From: Clostridioides sp.
Lineage (GTDB): Bacteria; Bacillota; Clostridia; Peptostreptococcales; Peptostreptococcaceae
Direction: 5' to 3'
NCBI GenBank assembly: GCA_031261505.1
Contig: JAISJN010000008.1
Span: 434,001 to 498,000 of the forward strand
Length of the DNA stretch: 64,000 bases
Part shown: positions 1-64,000 of the stretch, in pieces
Numbering within the stretch: position 1 is the stretch's first letter
Layout of the letters: each line of letters opens with the position of its first letter
Program-made: the position numbers and the translations under genes
Notes under the pieces: generated by a model
Database searches by the model: none
Seen by the model: the letters and a program-made list of their open reading frames with translations, nothing else
Told to the model about the DNA's origin: nothing

Positions 1-1
1 T

Positions 2-658
2 ACTTTAAACAGGAACGGTCAGACATTGTCGACAGATTGCAAAAAAGAAATATTAGAAAAAGTTAGTTTCAACAACCTGCTCTCTGGTTTCGCTACCCTC
101 ACTTACGTCGATCCAGACAGTTTAGACTTCGGTGCTGTAGGTCATCCTATAAGTATCTGCAATTCAAGGAAGATTCCTATTAAGGACGGCTCAATCTCTT
201 CTACCACGGATTTGAGCATTGAAAAATCCTTACGAGGAAATGTCGGTTCAATAAACGCAAAAAAACTCGACGTAATTGGTACCTTTAACCAAAACACGGA
301 TTTCGGTATCAGAGGTAAAATGGATAATTTCGATTTGAGCGATCTTCCGAAATATAAGGTAGCCGAACTAGAAGATGTAAAACCTGGGAAGGCACAGATC
401 ATCTTAAGTACAAAAGACGATAAACCAGAAAAATTTGACATTGAGATACTGAGTGTAGAAAATCAAGATGTCCCTCGATCAAAAAGTTTTAAGATCAAGG
501 TCACGGACAAGGATTTGTTGAAGCAAACTGGAGGTATCGTTCAAGGAATGAGCGGTACTCCGATAATCCAAGGCGATAAAATAATCGGTGCTGTATCTCA
601 TGCACTGGAAAACGACCCGACTGTAGGGTACGGAATCTATATTAAATGGATGTTTTAA
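2..658 (+). CDS. spoIVB: SpoIVB-type serine peptidase (S55), C-terminal part; 5' end lies outside the window
   Basis: The frame stays open to the window edge. Motifs 'GFATLTYVDPDSLDFGAVGHPIS' (catalytic His region), 'FGIRGKM' and 'GIVQGMSGTPIIQGDKIIGAVSHALENDPTVGYGIYIKWMF' (catalytic Ser region) are typical of SpoIVB. Confidence 0.88.
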   Translation, partial: TLNRNGQTLSTDCKKEILEKVSFNNLLSGFATLTYVDPDSLDFGAVGHPISICNSRKIPIKDGSISSTTDLSIEKSLRGNVGSINAKKLDVIGTFNQNTDFGIRGKMDNFDLSDLPKYKVAELEDVKPGKAQIILSTKDDKPEKFDIEILSVENQDVPRSKSFKIKVTDKDLLKQTGGIVQGMSGTPIIQGDKIIGAVSHALENDPTVGYGIYIKWMF

Positions 659-674
659 ACGGATTAAAAAATGT

Positions 675-718
675 GAAAAGGACAATGGCGAAACGCACTT
701 CGCCCTTGCCCTTTTTTG
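675..718 (+). terminator. Intrinsic terminator after spoIVB
   Basis: Inverted repeat aaaaggacaatggcgaa...ttcgcccttgccctttttt. Confidence 0.75.
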
Positions 719-731
719 CAATAAATTCTAT

Positions 732-1502
732 CTACTTAGTTTTTTTATTTTGTTCGTCCCTCATAAATGTTTGTATATCGCTTATTGCACTTCCTAAATC
801 GCTTTCTGGGATATTTACATAGCTGTTTGGAACGTCACCGACTATGATGGTCTCGCAAATCGGTATCTGTGACTTAACTTCCTTTGTACTCGTTATCAGT
901 GGTATTATCACCTTGACCTGAGTCTTCGCTTCTAGATATATCCTGTGCCTTGTCTGGTTTATACCCGAGGATTCAAATTTTGTCTTGAAATTTACAGTTG
1001 TAGTTCCTATTGGCTCTGTAGATAACTTTATTTTAGGTCCGTGTTGAGCTAGGATTGGACTCCCTAATGCAGTACCTATGGGAATAAAAGCGCTCGTAGT
1101 CTTTCCTTTTTGCAGCTCCTCTTGAATTCCAAGCGCCACCGAGGAAGCGAGTTCGTTCATCATGATTGTATTCGCCTGAATCATTGTAATCTTACCGGAG
1201 TTGTCTAATCTTACGTCCATTAGGTCCTCGTAGTTTACTTGCCCTTCTACAAGCTCTGCCACCGCCTGGTTAATCGACTTATTTGCAAGTTCCAATGCCT
1301 TTGTTTCTGCCAAAACGGTTATAGTCGGTCTGAGAGTTCTATCTATATATATGAAGCTTCCGATTACTACTGACCATATGAAGATAACAACTAATATAAG
1401 TACCGCCTTTTTAACGTTTTTTTCGTCGGCCTCACTGCTTCTAAAATTCTTTTTATATTTATTTTTATTAAATTTTCTGCGCAAAATTATCACCCCTAAC
1501 AT
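732..1502 (-). CDS. yunB: Sporulation protein YunB-like
   Basis: 256 aa, one N-terminal TM segment, then 'NKSINQAVAELVEGQVNYEDLMDVRLDNSGKITMIQANTIMMNELAS' and 'IPIGTALGSPILAQHGPKIKLSTEPIGTTTVNFKTKFESSGINQTRHRIYLEAK', typical of YunB. Confidence 0.85.
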   Translation of the reverse strand: MLGVIILRRKFNKNKYKKNFRSSEADEKNVKKAVLILVVIFIWSVVIGSFIYIDRTLRPTITVLAETKALELANKSINQAVAELVEGQVNYEDLMDVRLDNSGKITMIQANTIMMNELASSVALGIQEELQKGKTTSAFIPIGTALGSPILAQHGPKIKLSTEPIGTTTVNFKTKFESSGINQTRHRIYLEAKTQVKVIIPLITSTKEVKSQIPICETIIVGDVPNSYVNIPESDLGSAISDIQTFMRDEQNKKTK

Positions 1503-1673
1503 ATTTATATGTCAATTGCTCATAATATATTGCAGTAGGTTATACGATAAAAGTTACAATTTTCTGCAAAAATTATGCCGTATTAACACACAAAAGTATC
1601 AAATTGCCGTATTAATAGAAAACATCTTGCGTTTATGATATAATATTGGATTAGTAAGGAGGATTATAACTTA

Positions 1674-4346
1674 ATGAATAATGATAACAACGATAACAAA
1701 AACAAGATTAGAAGAAAAAGAGTAAGTAGTTCTTCTAACGGTACTAATACACCTAGGAACACAGCTGGCACTGGCGCTAAACCAAGTACAAGCGAAATAA
1801 AGAGAAAAAGTAATTCCAGTGAAACAAAGAGCGTAAAACCAAGCGCAAATAATAAGAAGAAAAAGAAAAAACCTACAGGTAAATACAGAATAATCAGAAA
1901 TGTAGGTATAGCTCTTTTAGTGTGTTTCGTGGTAGGATGTGCAACAGCTACAGGAATCGTATTCGCCTCGCTTAAAAATGTACAACCAGTGACTGAATCC
2001 ACACTCGATAAGAAAGTTCACCTAACAACAAAAATTAACTATGCAAACGGTGAAAGCTTGTCACTAGCTCCAAACATAACAAAGAGGACTCCAGTAGACC
2101 TAGACGAGATGTCAAAATACCTTAGAGAGGCTATCATCTCAATCGAGGACGAGCGTTTCTACGAACACAACGGGGTCGACTACAAGGGTCTCGCTAGATC
2201 CTTGGTTAGGACTGTAACTGGTACAAAACAGGGGGCTAGTACAATACCTATGCAGGTGTCAAAAGTATTATTGACATCTAGAGAACAGACCGTTACTCGT
2301 AAGATAAAGGACCTGTACTACGCCAATGAGATGAGCAAGACTATTAAAAAAGATAAAATACTTGAAATCTACTTAAATACTTTCTTCGTAGGTCAAGGTC
2401 TCTCAGGTGCTGAAGCCGGAGCGAGAGGTTATTTCGACAAGGATGCAGCCGACTTAACACTAGCTGAATCCGCTCTACTAGCTGGATCTACTAAAAATCC
2501 AAGCAGATACTCAGCTTACAAGACTTCAAAACTCAACGGAGATGAAACTAAACAGGAATTAGAACACAGAGTGCTGCTATTCCCAAATACCAAAGAAGAT
2601 AAGTTGGATGAGCCAACTCAGATCGAGTTCGATATGATAGAAAAGATGAGCGATTGGGAATTGATCAATTCCGATGAGTACAAACAACTTAAGGCTGCTA
2701 CTATGGTAGTAAGAAAGGCAGTTCCAAACGAGGAAGCAAAAGAAAGAAGAAAGACGGTTCTAGACAAGATGCTCGCTCTCAAGAAGATTTCTCAATCAGA
2801 GTACGCAACAGCTGTCAGCGAACCTATAAACATAAAACTACCCGACAAGAGAGAAACCGTTGCTTCATCTGTTGAAGACTATATCACAGACGAGGCTATA
2901 AAAGCATTGGTAGACCAGGGTAATACCGAAGAAGAGGCGAAAAACTTATTCTACAACGGCGGTTTGATAATCAACACTACAATAGACCCTAAGATTCAAA
3001 AGTCTATTGAAGAAGAATACGCTAAGAGCTCGAACTTCCCACATTCAATTATGGGAAAAGACGGGGTCGTTCAACCTCAGTCTGGTATGGTAATCACAGA
3101 CTACAGAAACGGTGAAATAAAGGGATTGATCGGTGGTAGAAACATAAAGAGCAGAAGAGCTTACAACAGGGCGATAAACCCTCATCAACCAGGATCTACT
3201 ATAAAACCACTTTCTGTATATACAGCTGCAATAGACACTATGGAAATAACTCAGTCCACTAGGATAAGCAACGCTAGAGGTGGATATAAGTTTGCAGTCA
3301 CCAAAAAATGGAACCCACATACTTCAAGTTCTGAAACTAGCGGCTGGAGCGTTCGTAAGGCCGTTGAAAAATCTTCAAATACGATAGCTGCAAAGACTGC
3401 TGAAATGCTTGGAGATACACCTGAAGACTGCTATGACATAATGATAGACTACTTGGAAAACTTCGGTATAAGTACGCTAAAGGTCAGTGCTCTCGACGAG
3501 AAAAAACAGAACGATAGACAGTTCCCTTCACTTGTACTCGGAGGTATGACAGTTGGTATATCACCGCTTGAAATGTCTTCAGCCTATGGAGCCTTAGCAA
3601 ACGGCGGTGTCTACGTGAAACCATCTGTACTCTCTACAATAACTACCTATGACGGACAGTTGTTATTCAAAAATTCCCGTGAAGAGAGAAAGGTTGTAGA
3701 CCCAGCCGTTGCCTACGTTATGACGGATATGCTAGAAGGTACCATAAAAGAAGGTGGAGCAGGAAATGCTAAATTGGACAACGAGATGACCGCTGCTGGT
3801 AAGACAGGTACAACCAATGGTGGTAAGGATATCTGGTTTGCAGGTTACACACCTTATTACTCATGTGCGACATACATGGCAGACGACTCAAAAAGCGTCT
3901 CAGATGGAGACGGCGGATACACGCGTAGGAGTCTCGGTTTCGGTGGTGACGCATGTGCGACACTTTGGTCGAATGTAATGTCAAAGGTACACAAGAACTT
4001 AGAAGTAAAGGACTTTGAAGTTCCAGACAATATATACTTTACTAGGATCAATCTACTTGACGGAGGTAGACAGTCTACCGGATCAAAGGCAGCATTTATA
4101 GACGGAACATCTCCATCTAGAGTAAGTTCTCAACCATCTCCAGCACAGACTGCACCTAAACAGCCAGAAAATGGTAATAACGGAACTGACGAAGAGAAGC
4201 CAGCTCAAGGAAATGGCGGTGGCAATAATCCTCCAGCCAACAACGACGGCGGTGGCGCAAGTCCTGGAAACGACGGCGGTGGAAACAATCCAGCTCCACC
4301 AGCTGACGGCGGCACTCCTCCAGCCAACGGCGGTGGCACTCAGTAG
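1674..4346 (+). CDS. Class A penicillin-binding protein (transglycosylase/transpeptidase, PBP1A family) with Gly/Asn/Pro-rich C-terminal tail
   Basis: 'EDERFYEHNGVDYKGLARSLVR', 'GASTIPMQVSKVLL', 'SSNTIAAK', 'KTGTTNGGKDIWFAGYTP'; tail GNGGGNNPPANNDGGGASPGNDGGG... Confidence 0.95.
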   Translation: MNNDNNDNKNKIRRKRVSSSSNGTNTPRNTAGTGAKPSTSEIKRKSNSSETKSVKPSANNKKKKKKPTGKYRIIRNVGIALLVCFVVGCATATGIVFASLKNVQPVTESTLDKKVHLTTKINYANGESLSLAPNITKRTPVDLDEMSKYLREAIISIEDERFYEHNGVDYKGLARSLVRTVTGTKQGASTIPMQVSKVLLTSREQTVTRKIKDLYYANEMSKTIKKDKILEIYLNTFFVGQGLSGAEAGARGYFDKDAADLTLAESALLAGSTKNPSRYSAYKTSKLNGDETKQELEHRVLLFPNTKEDKLDEPTQIEFDMIEKMSDWELINSDEYKQLKAATMVVRKAVPNEEAKERRKTVLDKMLALKKISQSEYATAVSEPINIKLPDKRETVASSVEDYITDEAIKALVDQGNTEEEAKNLFYNGGLIINTTIDPKIQKSIEEEYAKSSNFPHSIMGKDGVVQPQSGMVITDYRNGEIKGLIGGRNIKSRRAYNRAINPHQPGSTIKPLSVYTAAIDTMEITQSTRISNARGGYKFAVTKKWNPHTSSSETSGWSVRKAVEKSSNTIAAKTAEMLGDTPEDCYDIMIDYLENFGISTLKVSALDEKKQNDRQFPSLVLGGMTVGISPLEMSSAYGALANGGVYVKPSVLSTITTYDGQLLFKNSREERKVVDPAVAYVMTDMLEGTIKEGGAGNAKLDNEMTAAGKTGTTNGGKDIWFAGYTPYYSCATYMADDSKSVSDGDGGYTRRSLGFGGDACATLWSNVMSKVHKNLEVKDFEVPDNIYFTRINLLDGGRQSTGSKAAFIDGTSPSRVSSQPSPAQTAPKQPENGNNGTDEEKPAQGNGGGNNPPANNDGGGASPGNDGGGNNPAPPADGGTPPANGGGTQ

Positions 4347-4469
4347 AACTAGACTCAGTAATTCGGAGTGGCACTCAACACGTGCTTCACCTTATAAATA
4401 AGATACACGCTATATAAGAGATAAGAGATAATAGATAAAATATATTTAAATAGGCTCAAATATGTTCAA

Positions 4470-4507
4470 TAAAAAAAGCAGTGGAAATTAACCCACTGCT
4501 TTTTTAG
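4470..4507 (+). terminator. Intrinsic terminator after the PBP gene, possibly bidirectional
   Basis: aaaaaaagcagtggaaattaacccactgctttttta. Confidence 0.85.
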
Positions 4508-4580
4508 TATATATTAAGCTCAAGCCACTGTTTTTGTAAAACGTAGCTCTCTTTTCATTATAACTCTCTTTTCATTCAAC

Positions 4581-4955
4581 TTAAGGTTTTGGTTTCGGGT
4601 TAAATATAACTGCCATTATATATCCAAAAATTATAGCAACAGCTATACCTCCAGCCGTCGCCGTTATCCCACCTGTAAAAACACCCATGAGTCCATTTTC
4701 TTCAATGCCTTTTTTTACTCCCTGTGCCAAGGTATATCCAAAACCGACTATCGGAACCGTAGCTCCAGCTGCTCCGAATTCAACTAACGGGTCGTAAATT
4801 CCTAGAAACGATAAGACGACCCCGCTGGTTACGTAGCTCACGAGTATATACGGAGACTGTATTTTAAATCTATCCATAAGAATCTGTGCCAATAAACAGA
4901 TGAGACCGCCTACGATAAAAACTCTTAAATACAACATTTCTTCAACTCCAATCAA
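4581..4955 (-). CDS. spoVAE: Stage V sporulation protein AE
   Basis: 124 aa membrane protein 'FIVGGLICLLAQILMDRFKIQSPYILVSYVTSGVVLSFLGIYDPLVEFGAAGATVPIVGFGYTLAQGV'; synteny after SpoVAD. Confidence 0.92.
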   Translation of the reverse strand: MIGVEEMLYLRVFIVGGLICLLAQILMDRFKIQSPYILVSYVTSGVVLSFLGIYDPLVEFGAAGATVPIVGFGYTLAQGVKKGIEENGLMGVFTGGITATAGGIAVAIIFGYIMAVIFNPKPKP

Positions 4956-5962
4956 TTTTCAATTACGACTGCATGTGCTATGCAAGGTATACTCTCCTTC
5001 TGAAGAGTACTCATAGGTGAAAGCAAGGCTCCAGTCGATACCAGCATCACCTTCTTGTATTTACCCTCTAATAGTCTTTTGTATATCACTCCTGTAAAAA
5101 CAGATGCAGCGCATCCACATCCACTTGCACCACAGTGTACATCCTGCTCCTTTAAATAAAATATCTCTACTCCACAATCCTTATGTCTCTTCGAAATATC
5201 CAAACCCTTTTTTTTGAGAAGATCTATCAATATTTCACTTCCGAGAGTTCCGAGGTCACCCGTAGCTATCACGTCAAAGCTATTTGGATCCTCCAATGTA
5301 TCTTCAAAATAAGAATAAATAGTATCTACTGCCGCCGGTGCCATCGCTGCGCCCATATTATTCGGATCTTTTATTCCTTTATCCACTACCTTACCTATTG
5401 TTACAGCCTTTATCTTAGGTCCCTTTCCCTTTGATGATATAAGTACGCTACCTGCTCCTGTAACCGTCCTCTGTGATGTCATAGGCTTTTGGTTACCCAT
5501 CTCAAGCGGAAATCTAAACTGCCTCTCAGCCGTCGCGTAATGGCTTGAGGTGCCAGACAAAACCAAGTCCGCAAATCCTCCGTCTACAGCCATAGCCGAA
5601 AGAGCCATTCCCTCAGACATTGTCGAGCAGGCTCCATATATTCCAAAGAATGGTATACCCATCTCCCTCGCAGAAAATGATGCTGGTGTGATTTGATTTA
5701 TAAGGTCTCCAGCAAATAAAAACTGAATCTCCTCTATATTTCTTCCAGATTTTTTTACTACGTTTTCCATAGAGAGCTGGAACATCTTCGTTTCCGCTTT
5801 TTCCCAACTTTTTTCACCACAGGTATCGTCTTCTAGCACTACATCGAATTCTTTTCCAAGCGGTCCAAGTCCCTCTTTTTCTCCTACAATTGAAGAAGTA
5901 GCTATTATAACTGGACTAGACTTCATCTTCAAAGTCCTTCGCCCTATCCTCTTACCTTCCAT
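4952..5962 (-). CDS. spoVAD: Stage V sporulation protein AD
   Basis: Thiolase-like SpoVAD, 'FFGIYGACSTMSEGMALSAMAVDGGFADLVLSGTSSHYATAERQFRFPLEMGNQKPMTSQRTVTGAGS'. Start chosen at the internal MEGKRIG; the supplied ORF extends to 6019. Confidence 0.95.
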   Translation of the reverse strand: MEGKRIGRRTLKMKSSPVIIATSSIVGEKEGLGPLGKEFDVVLEDDTCGEKSWEKAETKMFQLSMENVVKKSGRNIEEIQFLFAGDLINQITPASFSAREMGIPFFGIYGACSTMSEGMALSAMAVDGGFADLVLSGTSSHYATAERQFRFPLEMGNQKPMTSQRTVTGAGSVLISSKGKGPKIKAVTIGKVVDKGIKDPNNMGAAMAPAAVDTIYSYFEDTLEDPNSFDVIATGDLGTLGSEILIDLLKKKGLDISKRHKDCGVEIFYLKEQDVHCGASGCGCAASVFTGVIYKRLLEGKYKKVMLVSTGALLSPMSTLQKESIPCIAHAVVIEN

Positions 5963-5979
5963 TACCTCACCTCTTTTGA

Positions 5980-6441
5980 CTAACTTAAAGCTAGAAATAT
6001 ATAATAAATTATTCCACATATAACGGACGAACCTATTCCGTATACTAAAACAGGTCCCGCTACCCTGAATAGATTTGCTCCAATTCCGAGTATCTGTCCC
6101 TCTTGCTTATGCTCCATAGCCGGGGAAACTATTGAATTTGCAAATCCTGTAATCGGGACTATTGAGCCAGCTCCAGCCCTCTTTCCAATAAGGTCGTAAA
6201 TACCGAGACCAGTGAGTAAAGCCCCTAAAAACACCAATATCATCGAAGTCATTCCACCTGCTGTAATCTTATCCACGCCTAAAAAATATCTGCATAAATC
6301 GTTTATACCCTGACCTACCATACAGATAAGACCGCCAACCACAAATGCATTTATATTATTTTTTAACAATGTCGGCTTTGGGCTCAAAGCTTCAACGTAA
6401 TCCTTGTACTCCTCATTTTTCATACTTCCTTTTTCCTTCAT
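5980..6441 (-). CDS. spoVAC: Stage V sporulation protein AC
   Basis: 'FVVGGLICMVGQGINDLCRYFLGVDKITAGGMTSMILVFLGALLTGLGIYDLIGKRAGAGSIVPITGFANSIVSPAMEHKQEG'; SD aggtga before the ATG at 6441. Confidence 0.95.
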   Translation of the reverse strand: MKEKGSMKNEEYKDYVEALSPKPTLLKNNINAFVVGGLICMVGQGINDLCRYFLGVDKITAGGMTSMILVFLGALLTGLGIYDLIGKRAGAGSIVPITGFANSIVSPAMEHKQEGQILGIGANLFRVAGPVLVYGIGSSVICGIIYYIFLALS

Positions 6442-6484
6442 CTCAAAATCACCTCTCTGCTTTATTGTCCCCTCAACAGAAAAA

Positions 6485-6532
6485 AATAAACTCAGATTCT
6501 ATAATTTGTCTAATATAGAATCTGAGTTTATT
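6485..6532 (-). terminator. Terminator-like perfect 19-bp hairpin between sigF and spoVAC
   Basis: aataaactcagattctata / tatagaatctgagtttatt around a 10-nt loop, T-run on the minus strand. Confidence 0.75.
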
Positions 6533-6560
6533 TTAAATGGCGATTGACGTATTCGTACCG

Positions 6561-7346
6561 TCAACTTATGTATTCTCTCAACTTTGAAAGCACTTTTTTC
6601 TCTATTCTTGAAACCTGAACCTGCGATATATCAAGCATCTTTCCGATTTCACTCTGAGTTAAATCCTCAAAATACCTGAGGATAATTATCTGTCTCTCTC
6701 TTTTTTCGAGTTTTCCAAGCACGTCCTTTAGCAGGATGTTGTCTATAGCCTTCTCCTCCTCGCATTCTCCCTGCATGCTTATCTTATCTATCAAACATAT
6801 AGGTGCGCCTTCGTCCTTGTGTATGACGCCGTTTAGATACTCTACGCCGACATTTGCTTCAAGCGCCATCAAAAGGTCTTCTTTATCTACTTCTATCTCT
6901 TTTGCAAGTTCGTCGATAGTAGGTTCTCTCCCGTTTTTCTTCGTCATAACCTCGCTTGTCATCTTGGCTTTTACGGCTATTTGCTTTAGAGACCTCGATA
7001 CCTTTATCATACCGTCGTCTCTTAGATACCTCTTTATCTCACCTAGTATCATTGGAACAGCATACGTTGAGAATTTCACATTGAAACTCGGGTCAAACTT
7101 ATAAATAGATTTCATAAGTCCTATTGATCCCAATTGAAATAAATCATCTCTGTCGTAACCTATATTTAAAAACTTTGAGACTACACTCCTCACAAGTCCC
7201 AAATTGTGTTCAATCAGCATTGACTTAGCCTCTTCGTCATCGTTTTTCTGAACTCTGTCGATAAGTTCTAGAGTGACCTCATGACTTAGAAGCTTCTTTT
7301 TTTCATCTCTCGTAGCAGTTGTATCCATAAAAAAACCTCTATTCAT
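6561..7346 (-). CDS. sigF: Forespore sigma factor F
   Basis: 'LVRSVVSKFLNIGYDRDDLFQLGSIGLMKSIYKFDPSFNVKFSTYAVPMILGEIKRYLRDDG' and '...LTQSEIGKMLDISQVQVSRIEKKVLSKLREYI'; adjacent to spoIIAB. Confidence 0.96.
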   Translation of the reverse strand: MNRGFFMDTTATRDEKKKLLSHEVTLELIDRVQKNDDEEAKSMLIEHNLGLVRSVVSKFLNIGYDRDDLFQLGSIGLMKSIYKFDPSFNVKFSTYAVPMILGEIKRYLRDDGMIKVSRSLKQIAVKAKMTSEVMTKKNGREPTIDELAKEIEVDKEDLLMALEANVGVEYLNGVIHKDEGAPICLIDKISMQGECEEEKAIDNILLKDVLGKLEKRERQIIILRYFEDLTQSEIGKMLDISQVQVSRIEKKVLSKLREYIS

Positions 7347-7353
7347 TTGGACT

Positions 7354-7782
7354 TTATTTAGGCGAATTTATTTTTTTAGCCAACTCAATTCTGGTTCCTT
7401 TCCCCTTTATCGAACTCACGTTTACATCATCCATAAAACTCTTCATGACGGTAAATCCCATACCAGACCTTTCGAGTTCTGGCTTTGATGTGTAAAGCGG
7501 CTCCATAGCTTCTTCTAGATTGTCTATTCCAAAACCGTCATCTTCAACAGCTATCGTGATTGTGTCACCGTCTATCTTGCATTTAATGGATACAAACTTC
7601 TCCTCGTCATCTTCATACCCATGTATAATAGCATTTGTCACTGCCTCAGAAACGGCTGTTTTGATGTCTACTAGTTCATCTAGGGTAGGATCTAACTTAG
7701 CGGCAAACGATGCTACTATTACTCTCGCTAAACTCTCATTTTCGGATTTAGCAGAAAATTTCACTTCCAAAATATTACTCAT
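7354..7782 (-). CDS. spoIIAB: Anti-sigma F factor, serine kinase
   Basis: 'MSNILEVKFSAKSENESLARVIVASFAAKLDPTLDELVDIKTAVSEAVTNAIIHGYEDD...VEDDGFGIDN'. The supplied ORF starts at 7821; MSNILEV is the likelier start. Confidence 0.95.
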   Translation of the reverse strand: MSNILEVKFSAKSENESLARVIVASFAAKLDPTLDELVDIKTAVSEAVTNAIIHGYEDDEEKFVSIKCKIDGDTITIAVEDDGFGIDNLEEAMEPLYTSKPELERSGMGFTVMKSFMDDVNVSSIKGKGTRIELAKKINSPK

Positions 7783-7795
7783 AGACCACTCCTCC

Positions 7796-8131
7796 TTACA
7801 AAGAACTAACTGCTTCTTCATACGTTTCGTAAATGTTAATTATCTTGTTCATACCTGATAGTTCAAAAATTTTTCTAACCCTATCGTTTACGTTTATTAT
7901 TGAAACTTTTCCACCTTCGCCAGAGATCTTCTTATATCTCCCTATTATAACACCTATTCCCGAAGAATCCATAAAATTGATGCTCCTAAAGTCAAATATG
8001 ATGTTTTTAACCTGATTTGAATTTAATATTCCGTCCAGATCTTCTCTTATCTCATTTGAGATATGGTGATCGAGTTCTGAGCAAGAAAATTCAACAAGAA
8101 GATTCTTAGTATCCAAAGAATATTCAAACAT
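7796..8131 (-). CDS. spoIIAA: Anti-sigma F factor antagonist (STAS domain)
   Basis: 'IIFDFRSINFMDSSGIGVIIGRYKKI' with the phosphorylatable Ser; syntenic. Confidence 0.95.
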   Translation of the reverse strand: MFEYSLDTKNLLVEFSCSELDHHISNEIREDLDGILNSNQVKNIIFDFRSINFMDSSGIGVIIGRYKKISGEGGKVSIINVNDRVRKIFELSGMNKIINIYETYEEAVSSL

Positions 8132-8428
8132 AGTCGATTCCTCCCTTTAATATACTTAATAAATATTCGATTAAAAAAATAGTAACTCTAAATCATTTCT
8201 CTAGTCTACACCCAAATTCCTTTGGTGAAAAATGACTAGTTTTGTCTGATTTAAAAGTTACTATATTAATTGGTCTCAACCGTTATGTTAAAATAATTGT
8301 AATCTATTCATCAACCCTGCTACGAGGTTCTTTTTATTTGTATTGTTTATTTGTTTTTTGTTATATATTTCCGTATTGTCGTATTATTTCTTACCGTATA
8401 CGGCTTCACTGTATACTAGACTTTAAAT

Positions 8429-10123
8429 CTAGTATTGTTTATTCTTTCTTCTTGCGTCCCTAGCGTCTCTAGTTCCCCTAGCGTTATCCCTTTGGCCCGC
8501 ATTGTCTCTTTGGTTAGCTTTTTCTATGTTTATCTTATTTCCCTTGATTTTTATATCTTTCATTTTTTCAAGGACAGTCTTTGCATTCTTTTTAGGAACT
8601 TCAACGAATGTATACTTGTCGTATATATCTATTGAGCCTACTAATTTACCTGGAATTCCAGCTTCACCAGCTATTGCTCCAACTATGTCCTTAGCTTGTA
8701 CTCTTTGATTTCTACCTACGTTTATGAACAGTCTTATCATACCGTTTTGAGCTACTACTTTTCTATCTCCACGAGATCTGTCTCCGTAGTCTCTTCTTGG
8801 TTTTTCTTCAACTATTTCTTCTTTTAATTCATCTCCTAGAGATAATTTAAGAAGTGCTGCTGCGATGTCCATTGTAGAATAATCTTCTGAGCCCTCACAG
8901 AAATCTTCTATCCATCCCATTTGTTTGTTTAGATTTCCAGCTGTAAGAGTTTCTTTGACTTGATCGAAGAATGCTCCAACTTTTTTCTCTTCAACATCTG
9001 AGATCGTAGGTATGCTGTGTTTGATAAGTTTAGATTTAGTGTATCTTTCGATATCCTTCATCTTTCTTATGTCTTTTCCGAAGACGAAACTAAATGACAT
9101 TCCCTCTCTACCAGCTCTACCAGTTCTACCTATTCTATGAACGTAGTACTCTTCGTCTTGAGGTAGATCGTAGTTGAATACGCATTCGACATCGTCAACA
9201 TCTATACCTCTAGCTGCTACATCTGTCGCAACCAAGATATCTATTGTGCCGTGTCTAAACTTGTCCATAACTATATCCCTTTGAGATTGTTTTAAATCTC
9301 CGTGAAGTGCATCTGCAAAATATCCTCTAGCCTGTAAATCACTTACTATTTCATCTGCTCTTCTCTTTGTATTACAGAAAACAACTGAAAGTTTTGGATT
9401 GTAGACGTCTATCAATCTACATAGAACTTCCAACCTGTTTGAAGGTCTAGTTTCTATATAGTATTGTTTTATATTTGGAACTGTAAGTTCTTTTCTTACT
9501 ACCTTTATCTGAACTGGATCTTTCAGATATCTATTGATTAAATCTACAATTCCCTTAGGCATAGTCGCTGAGAAGAAAGTAGTTTGTCTTTCCTCTGGAG
9601 TATTGCTTAGTATTGTTTCGATATCTTCTCTGAATCCCATGTCTAGCATTTCGTCAGCCTCATCCAATACTACCATCTTTACTTTGTCCATTTTTATTGT
9701 TCTTCTATTTATATGGTCTATCGTTCTACCTGGAGTACCGATTATTATTTGAACTCCTGATTTCAATGATTTGATCTGTCTATCTATAGCTTGCCCCCCA
9801 TATATTGGAAGAGTCTTGATTCCTGTACAGTACTTAGCTAATTTTCTTATTTCAGTAGATACTTGGATTGCTAATTCTCTAGTTGGGCAAAGTACAACCG
9901 CTTGTAAGCTCTTATCATTTGCATCGATTTGTTCAAGGATTGGTATACTGAAGGCAGCTGTCTTACCAGTACCTGTCTGTGCTTGTCCTATAATATCTTT
10001 TCCTTCTAGTATCATTGGTATAGACTGAGCTTGGATTGGAGATGGTTCTTCAAACCCCATTTCAGAAATTGCTTTTTTTATGTCCTCATTTACTTGTAAA
10101 TCTTCAAACTTTGTTATATTCAT
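8429..10123 (-). CDS. DEAD-box ATP-dependent RNA helicase with C-terminal DbpA-type RNA-binding domain
   Basis: 'AQTGTGKTAAF', 'VLDEADEMLDMGF', 'SAT', 'VHRIGRTGRAGREG'; C-terminal 'IRLFINVGRNQRVQAKDIVGAIAGEAGIPGKLVGSIDIYDKYTFVEVP'. Confidence 0.95.
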   Translation of the reverse strand: MNITKFEDLQVNEDIKKAISEMGFEEPSPIQAQSIPMILEGKDIIGQAQTGTGKTAAFSIPILEQIDANDKSLQAVVLCPTRELAIQVSTEIRKLAKYCTGIKTLPIYGGQAIDRQIKSLKSGVQIIIGTPGRTIDHINRRTIKMDKVKMVVLDEADEMLDMGFREDIETILSNTPEERQTTFFSATMPKGIVDLINRYLKDPVQIKVVRKELTVPNIKQYYIETRPSNRLEVLCRLIDVYNPKLSVVFCNTKRRADEIVSDLQARGYFADALHGDLKQSQRDIVMDKFRHGTIDILVATDVAARGIDVDDVECVFNYDLPQDEEYYVHRIGRTGRAGREGMSFSFVFGKDIRKMKDIERYTKSKLIKHSIPTISDVEEKKVGAFFDQVKETLTAGNLNKQMGWIEDFCEGSEDYSTMDIAAALLKLSLGDELKEEIVEEKPRRDYGDRSRGDRKVVAQNGMIRLFINVGRNQRVQAKDIVGAIAGEAGIPGKLVGSIDIYDKYTFVEVPKKNAKTVLEKMKDIKIKGNKINIEKANQRDNAGQRDNARGTRDARDARRKNKQY

Positions 10124-10704
10124 ACATTTTCCTTTCTGTATAGATTACCTTTGTAATTTATCTATCTTAACTTATCTATTATACACTCCAGAAGTTTTTT
10201 GTGCAATTTATATTTTTGCATTTAATAGATATTAAATTATCAATCCAGCGCTAAGTTGTATACAGCGTATACAATATTTCCAGTCATCTACCTATCTTCC
10301 GAACCTGAGAAATCCATACCCCAATGCGATTTATCATTTACTCAGGTACAATTTACCATTTAATTTAATATCCTTTTGTCGAAGACTAGGTAGATTTCGC
10401 TTATATTTCGCATTGCACTTATACTTACTATTGTCAAGACATTAAACTCATTTACTCTAAATACTTTTGTTTTTAATTTTACCCATAATCACCACTCTAT
10501 AATCACCATGCTTTTATCTATTTTAATTTATTTTCTTCTATAGTATTTATCTTAAGCAAAGGTGTGCATACTTTAATAAAAAAAGAAAAGTCTAAATTGA
10601 ATTATTTATTCTCAATTTTACAATTTTATTATTTTGATATTTTTTTATATTATTATTCGCATAAATATGGTATTATTTATATATATTCTTTAAAAATATT
10701 CGTG

Positions 10705-10753
10705 TTTTTTAAATCTGTTACTTGAAGACTCATGTAAATCCAGATTTAAAAAA
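10705..10753 (+). promoter_or_regulatory. Perfect 13-bp inverted repeat in the pflB leader, directly upstream of the SD
   Basis: ttttttaaatctg ... cagatttaaaaaa, 23-nt loop, then aaggagg at about 10757. Confidence 0.6.
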
Positions 10754-10770
10754 TCCAAGGAGGCGCTATT

Positions 10771-13002
10771 ATGAATGAATGGCAGGGATTTGAGCAAGGC
10801 AATTGGGTAAAAGAGATAGATGTAAGAGACTTCATTCAGTTGAACTACACACCTTATGGAGGAGATGGTTCCTTCCTAACATCAGCAACCGATAACACAG
10901 AAGAACTATGGAGCCAAGTATCCATACTTTTAAAGAAAGAAAGAGAAAACGGCGGTACTCTTGATGTTAACACAGATGTAATATCTGGAATAGACGCCTA
11001 CGAGGCTGGATATATAGACAGGGATTTAGAAAAAATAGTAGGACTTCAAACAGAGGCACCACTTAAAAGAGCTATTATGCCTTACGGTGGTATAAGGATG
11101 GTTGAGACCTCTTGCAAAGAATTAGGATACGAACTTAATCCTGAAATAAAGGATATATTTACAAAATACAGAAAAACTCACAATCAAGGTGTATACGACG
11201 TCTATACTCCAGAGATGAGAAGAGCAAGAAAATCAGGTATAGTGACTGGTCTACCAGATGCATACGGTAGAGGTAGAATAATCGGCGACTATAGAAGGAT
11301 AGCTCTCTACGGAGTTGATAGACTCATAGAAGATAAAATCGCGCAGAAAGCTTCTTTAGAAGTATCTTGCATAGATGAGGATGTAATCAGATTAAGAGAA
11401 GAAATAAGTTCACAAATAAATGCATTACAACAGCTTATAAACCTCGGTAAAACATATGGAATGGACCTAGCTAGACCTGCTAGTAACTCTCAAGAAGCAG
11501 TGCAATGGCTATACTTTGGATATCTAGCTGCAGTCAAAGATGAAAACGGAGCTGCTATGTCTATAGGTAGAACATCTACCTTCCTAGATATCTACTTTGA
11601 AAGGGATTTAAGAAACAAAGAAATTACAGAATTAGAAATACAAGAACTCATGGACCATTTTGTGATGAAACTTAGACTGGTTAGATTCCTAAGGACTAGC
11701 GAATACAACGAATTATTCTCAGGAGATCCAACTTGGGTAACAGAAAGCATCGGAGGTATGGGGCTAGACGGGAGAACACTTGTAACAAAGAACTCATTTA
11801 GAGTTCTAAACACACTTTACACTCTAGGACCATCACCAGAACCAAACCTTACAGTACTTTGGTCTCAAAGACTCCCTGAAGGATTTAAAAAATTCTGCTC
11901 TAAGGTATCTATAGACACTAGCTCTGTACAGTACGAAAACGACGACCTGATGAAAAGATACTGGGGAGACGATTACGGTATCGCTTGTTGTGTATCTGCA
12001 ATGAGAATCGGTAAACAAATGCAGTTTTTCGGAGCTAGGGTAAACCTTGCTAAAACCCTTCTATACGCTATAAACGGTGGTGTAGATGAAAAATCAGGAG
12101 TTCAAGTCGGACCTAAGTTTGCTCCTATAACTTCTGAATACCTAGACTACGACGAGGTATTAGCTAGATTTGAACCATTTACAGATTGGTTGGCTAACCT
12201 TTACGTAAATACTTTAAATGTGATTCACTATATGCACGATAAATATTCTTACGAAGCTCTAGAAATGGCTTTACACGATAGGGATGTATTTAGGACAATG
12301 GCTTGTGGTATGGCTGGGCTGTCAGTATGCGTCGACTCGCTTTCAGCTATCAAATACGCTAAGGTAAAACCTATAAGAAACGACGAAGGAATAGCAATAG
12401 ACTTTGAAATAGACGGAGATTTCCCTAAATACGGAAACAACGACGACATGGTTGACAATATAGCAGTTTGGTTGGTGAAAGATTTCATGACTAAGATCAA
12501 AAAGAACAAAACTTACAGAAATGCCTTCCCAACTCAATCAATACTTACTATAACTTCTAACGTAGTTTATGGTAAGAAGACAGGCTCTACTCCAGACGGT
12601 AGAAAGAAAGGTGAGCCATTTGCTCCAGGTGCAAACCCAATGCACGGTAGGGATTCAAACGGCGCTCTAGCTTCTCTATCATCTGTAGCTAAACTTCCAT
12701 ACGAGTACGCTCAAGACGGTATCTCTAATACCTTCTCAATCGTACCAGGAGCTCTCGGAAAGAGTATGGGTGAAAGGGTTGTAAACCTAGCAGCGATGAT
12801 GGACGGATACTTCGGACAGGACGCTCACCACTTAAATGTCAACGTGTTTGACAGGTCGACTCTCGAAGATGCTATGCAACATCCAGAGGAATATCCACAA
12901 CTTACTGTAAGGGTATCTGGTTACGCTGTCAACTTCATTAAATTGACTAGAGAACAACAGGTGGATGTAATAAACAGAACCTTCCACGGCAAGATGAGGT
13001 AA
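10771..13002 (+). CDS. pflB: Formate C-acetyltransferase (pyruvate formate-lyase)
   Basis: Active-site '[27 protein letters not shown]', glycyl radical motif '[12 protein letters not shown]', '[16 protein letters not shown]'. Confidence 0.97.
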
Positions 13003-13020
13003 ATTTTAAATAAAAACAAT

Positions 13021-13058
13021 GAACCCAGTATGAATATAATAATTCCACTGGGTTTTTA
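13021..13058 (+). terminator. Intrinsic terminator after pflB
   Basis: aacccagt ... actgggttttta. Confidence 0.8.
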
Positions 13059-13243
13059 TATTTCTTATTTAACACAAAAAATATATCTATAACACATTTA
13101 TCTCAAGTTATAAACTTTTTTATCGATTTCTTTCACAAATTTATGTATTCTACATATATTAATACGTGTAGGATTCTAATATTCTTAGATTAAAATCTTA
13201 CGTCAACGTTAAATCTATATTGATTTCATTAGGAGATGATATA

Positions 13244-14437
13244 ATGAGTTTTAATAACTGTAACAACCATAGACCTGACAATGATTCACGTCGCCCCTAT
13301 TATGACAGAGATGACGACTACTCTAACTCAGGCTCTAACAGACCTAACTATAACCAGCACCGTCCTCCATTCTTTGATTTATGTGGCTACGACTGCTGTG
13401 ACCCGTGTTGCCGCGGCCCTAGAGTATACTATATAGAATGTATGAGTCCAACGCAGCCTACTCAACCAACACAACCTACTCAGCCAACTGAACCTACTCA
13501 ACCAACGCAACCTACTCAACCGACTCAACCGGTATTTGCCTGCCCTCCAAATATTTATATAGGCAATAGCCTCTCAAACAACATAAGCATAATAAACACA
13601 AATACAAATACGGTGACATCTACAATATCACTTGCAAATCCACCACTTGGAATATCGTGGAATCCAAACACCAACCTGCTCTACGTAGCTACTCCAGCGT
13701 CGAACACGCTAGAGGTAATAGACGCTAATACAAATAAAATTGTAGCTACTATTCCTGTAGGAATTACACCAGGTATGGCAAAGGTAAATCCAAATACAAA
13801 TTTAATCTATGTGCCTAACAGCGGTTCTGACAACGTGAGCGTAATAAATGGTTCTACTAATCAGATTATAGCTACTATTCCAGTCTCTACCTACCCACAT
13901 GGACTATTAGTAAATCCAAATACAAATCTAATATATGTATCCAATCTTACTTCACATAATATAAGTGTAATAAGTGGTGCTACTAATCAAATTATAGCTA
14001 CTGTCGCTGTAGGAAGCGTACCTCTTAATTTTGAAATAAATACAAATACAAACTTACTGTATGTAGCAAATAGAGGTTCTGACAACGTAAGCTATATAGA
14101 TACGGCTACAAACCAGATCGTCGGTACTATTCCTGTAGGAGAGTACCCAACAGGTGTCGACGTCGATCCAAATTCAAATATGATATATATATCCAATCTT
14201 GAATCTGGCAATATAAGCGTTATATACGGTCCTACCAATACTATTGTGGATACGATTCCTGTAGGTTCTTCACCATATGGAATAGACGTCAATCCATATA
14301 CAAGACTAGCGTATATAACAAATTTGAGAGACAATTCCGTAAGCGTTATAGATACTTCAACTAATAAGGTTGTAAAGACAATTCCAGTCGGATCTTCTCC
14401 GATGTACCTCAGCACATGTATGTGGACCGACAAATAA
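13244..14437 (+). CDS. YVTN-type beta-propeller repeat protein with Cys-rich N-terminus and (TQP)n linker; candidate spore or cell surface protein
   Basis: 'DLCGYDCCDPCCRGPRVYYIEC', 'PTQPTQPTQPTQPTEPTQ...', then about seven repeats of the form 'NPNTNLIYVPNSGSDNVSVINGSTNQIIATIPVG'. Start chosen at MSFNNCN; the supplied ORF starts at 13220. Confidence 0.85.
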   Translation: MSFNNCNNHRPDNDSRRPYYDRDDDYSNSGSNRPNYNQHRPPFFDLCGYDCCDPCCRGPRVYYIECMSPTQPTQPTQPTQPTEPTQPTQPTQPTQPVFACPPNIYIGNSLSNNISIINTNTNTVTSTISLANPPLGISWNPNTNLLYVATPASNTLEVIDANTNKIVATIPVGITPGMAKVNPNTNLIYVPNSGSDNVSVINGSTNQIIATIPVSTYPHGLLVNPNTNLIYVSNLTSHNISVISGATNQIIATVAVGSVPLNFEINTNTNLLYVANRGSDNVSYIDTATNQIVGTIPVGEYPTGVDVDPNSNMIYISNLESGNISVIYGPTNTIVDTIPVGSSPYGIDVNPYTRLAYITNLRDNSVSVIDTSTNKVVKTIPVGSSPMYLSTCMWTDK

Positions 14438-14477
14438 AAATTCTCATTTCATTTAAAAGTAAATAATAATTTAAAGC

Positions 14478-14522
14478 ATGTCGATAAAATCTACAGAATG
14501 TAATTTTACTGACATGCTTTAT
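14478..14522 (+). terminator. Intrinsic terminator after the YVTN gene
   Basis: aaagcatgtc ... gacatgctttattt. Confidence 0.65.
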
Positions 14523-14611
14523 TTAAATATTTAAATCCCATTGAAATGAGAATATCCCTACAAAATGCAGGGATATTTCTCTATTTATGTTTATATGTCT
14601 ATTCCATTTTT

Positions 14612-15262
14612 TCAGATAATAGCAGGAAGTAGTGCACAAGCAGAGCAGTTGTCTATACAATCAACCATTCTTTTTAGCAATGCTCCATCGCTTCTTTTGA
14701 CATCTCTCAAACGCCACCTCAGCCTTTCAACCTCGTATTTGGAGAAATATTTTTTTAGCAGCCTACTCTTATTTAGAAGTGCTCCTAGTACAACTATTTC
14801 TGCTGGAACTTCCTCCTTTATCAAGACTTCTATACGTATATCTTCAACCACCTCGGTTACCGCTCTTCCATTTGGTGTGAAAAATATTTTATCTCTGAAC
14901 AATCCCCTATGTATTTCCTCAGTCACGTACCCTCCCCCTACAATGGACATACCTATTGATTCGAATAATTCATCCTGTTTTCTACGATTGTAATGCTTAT
15001 CTACTAGTTTTTCAATTTTTATACTCTTGCTCTCCTCGATAATTTCGTATATAGCTGTCAAATATAATTTTTCTGGTGGCAATTTTTTATTTATCAGTAC
15101 CCTGTTTTTTTCATCCAAGCAAACAATGCCGTCTGTCAATAATTCGAGCAGTCCGCCAGCTAAAAGGCAGATTGCGCTTTCATATGAGTTTATTAATGCT
15201 GTGCTTCCTTGTGGTTTCAATGCACATAGGAAAAATTTCTGAGTATAAGATAGATGTTTCAT
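14612..15262 (-). CDS. GPP34 (GOLPH3-like phosphoprotein) family protein, tentative
   Basis: 'FFLCALKPQGSTALINSYESAICLLAGGLLELLTDGIVCLDEKNRVLI' and 'EVPAEIVVLGALLNKSRLLKKYFSKYEVERLRWRLRDVKRSD' resemble the helical GPP34 pattern. Confidence 0.6.
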   Translation of the reverse strand: MKHLSYTQKFFLCALKPQGSTALINSYESAICLLAGGLLELLTDGIVCLDEKNRVLINKKLPPEKLYLTAIYEIIEESKSIKIEKLVDKHYNRRKQDELFESIGMSIVGGGYVTEEIHRGLFRDKIFFTPNGRAVTEVVEDIRIEVLIKEEVPAEIVVLGALLNKSRLLKKYFSKYEVERLRWRLRDVKRSDGALLKRMVDCIDNCSACALLPAII

Positions 15263-15579
15263 TGAATTTCCTCCTTAAAATAATATTTTGATGGCTATTT
15301 ATACAAACCATCCAATCCAGATTATTGTTAAATCACTTAATCACTTCTGTAAAAGATTTGTATTTTTGACTTACTGTGTTAATAACATAATACAATAATT
15401 TAATCATACATGTCAAGCATTCTGTATGTATTTTTATTGTTTTTGATAATAGCCTGTGCTCCGGTTAAATGGTAAACGTTTGCGATGACGATTGCTTACA
15501 ATGACATTTATCTAAAGTTATTAATGATAGATTCACTGCTTATGGTATAATTTAAGGGCAAGCACATTAATTTTTTGAG

Positions 15580-16323
15580 GTGATAGATATGTTAAAAGGA
15601 AAAATTCATTCGATAGAAACTTTCGGAACCGTAGATGGTCCTGGTATAAGATACGTAATCTTCTTCCAAGGTTGTCCATTGAAATGCAAGTACTGCCACA
15701 ACCGCGACACTTGGGATACCTCTGGCGGCAAAGAATACACTGTAGATGAGCTAATAAACGATGCTCAGAAATACAAATCGTACAGAAACGCCTCAGGTGG
15801 TGGTATGACTATTTCTGGAGGGGAACCTACACTCCAACCAGAGTTTTTGACAAAACTTTTTAAAGACGCTAAGAAAAACAAAATCCACACCTGCTTAGAT
15901 ACCTGTGGATTCGTCGACATAGGCGTAGTTGATCCAATTTTGGACAATACCGACCTAGTCATGTTAGACCTAAAGCACATGATTGACGAGGAATGTATAA
16001 AACTCACAGGCGTAACCGCCCAGAAAGCTAAAAGGCTAGCTCTACACCTTCGTGATAGAAATATTCCAGTCTGGATAAAACACGTCCTTGTCCCTGGAAT
16101 CAGCGATACAAAGGAGAATCTTGAAGCACTTGGTAAGTTTATAGCTTCTCTAACAAATGTAGAAAGGGTGGAATTACTACCCTACCATTCTATGGGTGTA
16201 CATAAATGGGAAGAACTCGATATCGATTATGAATTGAAGGACATAAGAGATGGAAATCAAGAAGACATAGTTGCTGCGAGCAAAATCCTCAATCAATTCG
16301 GCGTCGACGTATACAACGCATAA
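15580..16323 (+). CDS. pflA: Pyruvate formate-lyase activating enzyme (radical SAM)
   Basis: 'GTVDGPGIRYVIFFQGCPLKCKYCHNRDTWD', 'SGGEPTLQPEF'. Confidence 0.97.
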   Translation: MIDMLKGKIHSIETFGTVDGPGIRYVIFFQGCPLKCKYCHNRDTWDTSGGKEYTVDELINDAQKYKSYRNASGGGMTISGGEPTLQPEFLTKLFKDAKKNKIHTCLDTCGFVDIGVVDPILDNTDLVMLDLKHMIDEECIKLTGVTAQKAKRLALHLRDRNIPVWIKHVLVPGISDTKENLEALGKFIASLTNVERVELLPYHSMGVHKWEELDIDYELKDIRDGNQEDIVAASKILNQFGVDVYNA

Positions 16324-16673
16324 ATAAGTATATGTATAAATTCTAATTATTATGGAAAATTTTAATCCCTTAAGTTGAAAAAGATGTCCCCCACCTCTTT
16401 ATGTAGCAGGGCATCTTTTTTTCATAGTTTTTAATCAAAAGTGCTAAATTTGTTCTTCTTAGTTTGAACTTTACATTTTACTGAAAAAGTTTTAAAAAAC
16501 AAGAAAATATTAATTTGTATATTGTATTTTTATTGTTTTTTTTGTCGCTTTTTGCTATAATATAAGAAGGTTATCCCCCTGATAACCCTAGTTAGTTAAT
16601 ATATCTATTCCCAATCCCCTTTTTATAAATTTTTTTATAAAGAACACTGGTTAATAGCGAAAGATTAACTAAA

Positions 16674-16708
16674 ATGCAAAAAAGAGCTTCCCCAAAGCTC
16701 TTTTTTGC
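16674..16708 (+). terminator. Terminator-like hairpin
   Basis: gcaaaaaagagcttccccaaagctcttttttgc. Confidence 0.7.
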
Positions 16709-16763
16709 TGTGACTAAATAATCTTATAAAATTTCTATCCTAATCTTAAATAATTTCTTTGCG

Positions 16764-16822
16764 TTCTCATTTCGCGTGTACTAAGAGCACTCATTGAAAT
16801 CTTTGAATCACAGTTTAATATT
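16764..16822 (+). repeat. Dispersed intergenic repeat, 3'-half copy F
   Basis: tctcatttcgcgtgtactaagagcactcattgaaatctttgaatcacagtttaatatt aligns with the 3' half of copy A. Confidence 0.55.
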
Positions 16823-16960
16823 CAAGCTCTATCTCATCTTCATCCTCCCTGTACTCGAGTATATCCGCGGGCTGACAATTGAGCGCCTTACATATTTCAT
16901 TTAAGGTCGAAAACCTTATCGCCTTTGCCTTGTTGTTTTTTAATATCGATAGGTTTGCAA
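16816..16960 (-). pseudogene. Truncated XRE-family HTH regulator of the YozG type; 5' portion missing
   Basis: The minus strand reads 'DIANLSILKNNKAKAIRFSTLNEICKALNCQPADILEYREDEDEIELEY*' with no upstream start or first HTH helix; it overlaps the DUF2975 3' end in another frame. Confidence 0.7.
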
Positions 16961-17365
16961 TGTCAAATTAATATTGTCAACTGATATCCGACTCATTCCC
17001 GTATTCCCTTTGTTAAATAAATCTATAATGGACACCACTAATAGTGAAATCCCCATTGTATTTAATTTACCTACATTTTCACTGATAAACGGAGTTGTAA
17101 AGAAACTTCCTTTGATCCACAACATATTGAAAAAAACTATAAAATACGCCACACAGTAGACCCATCCTATTACAAGCTCTGCTAATTTAATAATGCTAAA
17201 GTCGCCTATCAACATATAACCTCCAACAAATGGACCGATTAACGCAGCGCCGCCAAGACCGCATAAGGCTAGTATCAATACCACCCTCGAAAGAGTCATT
17301 ATAAAACTTCTACCTCCTTTTACTAAATTTTTCTCTAATCTGTTTTTTCTAATATTACTACTCAT
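16940..17365 (-). CDS. DUF2975-like membrane protein
   Basis: 'FFNMLWIKGSFFTTPFISENVGKLNTMGISLLVVSIIDLF' pattern and location next to a YozG-like HTH remnant. Confidence 0.65.
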   Translation of the reverse strand: MSSNIRKNRLEKNLVKGGRSFIMTLSRVVLILALCGLGGAALIGPFVGGYMLIGDFSIIKLAELVIGWVYCVAYFIVFFNMLWIKGSFFTTPFISENVGKLNTMGISLLVVSIIDLFNKGNTGMSRISVDNINLTLQTYRY

Positions 17366-17490
17366 AGACCAATCCTTACCTTCATATTCATATTTTCTAT
17401 ATTTCCATACTGTGATTATATTAAATTAATTATCATTATCAATAATTATTTATTGTATTTTAGTTTTTTTTATTTATAGATGATAATTTA

Positions 17491-17594
17491 TAACTTGAGA
17501 TAAATGTCCCTCACCTCTACAGGTGGCGGGCATAAATCTCATTTTAGTGTGAGTCAAATCTCCCACTGAAAGCGTTGAATAGCCATTTAATACT
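17491..17594 (+). repeat. Dispersed two-hairpin intergenic repeat, copy A
   Basis: taacttgagataaatgtccctcacctctacaggtggcgggcataaatctcattttagtgtgagtcaaatctcccactgaaagcgttgaatagccatttaatac. Confidence 0.85.
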
Positions 17595-17686
17595 GGTTGT
17601 GTGCCTGTTCGATTTAAATTTTCCATGAATATCCTAAATAAAAAAATACCCCGACCGATGTTTCCACCAATCGAGGTACGTGTGTA

Positions 17687-18421
17687 CTATAATACTTTTC
17701 TTAAAAAGTCCTTTGTTCTATCGCTCTTAGGGTTTTCAAACACCTGCTCTGGAGTTCCATCCTCCAAAATAGATCCTTGGTCCACAAATATTACTCTATC
17801 TGCAACTTCCTTGGCGAACCCCATCTCATGTGTAACTATTGCCATTGTCATGCCTTCTTTCGCAAGTTCCTTTATGACATCTAGAACTTCACCTACCATC
17901 TCTGGATCTAAGGCTGATGTCGGCTCGTCGAATAACATCATATCTGGCTCCATAGCAAGCGCCCTCGCTATAGCTATTCTTTGTTTTTGACCACCTGATA
18001 ACTGAGAAGGATATCCGTCTTTCTTTTCGAATAGCCCAACCCTCTTGAGCAAGGTCTCAGCTTTCTCTGTGGCCTCCTTATCGCTCATCTTGCCCAGTTT
18101 GATAGGAGCTAGCTTGATGTTGTCAATCACGCTCTTATGTGGGAAGAGGTTGAAATTTTGGAATACCATTCCTATCTTCTGTCTAACAGAGTCTATATTT
18201 ACTTTTTTGTCGGCTATGTTTTTACCTTCAAATATTACCTCTCCGCCAGTCGGTACTTCGAGTAGGTTCATACATCTAAGCAAGGTACTCTTTCCCGATC
18301 CACTCGGTCCTACTATTACCAGAATTTCTCCCTTTTTAATTTCTAAATCTATATTTTTGAGTACAGTCAAGTCTCCGAATTTCTTGGTTAAATTCTTTAT
18401 ATTTATCATATTATCACTCAC
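17687..18421 (-). CDS. Polar amino acid ABC transporter ATP-binding protein
   Basis: '[20 protein letters not shown]', '[48 protein letters not shown]'. Confidence 0.95.
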
Positions 18422-18447
18422 CTTGGTATCTTAATTTTTTCAAGCTA

Positions 18448-19098
18448 TCAATCTGAAACAGACATCTTCTTTTCTATTAGACCAACCACCTTTGAAAGTG
18501 TGAATGTCAGTACAAAATAGATGAAGGCTGCAAGTATAAGTGGTGGAAATGCGTCATAAGTCGTATTTTTCACCATCATTGCAGAGAACATTATATCTGT
18601 CGCACCTATTACAGATACTATTGCAGATTCCTTTATCAATGCTATAAATTCATTTGCAAGTGTCGGTAATACATTTTTTAACGCCTGAGGTATTATTATA
18701 AACCTCATAGTCTGAGCGTAGTTAAGTCCTAAAGACCTGCTCGCCTCTACTTGACCACTGTCTATTGACTGTATTCCAGATCTGAATATCTCCGCTACAT
18801 ACGCACCTGAATTTACTGATAGGGCGAATACTGCCGCTTGAAACTCTGTGAAATTTATTCCAAACTGTGGTAGTGCAAAGAACACGATAAATATTTGAAC
18901 GTATACTGGTGTTCCCCTTATAACTTCTATATATATACTAGCGAGTATGTTGAAGATTTTATGCACAGATAATTTTCCCAAACATAAAACCAAACCTATT
19001 ATAACTCCAAATAACAACGCTACAAACGAAATCGAAACTGTAACGCCTATTCCCTTTAAAAATAATGGGAAATATTGTGGTAAAACTCCAAAATTCAT
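18448..19098 (-). CDS. Polar amino acid ABC transporter permease (HisM/GlnP type)
   Basis: 'IEVIRGTPVYVQIFIVFFALPQ', 'SGAYVAEIFRSGIQSIDSGQVEASRSLGLNYAQTMRFIIIPQALKNVLPTLANEFIALIKESAIVSVIG'. Confidence 0.95.
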   Translation of the reverse strand: MNFGVLPQYFPLFLKGIGVTVSISFVALLFGVIIGLVLCLGKLSVHKIFNILASIYIEVIRGTPVYVQIFIVFFALPQFGINFTEFQAAVFALSVNSGAYVAEIFRSGIQSIDSGQVEASRSLGLNYAQTMRFIIIPQALKNVLPTLANEFIALIKESAIVSVIGATDIMFSAMMVKNTTYDAFPPLILAAFIYFVLTFTLSKVVGLIEKKMSVSD

Positions 19099-19130
19099 AC
19101 TATCATCTCTTTCATTTCATATTTAAAAAT

Positions 19131-19967
19131 CTATTGTGCACTCTTTGATGCTAATGTAGTCATCTCATCGAGTGTTTTATCAAATTGACCGCTGTCTTTC
19201 ATATCTTTTATTACTTTATTTACAAGTTCTACGAATTCTTTATTGTTGTCTGCTTTTTTAATTGCAGCTGCCATACCTTCTTTTACATCCCCACCTACTG
19301 ATGAATTTGCAACTTTTACGTAATTGTATTGTTTAGCTGTTATGTTACCAACTAAGTCGTTTACAACTATTGCATCTATATTTCCGTTCTTAAGATCTAG
19401 AGCCAAGTCTGTAACTGCTGCTAATGATTTAGAATTAGCTACCTTAAGCTCATTTCTAACATATTGTTCTTGGATTGATCCCCTTTGAACTCCTACCTTG
19501 AGTTTCTTTAAATCTTCACCTGATTCAATCTTACCTGTGAAATCTTTCTTAACTAATACTACGTTCTTTGTTTCAAAATATAGATCCGAAAAATCTGTAG
19601 TCTTAACCCTGTCTGGTGACGGTGACATTGCTGATAAAACTATATCTATCTTGTCAGAATTTACAGCACCAATAAGTCCGTCGAAGTCCATTTTCTTGAT
19701 CTCTACTTTTACTCCTATCTCCTTAGCTATTGCCTCTCCTATAGCTGGGTCAACACCTTGTATTTTTTCTTTTCCGTTTTCCATCACTGGGAATTCAAAC
19801 GGTGGATAATCTGGGCTTAGACCCACTACTAATTTTCCATTTGATTTAATCTGGTCTAACTTTGTTTCAGAACTTCCTGATGAACATCCTACAACACCAA
19901 CTGCAAGTGCCATTACCAAACCTAAACCTACTAATTTTTTGATTGCCTTCATATTCGTACCCTCCAT
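19131..19967 (-). CDS. Amino acid ABC transporter substrate-binding lipoprotein
   Basis: Lipobox 'GVVGCSSGSS', SBP family 3 'LVVGLSPDYPPFEFPVMENGKEKIQGVDPAIGEAIAKEIGVKVEIKKMDFDGLIGAV'. Confidence 0.95.
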   Translation of the reverse strand: MEGTNMKAIKKLVGLGLVMALAVGVVGCSSGSSETKLDQIKSNGKLVVGLSPDYPPFEFPVMENGKEKIQGVDPAIGEAIAKEIGVKVEIKKMDFDGLIGAVNSDKIDIVLSAMSPSPDRVKTTDFSDLYFETKNVVLVKKDFTGKIESGEDLKKLKVGVQRGSIQEQYVRNELKVANSKSLAAVTDLALDLKNGNIDAIVVNDLVGNITAKQYNYVKVANSSVGGDVKEGMAAAIKKADNNKEFVELVNKVIKDMKDSGQFDKTLDEMTTLASKSAQ

Positions 19968-20033
19968 AATTTTAATTTTTTTCTTTTCAATCTAGCATTA
20001 TCAACTTTGATTTATTTTAAACTCAAATCAAAA

Positions 20034-20175
20034 AAATCCCTTAGTCTAATGACTAAGAGACGAATTTACCGCGTTACCACTCTTGTTGATAGATTTTCAC
20101 AATATCCCTGATAGTGTTGGTCGGATTATCGATTTTTCGGTCTACTGCTTAATTGGTAGACTTAAATCTTTGTAT
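20034..20175 (-). promoter_or_regulatory. Second, apparently Stem I-less T-box antiterminator/terminator module
   Basis: Minus strand: '...caacaagagtggtaacgcggtaaattcgtctcttagtcattagactaagggatttttttg', T-box core GAGTGGTAACGCGG plus terminator. Confidence 0.75.
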
Positions 20176-20176
20176 T

Positions 20177-20415
20177 AAAAAAGTCTCTCAGCCATTAGGC
20201 CAAGAGACGAATTATATCCGCGTTACCACTCTCATTGATAAGAAAACTTATCCTCTCAATCCCTTAAGGCGGGCTACCTATTATCATACTTAATTTCCGA
20301 TAATAATCTCCAAAGTTCTCTTCACATAATGCTATACCATCGGGCTCACACCAACCCCCGACTCGCTGAGATGTCACACCAGCTACTCTCTTCTTCATAG
20401 ACTTTAATTATTTAT
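20177..20415 (-). promoter_or_regulatory. T-box riboswitch upstream of the amino acid ABC transporter (specifier tentatively AGA/Arg)
   Basis: Minus strand: 'gaagaagagagtagctgg...gggggttggtgtgagcccgatgg...gtgaagagaactttggag ... aatgagagtggtaacgcgg ... gtctcttggcctaatggctgagagactttttt'. Confidence 0.85.
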
Positions 20416-20493
20416 TAATTAATTATTTGTTTCTTAATTTAATATGATTATACTTAGTTATCAGAACTTTGTCAACATATTTCAGAATTTATT

Positions 20494-20838
20494 TTAATTT
20501 TTTTCACTTGCCTTCGCTGGATTTACGCCAACTTCCACCTCTTCACCAATGTCCATGCCAGCTTCTGCATCCCTGATTCTATCCAGCCTCTTATTTCGAT
20601 AGTAGAATAAGGTGTCGACCAAAACCATCAGAATATTGATTATATATAAAACCAAAACAATGTCCCTACTGTATACAAGCTTGTTTATAATCCCAGATAT
20701 GTAGCCTATGATTACTACCCATTGAAACATTCCACTCTTTCCCTTTGCAGTCCTCGATTTAACCGATTTGTAAATGTTTACCGGCCATGCGAAACCAAAG
20801 CTAGCCAACATACCGATTTCAAAAATACTAAAATGCAC
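20494..20838 (-). CDS. PQ-loop/SemiSWEET-like small membrane protein, tentative
   Basis: 'FGFAWPVNIYKSVKSRTAKGKSGMFQWVVIIGYISGIINKLVYSRDIVLVLYIINILMVLVDTLFYYRNKRLD'. Confidence 0.5.
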   Translation of the reverse strand: MHFSIFEIGMLASFGFAWPVNIYKSVKSRTAKGKSGMFQWVVIIGYISGIINKLVYSRDIVLVLYIINILMVLVDTLFYYRNKRLDRIRDAEAGMDIGEEVEVGVNPAKASEKN

Positions 20839-20950
20839 AATTATACCCCCTCTTATTTTATTGAGGAATACGTTTGGCAGGTCGATAAAGTCAGCGTATC
20901 TCTCAACTTATCTTTAATGAATCTCTAACTTTTTCTAACTCTCAACAGCT

Positions 20951-21004
20951 AATATTTAAATGGTGATTCAATGTCTCAGTGAGGGTTTACCCCTCACTTC
21001 AAAC
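20951..21004 (-). repeat. Dispersed intergenic repeat, 3'-half copy E
   Basis: Reverse complement gtttgaagtgaggggtaaaccctcactgagacattgaatcaccatttaaatatt matches the second hairpin and 3' tail of copies A and B. Confidence 0.6.
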
Positions 21005-21053
21005 AATCCATAATTTACTACAATATTTATTATAGTACTTTTATCTTAAAAGT

Positions 21054-22961
21054 CTAGGACTTATCTTCATTTAATTTTAGTTTTTCGACCTTTTTCTTTT
21101 TCGTCTCAGAAATAAATATAGATTCTTCAACGAGTTTACCAAATTTATAATGTGGCGAACTTATGAGCAGACTTTCTTTAGCCCTCGTTATTGCTACGTA
21201 GAAGAGTCTTCTCTCTTCTTCAACGTGGCTCTCGCTCATCTCTGTACCCTTTTCACCTTGGTACGGAATTGTCTTTTCATCGACTCCTATGATATATACA
21301 TGTCTGAATTCAAGACCTTTGGCACTGTGCATAGTCGTCAGTACAACCCCTCTATCTGCATCTTTTACAACCCTCTTCGCAGCGAGTTCCTTTTTCACCG
21401 ACTTTATATGCTCTAAAAACTCTGGTATAGTCTTGTATTTTTTAGATGAAGACTCAAATTCATTTAATATATCCGTAAGATCCTTCACCCTGAGCTTCTT
21501 GTCATTGCAGTAGTCTAGGATGTATCTGTCGTAGTCCAAGGTCGACCTTATATAAGATATTGCGTAAGAAGGAGCCAATCCCTTTACATAATGCAGGTCT
21601 GCATCTAAATCTTCCACAGTCTCTATTTGAATTTGTTTTAAGTCGCAGTCTGTCGTCAATGAATATAGAAAGTCATTGCTGCTTTTAGCCTTGCTGATAG
21701 CTTCCCTAGACAAATATCTAAACGGGCGGTTTATAATTCTAACCCAGTCGTCATTCGTGCTCACTTCACTAGCTATCTTTAAGTAGGATATCAGATCTCT
21801 GCAGGCCCAATGATCGTAAATTCCAACCTGTATATCCTTAACCGAGAAATCTATTCTCATATCTATCAAGGTATCTATAAATGCTCTGGACTGGATATTA
21901 TTTCTATAAATTATTGCAAAATCCGAAAACTCAGCTTCCCCACTCGATACTTTTTTGTTGATGTCGTTTACGATGTAGTTTGCCTCCTCTTCAGAATCCT
22001 TTGGCTCTATAAAGGCTACTCTTCCACCCATTCCTAGATATGGCTTTATGCTCTTATCGTACCTGTTGACATTATGTCCTATGAGGTTGTTTCCAGCTGT
22101 GATTATCTCGCTATTCGACCTGTAGTTTATATCGAGTACTATTCTATTGCTTCCTTCAAAGTATTTCTCGAACTCTAGAAGGAAATCCGGTCTTGAGCCT
22201 CTGAATCCGTAAATACTCTGGTCCTCGTCTCCAACTACAAACAGGTTATTCTCTGGTAAAGTTATTAGTTTTATCACTTCAAATTGGACATTATTTATAT
22301 CCTGAAATTCATCTACCAATACATACTTATACGACATTCTTACTGTGTCTAACGCCCTTTTATTCGCTCTTAGCAACTCGTATGTCATAATCAACATATC
22401 GTCGAAATCTATCTTTTTTATCTCGTGTTTAAACATTTCATACTTATTGTATATGCTTTCAAATACACTTTTGTCAAACAATTCTGAATCGAAGTCCCTA
22501 GGATGCATGAGCTCGTTTTTTACATATGATATCTCTGTTATAACCCGTCCCAACATTTCACCGTCATCTGCTTCTTTTAACCCTAGGCTCTTCATAATTG
22601 TACTGACCGCCTTGAGTTTCACTTTTTCATCTATAAGGCTGTTGAGTTCATATCCAGAAAAATACCTCAATATCTTGAAAAATACAGAATGGAAGGTTCC
22701 GAAGTTTACCCTTCTTATTCTGCTGTCAGCTGTAATTGACAGAGTCCTTTTTTTCATTTCTTGAGATGAAGCCTTTGTAAAGCTTATAGCGAGTATCGAC
22801 CTCGGATTTATCCCCTTATTTATTACTAAATTAGCTATCCTGTGAGATATAGTCCTCGTCTTTCCAGATCCTGGGCCAGCTACTACCAAACACGGTCCGT
22901 CCACGTGGGCTACTGCTTTTTTTTGATTCTCGTTTAACCCTTCGGTTAAATTTACTGCCAT
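21054..22961 (-). CDS. UvrD/PcrA-like superfamily 1 DNA helicase (short form)
   Basis: 'LNENQKKAVAHVDGPCLVVAGPGSGKTRTISHRI', 'VDEFQDINNVQFEVI', 'VGDEDQSIYGFRGSRPDF', 'TMHSAKGLEFRHVYIIG', 'EERRLFYVAITRAKESL'. Confidence 0.95.
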   Translation of the reverse strand: MAVNLTEGLNENQKKAVAHVDGPCLVVAGPGSGKTRTISHRIANLVINKGINPRSILAISFTKASSQEMKKRTLSITADSRIRRVNFGTFHSVFFKILRYFSGYELNSLIDEKVKLKAVSTIMKSLGLKEADDGEMLGRVITEISYVKNELMHPRDFDSELFDKSVFESIYNKYEMFKHEIKKIDFDDMLIMTYELLRANKRALDTVRMSYKYVLVDEFQDINNVQFEVIKLITLPENNLFVVGDEDQSIYGFRGSRPDFLLEFEKYFEGSNRIVLDINYRSNSEIITAGNNLIGHNVNRYDKSIKPYLGMGGRVAFIEPKDSEEEANYIVNDINKKVSSGEAEFSDFAIIYRNNIQSRAFIDTLIDMRIDFSVKDIQVGIYDHWACRDLISYLKIASEVSTNDDWVRIINRPFRYLSREAISKAKSSNDFLYSLTTDCDLKQIQIETVEDLDADLHYVKGLAPSYAISYIRSTLDYDRYILDYCNDKKLRVKDLTDILNEFESSSKKYKTIPEFLEHIKSVKKELAAKRVVKDADRGVVLTTMHSAKGLEFRHVYIIGVDEKTIPYQGEKGTEMSESHVEEERRLFYVAITRAKESLLISSPHYKFGKLVEESIFISETKKKKVEKLKLNEDKS

Positions 22962-23003
22962 CTTTTCACCTTCTTAAATACTAAATACTGCTGGTTACAC
23001 AGC

Positions 23004-23489
23004 TTATTCCGCCTGCCATCCCTTGCATACATCCACCCATTTCACAGAGTTTGAGTATTTTTCAAGTTCTGGTATAGTAAGCTCTATAGCGCTGTTGTCA
23101 CTTCCACATGCCGGGAAGACAGTCCCAAATCTCCTTAGCGATTCATCTTGGTATACTGTCACGCCTTCGTTCACCCCAAATGGGCAGACCCCGCCTACAC
23201 CGTGGCCTGTTATTTCTTCTACGTCCTCGAAGGGTATCATCTTAGCCTTTGCTTTGAATTCGGACTTGTATTTTTTATTATCTATCTTTGCATCACCTGC
23301 TGCAACTATCAATATACATTTATCGTCCACTAGAAATGATAATGTCTTTGCTATTCTCTCCGGTTCACATCCAACTGCCTGAGCTGCTAGCTCTACTGTT
23401 GCACTAGACTTTTCAAATTCCATTATCTTATCTTCTATTCCAAATGATTTAAAGTACTCTCTTACTTTCTGTATGGCCATTAACAACAC
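23004..23489 (-). CDS. YbaK/EbsC-family aminoacyl-tRNA deacylase
   Basis: 'SSATVELAAQAVGCEPERIAKTLSFLVDDKCILIVAAGDAKIDNKKYK', 'GHGVGGVCPFGVNEGVTVYQDESL'. Confidence 0.92.
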   Translation of the reverse strand: MLLMAIQKVREYFKSFGIEDKIMEFEKSSATVELAAQAVGCEPERIAKTLSFLVDDKCILIVAAGDAKIDNKKYKSEFKAKAKMIPFEDVEEITGHGVGGVCPFGVNEGVTVYQDESLRRFGTVFPACGSDNSAIELTIPELEKYSNSVKWVDVCKGWQAE

Positions 23490-23592
23490 CCCTTCCTATT
23501 TATCTTTCGCTTTAGTATTTATTATAACAAAAATACAGACATAATCACAGACGACAAAAAATTGGCCTTAGTATTCTAGACCAATTTTTTGT

Positions 23593-23695
23593 TATTTAAA
23601 TGCTTATTCACCAATTTCAGTTTGGGATTTCAACCACATTAAAATGAGATTTATACCCGACACCTATAGCGATTGTGAGATTTATCTAAAGTTAA
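23593..23695 (-). repeat. Dispersed two-hairpin intergenic repeat, copy C
   Basis: Reverse complement taactttagataaatctcacaatcgctataggtgtcgggtataaatctcattttaatgtggttgaaatcccaaactgaaattggtgaataagcatttaaat aligns with copies at 17491 and 63270. Confidence 0.8.
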
Positions 23696-23696
23696 A

Positions 23697-24512
23697 TTAT
23701 CTGTTCACTTCAGATTTTGCGAACGCTACTGTTCCGATTACCAAAAACATCAATGTAAGTCCCGTCAAAACCGCTGCATTTACAAATGGATTGAAGAGTA
23801 CTACCTTTGAATACTCTTTAGTTCCAGCATAAAATACCGACCTTGCCAAGTCCAGACTGTATGTCATAGGCATCATCCTGCTCAGCACGTACAGCACTCC
23901 CTTTGAATGGTTGATTGGAATAATTGCACCACTCAAAAACATCTGAGGCATAACGACGATACTTACCAATATATTTGCGACCTTATCGCTCTTAACGAAT
24001 CCAACTATAGCCATACCAACCGCACCTGCTGATAGACATATAAAAGGAGATAATGCCAAGAACGATAATATCTGGCTAAAACTGAAATTTATCCTCATGA
24101 TCAACGCCACGATTATCGTTCCGACTAGCTGTAATAATGCTTGAAACGACGCTCCTAATATCTTTCCTATTACTATCGAATATCTAGAAACTGGTGATAT
24201 CATCATCTCTTGAGTGAAATCTTGCGTTCTATCTTGAATTAACGAGGTAACCCCCATTGTAGTCCCCATGAACAAGAGATTTACCATCATCCCTATCATC
24301 ATATACTGGCCATAATCAAAGCCTAGACCTCCAGCCATATTCTGTGACAAACTTCCTCCAAGCATTCCCATCATTATTATAGGCATGAGTAAATTCATCG
24401 CCAACATCTGAGGTGTTTTTACTGCGTACGTTATATCTCTAGCAGCTACTGTAACTACTGCGTTTATTTCATGAGCTATCCTTGTCATCTCAATTTTACC
24501 TCCGTCCTTCAT
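23697..24512 (-). CDS. ABC-2 type transporter permease
   Basis: 'MGVTSLIQDRTQDFTQEMMISPVSRYSIVIGKILGASFQALLQL', 'MPQMFLSGAIIPINHSKGVLYVLSRMMPMTYSLDLARSVFY'. Confidence 0.92.
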   Translation of the reverse strand: MKDGGKIEMTRIAHEINAVVTVAARDITYAVKTPQMLAMNLLMPIIMMGMLGGSLSQNMAGGLGFDYGQYMMIGMMVNLLFMGTTMGVTSLIQDRTQDFTQEMMISPVSRYSIVIGKILGASFQALLQLVGTIIVALIMRINFSFSQILSFLALSPFICLSAGAVGMAIVGFVKSDKVANILVSIVVMPQMFLSGAIIPINHSKGVLYVLSRMMPMTYSLDLARSVFYAGTKEYSKVVLFNPFVNAAVLTGLTLMFLVIGTVAFAKSEVNR

Positions 24513-24560
24513 TTCTTAATTATTTATTCTTAATTTCCCATTCTTTATTGCTTGATCGCT

Positions 24561-24640
24561 TATTCTCGATTACTTAGTCTTAATTATTCATTCTAGATCG
24601 CCTATTCTCGATTACTTAGTCTTAATTATTCATTCTCAAT
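24561..24640. repeat. 42-bp tandem repeat, 2 units, between the ABC exporter genes
   Basis: tattctcgattacttagtcttaattattcattct at 24561-24594 and again at 24603-24636; degenerate flanking units. Confidence 0.85.
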
Positions 24641-24687
24641 CGCTCATTCTCGATCTCTCGATTGCTTATTATTAAGAATAGTTTTAA

Positions 24688-25692
24688 TCATAGACTCAAC
24701 ACGTTATCTAATCTAGTCTGTTTTTTTGATGACTGCTCTAATAACTCAAAATACGCATCTTCCAAAGACGGCTCGTGTATCTTTAATGTAGTTAGCTTAC
24801 TATCTAAGTTTATGATTATCTCTTGAGCCTGCAAATTTTTACACGATACTCTTACTTCCTTATCCACAATTGGATTGAGATTCATATTTTTTAATTCTTC
24901 AACCAATCTGCCCCTGTCATCCGAATTTAATATCAGTTCTCTTTTTAGTAGTTTTTCCTTTAGCCTATCCGGAGAACCGCTAAATTCCATTTCTCCGTTA
25001 TTTATTATACATACCTTGTCGACATTCTCTGCCTCATCGATATAATGTGTTGTCAAAAATACAGTAGTACCAAATTCCTTCCTTATTCCCTGAATGTACT
25101 CCCAAAGTGACTTTCTGCTGACTGCGTCTAGCCCCTGAGTTGGCTCGTCTAAAAACAGTACTTTTGGAGTATGGATTAAGCTTCTAATTATCTCCAACTT
25201 CCTCTGCATTCCACCAGACATCTTTCCAATTGCTTGAAACAAACTATCTCCTATTCCGACTATATCCGCCAGTTCTACAACCCTCTTCCTATATTCTGCT
25301 GGCATCATTTTAAATGTTGGTCTGTATGGGTACATTCCATATAGGCAGGCGTGGAATCTTATATTTTCCTCCGCTGATAACGCCTTGTCTAAACTTGGTT
25401 TTTGAAATATTATACCTACATTTTCCCTTATCTTCTTCATATCCTTATCTAAATCGTATCCCGCTATTTCTACCCTGCCAGATGTCTTGCTAAGGGTAGT
25501 AGTCAGTATAGATATAGTAGTAGTCTTCCCCGCACCATTTGGCCCTAGGAAGGCAAAGAATTCTCCCTCATCTACGTGGAAGTCTACCCCCCTTACGGAT
25601 GGCTCTTCAGCCTTATTGTATCGCTTTACCAGATTTTCTACTTTGATTATTTCATTCACGTTTCTAACACCTCCATCAACTGATACCACCAT
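24688..25692 (-). CDS. ABC transporter ATP-binding protein (DrrA/multidrug exporter type)
   Basis: 'FLGPNGAGKTTTISILTTTLSKTSGRVEIAGYDL', 'KMSGGMQRKLEIIRSLIHTPKVLFLDEPTQGLD'. Confidence 0.95.
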   Translation of the reverse strand: MVVSVDGGVRNVNEIIKVENLVKRYNKAEEPSVRGVDFHVDEGEFFAFLGPNGAGKTTTISILTTTLSKTSGRVEIAGYDLDKDMKKIRENVGIIFQKPSLDKALSAEENIRFHACLYGMYPYRPTFKMMPAEYRKRVVELADIVGIGDSLFQAIGKMSGGMQRKLEIIRSLIHTPKVLFLDEPTQGLDAVSRKSLWEYIQGIRKEFGTTVFLTTHYIDEAENVDKVCIINNGEMEFSGSPDRLKEKLLKRELILNSDDRGRLVEELKNMNLNPIVDKEVRVSCKNLQAQEIIINLDSKLTTLKIHEPSLEDAYFELLEQSSKKQTRLDNVLSL

Positions 25693-25751
25693 TGTATTGG
25701 AGATTTATAAACTCAAAATAAACTTTGTATAAACTAAATTTAAACTTATAT

Positions 25752-26855
25752 CTACAACAGCACCTTGAACCTAGTTCCCTTGCCAACTTCACTTTCTACT
25801 TCGATTTCTCCTCCGTGAATTTCAACTATCTTCTTGACTAGTGATAGCCCCAGTCCACTTCCCCCAAGAGATCTATCTCTAGATTTATCCGCCTTGTAGA
25901 ATCTCTCAAATACATGGACCCTGTCCTCATCAGAAATACCCACACCCTCATCAGATATTTCTAAATGTATTTTTTTATTTTCTTCAACCTTATGTGAATT
26001 TGTTTTTTTAGCAGAATCTATTCTCCACAACCTTATTCTTATTTTCCCACCGTAATTGGAAAATTTAATTGCATTGTGAATAAGATTGATCCACACTTGT
26101 GCCAATAGTTCTTCATCTGCAAATATATCTACACTCTCAATATCTATATCAAATTCTATATCTTTCTTCGACCATTGAGGCTCTAACATCAACACTGCAT
26201 TTTGAATCTGCCTATCTAATCTAAATCCACTCGCATTTATATTTATCTCTTCTGATTCCAATTTAGAAAGCTTCAACATGTTATCGCTTAACTTTGAGAG
26301 CCTCCTGCTTTCAGTTTCTATTATGTCAATATAATGTAGTCTATCGGACTCATTTATGTTTTCATTTCTAAGCAATGACGCAAACCCGCTTATAGACGTC
26401 AGAGGAGACTGTATTTCATGTGAAACATTTGAGATAAACTCCTGTCTCAATGTCTCCATAGTTCCAAGCTCTTTAGCCATTTTATTCACACTTTCAACCA
26501 TCTCTGAAAATGGATGTTCTCGTCCATGGATTGGTACAAATACATCAAAATTACCACTCGCCACTTTTTCGATTGCCGATATCAGCTCTGACTGAAGTGG
26601 AAGTGGTCTATTGAAATATTTAACCGATAAACTGATTATGATTTTGAATACAAGCATAAATATCAATATTCCTATAAATCCAGATAACATATGTGATGTT
26701 AATGGTTTGGGATTATCAAATTTTAATAGAATAAATTGAGATATATAGTAACCTATTACTAAACATGCCAATACAACCAGTATCATCGCCACCGCACCCA
26801 TTGTATGCACTAAAAAATGTTTCAGCTGCGATATTTCTTTATTATCTAAGCTCAT
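25752..26855 (-). CDS. Sensor histidine kinase (HAMP-like, HisKA, HATPase)
   Basis: 'FISNVSHEIQSPLTSISGFASLLRNE', 'WINLIHNAIKFSNYGGKI', 'DEGVGISDED', 'GGSGLGLSLVKKIVEIHGG'. Confidence 0.95.
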   Translation of the reverse strand: MSLDNKEISQLKHFLVHTMGAVAMILVVLACLVIGYYISQFILLKFDNPKPLTSHMLSGFIGILIFMLVFKIIISLSVKYFNRPLPLQSELISAIEKVASGNFDVFVPIHGREHPFSEMVESVNKMAKELGTMETLRQEFISNVSHEIQSPLTSISGFASLLRNENINESDRLHYIDIIETESRRLSKLSDNMLKLSKLESEEININASGFRLDRQIQNAVLMLEPQWSKKDIEFDIDIESVDIFADEELLAQVWINLIHNAIKFSNYGGKIRIRLWRIDSAKKTNSHKVEENKKIHLEISDEGVGISDEDRVHVFERFYKADKSRDRSLGGSGLGLSLVKKIVEIHGGEIEVESEVGKGTRFKVLL

Positions 26856-27532
26856 CTTACCTCCTCCAGTCTATAACCCAAGCCTCTTACCGTCGATATC
26901 TTAAGTCCGCATTCTTCAGCCTTGAATTTATCCCTAAGTCTATTAATGTGGACATCCAGGGTACGCTCGTTTCCGTCAAAATCATATCCCCAGACCTCTT
27001 CTATCAGTGTATCCCTTGTCAGCGTCCTTCCAACTGAATTTGCTAGGGTATACAATAGTTCAAATTCCTTCAATGGAAGTTCAATCCTATCTTCCCCAAA
27101 ATTCACAATGTAAGACTCTTTATCTATCTCAATTCTACCAACTCGAATGGACTTCGATGATAAAATATTATATCTTTTTAATAATGCCTTCACTCTTACT
27201 ATTAGTTCAGCCGACTCAAATGGCTTCACCATATAGTCGTCAGCACCTAGGTTAAATCCCCTTACTTTATCAGCTATGTCGTACTTTGCTGTAAGCATTA
27301 AAACTGGAATCTCATCGTGGTATTTTCTAAATAGCTCTAAAAATTCAAAACCGTCCATATCTGGCATCATTATATCTAGAATACAGAGGTCGACTCTTTC
27401 AGTTGATATTTTTGCAAGTGCAGCTCTTCCATTTTTTGATTCTACTACTTCGTATTCACCTGTCTTAGTCAATAATGTCATGAGTAACTCCCTGATATAT
27501 GGGTCATCGTCTATTACCATTATTCTATTCAC
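26852..27532 (-). CDS. OmpR-family response regulator
   Basis: 'IMVIDDDPYIRELL', 'CILDIMMPDMDGFEFL', 'LMLTAKYD', C-terminal winged helix 'RTLDVHINRLRDKF'. Confidence 0.96.
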   Translation of the reverse strand: MNRIMVIDDDPYIRELLMTLLTKTGEYEVVESKNGRAALAKISTERVDLCILDIMMPDMDGFEFLELFRKYHDEIPVLMLTAKYDIADKVRGFNLGADDYMVKPFESAELIVRVKALLKRYNILSSKSIRVGRIEIDKESYIVNFGEDRIELPLKEFELLYTLANSVGRTLTRDTLIEEVWGYDFDGNERTLDVHINRLRDKFKAEECGLKISTVRGLGYRLEEVR

Positions 27533-27711
27533 AGCAATCCCTCCTACGCAATATATACTTAAATTATATACTGCAATTGTAAACTATGCATAAATTCACC
27601 TGATTTAAATTCAATTGCATACGTTTATTTTACACTTCAATCTCTGTTTTGCATATAAATTAAAAAAGACGCCCTCCACCTATAGTTGTGGGGGACATCT
27701 TCTTCAAATTA

Positions 27712-29142
27712 TTAAAGAGTTTTTATCTTTGTATTATATACATCTTTTATAAAGTACAGGCAAAGCAGTAGACTGACTAGCTCTGATACTGGGAATGCCC
27801 ACCAAACTGCACTTACATTGTTTGTTACCCTTGCCAATATCCATGCTGTTGGAAGCAGGACGACCAACTGACGAGTTATAGAAATAAACATACTTCTAAG
27901 TCCGTACCCGAGTGCTTGGAATACTGATACTAAAACTATACAGAATCCTGCAAACATGAAGTGTGTACTTATTATTCTCAGAGCAGTACTTCCTAAGACT
28001 ACCATATCATTGGATGCATTAAACATTCTAAGTAGGGTGTTAGGGAATGTCTGGAATATCAAGAACCCTATAAACATAACTGATATAGCATACACGAGAC
28101 TCAATTTAATAGTCTTCACGATACGCTTAGGATTTCTCGCCCCGAAATTATACGCTACTATAGGCACCATTCCATTGTTTAGACCGAACACTGGCATAAA
28201 TATAATACTCTGGAGCTTGAAATATACTCCGAATACCGCTGTTGCTGTCGGCGTAAAAGATATTAATATCTTATTCATGCTATAGGTCATAAGAGATCCT
28301 ATCGACTGCATCACCATTGTCGGTATACCTACCGCGTAGATTTTTTTGATTATTTTTAAATCAGGTCTAAATCCTTTAAATGAAAGTGGAACTTCATCGT
28401 TTTTCTTAATGTTAAAATAAAATGCAATGAGGGCCGCAAAACACTGACCTATAACTGTTGCTATAGCAGCACCCCTTACACCCATAGCCGGTACCCCTAG
28501 AAATCCAAATATAAATATCGGATCCAGTATTATGTTGGTAACGGCTCCAACTGTCTGTGAAATCATTGAATACATCGTTTTACCAGTTGAGATAAGTAGT
28601 CTTTCAAAAATGACTTGACTAAATATTCCTATTGAAAATATACATACAGTTGATAAGTACTCAACACCGTATTTGATAATCTCCGGTGAACTAGTTTGAG
28701 TCTTAAAGAATGGTTCCGCTAGAAATATTCCTATAAGCACAAATACCAGTGAACTCATCCAGGCTAGAAATACTCCGTTTACCGCCACTTTTTTTACGCT
28801 TTCAAAATCCTTTTCGCCTAGACTTCTGGATAGGAATGAATTTACCCCTACTCCGGTTCCAACCATTACAGCTGTTATTAACATCTGTACCGGGAACGCC
28901 AATGAAACTGCTGTCAACGCATTTTCACTTATCTGTGCGACAAATATACTATCGACAACGTTGTAGAGCGCTTGCACCAACATGGATATCATCATTGGTA
29001 CCGACATTGTAAGAAGTAGCTTATTTATCGGCATGGTCCCCATTTTGTTCTCCTGAGGTTCTATCTCAGGTGTGTTCTCTTTGTTAATTTTCATATAAAT
29101 ATACTTCTCCATTTTACAATATATTCCTACATTATTATACAA
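27712..29142 (-). CDS. MATE family efflux transporter
   Basis: 'PINKLLLTMSVPMMISMLVQALYNVVDSIFVAQISENALTAVSLAFPVQMLI', 'GVGVNSFLSRSLGEKD'. Confidence 0.95.
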   Translation of the reverse strand: MYNNVGIYCKMEKYIYMKINKENTPEIEPQENKMGTMPINKLLLTMSVPMMISMLVQALYNVVDSIFVAQISENALTAVSLAFPVQMLITAVMVGTGVGVNSFLSRSLGEKDFESVKKVAVNGVFLAWMSSLVFVLIGIFLAEPFFKTQTSSPEIIKYGVEYLSTVCIFSIGIFSQVIFERLLISTGKTMYSMISQTVGAVTNIILDPIFIFGFLGVPAMGVRGAAIATVIGQCFAALIAFYFNIKKNDEVPLSFKGFRPDLKIIKKIYAVGIPTMVMQSIGSLMTYSMNKILISFTPTATAVFGVYFKLQSIIFMPVFGLNNGMVPIVAYNFGARNPKRIVKTIKLSLVYAISVMFIGFLIFQTFPNTLLRMFNASNDMVVLGSTALRIISTHFMFAGFCIVLVSVFQALGYGLRSMFISITRQLVVLLPTAWILARVTNNVSAVWWAFPVSELVSLLLCLYFIKDVYNTKIKTL

Positions 29143-29229
29143 TATCCATTATAACATAGATATAAATTTAAGTCTGTATCATTGACCTTTTTGCCAGTTA
29201 ATCCCTTGTTACTTGACTTAATTCAAATC

Positions 29230-30267
29230 TCAAATTTTAAATCCCATCAGATCCAAAACTATTTTTATCAACAAAAGACACATAACTACCAACATCATAG
29301 GTCTAACTATTTTCGCTCCATTTCTCATAGCAAGTTCTGAACCTATTATATTTCCAAGTATATTGCAGATTGCACCTGGTATAGCTATGCTGTACAAGAC
29401 GCTCCCACTGAGCGCAAAAGTAGCAAGAGCGGTTACATTTGACGCTGCATTCACAATCTTTGCATTGCCACAGGCTGTAAGCATATCTAGTTTTAGAAGC
29501 CCTGTGAATATCAATATCAGAAACGTACCCGTCCCTGGCCCGAGCAGACCGTCGTAAAATCCTATCACTAATCCAGATACTATCGAGTAAGGCACTACCC
29601 TATTATCCGGCACCCCTTTATTATCTGGCACCAACTTATTATCTGAAATTCCTCTTCTATCTGGCTCTCCATAGTCTACCGGAGCAACCTCGTTATCTAT
29701 AGTCACTCTGCTATCTGGAGTAGCTTTACACTCTACTGCTCCCTTGTCGTCTAGTGCTACTTTATCATCTACTGCTCCTTTGTCATCTTGACTCACCTTG
29801 CCATGAGCCTCGCCTTCGTCCTTTGGCGTCTTTCTTGTAAATGTAAATATCGCAACTGCTGGTACGACGATTAACATTATGTACCTTATGACACGGTCAG
29901 ATACGAGCATAATAGTCCTCGCACCTATTACTGATCCAATCATTGCACCTACAAAGGCAAAAATAGCTATCTTCCAGTTTACATGCCCTTTTTTCACGAA
30001 TCTAAACGCCGATACCAATGTCCCCGGCACTGATTGCATCTTGTTTGTACCTAATGCTAGCTGTGCTGGAAGCCCTACTGCCATAAATGAAGGCAGGGAT
30101 ATCAACCCGCCACCACCTGCTATTGAATCTACGAACCCAGCTAAAAATAATAATACTAATAGTAAATACAATTCTTCACTTCCCTCTACAATGCATATTC
30201 TAATGCTTAAATTAAGATTACCTTGCCATTCATCCCAAGTTGCAATTGCTAAATATTTAGCTGACAA
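29230..30267 (-). CDS. TauE/SafE family sulfite exporter-like permease with hexapeptide-repeat insertion
   Basis: 'LLVLLFLAGFVDSIAGGGGLISLPSFMAVGLPAQLALGTNKMQSVPGTLVSAFRF', 'GFYDGLLGPGTGTFLILIFTGLLKLDML'. Actual start may be internal. Confidence 0.92.
   Translation of the reverse strand: MSAKYLAIATWDEWQGNLNLSIRICIVEGSEELYLLLVLLFLAGFVDSIAGGGGLISLPSFMAVGLPAQLALGTNKMQSVPGTLVSAFRFVKKGHVNWKIAIFAFVGAMIGSVIGARTIMLVSDRVIRYIMLIVVPAVAIFTFTRKTPKDEGEAHGKVSQDDKGAVDDKVALDDKGAVECKATPDSRVTIDNEVAPVDYGEPDRRGISDNKLVPDNKGVPDNRVVPYSIVSGLVIGFYDGLLGPGTGTFLILIFTGLLKLDMLTACGNAKIVNAASNVTALATFALSGSVLYSIAIPGAICNILGNIIGSELAMRNGAKIVRPMMLVVMCLLLIKIVLDLMGFKI
29581..29805 (-). repeat. In-frame 18-bp (hexapeptide) degenerate tandem repeat inside the TauE/SafE gene
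   Basis: KVSQDD-KGAVDD-KVALDD-KGAVEC-KATPDS-RVTIDN-...-KLVPDN-KGVPDN-RVVPYS. Confidence 0.85.
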
Positions 30268-30549
30268 TCACAACAGAGTTATGTATATCCAATTCAAGCT
30301 CATTCTATCACAACTCGCCATTATAGTAAAATCAATCTGCCTTAGTCGCGGTTAATGTAATTAATTTTAAATTAAATCTTGAATGTATCTCCGTAAGGAT
30401 TTTCTTTGGCTTGTACACTATGATTGTATATTGTTTAATATTGGTATTTATGATAAAATAGTTCAACGACAAATCAATTTAAGAATATGTCTTTTGACAG
30501 AATTATTAGATAGAAATAAATTAAATAATTATCAAGGGGGTAATATAGA

Positions 30550-31719
30550 ATGAAATTCAATATGTATATGCCGACAAGAACTTTATTTGGTCCAGGTAAG
30601 TTAAACAGCCTTCACAAACAAGTTCTTCCAGGTAAAAAAGCTATGATAGTTATCTCAAATGGAAAATCCACAAGATCAAATGGATACTTAACTCGTTTGG
30701 AAGAACAATTGAAATTAGCAGGTGTAGAAACTGCCGTATTCGATAGGGTAGAGGCAAATCCTCTAAAGTCTACAGTTTTAGCTGGAGCTACATTTTCCCG
30801 TGAAAATAAATGCGACTTCTTAGTCGCCCTAGGTGGAGGCAGCGTAATGGACGCATCAAAGGTTATATCCTTTATGGCTACAAACGATGGTGACGTCTGG
30901 GACTACGTTCAAGGTGGAAGCGGAAAGGCATTGCCTGTACAAAAATCTCCTCTACCTCTTGTAGCAATCACCACTACAGCTGGCACTGGCTCAGAAGTCG
31001 ATCAGTTTGGAGTTATAACAAATGAAGAAACCAACGAAAAAATCGGTATAGGCGGGGATATCTTATTCCCAGTCCTTTCTATAGTAGACCCTGAACTCAT
31101 GTTGTCTGTTCCACCGAAATTTACCGCGTATCAAGGTTTCGACGCATTATTCCACAGCATTGAGGGATATATCTCAAAGGCAGCAAACCCCATGAGCGAT
31201 ATGTACGCAATCACAGCTATAGAAAATATAGGTAAAAACCTTGCAACCTGCGTACAAGACGGTTTCGATATGGAGGCAAGAGAGAAGGTTGCCTTTGGTA
31301 ACACGCTTTCAGGTCTAGTCATGGTTGTCGGTGGACTTACAAGCGAACATTCTCTAGAGCACGCTATGTCTGCATATCATCAAGAACTTCCTCATGGAGC
31401 TGGACTTACGATGATAAGTCGTGCTTACTTTACTCATTTTATAAACAAACACGTATGCGACGATAGATTCATCGATATGGCTAAGGCTATGGGAATGGAG
31501 GACGCTAAAGAAGCTATTGATTTCATAACAGTCCTAGTTAAATTACAAGAGGACTGTGGAGTCGATAATCTCAAGATGTCTGACTACGGAATCACTGAAG
31601 ATGAATTTGACAAGATCGCTGATAACGCATTAGACACTATGGGTGGACTGTTTACTCTCGACAGGGTCGAACTCACTCACGATGACTCGGTTGCTATACT
31701 GGCTGATTCTTATAAATAG
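30550..31719 (+). CDS. Iron-containing alcohol dehydrogenase
   Basis: 'LVALGGGSVMDASKVISFMA', 'ITTTAGTGSEVDQFGVITNEETNEKIGI', 'SEHSLEHAMSAYHQELPHGAGL'. Confidence 0.94.
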   Translation: MKFNMYMPTRTLFGPGKLNSLHKQVLPGKKAMIVISNGKSTRSNGYLTRLEEQLKLAGVETAVFDRVEANPLKSTVLAGATFSRENKCDFLVALGGGSVMDASKVISFMATNDGDVWDYVQGGSGKALPVQKSPLPLVAITTTAGTGSEVDQFGVITNEETNEKIGIGGDILFPVLSIVDPELMLSVPPKFTAYQGFDALFHSIEGYISKAANPMSDMYAITAIENIGKNLATCVQDGFDMEAREKVAFGNTLSGLVMVVGGLTSEHSLEHAMSAYHQELPHGAGLTMISRAYFTHFINKHVCDDRFIDMAKAMGMEDAKEAIDFITVLVKLQEDCGVDNLKMSDYGITEDEFDKIADNALDTMGGLFTLDRVELTHDDSVAILADSYK

Positions 31720-31773
31720 AAATAATTAGACCACTATCAACAGATTTTCAATATAACTTGAGATTTAATATGA

Positions 31774-31810
31774 AATAAAAAAAGTCCAGTTACGCTGGAC
31801 TTTTTTTATT
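31774..31810. terminator. Convergent, likely bidirectional terminator (adh/folD)
   Basis: aaaaaaagtccagttacgctggactttttttatt. Confidence 0.85.
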
Positions 31811-32654
31811 AATATTTCAGTCTATATGCTTTTAACACGTGCTTTGCCAGTATAGACGTTGTTACCGATCCTACTCCACCTGGTACTGGAGTTATCATCG
31901 ACACCTTGTCCAAGACTCTTTCAGTATCTACATCACCACATAGATTTCCCTCGTCGTCTACATTTATACCCACATCTACCACGACTGCTCCATCGCCTAC
32001 GTAAGACTCATCTAACATCTTTGCCTTGCCAATTGCAGCTACTACTATGTCAGCCTTCCTGCATACGTCCTGCAGGTCCTCAGTCTTAGAGTGGCAGATT
32101 GTCACTGTGGCATTTTCATTTAAAAGCAACATTGACACTGGTTTTCCAACTACTAATGACCTGCCAACTACGGTTATATTTTTTCCTTTTAATTCGACCC
32201 CGTAATGCTTTAGAATTTCAACAACTGCAGTTGGAGTACAGGGTGCGAATCCCGTTTGATCGTTTTCTACAACCTTAGCTAGATTTAATGGATTAAAAGA
32301 ATCTACGTCTTTTTTGACCGATATTTCGTATTTTATAATATTTTCATCAAGATGTTTTGGAAGAGGTCTAAAACATAGAATTCCATCTACACTCTCGTCT
32401 TCATTTAGACTATGAAGTTTTGATATGTACTCATCTTGACTTACGTTTTCGTCTAATACGACTACTTCTACCTCAATTCCAATCTTTGTGCATCTATTTA
32501 AAGCACCTCTTTCGTATGAGAGGTCGTCTGGTTTTTCACCGACTCTAATGATTGAAAGTTTTGGATTTATATTTGATTTTGCTATCTCTTCAATCAGAGA
32601 TTCACTTATTTTATCTGCAACAGGCTTTCCCTTTATCAATGCGTTTTTACTCAT
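31809..32654 (-). CDS. folD: Bifunctional methylenetetrahydrofolate dehydrogenase/cyclohydrolase
   Basis: 'VDGILCFRPLPKHLDE', 'PCTPTAVVEILKHYGVELKGKNITVVGRSLVVGKPVSMLLLNENATVTICHSKT', 'TPVPGGVGSVTTSILAKH'. Confidence 0.96.
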   Translation of the reverse strand: MSKNALIKGKPVADKISESLIEEIAKSNINPKLSIIRVGEKPDDLSYERGALNRCTKIGIEVEVVVLDENVSQDEYISKLHSLNEDESVDGILCFRPLPKHLDENIIKYEISVKKDVDSFNPLNLAKVVENDQTGFAPCTPTAVVEILKHYGVELKGKNITVVGRSLVVGKPVSMLLLNENATVTICHSKTEDLQDVCRKADIVVAAIGKAKMLDESYVGDGAVVVDVGINVDDEGNLCGDVDTERVLDKVSMITPVPGGVGSVTTSILAKHVLKAYRLKY

Positions 32655-32702
32655 ATTACATTCTCCTTAATTGCCCCTTAGACATTGCCCAAGTAGTGAA
32701 AC

Positions 32703-33353
32703 TTAACCTAGAGCCTTCACCACTTTTTCGTACACCTCGTCGCAAATCCTTACTCCTACTGTAACAAAGTTTTCTACTTCTTCGTCTATTCGATTCACAT
32801 ATTCACGGTCTTTCATACTGCTCGTGTTGATAGTTACGCAGACCTTAGCTGAAAGGAGAGCCGATCTCAAACATTGAACTCCAACTGCTACATCGCTTAT
32901 CACTACCATAGAACACTTGTCCACAATTTGCTCGTGAAGTTTAATAGCTTCATAAGAGAGTCTAACTAAATTGACTGGAACGGTACAAGCCTGTCTTAGC
33001 GCTTCTTCCATTACCTTGTCTTTATATGATTTTTCTTCTTCTGTACTTGAAGGCAGTTTGTACGCCTCCGAAAGCGGTATGAAGTTTTCCGCATCTGCAT
33101 CTATCATTTCTATAAATTTATTTTGTAATACCTCTGCTTTTTCCAGGATTACTCTAAGTTCTTCATCGTATTGTATGAATTTTTTCTTCCCTCTTGTAAG
33201 TTGGTCTACCATGCTGCAAAGTGCCGTACCCGTTGCTCCTACCAAGGCTGCAGCACCACCACCTCCTGGTACAGACTCTTTAGACGAGAGCACATTTATA
33301 AATTCTATACAACTCTTACTCGCTATCTTATTCATGAATCTCACCTCTCGCAA
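32703..33353 (-). CDS. fchA: Formiminotetrahydrofolate cyclodeaminase-like (methenyl-THF cyclohydrolase)
   Basis: 'SKESVPGGGGAAALVGATGTALCSMVDQLTRGKKKF'; clustered with folD and fhs. Confidence 0.9.
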   Translation of the reverse strand: MREVRFMNKIASKSCIEFINVLSSKESVPGGGGAAALVGATGTALCSMVDQLTRGKKKFIQYDEELRVILEKAEVLQNKFIEMIDADAENFIPLSEAYKLPSSTEEEKSYKDKVMEEALRQACTVPVNLVRLSYEAIKLHEQIVDKCSMVVISDVAVGVQCLRSALLSAKVCVTINTSSMKDREYVNRIDEEVENFVTVGVRICDEVYEKVVKALG

Positions 33354-33480
33354 TTTCTTGGCAGTGTAAAGTTTCGCTTTCCTTACTTTATATAATAGTC
33401 TATTCGAACTCGATCAACTATGTTAAATGTAAAGTTATATAGTACTTTGCTTTAATTTACCTTACACTGCCATTTCTTAA

Positions 33481-35151
33481 TTAGAACAATCCAGATATTA
33501 CTCCGTGTTCGTCTACATCTATCTTCTCAGCTGATGGAACCTTTGGAAGTCCTGGCATCTTCATGATATCACCAGTCATCGCAACTATAAATCCTGCTCC
33601 AGCAGAGATATTTATCTGTTTGACAGTAATTCTAAATCCTTCTGGTCTTCCTAGAAGAGTTTGGTCATCTGATAGTGAATACTGTGTCTTAGCCATGCAT
33701 ATGGGGAATTTAGCAAATCCCAATTTTTCTAGGTTGAGTATTTCTTTATCAGCTTCCTTAGTGTAGTCCACACCGTCAGCACCGTATATTCTCGTAGCTA
33801 TTTTTTCTATCTTATCCTTTATGCTTAGATCTTCTTCATAGCAGAATTTAAAGTCGTTTTCTCCTTCTTCTATAAGTCTTAATACCTCTTTAGCTACCTC
33901 TACTCCACCTTCTCCGCCTTTTGCCCAAACTTCTGAAAGTGCTACATTTACTCCTAGTTCTTGACAGTGAGTCTTAACTAAATCTAGCTCGGCTTCTGTG
34001 TCGAGAGGGAATCTATTTATAGCTACAACTGCAGGTAAACCAAATACCTTTGTGATATTTTCTACGTGTTTAAGTAGATTTGGAAGCCCTTTTTCAAGTG
34101 CTACTAGATTTTCTTCGTTCAACTCAGCCTTAGGTACTCCACCGTTGTACTTTAACGCTCTAACAGTTGCAACTATTATCACTGCATCTGGTTTTAAATC
34201 TGCCATCCTACATTTTATATCTAGGAATTTTTCTGCTCCTAGGTCTGCCCCGAATCCAGCTTCCGTGATTACATAATCCGAAAAATGCATAGCCATCTTT
34301 GTAGCTATTACTGAGTTACATCCGTGTGCGATGTTTGCAAATGGTCCACCGTGTACAAATGCAGGAGTTCCTTCTAGCGTTTGTACAAGATTCGGTTTTA
34401 GAGCGTCTTTAAGCAACGCTGCCATAGCTCCGTTTGCCTTTAAATCCTTGGCTGTCACAGGTTCGCCATCTAGGTTGTATCCTATAATTATCCTACCAAG
34501 TCTTTCCTTTAAGTCGGATATGTCGTTTGCCAGACAGAAGGCTGCCATTACTTCAGATGCGACAGTTATATCAAATCCATCTTGACGAGGCACCCCATCG
34601 ACTTTTTTACCTAGACCGTCGACTACATTTCTAAGTTGTCTGTCGTTCATATCCACACATCTTCTCCAAGTGATTCTTCTATTATCTATTCTCAGAGAGT
34701 TTCCTTGATGTATGTGGTTGTCTATCATCGCTGCTAATAGGTTGTTTGCCACACCGATTGCGTGGAAATCACCTGTAAAGTGAAGGTTGATGTCTTCCAT
34801 AGGTATTACCTGAGCATATCCTCCACCTGCTGCCCCACCTTTTATCCCGAATACCGGGCCTAGAGATGGTTCTCTAAGTGCAACCGATGCGTCCTTACCT
34901 AGTTTTCCGAGTGCATCCGCTATCCCTATTGTAGTTGTAGTCTTACCTTCTCCAGCTGGAGTTGGATTGATAGCTGTTGTAAGTATCAGTTTTGCTTTTT
35001 TCCCTGTTTCTCTTTTTAAGAGGTTGTAATCTATTTTCGCCTTGTATTTTCCGTAGTATTCTAGTTCTTCCTCAGTTAGTCCAAGTTTTATAGCCACTTC
35101 TTTTATGTGTTTTGGCACTGCTTCTTGCGCTATTTCAATATCGCTTTTCAT
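33481..35151 (-). CDS. fhs: Formate-tetrahydrofolate ligase
   Basis: '[22 protein letters not shown]', '[37 protein letters not shown]', '[30 protein letters not shown]'. Confidence 0.98.
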
Positions 35152-35198
35152 TATAGTTTCTCCTAACTTATTTAAATATACAATTTCAGAATCCGAAG

Positions 35199-36107
35199 TT
35201 ATTTATTCATTGCTATCAATGCTCCATAGGCAATTGAGTAAAGTTTAGTTTCATGTGTATCAGCTCTTGAAGTAAGAACTATCGGAGCAGCTGCACCCAT
35301 TACCACACCTGCTGATTTTGCATGTGCTAAGTAGGTAAGCGCCTTCCCAATACCATTACCTACCTCTATTGTAGGTACTAGGAATACATCTACATCACCT
35401 GATATCTGACTCTTAAATCCTTTGACTTCACTAGCTTCTTTAGATACAGCTAGGTCAAATGCAAGTGGTCCTTCTACTATTGCAGTGTTTCCAAATCTAC
35501 CAGCTTCGCAAGCTTCTTGAAGTGCCTTTGCGTCAACTGTTGAAGGCATTTTTTCATTTACTTTTTCCTTTGCACAGATACAGGCTACTTTCACTACGTC
35601 CTCACCTAGTGCTAAACCTGCCTTTACTGCATTTTCTATTATCTGCTCTTTTTGTTTATAGTCTGGTGCTATTACCATTCCACCATCTGTCATTATCATC
35701 AGTTTATGATATGTATCTACCTCGTATAACATAACGTGGCTTAGTAGATTAGAAGTTCTAAGTCCGTATTCTTTGTTTAGAACTTGTTTGAGAAGAACTG
35801 ATGTGTCTAGAAGTCCTTTCATTACAAAGTCTGCTTCTCCTGAAGATACAAGTTTAACCGCTTGCTCTGCACAAACTGATATGTCATCTTCGTCTATTAT
35901 TTTAATACCTGTTAAATCAAGACCTATTTCGCCTGATATTTTTTCTATCTTGCCCTTGTTTCCGACAAGTATAGGAGTTACGATGCTCATCTTTACTGCA
36001 TCTCTAATTGCCATTAAAACTTCTTCATCATGGGCTGCCGCTACTGCCAATACACCCTTTTTAGAGCCTTCGATTGCTTTGAACATCTCATCAAGTTTTT
36101 TAATCAA
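35199..36107 (-). CDS. Phosphate butyryltransferase/phosphotransacetylase family enzyme
   Basis: '[38 protein letters not shown]', '[25 protein letters not shown]', '[31 protein letters not shown]'. Confidence 0.92.
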
Positions 36108-36292
36108 TTTATTTTCCTCCTAAAGATTATTGTGTTTTTCGTTGTCAAAAAACATTATCTATATTAATTTTAATTAATATCTCAATCTATATGTACCGAA
36201 GATGCCTTCCCCTACTATGTAAGTAAAGGCATCTTCTTTAATTCATATACGTTTTCCGATATCTTGTCCTACATATATTTACCTGTATTTTC

Positions 36293-37435
36293 TTATTTGT
36301 ATTTGTTCAATTCCTGAATACAGGCTAGAGTTACCTCGTCTTCTGGGTTCATCTCGTGAGCTCTCTCTATGAAGTAAGATGCGTCATCTACCTCTCCATT
36401 GCTGAGGTATGCCATACCGAGGTTACAGAATATTTCAGGGTCTTCTTTTAATTTCGCAGCCCTTTCTAGATGGCTTATAGCCCCTGTTATATTGCCTATA
36501 GCAGCGTCTAGAAGACCTAGTTCAACTATTGAATCAACTTGCTCTGGATCTAGTATTAGTATTTTCTCAAAATATCCTCTCGCATCTTCAAGCTCTTCTA
36601 AATATTTATAACATAGACCTATCATGAACAATAGATTCCACCAGTATTGGTACTCATCTTCTAGAGGAAGTAATTTTTCTAGAGCTTCTCTTGGTTTTCC
36701 ACCAAACAGTAAATTACATCCCTCTTCGTACTGAACCTTTGAGTCCATCTTGCCTATATTATCCTGGATTTCTGCGTACTGATCCTTATCTATTCCAAGG
36801 CTCATTGCCTTCTCCCAAGTAAGTTTCGCCTTTATGAACTGTCCCTGGTTGTAGTAGTGATATCCAAGTTGGTAGTATGCGTATGCGAATTCTTCGTCTA
36901 TATCTATTATTTTTTCGAGTTTTTCCAATGCGTCTAGCAGGTATTTTTCCATGGCTTCAAACTCTTCGTCTTTTTGGTACTTAGTTGCTATCTCCTGGCA
37001 TACTATAGCGTAGTGGTACAATCCCTCTACGTCGTTTTCGTCCATAGTTATAAGTGCCTTTAGGTATATAAGTGCATCTGTATTCTCTCCGACTTCAAAG
37101 TACTTTCTAGACATATATCCCATGTACGCCTTTGCGTCAAAATCAGTCTTATCTTCAAATGCCTTGATAAATTTCCTGTACTCCTCGTTGTTTTTGAAGT
37201 TTGAATCTATACCAATTATATATATCATTGCGTCTGCAAAAGACATCGCACTGAGTCTTTCTTGCGCTGTGTTCTCCTTTATCCCCTTTACCAAGACGTC
37301 GTTTTTTATCGGAACATCAAGTCCTCCAGCTGGTAGAGCGTATCCGTCCAGATGAAAGTCAGCATCGTTTTTTATAGTTATAAAGGCTAGTTCATCTGCC
37401 TTCTCAAGTATATATTTTTCAATTAAAAATTTCAT
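36293..37435 (-). CDS. Tetratricopeptide repeat protein
   Basis: 'AYAYYQLGYHYYNQGQFIKAKLTWEKAM', 'AISHLERAAKLKEDPEIFCNLGMAYLSNGEVDDASYFIERAHEMNPED'. Confidence 0.85.
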   Translation of the reverse strand: MKFLIEKYILEKADELAFITIKNDADFHLDGYALPAGGLDVPIKNDVLVKGIKENTAQERLSAMSFADAMIYIIGIDSNFKNNEEYRKFIKAFEDKTDFDAKAYMGYMSRKYFEVGENTDALIYLKALITMDENDVEGLYHYAIVCQEIATKYQKDEEFEAMEKYLLDALEKLEKIIDIDEEFAYAYYQLGYHYYNQGQFIKAKLTWEKAMSLGIDKDQYAEIQDNIGKMDSKVQYEEGCNLLFGGKPREALEKLLPLEDEYQYWWNLLFMIGLCYKYLEELEDARGYFEKILILDPEQVDSIVELGLLDAAIGNITGAISHLERAAKLKEDPEIFCNLGMAYLSNGEVDDASYFIERAHEMNPEDEVTLACIQELNKYK

Positions 37436-37455
37436 ATTTTTACCTCGTCTATAGA

Positions 37456-39231
37456 TTATTTTCCTAATTCTATCTTAAACGCCTTTGATTTCTCAAATAC
37501 CTTCTTGTCTCCATATGAGAAAAGTACGACGTTCTTACCCCTTATTATATCACACTCTACATTGTTTTTTAAATCTATAACATTGTAGTCGAATACTTCA
37601 AACTGCACAGACTTCATTATGTTCTTAGCAGGTGTTCCAAAGAATTTAGGAAGGTACTTCTCAACGTTTAATTCATCTTGTAAAAATTTATGAGACCTGT
37701 CCTTTATATTTGTGAAATTGTCTACATCTTCACTGGTCTCCCTTAGGAAAATAGGTATATTTGACGACTTCCCTAGTGATACGTAGTCGAATTTTAAGAT
37801 ATCCCTAAATAAATCCATATCTCTTCCTATCTTTTCTTCATAAAACTCTAGGAAAATCTGGTAGAGGGCGTTTTTTCCCTGTGCCATATCGAAATACCCA
37901 TGCGTATCAAAATACTCGGCAAGTTCGTCAAAGAACCTAAATGCACTGTCCTTATAGTATTTTTCTATTATATACTTTGTAGACAGGATGAAGTTCTTTG
38001 AGTTGTAATACGTCTCAAGCATTTCTTCTATGTCTTTTAACCTTAAAATATCTGAATAAGCCATGTATTTATTTGAAAGAACCTCATAAGGTGGATAGTC
38101 CTTGTACTTGAAATCGTGCATCCAGGCATCTCTTCTTATTCCAGTTCCCTTTATCATTTTTAAGAATCCTAGTTGAAGCTGCTCTATATCTAGGGCGAAC
38201 ACGTCGTTGAAGGAATGCTCAAAGCTTTCCATATCTTCGTATGGAAGCCCTGCTATTAAATCGAGATGTTGGTGGATATTTCTATACGACTCGACTTTAT
38301 TTACTACGTATGAAAGTCTAGTAAAATCATCCCTTCTACCAACTGCCTCTAGAGTCTTGTCATTCGTAGACTGCACTCCTATCTCAAACTGGAATAACCC
38401 TTCCTTTACATCCTTTAAAAAATCCAACATGTCATCATCTATAAGATGTGCTGTCACCTCAAAATGATATGTAGTGTACCCATTGTCGTTTGCAATTAAA
38501 AACTTCATTATTTCTATAGCTATTTCTTTATTTGCATTGAATGTCCTGTCTATGAATTTTATCTGTGACACACCAGCATTTATTAGAGATTTCAAATCCG
38601 ATTTTATTCTTTCTATACTGAAGTACCTAAGTCCCTTCAATGTAGAAGATAGGCAGTATTGACAGTTGTATGGACATCCCCTTGAAGATTCATAGTACAC
38701 TATCTTGTTTTCGTACTCAGACCTGTCTATGTTCTTGTAAGGACTTGGGATCTCGTCCAGATTTTCTATCGCATCCATAGGCTCATTTTCTATTATCCCG
38801 AGCTTATCTCTATACACTAGACCTTTGACCTCTGATTCGTCTAAATCGCCATTTAGCATTTTTACGAAGTCTCCAAATACCCTCTCTCCCTCGCCATAGA
38901 GTATATAGTCCACAAAATCGTACTTTTCCATAGAGTTTACGCTGTCGTAACTTACCTCTGGGCCTCCAAGAGCGATTTTTGCATCTGGTCTAATTTTTTT
39001 TAAGTTTTCGCAAATCCTCGCTATATCCTCGACATTCCAGATATATGTGGAAAACAAGACTACATCGTAGTCATTTCTGTAGATGTCTTTTAGGATGTAG
39101 TCCAATTCGTTATTTATTGTGTACTCTCTAATATCTACGTCTACCGTACCCTCTACATAGGCTTTTAAATACCTAAGGGCTAGGTTCGTGTGGATGAATT
39201 TTGAGTTTAATGTCGTAAGTAGTATTTTCAT
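37456..39231 (-). CDS. B12-binding domain radical SAM protein
   Basis: 'ALGGPEVSYDSVNSMEKYDFVDYILYGEGERVF', 'SSRGCPYNCQYCLSS', DUF4080-like C-terminus. Confidence 0.93.
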   Translation of the reverse strand: MKILLTTLNSKFIHTNLALRYLKAYVEGTVDVDIREYTINNELDYILKDIYRNDYDVVLFSTYIWNVEDIARICENLKKIRPDAKIALGGPEVSYDSVNSMEKYDFVDYILYGEGERVFGDFVKMLNGDLDESEVKGLVYRDKLGIIENEPMDAIENLDEIPSPYKNIDRSEYENKIVYYESSRGCPYNCQYCLSSTLKGLRYFSIERIKSDLKSLINAGVSQIKFIDRTFNANKEIAIEIMKFLIANDNGYTTYHFEVTAHLIDDDMLDFLKDVKEGLFQFEIGVQSTNDKTLEAVGRRDDFTRLSYVVNKVESYRNIHQHLDLIAGLPYEDMESFEHSFNDVFALDIEQLQLGFLKMIKGTGIRRDAWMHDFKYKDYPPYEVLSNKYMAYSDILRLKDIEEMLETYYNSKNFILSTKYIIEKYYKDSAFRFFDELAEYFDTHGYFDMAQGKNALYQIFLEFYEEKIGRDMDLFRDILKFDYVSLGKSSNIPIFLRETSEDVDNFTNIKDRSHKFLQDELNVEKYLPKFFGTPAKNIMKSVQFEVFDYNVIDLKNNVECDIIRGKNVVLFSYGDKKVFEKSKAFKIELGK

Positions 39232-39249
39232 GTCTCACCTCGTAATTAT

Positions 39250-39311
39250 TATCTTTATCTTTATCTTTATCTCTATCTCTATCTCTATCTCTATCTCTAT
39301 ATTTATCTTTA
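39250..39311. repeat. Hexanucleotide microsatellite (ATCTTT/ATCTCT)n, about 10 units, upstream of the B12-radical SAM gene
   Basis: atctttatctttatctttatctctatctctatctctatctctatctctatatttatcttta. Confidence 0.95.
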
Positions 39312-39498
39312 TACCCTATTTCTCAAGTTATACCTACCTCTAATTTTACGCTGTCGAATTTTTCTAAACGCTAATTTCTAAATATACACATTAATTTCAG
39401 TTTTTTATGTTAAAATGATATATGTATAAATGTCGTAATGTTAACGTCATAAATCATTATCGTATTGCAGTTATCTACAATGCGGAAAGGGGTATACC

Positions 39499-39705
39499 AT
39501 GGAACAAATAGACAAAGTTTCTATCGACTCACTATCAAAAAAAGACTTATTACTTATTATCAAAGCTTTAGAGTTTACTAATGAAAGCACTAATCTAGAT
39601 GACTTTATCTGTCTTAGAAATAATATAGTCAAAGAATTATGTTTCCTTACTGAGACTACTGAAGGTGAATTTATAAATTATTTAGAAACACATAGCGAAC
39701 TTTAA
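39499..39705 (+). CDS. Hypothetical small protein (68 aa)
   Basis: ATG preceded by ggaaagggg; followed by a hairpin (ctaccatgtaaatcgtggtag). Confidence 0.5.
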   Translation: MEQIDKVSIDSLSKKDLLLIIKALEFTNESTNLDDFICLRNNIVKELCFLTETTEGEFINYLETHSEL

Positions 39706-39792
39706 TTTGAGGAATACACTACCATGTAAATCGTGGTAGTCTCACTCGTTTCACTGGGGATAATATTCCCCATAATCACTTATTTACTAAGA

Positions 39793-40755
39793 TTATGTTG
39801 TTTTTCTGAACTTTAATACATATGTTCCAGATTTGCAAGTGATCTCAACTGATAGGATATTGTCAGTAAGCACTTTAGTCAAGACTTTAAGCTTATTTAA
39901 GACCGGATCTTGTGCACTGTCGCCTACATTGAGACTTATTATATATCTAGGGTCAACATCTTTACAAAATGGCTTCATAGCAATACTGTAATTTCTGAGC
40001 TTATATACATAATCGGACATATTGTCCAAAAAATTATAGTTATCTATACTCTCTCGATTAGGTTCTTCACCTAGGAGCGATAGTATAGATTTTTTTATGC
40101 TATTTAGCCCCTCGTCGCGCATAGTATTGCCACTGTGGTATTCTCCGTCTTCCACCGTCGTCCTATCCTCTATATACACATCGTATACGACATCAAGTAG
40201 CCCCTGCATAATACCATCTGCGTATTCACTTACCCTTAGGTCTATGTAATCGTCGATTAGTTTTATCAGGGATATCCTAGACATCTGGAATTTTACCACA
40301 TCTTTTCTCGTCACGTCTAACTCAAGCTCAATTACAGATTCCTTCATCTTTTGAAGGAGTTCTCCGTACTCTATATCTTTGTTCCCGAGTATCTTGCTCA
40401 CCATTGTTACATACGTCACCGATGCAAGTATGTAGTCGTACAGCTTTTCATTTATCTTAAAATAACTCACGAGCTTGGTTATAAGGTCAATCGACTCTTG
40501 AACTGCCTTTGATACATCCTTATTCGATAGCGCCACCGGCAAAAGAGTCCCGAGTAAGTTACTCTCAACTATCCTATTTCCGTAGTAATTATAGTATTTA
40601 AGTTCTGCTTTCAGACGATTTTCGTCTATATATACCCTATGTTCTTCCTTATCGTCTACCAACGACTTTGTGTTTATTATAATTAAATCCCGTATCACAT
40701 CGTCCGTAGTCTCAAACGCAGATACGTATGAATTTTTTAATAGATTTTCTTTCAT
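39793..40755 (-). CDS. Hypothetical protein (320 aa)
   Basis: Long ORF in otherwise intergenic space, no recognised motif. Confidence 0.7.
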   Translation of the reverse strand: MKENLLKNSYVSAFETTDDVIRDLIIINTKSLVDDKEEHRVYIDENRLKAELKYYNYYGNRIVESNLLGTLLPVALSNKDVSKAVQESIDLITKLVSYFKINEKLYDYILASVTYVTMVSKILGNKDIEYGELLQKMKESVIELELDVTRKDVVKFQMSRISLIKLIDDYIDLRVSEYADGIMQGLLDVVYDVYIEDRTTVEDGEYHSGNTMRDEGLNSIKKSILSLLGEEPNRESIDNYNFLDNMSDYVYKLRNYSIAMKPFCKDVDPRYIISLNVGDSAQDPVLNKLKVLTKVLTDNILSVEITCKSGTYVLKFRKTT

Positions 40756-41030
40756 TTTATCCTCCCTCTGCGCAAAACTTCCATTGTACTCTTTAATTAT
40801 AACCTATGTTGGAGCGTTTTAGTTGTTTTTAATAATTTTTCGGCTCATAGTTTTAATACCAATATACAAAGCATGCCCCAACTCTATACAAAAGTCCAAA
40901 TCAAAAAAACACACCCCCAAATATAATTGTGGGGATGCCTTTGTTTTTTTATCTTAAATTTTATTAATATCCTTTTCGAATTGATATTTAAGCTCAATAT
41001 TTATCGTAAAATGTACCTTTAAAGAGTACT

Positions 41031-41142
41031 CCAAAAAAAAGACAACTCTGAGAGCTGTCAAAATATAGGGGGATAGTAGTGTACTAAATATTCGATTGTC
41101 AAACTAAATAGTACGATACATTTAGATGTATTACTACTACCT
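41031..41142 (-). ncRNA. Candidate small RNA of about 110 nt with its own promoter -10 and terminator
   Basis: Minus strand: gtcgTATAATgtaagtagg (-10 at 41149-41154), structured body ggtagtagt...acactactatcc, terminator gacagctctcagagttgtctttttttt. Confidence 0.5.
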
Positions 41143-41397
41143 ACTTACATTATACGACAGTTTTTCTGGAAATTAAAGTGATTTTTTGTCTTAATTTAGT
41201 AGGATATATTTTGTATCCAATATACATAGCTATTTGCAACAGTTTTAGAAAAGATGTAATTTCTTCCATTTTAGCTTTTCATACTGTAATCTACGTTCTT
41301 GCTCCTATTACTTAATATTGATATCTACTCTTAATACAGTATACACTTTAATTTTCAACTATATTGAATTTTACGTGTTTTATTTAACATAAAAAAC

Positions 41398-41430
41398 GAC
41401 ACAATATGTTAATACTGTGTCATTTTTTAT
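41398..41430 (-). terminator. Terminator after argS
   Basis: Minus strand: aaatgacacagtattaacatattgtgtcgtttttt. Confidence 0.75.
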
Positions 41431-41441
41431 AGCTATTTTAT

Positions 41442-43142
41442 TTACATTCTATGAGGTGCTTTCATTCCTAGTAATGCTAGACCATTTTCAAGCGTCTGAC
41501 GAGTTACCTCGACTAAAGCTACTCTAGCCTTTTTTAATTCTTCGTCGTCAACCAAAATTGGATTGTCGTGATAGAACTTATTAAATGCCTGAGCTAAGTC
41601 TAAAACGAATCTAGTTATTATATGAGGTTCATTTTTTCTAAGAGCTACAAGTATTGATTGATTAAATGACTCAACCAATTTTAGCACCTCGAAGCTGCCT
41701 TCGTCTTGAAGTAAACTGAAATCTATATTTGAATCTATATCCTGACCGTATTTTCTAATGACTGAACAACATCTAGCATGTGTATACTGAACATAAGGTC
41801 CTGTTTCTCCATCGAAGCTCAATGTCTTTTCCCAAGAGAAGGTATAGTCTTTTATTCTGCTGTTAGACAACTCCTGGAATACTACAGCTCCAACCCCAAC
41901 TTCTTTGGCAACAGCGTCTATATCACCTGCATTAGGATTTTTAGCTAGTATAATTTCTCTAGTCTTATCTACAGCTTGATTCAATACATCTTCGAGGAAT
42001 ACTACCCTTCCTTTTCTTGTAGACATTGTCCCTTCTTCTAGTGCAACCATGCCAAATGGTATATGATTTAAATCCTTAGACCATTCATAGCCCATGAGTT
42101 CTAGTATTTTAAAGCATTGCTCAAAGTGAAGGTTCTGTTGAGAACCTACTACGTATAGGCATTTATCGAAATCGTAAGTTTGTTTTCTGTATATTGCAGC
42201 TGCTAAATCCCTTGTGATATAAAGTGTAGAGCCATCGTTTTTCATTATTAGAGCTGGCGGTATATTGTACGGTTCTAGATCAACTATCTGAGCTCCTTGA
42301 GATTCTTGGAGAAGCCCTTTTTCGTTAAGTGTGTCTATTACCGATTGCATCTTATCTGAGTAGAAACTTTCACCAGCAAGTGAATCGAATTCTATCTCGA
42401 GTAAGTCGTAAACCCTCTTGAATTCCTTTAAACTTTCGGTTCTAAACCACTGCCATAGTTCCTTCGCTTCTTCATCCCCATTTTCTAATTTTGTGAACCA
42501 TTCTCTAGCTTCATCTTCAAGCTCTGGTTTTTCTTCAGCGACCTCGTGGAATTTAACGTATAGTTTTAAAAGCTCTGGTATTGGATTTGCCTCAACTAAA
42601 GACTTATCTCCCCAGCTTTTAAACGCTACTATAAGTTTACCAAATTGAGTTCCGTAGTCACCAAGGTGGTTTATTCTTATTGTATTATATCCCTGTGAAT
42701 CGTATATTTTATATAGGGCGTTTCCTATTACAGTAGTCCTTATATGTCCAATGTGGAATGGTTTTGCGATATTAGGCGATGAATACTCTACTATTACAGT
42801 CTTTCCATCTCCAAATGCACTTTTACCGTAGTTTGATTTTTCATTTAATACCTTTTTTATTACTTCTTTTGCCATCTCGCTCTTGCTTACGAAGAAGTTT
42901 ACATATCCTCCCAGGTTTATAACCTTAGATACGTCGTCAGTCAAAGATATTTCTTTGGCTAGGTCTTCGGCAATTGCATTTGGTGCCTTTCTAAATACCT
43001 TCGCTAGCTTAAAACAAGGAAAGGCATAATCCCCCATATCCTTATTTGGAGGAACTTCTATAAGTTCCTTTATTTCATCAAGTGTCAAATCTTCTATCTT
43101 AGATTTTAGGCACTCGGCTATAGCTAATTTAAAATCCTTCAT
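41442..43142 (-). CDS. argS: Arginyl-tRNA synthetase
   Basis: 'VEYSSPNIAKPFHIGHIRTTVIGNAL', 'MSTRKGRVVFLEDVL', 'YVQYTHARCCSVIRK'. Start chosen at MKDFKLA; the supplied ORF extends to 43187. Confidence 0.97.
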   Translation of the reverse strand: MKDFKLAIAECLKSKIEDLTLDEIKELIEVPPNKDMGDYAFPCFKLAKVFRKAPNAIAEDLAKEISLTDDVSKVINLGGYVNFFVSKSEMAKEVIKKVLNEKSNYGKSAFGDGKTVIVEYSSPNIAKPFHIGHIRTTVIGNALYKIYDSQGYNTIRINHLGDYGTQFGKLIVAFKSWGDKSLVEANPIPELLKLYVKFHEVAEEKPELEDEAREWFTKLENGDEEAKELWQWFRTESLKEFKRVYDLLEIEFDSLAGESFYSDKMQSVIDTLNEKGLLQESQGAQIVDLEPYNIPPALIMKNDGSTLYITRDLAAAIYRKQTYDFDKCLYVVGSQQNLHFEQCFKILELMGYEWSKDLNHIPFGMVALEEGTMSTRKGRVVFLEDVLNQAVDKTREIILAKNPNAGDIDAVAKEVGVGAVVFQELSNSRIKDYTFSWEKTLSFDGETGPYVQYTHARCCSVIRKYGQDIDSNIDFSLLQDEGSFEVLKLVESFNQSILVALRKNEPHIITRFVLDLAQAFNKFYHDNPILVDDEELKKARVALVEVTRQTLENGLALLGMKAPHRM

Positions 43143-43218
43143 TATTATCTCCTCTCGTCTATTTTCAGTATGCTTATTTTTAATCAATACTTCTATGTTA
43201 CCATATTTTAATCTAAAT

Positions 43219-43677
43219 TTATACTTTTTTCAAATCTTCCAATTTGTATATATCATTATCACTTATCACCTTGATGTTTGATTCTCTTAAGAGTGCAGTT
43301 GTAACACCTATTCCAGGTAACTTCGTGCTTGAGAAACTTCCATCGTAGACTTCATGTACTCCACAAGACGGACTTCTTTCTGCAAATATAGCCATTGTGC
43401 ATCCAAAATTCTTCGCTATTTTAAGAGTCTGGTACGCCCCCCTGATGAAGTTTTCCGTAACATCGTCGCCCTTACATGTAACTACTTTTTTATTTAATTT
43501 ATTACGCCCTTTTACTATTTCTGCTGGCATTCTCGGAGTCGACAACCCTCCTAACTGCTCTGGACAAACTACTACGTATTCCTTGTCTTTTAGATATTCA
43601 ACTACATCCTCATTTCGGTTATTATCCCCTGTATATTTACAATCTATTCCTATTAAACACGCTGATACAAGTATCAC
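43219..43677 (-). CDS. DUF523 family protein
   Basis: 'ILVSACLIGIDCKYTGDNNRN', 'VCPEQLGGLSTPRMPAEI', 'ERSPSCGVHEVYDGSFSS'. Confidence 0.9.
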   Translation of the reverse strand: MILVSACLIGIDCKYTGDNNRNEDVVEYLKDKEYVVVCPEQLGGLSTPRMPAEIVKGRNKLNKKVVTCKGDDVTENFIRGAYQTLKIAKNFGCTMAIFAERSPSCGVHEVYDGSFSSTKLPGIGVTTALLRESNIKVISDNDIYKLEDLKKV

Positions 43678-43692
43678 CGCTATTCCCCCCTT

Positions 43693-46071
43693 TTATTTAA
43701 ACGATACTATTGTGACTCCCATTCCGCCTTCACCGTATTCTCCAGGCCTCTGAGATTTAACATTTCTATTGCTCTTTATCACATCTTGAAGTCCCTTTTT
43801 GAGTACACCTGTACCTACCCCGTGTATTACCGTAACTCTTTCCTGACCTGACATAGATGCGTCGTCCAGGTATTTCTCCACTGCTAGAGTCGCCTCTTCT
43901 AGATTCATTCCTCTTACATCTACCTCGCTTTTTACCTTTCCAGACTTCGACTTTATTATATTTCTAGTCGATTTTGTGACAACCTGTTGCTCGCGTTTTC
44001 CAGTCACCTTGAGCGATTTATACGGTAGAGTCATCTTCATTATACCTATTTGCACCAAGGCTTCTTTTTTCTTGTCGTCAGCTGTTACAACAGTCCCATT
44101 CTGGTTTAAAGTTATTACCTTTACGTCCTGCCCTGGTTTTAGATTTTTGATTTCCTTGTTGTTTACTCTCGGTACTATCATATTTTGTACTGAAGGTTGA
44201 AGATCTCCTAGCGAATTCGTAAGTTCCCTCTTGAGCGCATCTATCTTCCTGTTTTTATCACTAGAGGCTCTTTCTATTTCCATCCTCTTTATCTTTTTGA
44301 TTATATCGTCTACCTCTTCTTTTGCCTGTCTTACAACTGAGAATGCTTCACTTCTCGCCTTCTCTAGAATTTTTTCCCTTTGAATCTCTAGTTTTTCCAT
44401 CTTTGCATCGTACTCTATCTTTATCGTCTCTATCTCTAACTTCAACCTCTTAGCTTCCAACCTGTCTTCCTCTGTTTGTAGTCTACTTTTTTCAACATTT
44501 TGAAGTACATCCTCAAGAGCTATCTTATCTGTTGTTATATGTTCCTTAGACTTTTCGATTATATACTCTGGAAGACCTAGTTTTTTTGATATTTCAAAGG
44601 CATTTGATTTTCCTGGTACACCTATAAGTAGTCTGTACGTCGGACTTAAGGTTTCTAAATCGAACTCTACCGCTGCATTTTCTACTTTCGATGTCGTCAA
44701 TGCGTAGTTTTTAAGCTCGCTGTAATGAGTTGTAGCTATACATTTTGCACCCATCATGTGTACGTATTCAAGTATTGATATAGCTAGGGCTGCACCCTCT
44801 ACTGGATCTGTCCCTGCGCCCAACTCGTCAAATATCACCAATGATTCTGAACTTACCTTGTCGACTATATTTACTATATTTGTCATATGAGATGAGAATG
44901 TAGATAGATTCTGTTCTATACTCTGCTCGTCTCCGATATCTGCAAACACGTTGTCGTAAACGCACATACTACTTCCAAAATCAGCCGGTATGTGTAGACC
45001 ACTCTGAGTCATAAGCGCAAATAAACCTACAGTCTTGATAGTGACTGTCTTACCACCTGTATTCGGTCCTGTTATAACTAGGGTGTCGAAATCCCTTCCA
45101 AGGTATACGGTGTTTGAAACCACTGCTTTTTTATCTATAAGAGGATGCCTACCGTTTTTTATGTGTATATATTTATCTTGGTTTATCTCTGGACTTATCC
45201 CCCTCATCTGGATGGATAGTTTTCCCTTTGAAAACGCAAAATCTAGTTTTCCTAGTATATCTTGATTTACTAGAATCTCTGCGCTTATTTCTCCTACCTC
45301 ACTAGATAGTTCAGCTAAAATTCTTTCTATCTCTTCTTTTTCTTTCAACTTAAGCTCTCTCAGATCGTTGTTCATATTGACTATACTCATAGGCTCTATG
45401 AACACTGTAGCACCTGATGAGGATTGATCGTGTACTATTCCAGATACCATCGACTTGTACTCTGATTTTACAGGCACGACAAACCTATCATCCCTCATCG
45501 AAACAATAGCATCTTGAAGATATTTCTGATACGTGCTAGATGTGATAATCGAGTTTAGTTTTGCCCTTATCGCCTGATTCTTGCCTACTATCTTCCTTCT
45601 TAGGTCTTTTAGTTCACGAGAGGCATTGTCTGATATCTCTACTTCACTTATTATAGAATTCGTGATATCATCCTCAACATTTCTAAACACGCTTAGCGAT
45701 CCAGCCATTGCCTGTATTATTGGATAATTAAAATCTTCTTCTTCAGCTCCCTCTAGAGACCTTTTTATACTTCTGGCAGCTTGGAGGTTTTTTGCAACCG
45801 CTAGCAAACTTCCAGCATCTAAAGACGCCCCTATATTTGCCCTTTTTACCTTATCCTCTACATCCGTTACACCGCTTAATCCAACAGATCCTTTTTTTAT
45901 CAAAATAGACTCCGCTTCGCTCGTTTCTTCCAGCATCAGCCTTACTTCTTCTTCATTTGAGCTCGGAGTCAGTTTATCAATATATCTAAGTCCTAATGTG
46001 GACGAAGCCTTCGACCTTAGTATTTCTATTATTTTTCCGTATTCCAAAACTTTCATGGATTTTTCGTTCAT
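43693..46071 (-). CDS. mutS2: Endonuclease MutS2 with Smr domain
   Basis: 'VITGPNTGGKTVTIKTVGLFALMTQSGLHIPA', 'DELGAGTDPVEGAALAISILEY', C-terminal 'DVRGMNLEEATLAVEKYLDDA...VIHGVGTGVLKKGLQ'. Confidence 0.97.
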   Translation of the reverse strand: MNEKSMKVLEYGKIIEILRSKASSTLGLRYIDKLTPSSNEEEVRLMLEETSEAESILIKKGSVGLSGVTDVEDKVKRANIGASLDAGSLLAVAKNLQAARSIKRSLEGAEEEDFNYPIIQAMAGSLSVFRNVEDDITNSIISEVEISDNASRELKDLRRKIVGKNQAIRAKLNSIITSSTYQKYLQDAIVSMRDDRFVVPVKSEYKSMVSGIVHDQSSSGATVFIEPMSIVNMNNDLRELKLKEKEEIERILAELSSEVGEISAEILVNQDILGKLDFAFSKGKLSIQMRGISPEINQDKYIHIKNGRHPLIDKKAVVSNTVYLGRDFDTLVITGPNTGGKTVTIKTVGLFALMTQSGLHIPADFGSSMCVYDNVFADIGDEQSIEQNLSTFSSHMTNIVNIVDKVSSESLVIFDELGAGTDPVEGAALAISILEYVHMMGAKCIATTHYSELKNYALTTSKVENAAVEFDLETLSPTYRLLIGVPGKSNAFEISKKLGLPEYIIEKSKEHITTDKIALEDVLQNVEKSRLQTEEDRLEAKRLKLEIETIKIEYDAKMEKLEIQREKILEKARSEAFSVVRQAKEEVDDIIKKIKRMEIERASSDKNRKIDALKRELTNSLGDLQPSVQNMIVPRVNNKEIKNLKPGQDVKVITLNQNGTVVTADDKKKEALVQIGIMKMTLPYKSLKVTGKREQQVVTKSTRNIIKSKSGKVKSEVDVRGMNLEEATLAVEKYLDDASMSGQERVTVIHGVGTGVLKKGLQDVIKSNRNVKSQRPGEYGEGGMGVTIVSFK

Positions 46072-46435
46072 CTTTTCACCTCTTTAATACCTAATTTATT
46101 GCCAATGATGAAGAGAGTTTACCTATGTATTTTGATAAACTTCTCCACAATCTATACTATATATGCTATATACCTCTATTTTATCAGATTTGTCGCAATT
46201 TCCATAGTTTAAGATTGTTTAATTTTAGTATTAAATACAAAAAATATAGAACATTTTAAAAGATTTATCGGCGAAAAATCTTAAAAAATATTGTGTTTTT
46301 ATAATTTTACTATACTTTTTATACACATTTTGTATTATACTATTAATGAAGCTATATTGATACTACTTATAGCGAATTTTGAAACCAACGCAGGATCCAT
46401 TGGATTCAAAGGTTGGAATATAAAATATCAAGGAG

Positions 46436-47887
46436 ATGTTAGTTATGGCAAGTGTATTAGCTGGATTAAAACCAGAAAGCGTGTTAAAACATTTTGAATC
46501 GCTTTCAAACATACCAAGAGGTTCTGGAAATGAAAAAGAAGTAAGTGATTTCATCCTTAAATTTGGTAAGGACTTAGGTCTTGAATCAGTACAAGATGAA
46601 GCATTAAACGTAATCATTAGAAAACCTGCATCAAAGGGATTTGAAAACGTTCCAGGTGTTATCATACAAGGTCACATGGATATGGTTTGTGTAAAAAATA
46701 AAGGCGTTGAACACGACTTCACTAAAGATCCTATAAAACTTAGAGTTGATGGAGATATGTTATATGCAACTGGAACTACTCTAGGTGCTGACAACGGTAT
46801 CGCTGTTGCTATGGGTATGGCAATACTTGAAGACGATACTATAGAACATCCTGAATTAGAAGTATTAGTTACTGTAAGTGAAGAAACTGGTATGGACGGA
46901 GCTCATGCAGTTGACCCAGCTATGTTGAAAGGTAAATACATAATCAACATAGATTCTGAAGAAGAAGGAGTTATAACTGTAAGCTGTGCTGGTGGTACAA
47001 ACTCATTCATCAAACTTCCTGTAAGCCACAAAGCTGCTCAAAAAGACGCTGCTCTAGAAATAGAAATAAACGGATTACTAGGTGGACATTCAGGTATAGA
47101 AATAGGTCTTCAAAGAGCTAATGCTAATAAATTAATGTGTAGATTACTTAACTTATTAACAGTAGATTTCGACCTAGCTTGTATAGAAGGTGGTATTAAA
47201 CACAATGCTATCCCTAACGAAGCTAAAGCTATAATATCTGTAAACGGATCAGATGTTGAAGCTGCTAAAAACGAAATAAATGAAATCGTATCTCAATTCA
47301 AAAACGAATTCTTAACAGCTGACCCAGGTCTTGAAGCACATATAGTAGATACTAAATGTGAAGAAGTAATGGACGATGCAAGTAAGGCTAACGTTATAGA
47401 ATTAGGATGTTTAATACCTCATGGTGTTCAAGCTGTAAGTCTTGACATGAACGGACTTATCCAAACTTCTACTAACTTCGCTATAATAGAAAACGGTCAT
47501 GATACTATAGGTTTCATGAGTGCAGTTAGAAGTTCAATAATATCTGAAAGAGAAGAACTTGCTGGAAGACTTCAAATATTAGCTGATAGATTCAGTGCTG
47601 TAAACGAAGTTTCTGGTGTTTACCCAGCTTGGGAACATAAAGTTGGAGCTGACCTAGAAAAATTAAGTATCTCTGTTTACAAAGATCTTTACGGTAAAGA
47701 ACCAGAAGTTACTGCTATACATGCTGGACTTGAATGTGGTCTTCTTCTTGCTAAGATGCCAAATGCTGAAGCAATATCTATAGGACCTGACACTATAGAC
47801 GTTCATTCACCAAACGAACATGTAAGTATCCCTTCTGTAGAACATATATGGAACTACTTACTTGCTTTATTAAAAGCTGTAAAATAG
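46436..47887 (+). CDS. pepD: Aminoacyl-histidine dipeptidase (M20, PepD)
   Basis: 'PRGSGNEKEVSDFIL', 'VIIQGHMDMVCVKNKGVEHDFTKDPIKL', 'TTLGADNGIAVAMGMAILED', 'SEETGMDGAHAVD'. Start may be the MASVLAG Met at 46445. Confidence 0.95.
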   Translation: MLVMASVLAGLKPESVLKHFESLSNIPRGSGNEKEVSDFILKFGKDLGLESVQDEALNVIIRKPASKGFENVPGVIIQGHMDMVCVKNKGVEHDFTKDPIKLRVDGDMLYATGTTLGADNGIAVAMGMAILEDDTIEHPELEVLVTVSEETGMDGAHAVDPAMLKGKYIINIDSEEEGVITVSCAGGTNSFIKLPVSHKAAQKDAALEIEINGLLGGHSGIEIGLQRANANKLMCRLLNLLTVDFDLACIEGGIKHNAIPNEAKAIISVNGSDVEAAKNEINEIVSQFKNEFLTADPGLEAHIVDTKCEEVMDDASKANVIELGCLIPHGVQAVSLDMNGLIQTSTNFAIIENGHDTIGFMSAVRSSIISEREELAGRLQILADRFSAVNEVSGVYPAWEHKVGADLEKLSISVYKDLYGKEPEVTAIHAGLECGLLLAKMPNAEAISIGPDTIDVHSPNEHVSIPSVEHIWNYLLALLKAVK

Positions 47888-47899
47888 TTTTTAAACAAT

Positions 47900-48038
47900 A
47901 AAATCTTGAGATATTGGCGGTATTAGACCCAAGTGTACTGCCGTATTAGACACACGCTGCTCGTTTGAAGTATTCTCGACAACGCCTGGCTAATACGGCG
48001 CACCACTTCTTGTGCCTCCATTATCTCAAGATTTTTTT
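47900..48038 (+). ncRNA. Structured 3' element downstream of pepD, terminator-coupled
   Basis: Outer 12-bp stem aatcttgagata/tatctcaagatt plus T7; inner gccgtattag/ctaatacggc (10 bp) and a competing ggtattag copy. Confidence 0.5.
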
Positions 48039-48199
48039 AATTGCATAAATATTTTTAGTTGCTTCTCTTATCTCACTCGTTAGTCAGTTATTTCATAAAT
48101 TACGCTACTTATCTTTCTTGCAACTCCACTTATCTTTTTCATTGATATAATAACAATTTTAGTATTAATTCTCAAGTTAGATGGGAATTGTATTGTATT

Positions 48200-48272
48200 T
48201 GATTTCAAACACAAGCTGAAATTAAATAAATGCCCACCACATGTAGACTTGGTGAGCATTTATCTAATTTTA
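48200..48272 (-). repeat. Dispersed intergenic repeat, partial copy D, abutting the stop codon of the HD-domain gene
   Basis: Reverse complement taaaattagataaatgctcaccaagtctacatgtggtgggcatttatttaatttcagcttgtgtttgaaatc. Confidence 0.65.
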
Positions 48273-48839
48273 AAGACCTAGTTCTTCGCTTATTTCCTGC
48301 ATTGCTGTTAGCGCTAGTTCAGCAAATTCAGGAAATGGTATCCCTACTTCTTCTATGCTTCTCATAGCCTCTCTATTTGCTCCGGCTGCAAATCTCGCTT
48401 CCTTCATTCTTTTTGTGATCGATTTTACCTTTACACTCGATATTTTTTTGTCTGGATAGACGAGTGTTATCGCTGTTATAAAACCAGTGATAGGATCTGC
48501 TGCGTATATAGCCTTATCCATCATACTCGACCTATCCGTACCTGTCGCTTGATTATGTGCCATTATCGCATGATATATTTCTTCATCTCCAAAATTTTCT
48601 TTTCTTAAAATATTTGCGGCTTCTATTCCGTGCTTTCTCATGTCTTCTTCGTTATTGTAACAGTCTAAGGTGTCTGAATCTAAATCGTGTAATAGTCCAG
48701 CTACTCCCCATTTATCTGTATTTTCTGGCTCAAGCCTCTGTGCTAATGCCTTCATCACCGCTTCTACTGCGTATGAATGTTTTAATAAATGTGGTGTAGT
48801 TAGGTGTTTATCTAGTATTTCTACAGCCTTATCTCTCAT
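48270..48839 (-). CDS. HDIG/HD-domain protein
   Basis: 'HLLKHSYAVEAVMKALAQRLEPENTDKWGVAGLLHDLDSD', 'HNQATGTDRSSMMDKAIYAADPITGFI'. Confidence 0.9.
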   Translation of the reverse strand: MRDKAVEILDKHLTTPHLLKHSYAVEAVMKALAQRLEPENTDKWGVAGLLHDLDSDTLDCYNNEEDMRKHGIEAANILRKENFGDEEIYHAIMAHNQATGTDRSSMMDKAIYAADPITGFITAITLVYPDKKISSVKVKSITKRMKEARFAAGANREAMRSIEEVGIPFPEFAELALTAMQEISEELGL

Positions 48840-48842
48840 GGT

Positions 48843-51494
48843 CTATTCGACTCCCTCATAGTATTTTCCTAACATTATATCACTTTTAATCACCTTATTA
48901 CATAATTCGTTTACAGAAATTTCAATTTTATTTTCATTTTCTACAATTTTTATAGTTTCATCCACTATTCTACCTACTGTATCACCATCTTCAAATGTGA
49001 AATCCAGTCTAAATACAGATATTCCTGCCTCTGATAGTCTTTTTAACTCATCTAGTACGCATAGCGGTTTATTGTGGTAGATACTTGACCTACAGTTTTT
49101 ATCCTGTGTAATCCTAAATCTACTGCCCTCTGAATCCTCAAGTGCATACCTTCCCTGTGAACATAATTCACATCTCTTATTCTTCCTGCATTCTCTTAGC
49201 ACAACTCCCATTGGGCAGTATTCGCTCACCATCATCGGAATGTATCCGTATACTAGAGCCTCTGTATCTATGTTTCTATTATCCTTTTTTATTACCTCAT
49301 CAATATTTTCATTCTCCGAGCTTATTACCTCTGAAATTTCATCCATGCTCATCTCTAAAGACATACATACTGACTTTACACCAGATTTTTTAAAGAATTT
49401 CAAGGATTCTCTGTTGAACGTGTTTAAACTGTAGTCTACATGGATTTCTCTGTCTTTAAATCTATCTAACATACCCAAGTTTCCAATCAATACCGGTATA
49501 TCTTTCGGTATGTTTTTTACGCTATCGACTTCTAGAACCCTATCCCTTACTATTCTCGGTGCTGAGTATACTATTTTATCTCCCGTATCTACTGCCATTG
49601 AAATAGCGGAATCTAGTGTATCTATAGAATCATAGTAAATACAGTCTAGATTTTTACCTAGTACAGCCTCTAATTGTTCTAAATTCTTTACCTTAACTCT
49701 TATCTTAGAGTCTGCATAATCCAAATCAATTTCTAACTCTTCTCTTTTTAATTCTTGCTCTTCTGATTTAGATTTTATTGTTTCATCTGACTTTGAGCCG
49801 CCGATTCCTTCAATATCTATATCTTCACATTCGATGTCCGATATATTACTGCTCTTGAGTTCTCTATCTATACACTCGAGCGCTGATATATTACAGTCCT
49901 TGTGTTCTCTATCTATACGCTCGAGTTCTGATATATTGCAGTCCTTGAATTTTCTTTCCTTTATTTTGACTCTGTCTATGTTTAGAGAGTCTACAGCCTC
50001 TCTTCTCATCTTGTTTAATACGCTCACTGGAACGCTTACACCCTCATCTAAGCTCAAGTCTATATCTTTCATAAAGTAAGGTGTGTTTCCTAGTTTTTCG
50101 AGTTGATCTACTACCTTTTCCTCAGTAATAGCTACTTTTAGAGCTTCTTCGACCAACTTATCTCCACTTACCTCAACCTCATTTCCTCTGTCGTCCCTTA
50201 TCTTTAAAGCTGGATATTCATTGAGTTTTATTTGAACAGATGCAGATATTGGAATCTTTACAAATTCCTTCTCTCCCCTGTAAGTCGACTGTACCCTTTC
50301 TAGCAATTCTCCGTCAGAAGTCTTGTATATTTCTTGATTTCTCTTGACTTCACCTATGAAGTCAAGTTCTACTGTCTCTCCAGCATGTCCTATCTCAGAT
50401 ATGTTCTTTCCTTTGATTATCCTTCCAATTGTACCTCCGCCCAGATTTATTCCATCGCCTTTTTTGAGCGTCGATTCGAGTGCAATTTTTAATCGCCTTG
50501 TCTTCCTATTACAGTCTAGCACCTTTCCGATGTAGAGACCTTGGTTATTTGGTTTTTGGCTGTTCATTATATCACTGCCCACATCCCCTAGGATGTATCC
50601 GTTGGTGAATTTCCTATTGAATATCGTATATAGGTCTTCAATTATGCCTTCTTTTAGGTTGAGGTCACCACTTTCAATGTATTCGTCTACAGCCTTCCTA
50701 TACGCGTCTACTACTGTAGCTACGTACTCTGGCTTCTTCATCCTACCTTCTATCTTTAATGAGTATACCCCTGATTCTACTATTCTTCCTACATCCTCAA
50801 TACTCATCAAATCCTTTGTGCTGAGTAGATAATCACCTTTAGATTCAACTTCTTTACCCGTTTCTATATCTATCAATCTGTACTTTTGTCTACAAGGTTG
50901 TGCACATCTACCCCTGTTTCCAGATCTCTTTCCAAGCATACTGCTCATAAGACAGGCACCTGAATAGCATACGCAGAGCGCACCGTGAACAAATACTTCT
51001 ATATCCGCCTTTGAATTTTTGGATATATGTTCGATTTCGTCAAGAGGAAGTTCCCTAGCTAATACTACCCTGTCAAATCCTACTGTCTCTAAATACAGTA
51101 CATCCTCGAGTGAATGTGCGACCATCTGAGTACTTGCATGGATTTCAAAGTCAGGCAGAAGTCTTTTTACTAAACTTGCCACTCCTATATCCTGAATTAT
51201 AAGAGAGTCTATATCAATATCGTATAAGTATTTAACGTATTCTTTAAAATCCTCTAGCTCCCTTTGTTTTATCAGGGTGTTCACCGTTACAAATACTGAT
51301 ACTTCCCTCTGATGACAGTAGGCTACAGCCTCCTTCATCTCTTCTCTATCAAAATTATTTGCCGATGCCCTCGCACTAAATTCTTTTCCGCCTAGATAGA
51401 CTGCATTTGCTCCGTTTTGAACTGCTGCCTTGAGTGAATCCCAAGATCCTACCGGTGCCAACAACTCTACTTTATTTTTCCTTATATTTTTCAT
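48843..51494 (-). CDS. U32 family peptidase
   Basis: 'ELLAPVGSWDSLKAAVQNGANAVYLGGKEFSARASANNF', 'VFVHGALCVCYSGACLMSSMLGKRSGNRGRCAQPCRQKYRL'. Confidence 0.95.
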   Translation of the reverse strand: MKNIRKNKVELLAPVGSWDSLKAAVQNGANAVYLGGKEFSARASANNFDREEMKEAVAYCHQREVSVFVTVNTLIKQRELEDFKEYVKYLYDIDIDSLIIQDIGVASLVKRLLPDFEIHASTQMVAHSLEDVLYLETVGFDRVVLARELPLDEIEHISKNSKADIEVFVHGALCVCYSGACLMSSMLGKRSGNRGRCAQPCRQKYRLIDIETGKEVESKGDYLLSTKDLMSIEDVGRIVESGVYSLKIEGRMKKPEYVATVVDAYRKAVDEYIESGDLNLKEGIIEDLYTIFNRKFTNGYILGDVGSDIMNSQKPNNQGLYIGKVLDCNRKTRRLKIALESTLKKGDGINLGGGTIGRIIKGKNISEIGHAGETVELDFIGEVKRNQEIYKTSDGELLERVQSTYRGEKEFVKIPISASVQIKLNEYPALKIRDDRGNEVEVSGDKLVEEALKVAITEEKVVDQLEKLGNTPYFMKDIDLSLDEGVSVPVSVLNKMRREAVDSLNIDRVKIKERKFKDCNISELERIDREHKDCNISALECIDRELKSSNISDIECEDIDIEGIGGSKSDETIKSKSEEQELKREELEIDLDYADSKIRVKVKNLEQLEAVLGKNLDCIYYDSIDTLDSAISMAVDTGDKIVYSAPRIVRDRVLEVDSVKNIPKDIPVLIGNLGMLDRFKDREIHVDYSLNTFNRESLKFFKKSGVKSVCMSLEMSMDEISEVISSENENIDEVIKKDNRNIDTEALVYGYIPMMVSEYCPMGVVLRECRKNKRCELCSQGRYALEDSEGSRFRITQDKNCRSSIYHNKPLCVLDELKRLSEAGISVFRLDFTFEDGDTVGRIVDETIKIVENENKIEISVNELCNKVIKSDIMLGKYYEGVE
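49838..49961 (-). repeat. In-frame 45-bp tandem repeat, about 3 units, within the U32 peptidase gene
   Basis: KDCNISELERIDREH / KDCNISALECIDREL / KSSNISDIECEDID. Confidence 0.85.
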
Positions 51495-51640
51495 CTCATC
51501 AACTTCCCGTGTTCCTTAAATTTTAGACGAGGGATGTAAATGTCGATTTCACTTACACCCCTCGTCTAATGCTGTTCGTAATTATTAAGATATTTTCCAG
51601 TAGTTTTATTTATTCGTCCGAATTAATACTGCTCTTCGCT

Positions 51641-52465
51641 CTATTTTTTCTTTAAAGAATTTTCGAGCTTTGTGTACTTAAGTTGAAGATCGTACAGTTG
51701 ATTTTGAAACTCTGAGGCTAGGTCTATAGATGTGTTGACACTAGCGTTCGCCTCATCTCTTTCCGCCTTTATATCTTCGTAGCCAGACTTCATAGCTTCA
51801 TAGTCGCTCTTCATTTTTTCGTATTTTTTTAGAACTTCATCGTAGTTCAATTCTTGTTTTTTCTCTTCATTCGACTTATTCTCTTCGTTCGACTTCTTCT
51901 CTACATTCTGTTTCTTCTCTTCATTTGACTTTCTATCTTCGTTTGATTTTTGATTCGAATTTAACTTCGATTCTGTATCAACCGATGTATTTGCATCCAA
52001 ATTTTTCGTAGATTTATTCCCTGCTTCACATTCTTTGTTCTTTTTTTCAGCAGCTAGTAACTTAGCCTCTGTAGACTCAAGTTTTAGGTCTAGTTGCTTA
52101 AACTCTCTTACTTTTTCACTTAGTTTATCTCCGAGTTCATAGATTCTCTTGCTCATTTCCTCTATATTCGAATTCTCGTTATTGCTGAGTTCGTCGTTCT
52201 TTGAAATTAGTTCGTCAATCTTTACTTCTAATTCTTTCTTTTCAGAAGTAATTTTTTCGTTTTCTGAGGAAGATTCAAATAACATACTGGCAACGTTTAG
52301 GGATGTCAAGACACCCGCTTGCGAAAGACTGAGTCTAGGATTTCTAGAGACAACCTTCTGTATTTCCTCATCTACGTACTCTGCAACCTTTAGCATACGA
52401 CTCTCAGGCTCTTCACCGAGCATCGTATACTCATATCCATTTATCTTGACTACAACTCTATTCAT
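51641..52465 (-). CDS. zapA: ZapA-like cell division protein with long repetitive coiled-coil C-terminus
   Basis: N-terminal 'RVVVKINGYEYTMLGEEPESRMLKVAEYVDEEIQKVVSRNPRLSLSQAGVLTSLNVASML' is ZapA-like; C-terminal KSNEEKK repeats and coiled coil. Confidence 0.85.
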   Translation of the reverse strand: MNRVVVKINGYEYTMLGEEPESRMLKVAEYVDEEIQKVVSRNPRLSLSQAGVLTSLNVASMLFESSSENEKITSEKKELEVKIDELISKNDELSNNENSNIEEMSKRIYELGDKLSEKVREFKQLDLKLESTEAKLLAAEKKNKECEAGNKSTKNLDANTSVDTESKLNSNQKSNEDRKSNEEKKQNVEKKSNEENKSNEEKKQELNYDEVLKKYEKMKSDYEAMKSGYEDIKAERDEANASVNTSIDLASEFQNQLYDLQLKYTKLENSLKKK

Positions 52466-52485
52466 AAAGCCCCCCTAAATAGAAA

Positions 52486-54897
52486 TTAGTTTGTTCTAAG
52501 CTCAGCACCTAACTTATCCTTTAATTCTTGAAGTATCTTGTCGTGTACCTGTGCGACATCTTCATCTGTCAAAGTTTTGTCCTTGCTCCTATATACTATC
52601 GAATACGCTACCGACTTGTGACCCGCTTCAATTTGATCCCCTGTATAGACATCGAAAAGTTCAAAGCTTTCCACCAAGTCTCCACCATTTTCCTTTATAA
52701 TATCGCTTATTTGTTTTACATAGCATTTATCTTCTACGACAAGTGCGATATCCCTTGATGTAGATGGATATTTTGGAAGTGGAGTGTACAATGAAGTAGT
52801 ATCAGCATTTGCAAATACTTCATCTGCATCTATTTCGCATACATATACCCTTTGGCCTAGATCGTAGTTTTCTATTACGTCTGGATGCAATTCTCCAAAG
52901 GTAGCTATATCTACGTTCTTATATACTATTTTAGCACATCTTCCTGGATGGAAAGTAGTATTATCTATTTCTGGTTCAATTTCACATCCTTTTAAGCCTA
53001 ATTTCTCAAGTAAAGTCTCTACAACTCCCTTTAATTCAAAGAAATCTTTATTTTTTCCATACATGCCAATACATAGTTTTTCTGATTGTTTCGGCTCTTT
53101 ATCTATATTTGAGTTAGATTTATCTTCTTCGCAAGTTTCAAACACATTTCCGTATTCGAATATAGAGAGTTCGTCTACTCTATGGGCTACATTAGTACTG
53201 ACTACATCAAGCATGTTTGGTATCAATGTAGTTCTCATAACTGAAGTTTCTTCCCCCAGTGGATTTAATATCTCAACCTGTGAAGATTCTTTTCCGCTAT
53301 TGTCTTTTATCTTAGACAACCCACTTGGACTTACGAATGAATAGGTAAGTATTTCATCAAATCCCATAGCAGTCATATTATTTTTTACATTGTCTCTAAA
53401 CTTCTGTACAGCTGTCTTTATACCGACTGTTGGATTTCCTTCTAATTCTTTCGATTCTATATTGTCAAATCCATGTAATCTAGCTATCTCTTCGACTAGA
53501 TCTACTTCTTGCTCTATATCCAGTCTAAAACTTGGTGCAACTACTTCCAGGCTATCTCCATCTAATTTACAAGTAAATTCTAGAGATTCGAGTATTTTTA
53601 CCATTTCACAAGCTTCTATATCTATGCCTATGAGCCTGTTTATCCTATTAACACTAGCCTTAATTGGCTTTGTTTCTATCTTTGTTGGATATTTCTCAAC
53701 TCTTCCGTTTAATACCCTGCCTGCACCTAGTAATTCTACTAGTTGAACAGCCCTATCAACTGCTTTTTCAGCTAATTCTGGGTCTATTCCCTTTTCGTAT
53801 CTTGATGAAGACTCTGTTCTAAGTCCTAATTTTTTAGAAGTTGCTCTCACGTTTTCAGGTTCGAAGTTAGCACTTTCAAATAGGATCTCAGTAGTTGACT
53901 CGGTTATCTCAGAATTTAAACCTCCCATAACCCCAGCTATTGCGAGCGAGCGCTCACCATTTGTTATAACCAACATATCGCTGTCTAATTCTCTCTCGTT
54001 TTCGTCTAGTGTTGTGAATTTTTCTCCATCAACTGCATTTTTTACTACTATCTTGTCTGTTCCTATTTCCTTTAAATCAAAGGCGTGCATAGGCTGTCCC
54101 ATCTCTAACATCACGAAATTTGTAATGTCTACTATGTTGTTTATAGGTCTTACCCCTGATTCTATAAGCCTTCTTTGCATCCAGTAAGGAGATTCCTCTA
54201 TTTTTACATCCTTGATAATTCTTCCTATATACCTTCTGCAAAGACTAGTATTTTCTATCTCAACAGAAAAATCTATCTCTTCATCGCTTCCATTTACACT
54301 TATTTCTGGATATTTAACTTTTTTATCTATTGTTACAGCTGCTTCTCTGGCTATACCGATTATACATCTGCAGTCAGGCCTGTTTGAAGTCAATTCAAAA
54401 TCTATTATAGCGTCATTTAATCCCAAGGTTTCCCTTATATCCTGACCCAAGTTATAGCTGTCTTCGTAGTCTAATAGGAAGATTCCATTCTTACTCTTTT
54501 CTTTCACGAACATAGAGTCTATACCTAGTTCTTCTGAAGAGCACATCATACCTTCTGATTTCACGCCTCTAAGTTCTCCTGTGTGTATTTCCTTTCCACC
54601 GGGTAGCTTAGATCCGTCAAGGGCTATTGGAACGTAATCCCCAACTGATACATTGTTTGCCCCAGTCACTATTTGGATTTTTTTAGTTCCTACATCTATC
54701 TGTGTAACTATTAACTTATCTGCATTGTCGTGAGGTTGGATGTCTAGGATTTTACCAACTACTACATTTTGCACATCCTCTCCTAGGAATTCAACTAACT
54801 CTACCTTTGTACCAGACATCGTCATCATGTCCGCAAATTCTTTTGTATCTAAATCTATGTCAACGTAATCTCTTAACCATTTTAAAGGTACTAACAT
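52486..54897 (-). CDS. pheT: Phenylalanyl-tRNA synthetase beta subunit
   Basis: 'MLVPLKWLRDYVDIDL', 'MHAFDLKEIGTDKIVVKNA', 'YPSTSRDIALVV', C-terminal FDX-ACB domain. Confidence 0.98.
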   Translation of the reverse strand: MLVPLKWLRDYVDIDLDTKEFADMMTMSGTKVELVEFLGEDVQNVVVGKILDIQPHDNADKLIVTQIDVGTKKIQIVTGANNVSVGDYVPIALDGSKLPGGKEIHTGELRGVKSEGMMCSSEELGIDSMFVKEKSKNGIFLLDYEDSYNLGQDIRETLGLNDAIIDFELTSNRPDCRCIIGIAREAAVTIDKKVKYPEISVNGSDEEIDFSVEIENTSLCRRYIGRIIKDVKIEESPYWMQRRLIESGVRPINNIVDITNFVMLEMGQPMHAFDLKEIGTDKIVVKNAVDGEKFTTLDENERELDSDMLVITNGERSLAIAGVMGGLNSEITESTTEILFESANFEPENVRATSKKLGLRTESSSRYEKGIDPELAEKAVDRAVQLVELLGAGRVLNGRVEKYPTKIETKPIKASVNRINRLIGIDIEACEMVKILESLEFTCKLDGDSLEVVAPSFRLDIEQEVDLVEEIARLHGFDNIESKELEGNPTVGIKTAVQKFRDNVKNNMTAMGFDEILTYSFVSPSGLSKIKDNSGKESSQVEILNPLGEETSVMRTTLIPNMLDVVSTNVAHRVDELSIFEYGNVFETCEEDKSNSNIDKEPKQSEKLCIGMYGKNKDFFELKGVVETLLEKLGLKGCEIEPEIDNTTFHPGRCAKIVYKNVDIATFGELHPDVIENYDLGQRVYVCEIDADEVFANADTTSLYTPLPKYPSTSRDIALVVEDKCYVKQISDIIKENGGDLVESFELFDVYTGDQIEAGHKSVAYSIVYRSKDKTLTDEDVAQVHDKILQELKDKLGAELRTN

Positions 54898-55062
54898 GTT
54901 TTTGCCTCCTCTGTTTATTTCCTTTATATTTTTACTCTATATTTTTGCTCTGTGTTTTTACATTGTATTTTATTACATTTTTTACTCTATATTTTCGCTA
55001 TATCTTTTTGTCTTAGCTTGATAATAATACCAAAACCAGTCAATCTCTATTTAGCTCTAATA

Positions 55063-56082
55063 CTAGAACTGTTGTAGGAACCTCTTGTTGTTTTCAAATA
55101 AAAGTCTTATATCGTCTATCTCGTATTTGAACATAGCAAGTCTTTCTACTCCTACACCAAATGCAAATCCACTGTATATTTCTGGGTCTATTCCACAATT
55201 TCTAAGCACGTTTGGATGTACCATTCCACAACCTAGTATCTCTATCCAACCCTCACCCTTACAAGTTGGACAGCCTACACCTCCACATTTAAAGCAAGTG
55301 ACATCTACCTCTGCACTTGGCTCTGTGAACGGGAAGTTATGTGGTCTGAACTTGGTTTTAGTATTTTCTCCAAATAGTTTCTTTACGAATTCTTCAAGAG
55401 TCCATTTAAGCTCTGCCATTGTCACGTCCTTACCTATTACCATACCCTCTATTTGGTGGAACATAGGCGAGTGAGTAGCATCTGGAGTATCCCTTCTAAA
55501 ACATCTTCCAGGAGATATAATCTTTATTGGAAGAGTCTCCTTCATCATAGTTCTAACCTGAACTGGAGATGTCTGAGTTCTCAAAAGCAGATCATTTGTA
55601 ATGTAAAATGTGTCTGACATATCCCTAGAAGGATGGTCCTTTGGCGCATTTAAGGCGTCGAAGTTATTGTGAACAGTATCGATTTCAGGTCCCTCAGCTA
55701 CTGAAAATCCGAGTCCGACAAATATATCAGAGACTTGATCCACTATCTTTGTAATAGGATGTCTTCTGCCTATTTCTTGTTTTTTACCTGGTAGAGTAAC
55801 GTCTATAACTTCCTCAGCTATTTTCTCAGCCTTAGCTACTTCCTTCAACTCTTCCCTCTTTGTATTTAGATGCTCTTCTATAGCATCCCTAACTTCATTA
55901 CCTATCTTACCTATCACTGGTCTTTCCTCAGCTGATAGCTTACCCATTCCCTTTAGGATTTTAGTGAGTTCACCTTTTTTTCCTAGGTACTTAACTCTCA
56001 GATTTTCAATATCCAAAAGTGTAGCAGCATCATTTATTTCTTCTAATGCCAAGTCTTTTAAGTCTAACAATTTTTCTTCCAT
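55063..56082 (-). CDS. pheS: Phenylalanyl-tRNA synthetase alpha subunit
   Basis: 'GRRHPITKIVDQVSDIFVGLGFSVAEGPEI', 'DTFYITNDLLLRTQTSPVQVRTM', 'GFAFGVGVERLAMFKYEIDDIRLLFENNKRFLQQF'. Confidence 0.98.
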   Translation of the reverse strand: MEEKLLDLKDLALEEINDAATLLDIENLRVKYLGKKGELTKILKGMGKLSAEERPVIGKIGNEVRDAIEEHLNTKREELKEVAKAEKIAEEVIDVTLPGKKQEIGRRHPITKIVDQVSDIFVGLGFSVAEGPEIDTVHNNFDALNAPKDHPSRDMSDTFYITNDLLLRTQTSPVQVRTMMKETLPIKIISPGRCFRRDTPDATHSPMFHQIEGMVIGKDVTMAELKWTLEEFVKKLFGENTKTKFRPHNFPFTEPSAEVDVTCFKCGGVGCPTCKGEGWIEILGCGMVHPNVLRNCGIDPEIYSGFAFGVGVERLAMFKYEIDDIRLLFENNKRFLQQF

Positions 56083-56107
56083 CTATGTCACCCTTTCTTT
56101 TTTTTAA

Positions 56108-56345
56108 TTAAAAAAAGCCCTTCATCCCAGCTAGGGACGAAAGGCTATATTTCGCGGTACCACCCTAGTAGCTTAAAATTCTTCAAGCCACTCGAAAACT
56201 TAACGCGTTTTGACGTGCAAACCTACTTAGTTTCAGCCCGCATACTCCAGAGCGAAACTTCATTTGAGTCCTCCGAAAACACTTCCAGCCTAGGTGTTTA
56301 TCTCTTTGCGGTGGATTATCAAAATACTTGACTCCTTCATAGTAT
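56108..56345 (-). promoter_or_regulatory. T-box riboswitch of pheST, UUC specifier plausible
   Basis: Minus strand: '...aatgaagtttcgctctggag...agggtggtaccgcgaaatatagcctttcgtccctagctgggatgaagggcttttttt'. Confidence 0.95.
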
Positions 56346-56374
56346 TAAATATGTTGATATACTTCAAAAGTATA

Positions 56375-59300
56375 TCACTTATTTTTAGATAATACAAGGG
56401 ATAATTTTTGAGATATTTTCACTGCTGTCTCGTATCTATCTTTACCTGCAACCCTTTCTTTCTTCGATACTTGTAATTTATCCTCAATATCCTTAGATAC
56501 GGAGTTATACCCTCCTCCGATCAATATGTTTTTTACCGACCATTCTAATATCTTATCTTCAGTTATTTTAGTTAACTTATCTGGAGTTGTCAATAATATC
56601 GGCGATTTAGTCTTTGCCGCTACGCTGTTGATCGTTATACCGTCTGGGTAATCAGTTCCGTCGACTAATATCATATCTGAATTATTACCCGTCAAATTTC
56701 TAACTTCCGTACCAATTAGCTCTGCTGTCTTGTATCTGTCTACTCCGCCAATCCTCTTGATACTAGAAACTCCTAAACTATTTTCAACATTTTTGGATAC
56801 TGAATTATAACTTCCTCCAATTATAGTACTGTTTATAGACCAATCTTTTAATGTATCCTTTGTAAAGTCAACTAACTTATCTGGTTTAGTTATCAATATT
56901 GGAACTCTTTTTTGTGATGCAAGTGTCGATATTGTTATGACATCAGGGAAGTTTGTCCCGTCAACTAGCATAGCTTCATTTAAATTTCCAGACAAAGACC
57001 TTACTTCATTGCCTATTTTAACTGCAGTCTCATATCTATTGATTCCAGCTATTCTTCTCACATTGTAATCTTTTAACTGCTGTACTACCTTGTTTGAAAC
57101 CGAGTCTTCTCCTCCAGATATAATAACTTCACTTACACCTAGTCTTTTTATCTCATTTATAGTCTTTTCATCTACTACGTCCTTTTTAGTCAATAGGATT
57201 GGGCAGTCCTTCTCATTTCCAAGTACTGTCGCAGTCAAGACATCAGTATACTTCTCACCACTTGCTAATATCACCGATTTCTTTTTTGGAGTAGGAGTCG
57301 GAGGTGGATCTGATTTGACCGTTAATTCAACGCCTACATCATTTGGTTCTATAGCTTGCGAGTGATTGCCAGCTACTGCAAATGAGGTATATGCAATACT
57401 TTTTTCATTTACACCAGACTTTTTATCAGGCATTTTCAGATCAAATGTTATCTCGGCATTCCTTCCCTGTATCCAATCTATATCCTCATTTGATTCTATC
57501 TTAAATGATTTTATATCCTCCCAATTATCTACTTCGGCCTCGCTCTTCCAATTTGCAATCTCTGCATCATCGCTATCTTCTAAGTGGGCAGAATTTTGTG
57601 AGTACACTGTATTCTTATCTAGTGTTCCAACTTTTTTAGGATTCGCTACTGTACTGTATTTTACTTCTGCCTTATTGCTCCAAGCAGTCGGCAATTTTAA
57701 CGGACCGGTTAGCATTAGAGCGTATTCGCTATTTCTCGCCTCATTGACAGTTATATCCTTATCACCAATACTTGGCAATGTGTCTATTAATACCATTTTT
57801 GAAATTTTTTCGTCAGTCGTATTTTTAAGTTGTAGTTTGTAATTTACTTTTGAACCTGCTGTCGACTTGGCTGATTTAAGATATTTTGCATCCATATCAC
57901 CTTTTGCTAGAATTTCTGCATAGAGTGAATTATTTTTATTGGCAATATAGTGATTGCCTGTTGTCACTATGAATTCTGATGTGTCCTTGTTTTCGTTTAA
58001 GTCATTTTCATCTACTTTTCGGTAGGTATCTGTTATCAATCCATCACCTGTTATAGTAGGCACTGTAAAATCTTTTGAACCTAAAAACATCGAAAAATCA
58101 ATATTTAGGTCATTAGGTCCGTCGTCGGCCACAGTTACATCAAGCCCTGCTTGTATATATCCCTTTGGCCTAAGTTCAGTTTCTTTCCATTCAATTTTTA
58201 CAAGCTGGCGTCCACTTCCCTTGTAGTTGTCGTTGATCTTTGTCAACACTGCACTTGTTGGATTGCTCTGATTGTCATCTAGCGTAACCCCTGTAGGTAG
58301 TAGAACATATCCATAGAATGGAGCATCTATATTTTTAAGTGAAGTTGCATCGCTTTCAAATGTTGCTACAACTCTGTTTTTCCCTGGACTTACAATATTG
58401 TTATTCTTCTTAGAAAACTTGGTCGATACTTTGACTACCCTGGTTTCCCCGCCTTCAACTGGTACGATATTAGCTGAATGAGGACCAAAGTATTCTGACA
58501 TATTCTTGTCCCATGGATATTCTGGAGTTCCCCAATCTACAATTAGATGTCCTTCCTTACTCCATCCATCCATTATAACGACATTTTCTATCTTATTCTC
58601 AACTCTGCCGACATAATCGCCTTCAACGGTAAAATAGAATCTGGCAAGCTGTCCAAACATTCCGGCTGGAATTAATTTTATACTTTGGTCGTACCAATCA
58701 GATGGAACTGGTTCATTGGCTTTGACAACCAATTTCAACTCGCTGATATGCCTATCCTTTGGAATATTTCTATACCACTTACTCGTTGTTACTCCTTCGA
58801 ACAGCATTGAATACTCAGCATCCTTACCCCTAGAGTCGTCATATCCATACTTCGCATAGACATCGTATTCAACAGGTGTTTTTATTGGAAGACCTGCAGG
58901 AAATGCACTATTCGGTCTATAGAAAAAATCCCCGCTATAAAACCTATCCATATTTAAATGGTCGTCAATATGGTAGTAAAACTCATATGAAGACGGACCA
59001 CAAGTTGCGTTATCAGCTGGTCCAACTGTAAGATTTGCTCCAAACGCCAATAAGGCTGTGTCATGAGCTGTTATATCTAGGTTTTCCGAGCCGCTAAGTC
59101 CGCCCTCTGAGTCTTTTGGACCCTTAGCAGCAATAGTCCAATGCGTTCCATTTGATTCTGGATACTTTGGATCCCTTGTCAAAACTGTGGTACTTGCCGC
59201 TAGTGATTCACTTGACTTAACTGTACCGTCAAAAAATTGCACTGATGTCGTCAAATTGTTTTCTACTGACTGAAACTGTGGTGTATCCTCGTCAAACAGC

Positions 59301-60184
59301 GTTTTTACACTAAAACTTCGTTCAAAAATGTTTTTTTCAGCAGCCTCTTGAGCGCTGGTATCAGCTGCTTCAAACTCCCATTTTAACGTCGTTTTTCCAT
59401 TATTATCTGTAGTAATCTCCTTTGGTTTTAGTGTATCGTTTACTACATCTACATAATGTACAAATTCATCCAATGTATAGCTAACTTCTATCTTACTTCC
59501 CTCTTTTATAAATCTAGTTCCTGTTTCAAGTTTTGGCACGCTGCATGAAAAATTCCATACACCATTTTCACCCTGTGCTGGTGAGACAAGAAATTTACCT
59601 TCTGCAGTTGAAAACTTACTCGTCATCGCTATCTTCCCATTGCTCACCACTTTAACAGATGCACTTTCTCTGATTTCTTCTTTGTTGCCGCTGTCGTCTA
59701 GTAAATTGTCTGCACTAAATACTCCCTCTACTTTGATTAGGCTATCATTAGGCGTCATTCCATTTGATGTCTTTAATTCTAAAACAAGCTTCTGCGAAAT
59801 TCCTGAATTCAATTCGTCAAATGACCAAGTCAATTTATGATTGGCCTTATCGTAAATAGGAATTCTATTGTCTATCTTCAATTGATTTAGATCTTGTTCT
59901 AATGAAATGTAGCTTTCACTCGGCAAATCAAGAACTATTTTTGCATTTTTAAAACTTGTCTTACTCCCTGTGACTTTTAGATAAATGTTGAAATCAGCTA
60001 AGTTTCCTGATTCAACGACGTCATTTTTCGCAGTGATTGAAAAATCTCCCCTCTTATTACTTACTGGGAATGATCTGCTTACTGCTTCATTCTTTTTATC
60101 CCCCTGTGCAAATACCATAGATGTCGTTAATGATGATGTGATTGTTAGAACTATCAACATCAAGAAAACAAACATTTTTTTCAT
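56375..60184 (-). CDS. Large secreted surface protein with C-terminal putative cell-wall-binding (CWB2) repeats
   Basis: Signal peptide 'MKKMFVFLMLIVLTITSSLTTSMVFAQG'; C-terminal repeats 'RIAGINRYETAVKIGNEVRSL', 'RIGGVDRYKTAELIGTEVRNL', 'RVAGKDRYETAVKISQKL'. Confidence 0.92.
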   Translation of the reverse strand: MKKMFVFLMLIVLTITSSLTTSMVFAQGDKKNEAVSRSFPVSNKRGDFSITAKNDVVESGNLADFNIYLKVTGSKTSFKNAKIVLDLPSESYISLEQDLNQLKIDNRIPIYDKANHKLTWSFDELNSGISQKLVLELKTSNGMTPNDSLIKVEGVFSADNLLDDSGNKEEIRESASVKVVSNGKIAMTSKFSTAEGKFLVSPAQGENGVWNFSCSVPKLETGTRFIKEGSKIEVSYTLDEFVHYVDVVNDTLKPKEITTDNNGKTTLKWEFEAADTSAQEAAEKNIFERSFSVKTLFDEDTPQFQSVENNLTTSVQFFDGTVKSSESLAASTTVLTRDPKYPESNGTHWTIAAKGPKDSEGGLSGSENLDITAHDTALLAFGANLTVGPADNATCGPSSYEFYYHIDDHLNMDRFYSGDFFYRPNSAFPAGLPIKTPVEYDVYAKYGYDDSRGKDAEYSMLFEGVTTSKWYRNIPKDRHISELKLVVKANEPVPSDWYDQSIKLIPAGMFGQLARFYFTVEGDYVGRVENKIENVVIMDGWSKEGHLIVDWGTPEYPWDKNMSEYFGPHSANIVPVEGGETRVVKVSTKFSKKNNNIVSPGKNRVVATFESDATSLKNIDAPFYGYVLLPTGVTLDDNQSNPTSAVLTKINDNYKGSGRQLVKIEWKETELRPKGYIQAGLDVTVADDGPNDLNIDFSMFLGSKDFTVPTITGDGLITDTYRKVDENDLNENKDTSEFIVTTGNHYIANKNNSLYAEILAKGDMDAKYLKSAKSTAGSKVNYKLQLKNTTDEKISKMVLIDTLPSIGDKDITVNEARNSEYALMLTGPLKLPTAWSNKAEVKYSTVANPKKVGTLDKNTVYSQNSAHLEDSDDAEIANWKSEAEVDNWEDIKSFKIESNEDIDWIQGRNAEITFDLKMPDKKSGVNEKSIAYTSFAVAGNHSQAIEPNDVGVELTVKSDPPPTPTPKKKSVILASGEKYTDVLTATVLGNEKDCPILLTKKDVVDEKTINEIKRLGVSEVIISGGEDSVSNKVVQQLKDYNVRRIAGINRYETAVKIGNEVRSLSGNLNEAMLVDGTNFPDVITISTLASQKRVPILITKPDKLVDFTKDTLKDWSINSTIIGGSYNSVSKNVENSLGVSSIKRIGGVDRYKTAELIGTEVRNLTGNNSDMILVDGTDYPDGITINSVAAKTKSPILLTTPDKLTKITEDKILEWSVKNILIGGGYNSVSKDIEDKLQVSKKERVAGKDRYETAVKISQKLSLVLSKNK

Positions 60185-60209
60185 TATAACCCCCTATATT
60201 TTAGACTTT

Positions 60210-61001
60210 CTAATAAAACTTTTTTCTTATTTCATATAGAAGTATAGCAGAACTTATTCCAGCATTTAAAGATTCTGCATTTCCATACATTGGTATTTTG
60301 ACTAGAATATCTGACATCTCTATTATCTCATCAGATATTCCATTTGCTTCATTGCCTATTACAAGTGCGACCTTTTCGCCGTAGTCGACCTTATCGTAAT
60401 AGTTGTCGGTTCCTAAGTAGCTAGATACTATATTAAATCCATTCGCCTTGAGAATATCTATGACGTCCTCCTCTGCAAATACTATATCCATACTGAATAT
60501 AGATCCCATCGTCGACCTTATAACCTTAGGATTGTATACGTCTACGCTTCCTTTTAATACTACTACTGTATCTACTCCTGCTGCATCAGCAGTTCTAATT
60601 ATAGTCCCCATATTTCCGGGGTCTTGTATCCTATCCAAAATCACAATGAATTTTGAATCCATAATGCCTTTGTTTATATCTTTTTTTTCAAATTTAGATA
60701 CTGCAACTATCCCCTGAGTATTCTCAGTATCTACAATCTCTTTGAAGTTTTTATTCGTCGTTTTATAGATTTCGATATCTCTGTCCTCAAAATCTTTGAT
60801 TAATTTTATATGCTCGTCTTTTTCCTCGAAATCTTCGTTTATTACGACGTACTCTACAGGAGCTTCTTGCTCTATGGCAAGTGTAGCTATCCTGTAACCT
60901 TCTATTATAAACTTATTTTCCTTAAATCTATTCTTGGATTTTAGTAGTGATCTTGTATACTTTAATCTGTCATTGTCCCTACTTGTAATCATTTTTATCA
61001 T
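60210..61001 (-). CDS. SpoU/TrmH family RNA 2'-O-methyltransferase
   Basis: 'VILDRIQDPGNMGTIIRTADAAGVDTVVVLKGSVDVYNPKVIRSTMGSIF', 'VALVIGNEANGISDE', 'IPMYGNAESLNAGISSAILLYE'. Confidence 0.96.
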   Translation of the reverse strand: MIKMITSRDNDRLKYTRSLLKSKNRFKENKFIIEGYRIATLAIEQEAPVEYVVINEDFEEKDEHIKLIKDFEDRDIEIYKTTNKNFKEIVDTENTQGIVAVSKFEKKDINKGIMDSKFIVILDRIQDPGNMGTIIRTADAAGVDTVVVLKGSVDVYNPKVIRSTMGSIFSMDIVFAEEDVIDILKANGFNIVSSYLGTDNYYDKVDYGEKVALVIGNEANGISDEIIEMSDILVKIPMYGNAESLNAGISSAILLYEIRKKFY

Positions 61002-61012
61002 TTTTATACCCC

Positions 61013-61684
61013 TTATCTACGTCCTATAAAGTTGTGGTTTTCAGTTGTTATCGAACTTATCTTAGAGTTTTGCCCAATTACGACAAGTATACTTCCCCAT
61101 TCTAATTTTTCATCTGGGGAAGGCGTTACTTCTATCTGATCCCCTGTCTTTATCGCTAGTACTGTTATCTCGTACTTCGCCCTAAGGTCTAGGTCTAGGA
61201 GTGATTTACCAATCCATCCCCTAGGAGTAACAATCTCCATTATGGAGTACTCTGGATCCAGCTCAATATGGTCTAAGACATTGTCTGACACTAGGTTATG
61301 TGCTAATCTTGCACCCATGTCACGCTCTGGGAAGACTACCCTGTCAGCTCCTATCTTGTAAAATACCTTAGCTTGAAGCTCGTCGGTTGCCTTGCATATT
61401 ATCTGGGATACTCCCATTTCCTTTGCGATTAGAGTAGCCATAATCGAAGCCCTTATATCCGACGCTATAGATATAACTGCTACGTCAAAGTTTCCAATCC
61501 CCAATGATCTAAGCGCCTGTTCATCTGTGACATCTACTATTGCAGCGTGAGTCACCTTATCTGATATATTTTGAATTATTTCCTTGTTTTTATCTATCGC
61601 TAATACTTCATTTCCCAATGTATATATTGTAGTAGCCACTGAGCTTCCAAATCTTCCACATCCGATTACAATGTATTGTTTCAT
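61013..61684 (-). CDS. Potassium uptake regulatory protein (KtrA/TrkA, RCK domain)
   Basis: 'YIVIGCGRFGSSVATTIYTLGNEVLAIDKNKEIIQNISDKVTHAAIVDVTDEQALRSLGI'. Confidence 0.95.
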   Translation of the reverse strand: MKQYIVIGCGRFGSSVATTIYTLGNEVLAIDKNKEIIQNISDKVTHAAIVDVTDEQALRSLGIGNFDVAVISIASDIRASIMATLIAKEMGVSQIICKATDELQAKVFYKIGADRVVFPERDMGARLAHNLVSDNVLDHIELDPEYSIMEIVTPRGWIGKSLLDLDLRAKYEITVLAIKTGDQIEVTPSPDEKLEWGSILVVIGQNSKISSITTENHNFIGRR

Positions 61685-61830
61685 GAAACTTCCCCCAAAT
61701 CTGTTATTTACCTTATGTTTAAATAATTTGTTGTCATTAAATATTTTATTATTATATATTCTCTTATTATATATCTTCTTATTTATTATAGCTCTTCTTA
61801 TTTTTTAACCGATATTAAGCACAAATTCAA

Positions 61831-63204
61831 TTAACCCACCATTATTTTTCCATCTGGGTAGCTAATAGACTTTGATTTTTTATTAGAACCGGTAAGTACC
61901 GCCATAAACAATGTCAAAGATCCTACTCTTCCGATGTACATAAGCGATATTATCACAAGTTTTCCAAATATATTTAGGTTGTGACTTCCAGCCAAACTGC
62001 TTCCAACTGTCGCCAATGCAGATACAACCTCAAAACTAGCATCCATAACTGAAAAACTTGGCTGTGTAAGCGAGATCAAAAGCGTTCCTGTCAGTGACGC
62101 TGTAATTCCAATTACAAATATGACAAGTGATTTTCTTATAGTATTCCTATCTATAGCCCTTTCAAATACCTCTATTTCGTCCTTACCCTGTATAAAGCTC
62201 TTAACAGTTAGGAAAATCACAGCCATTGTGGTGGTCTTTAATCCACCGCCTGTAGATGCAGGTGATGCCCCCATGAACATGAGTACTATAAATATAAACA
62301 TCGCACTCTGGCTCATCGCTGTGAGATCTATACTATTAAATCCAGCTGTTCTCGCTGATACCGACAAGAAGAAGGTCGATAGTAGTTTTCCCTTTACCCC
62401 TAGATCTCCTATTGTTTTTTTGTTGTACAATTCAGCTATTAATAGTAGAATTGTTCCTGCAACTAGGAGAATCGCCGTAGTGATCAATACGATCTTAGTA
62501 TTGATATTTAGCTTCTTGAATTTTCTATTTCTAGCTACGTCTATAAACACTGGATAGCCTATCCCTCCAAAAATTATCAATAGACTTATAGTCAATGTTA
62601 CAGTGGCGTTGTTTACATACCTTGTCATAGAAGTATATGGGCCGCTAACTGTTCCCATAAGGTCAAATCCAGCATTGCAAAATGCAGATATTGCGTGGAA
62701 TACGCTGAACCATATACCCTTGATCCCAAATTCCGGCACAAATACAGTCGCTAGAGATATCGCACCTAGGCCTTCTATTATAAATGTAATCAGTACAACA
62801 TATCTAACCATTTTAACTAGTCCCGAAAGATCTAACTGGTTGAGCGATTCCTGAATTACAAGTCTCTCTTTTAAATTTATTTTTTTCTTTGTGAACATTA
62901 CAAACGAAGTTGCAACGGTCATGAAACCTAAGCCCCCTGTTTGAATCAACAAAATTATTACTATCTGTCCAAATAGACTCCAATGTGTTCCCGTATCTGC
63001 TATAACTAAACCGGTCACACATACAGCAGAAGTTGCTGTAAACAGAGAATCTATATAACTCCCACTCACACGACTTACTGTTGCAATAGGCAATGTCAAT
63101 AAAAGACTTCCAACCAAGATTACCGCTGCAAACCCAATCAGTATAATCTGTCCAGCTTGCATCTTCTTAACTTGAATCAAGAGTCTTCTTGTAATTTTAT
63201 CCAC
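61831..63204 (-). CDS. Potassium transporter channel subunit (KtrB/TrkH)
   Basis: 'DSLFTATSAVCVTGLVIADTGTHWSLFGQIVIILLIQTGGLGFMTVATS', 'FNSIDLTAMSQSAMFIFIVLMFMGASPASTGGGLKTTT'. Confidence 0.96.
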   Translation of the reverse strand: MDKITRRLLIQVKKMQAGQIILIGFAAVILVGSLLLTLPIATVSRVSGSYIDSLFTATSAVCVTGLVIADTGTHWSLFGQIVIILLIQTGGLGFMTVATSFVMFTKKKINLKERLVIQESLNQLDLSGLVKMVRYVVLITFIIEGLGAISLATVFVPEFGIKGIWFSVFHAISAFCNAGFDLMGTVSGPYTSMTRYVNNATVTLTISLLIIFGGIGYPVFIDVARNRKFKKLNINTKIVLITTAILLVAGTILLLIAELYNKKTIGDLGVKGKLLSTFFLSVSARTAGFNSIDLTAMSQSAMFIFIVLMFMGASPASTGGGLKTTTMAVIFLTVKSFIQGKDEIEVFERAIDRNTIRKSLVIFVIGITASLTGTLLISLTQPSFSVMDASFEVVSALATVGSSLAGSHNLNIFGKLVIISLMYIGRVGSLTLFMAVLTGSNKKSKSISYPDGKIMVG

Positions 63205-63269
63205 TTTTCTCCTCCAAAATTCATAGGCTGTGTAGATTTTGCACTGCCTTTTTTAATTGTATATCTATA

Positions 63270-63372
63270 CTATTAAATAGTTATTCAACGATTTCAGCGG
63301 CAGATTTCAACCAGCACTGAAATGAGATCTATACACTCCACCTATATAAGTGGTGGAATTTACCTCAAGTTA
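63270..63372 (-). repeat. Dispersed two-hairpin intergenic repeat, copy B
   Basis: Reverse complement taacttgaggtaaattccaccacttatataggtggagtgtatagatctcatttcagtgctggttgaaatctgccgctgaaatcgttgaataactatttaata. Confidence 0.85.
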
Positions 63373-63573
63373 TCGCTACATTTAAGGTCATTTCTCAGAC
63401 CATATATATTATAGTACAAAAGTATTTTAAACACAATGCGTGTAAACGTTAATTCTAGACTAATAATTTAACTACTAAAAACTTAGATTGTGATTGGGCG
63501 GTTTAGGATATCTTTCTTAAGTTAAATTGCGATTCACACATTAAATGTCAAGAACCAATTTCAAAAAAACAAA

Positions 63574-63620
63574 AAAGAACTATCCGAAATTCAATAGAAT
63601 TCTGGATAGTTCTCGTATAA
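63574..63620 (-). terminator. Terminator after rplT
   Basis: aaaaaagaactatccgaaattcaatagaattctggatagttctcg. Confidence 0.75.
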
Positions 63621-63629
63621 TCGTAAGTA

Positions 63630-63986
63630 TTATGCTAATTGACCTTTAGCAGTTTCAACTAATTTAGAGAAACCTTCTGGATCTTGTATAGCTAGTTCAG
63701 ATAGCATTTTTCTGTTTATTTCTATTCCAGCTAATTTTAATCCGTTCATTAATCTAGAATAAGATATTCCGTTTATCCTAGCTGCTGCATTTATTCTTTG
63801 GATCCAAAGTTTTCTGAAGTCTCTCTTCTTTAACTTTCTACCTATATATGCGTTCTTTAATGCTTTCATTACGAAAGTATTCGCTGGTCTATATAATTTG
63901 CTTCTTGATCCTCTGTATCCTTTAGCAAGTTTTAATATCTTTTTATGTTTTTTACGGGCATTCATAGCCTTTTTTACTCTTGCCAT
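63630..63986 (-). CDS. rplT: 50S ribosomal protein L20
   Basis: '[70 protein letters not shown]'. Confidence 0.99.
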
Positions 63987-64000
63987 CGTAGTTTACCTCC

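Follow-up and report, generated by a model that had tools for sequence, protein, structure and literature searches.

What is the sequence of about 100 nt that recurs between the genes of this Clostridioides genome, and by what route did it reach its present positions? The window, the stretch of 64,000 nt that was analysed, holds three full copies at 17489-17590 (+), 63272-63373 (-) and 23596-23694 (-), which score 104, 75 and 70 bits with the family profile and 124.5, 95 and 84 bits with a covariance model; the top profile score in thirty first-order-shuffled windows was 8.8 bits. The initial annotation had located these three copies correctly and had set their ends 2-4 nt off. The intergenic query copy consists of the element proper (CTTGAG...CATTTAA, 17494-17590, +) and, directly 5' of it, the host motif TATAA (17489-17493, +), which flank conservation and a nested empty site indicate to be the insertion target. 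The copy at 63272-63373 is flanked by a ribosomal L20 gene and a trkH-like gene, and an ABC-2 permease gene (23697-24512, -) has its stop codon just before the copy at 23596-23694 (neighbours by Pfam in both cases).

The window also holds incomplete copies. Profile matches bear out the three proposed fragments at 48201-48266 (-; hairpin 1 side, profile positions 9-72, 31.8 bits), 20956-20998 (-; hairpin 2 and right tip, 18.3 bits) and 16764-16819 (+; hairpin 2 remnant and right tip, 16.6 bits). Further matches comprise a left tip with hairpin 1 only at 27662-27712 (-; 26.0 bits), a left tip with a hairpin 1 fragment at 16371-16414 (+; 20.2 bits) and a lone left tip at 13096-13112 (-) that matches the tip pattern TATAACTTGAGATAAAT exactly. 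The probable partial copy at 15463-15521 (-) is indeed kin; comparison with other short forms identifies it as a short-form element with identical tips and a different, mini-hairpin-type interior (ATAACTTTAGATAAATGTCATTGTAAGCAATCGTCATCGCAAACGTTTACCATTTAA), rather than as a fragment of the same body. As had been noted, the repeat encodes no transposase. Placement within intergenic DNA or at its edge, which had been claimed for all copies, holds for most of them; in the genome, 18 of 150 copies share more than 30 nt with an ORF of 70 aa or longer, ORFs being called on length alone.

The search of the genome and its relatives that had been suggested as a check yielded at least 150 copies in the 2.14-Mb genome (E <= 6.4e-4; covariance model built from 29 copies), with more beyond the 150 that were scored, which is above chance. 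Full-length copies alone make up ~0.7% of the genome (about 15 kb of 2.14 Mb). Their median identity to the consensus is 79%, and the closest pairs reach 98%; near-identical copies lie, for example, at C8:38769, C8:8902, C11:8082 and C16:387. No copy was found in any of the 60 relatives searched, four of them congeners. A 19-nt core, contained in 27 of the copies examined in this genome, gave a single exact match in 85,462 other species genomes, a collection in which the records nearest the source genome are possibly not covered; this match, in an unrelated bacterium, extends over 19 nt only between unrelated flanks and was set aside as chance-like. A 22-nt match in a congener was likewise discarded, its surrounding sequence being unrelated. 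No element was found in the phage collection, the plasmid collection or viral contigs, no streptococcal genome of the scanned collection carries an exact match to the core, and the searched literature text contains none of the motif sequences. The repeat is probably an element that multiplied in one species, which is proposed with the same confidence as the mobile-element reading set out below, and its confinement to that species may make it a strain marker.

The family consensus, TATAACTTGAGATAAATGTCCCCCACCTCTACAGGTGGCGGGCATAAATCTCATTTCAGTGGGGGTTGAAATCCCCCACTGAAAGCGTTGAATCACCATTTAA, folds according to the two-hairpin plan described in the initial annotation, to which the RNA fold adds a short third stem-loop at the right tip. 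Hairpin 1 pairs TGAGAT..ATGTCC.CACCT with AGGTG..GGGCAT..ATCTCA, and hairpin 2 pairs TTTCAGTGGGGG with CCCCCACTGAAA. In the query copy, hairpin 1 (TGAGAT..ATCTCA; consensus fold z -8) spans 17496-17541 (+) and hairpin 2 (TTTTAGTG..CACTGAAA) spans 17542-17571 (+). Folding energies lie far below those of shuffled sequences for RNA on both strands and also for single-stranded DNA, for which the consensus fold gives z -7.3. Across 117 full copies, 66 of 86 doubly changed stem cells of hairpin 1 still pair, compared with 22±4 after shuffling, and 82 of 118 do so in hairpin 2, compared with 39±5. The shuffling ignores relatedness of the copies; a control in which the pairs were slid by 1-3 columns agrees with it, most of the covariation effect being lost. 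Structural covariation, proposed earlier as a test, is therefore strong in both hairpins. The right tip, GTTGAATAGCCATTTAA (17574-17590, +), is sequence-invariant among copies, may form a small hairpin and ends in the cleavage-like motif TTTAA. Its stem-loop TTGAAT-CACC-ATTTAA forms in the RNA fold, and the stem TTGAAT/ATTTAA shows no covariation across copies, its sequence being fixed.

Stable covarying stems could also belong to a host-beneficial RNA element, namely an mRNA stabiliser, a processing site or a 3'UTR element whose hairpins act in transcripts. Many copies lie directly after stop codons, and copies are co-oriented with their flanking genes (91 ++ vs 13 --), as such a function would lead one to expect. 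Against it stand the absence from all 60 relatives, the single chance-like core match elsewhere, the nested and tandem copies, and an interior that is freely replaced while the tips are kept. Furthermore, no T-run follows the hairpins; an intrinsic terminator was rejected on reading the sequence after hairpin 2 and after the right tip. No Rfam family exceeded its threshold, the best match to the element reaching 17 bits against a threshold of 60, and a known RNA family was rejected accordingly. A role of this kind is regarded as quite improbable. The only known RNA families that Rfam gave in the window are two T-box leader RNAs, at 20200-20407 (-; 130 bits) and 56130-56349 (-; 125 bits); several hundred bases separate the first of these from the element copy at 20956-20998.

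The ends of the element record how it entered its sites. Its tips are fixed in sequence, (T)ATAA^CTTGAGATAAATG on the left and TTGAATCACCATTTAA^ on the right. In the left flank, TA occupies positions 1-2 in ~84% of copies and TAA is present in ~95%. Beyond the left TA(TAA) and the right (TTT)AA the flanks are not conserved, and both boundaries are sharp. Copies sit 3' of TWTAA, mostly TATAA, which is often the stop codon of the gene itself, and an insertion adds about 97-99 nt ending in TTTAA. Relative to the same-strand upstream gene, the TAA of TATAA falls in the stop-codon frame 15 times and in the other two frames, those expected from interrupting a gene, 2 and 4 times (p=4e-4). From this 15:2:4 distribution of overlaps it follows that TATAA was usually there before insertion.

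At C18:148197 of the source genome (G000), a + copy is nested in the loop of hairpin 1 of a copy on the other strand. When the 99 nt that run from TATAA^ to TTTAA^ are taken out, the host copy is whole again end to end, with the usual 6-nt loop; this empty site represents one nested case in a single strain. Congeners offered no comparable empty sites, as the nearest has 63% protein identity at the tested gene and its intergenic DNA does not align. In addition, tandem copies are joined head to tail at TTTAA^CTTGAG with one shared TTAA (C21:186034/186131, C18:120818/120910 and C8:36674/36763). The element has therefore been mobile, as its dispersed, nested and tandem copies with sharp ends attest.

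Target-site duplications (TSDs), which had been suggested as a check, were sought and none was found: no convincing excess of duplications of 2-8 bp occurred at any offset tested, and a fixed TAA was the only candidate left. A duplication of TAA stays compatible with the sequence, because cutting after TAA on both sides would give the same product. Between the ends, no terminal inverted repeats (TIRs) occur beyond a 6-nt internal TAAATG/CATTTA. These observations bear on a DDE-type MITE or BOX-like repeat with eroded TIRs, a 3-bp TAA duplication (TAA|CTTGAG...CATT|TAA) and a lost insertion sequence. TAA does stand at both ends in most copies, and BOX and RUP of Streptococcus pneumoniae are similar in size and intergenic placement (PMC3049150). 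Nevertheless, the tips are not mutual inverted repeats even though each is 90-95% conserved on its own, and deviations of the left and right TAA are independent, a deviant left TAA being matched on the right in only 1 of 14 copies. This origin is judged rather unlikely. The initial annotation had suggested either an old family under structural constraint or a decayed MITE/REP-like element. Structural constraint is upheld by the 79% median identity and the covariation, and the likeness to REPs is upheld in how the element works, with hairpins, a conserved 5' target and neither TSDs nor TIRs; a decayed MITE in the strict sense is not supported, since the defining TIRs and TSDs were sought and none was found.

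Between these tips the interior varies and may hold hairpin 2, arrays of mini-hairpins or neither. Sequence beyond the window was read in stretches around copies, 592 kb in all. The 17-nt left tip (at most 3 mismatches) occurs 308 times, compared with 32 for the reversed pattern, which leaves ~276 left tips above background; the right tip occurs 157 times, compared with 6. Many left tips lack a full body and mark shorter elements with the same ends and different interiors. Forms of 50 nt are accounted for by a deletion between the CCCCCAC repeats of hairpins 1 and 2. Other short forms carry hairpin 1 alone between the tips, or one to several 16-nt units such as AAGTACTCACCAGCAC followed by AAGCAATCACCATTTAA, and each 16-nt unit can form a 5-bp stem with a 4-nt loop. 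Some copies combine hairpin 1 with a mini-hairpin array that replaces or follows hairpin 2. The pair of tips alone is constant, and the interior is exchangeable.

Tandem arrays of the 16-nt unit GTACTnnCCAGCACAA, with variable loop bases, were seen in the source genome at C1:40117-40181, C7:64723-64787, C12:63543-63607 and C20:36368-36447. They are mostly fused to a right tip, and the left tip is atypical or missing at C20 and C12. Dispersed copies in the same genome, at C5:2865, C15:36700, C18:150118 and C20:2222, make up a subfamily with CCACGCAATCACC or a mini-hairpin in place of ACTGAAAGCGTTGAATCACC.

The element thus chooses its target, inserts with no duplication found, lacks inverted tips and is structurally constrained. 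It is proposed, with somewhat more confidence than doubt, that it is a non-autonomous mobile element with a single-strand insertion signature of the IS200/IS605/REP type and a BOX-like modular body. The element would move as single-stranded DNA: an HUH-type enzyme, IS200/IS605-like or REP-transposase-like, would work in trans and recognise the element by its folded ends. It would cleave behind the left TATAA and behind the right TTTAA, and the strand so released would be ligated 3' of another TWTAA. Both tips and both cut sites can now be predicted to the base as TATAA^CTTGAGATAAAT on the left and TTGAATCANCATTTAA^ on the right. If hairpins 1 and 2 are the recognised structures, the compensatory changes in their stems are explained.

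IS200/IS605 enzymes bind subterminal hairpins, rely on a target next to the left end and work on the lagging-strand template (PMC6006769). Correspondingly, the element inserts 3' of a short conserved target (TWTAA) without a TSD and has subterminal hairpins at both ends, one on the left and, on the right, hairpin 2 and the right-tip stem; the shortest forms lack them. The left end departs from the IS608 layout in having no recognisable guide just 5' of a hairpin foot.

The orientation of copies was considered in relation to replication. Copies are polarised by contig (for example, 14/14 -, 9/9 + and 16/18 +), and 110 of 133 lie on the G-rich strand, as expected for insertion into a lagging-strand template. 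The overall strand bias of the copies (81-83%) is as large as the share of coding sequence on that strand (83%), and in a joint model the direction of flanking genes and contig polarity both contribute. Between oppositely oriented genes, 24 of 30 copies are on the G-rich strand (p=0.001 at one ORF threshold and as high as 0.03 at others); in 4-7 places where genes run against the G-rich strand, copies mostly follow the genes. Because the bias equals the coding share and copies follow counter-running genes, replication is not separable from transcription. Strand bias as proof of replication-coupled insertion was dropped once coding bias was used as a control, and it is suggestive only.

The enzyme itself was sought in the genome. 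Neither this genome, which is 96% complete, nor any of four congeners contains a Y1_Tnp (PF01797) gene, and the element tips are absent from the Y1 loci of relatives. A Y2_Tnp search gave no match, with its positive controls silent too. The earlier advice to look for autonomous partners thus led only to a lone TnpB gene, which is not bounded by element tips. This solitary, intact gene of 409 aa lies at C8:~3300-4700 (L240:1480-2709, -), and no TnpA was found in the genome. Y1_Tnp is missing from all five genomes of the genus (G000-G004), whereas it occurs in 35 of the 43 genera sampled among the relatives. Either the mobiliser has been lost, or it is encoded in the 4% that the assembly lacks, or it belongs to another kind; as it is no longer found in the genome, the family may be a fossil or may rely on an unrecognised protein.

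Two further readings dispense with a Y1 enzyme. Another duplication-free route, through a reverse-transcribed structured RNA or through a recombinase acting on folded single strands with an attC-like function, would agree with the lack of a TSD, the asymmetric ends, the folded structure, the strand bias and the genome without a Y1 transposase. The copies lie singly between ordinary genes and not in cassette arrays, which speaks against this route and led attC/integron sites to be set aside; we consider it improbable. The alternative is a class of elements mobilised as single strands in a lineage that lacks a Y1 transposase: recognition would be confined to the two short constant tips, the folded hairpin modules between them would be swappable cargo, and the mover would be an enzyme to which the transport of DNA elements has not so far been ascribed. 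This is considered unlikely.

For the favoured single-strand element with a modular body, comparison by description points to BOX of Streptococcus pneumoniae (boxA-(boxB)n-boxC) as the closest known system in architecture (PMC3049150). Both have many intergenic copies in one species group, constant ends with variable internal modules, strong predicted structure, a strand bias that mirrors genes, mutual insertion and a mobiliser that is not encoded (PMC3049150). BOX is reported with TIRs and target duplications (PMC3049150), whereas the present element has neither, and its modules are hairpin 1, hairpin 2 or 16-nt mini-hairpin arrays instead of boxB. RUP, a repeat of about 107 bp in S. pneumoniae, resembles the element in size and intergenic placement; it differs in having TIRs and target duplications, and IS630-Spn1 is hypothesised to move it (PMC3049150).

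By mode of insertion, REP/IS200-type elements are closest. Like REP, BIME and REPIN sequences, which are moved by TnpA-REP (RAYT, Y1 HUH), the element is extragenic, species-specific, hairpin-based and of high copy number. REPs measure 21-65 nt and carry a tetranucleotide guide on the 5' side of the hairpin (PMC6006769); the present element differs in its length of ~100 nt, its other tips and the lack of a Y1 transposase gene in the genome. On reading the consensus, no GTAG/CGTC-type tetranucleotide of REPs stands at any hairpin foot. PATEs and miniature IS200/IS605 derivatives are likewise non-autonomous, with a hairpin near the ends and duplication-free insertion behind a short conserved 5' target. 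With a length of several hundred bp, PATEs share their ends with a resident IS, whereas no partner IS was found for this element. No membership is claimed in BOX, MITEs, IS200 derivatives or REPs, because each time a defining feature was absent: TIRs and TSDs for BOX and MITEs, and a resident Y1 enzyme and the GTAG foot for IS200 derivatives and REPs. The element joins two traits that are usually separate, a BOX-like modular body and duplication-free insertion after TWTAA. To our knowledge, the movement of BOX-type modular repeats is not established, so that the fixed tips, swappable cores and nested empty site provide a testable substrate for it.

Two other kinds of repeat were observed in the window. 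The ORF at 13220-14437 contains six 126-nt repeats (13659-14388) with an NPNTNLIYV-like motif, beta-propeller-like in character, which are preceded by a linker of 9-nt Pro/Thr/Gln repeats. At 24514-24670, an AT-rich tandem repeat with a unit of ~14 nt (TTCTTAATTATTCA-like) lies between two genes.
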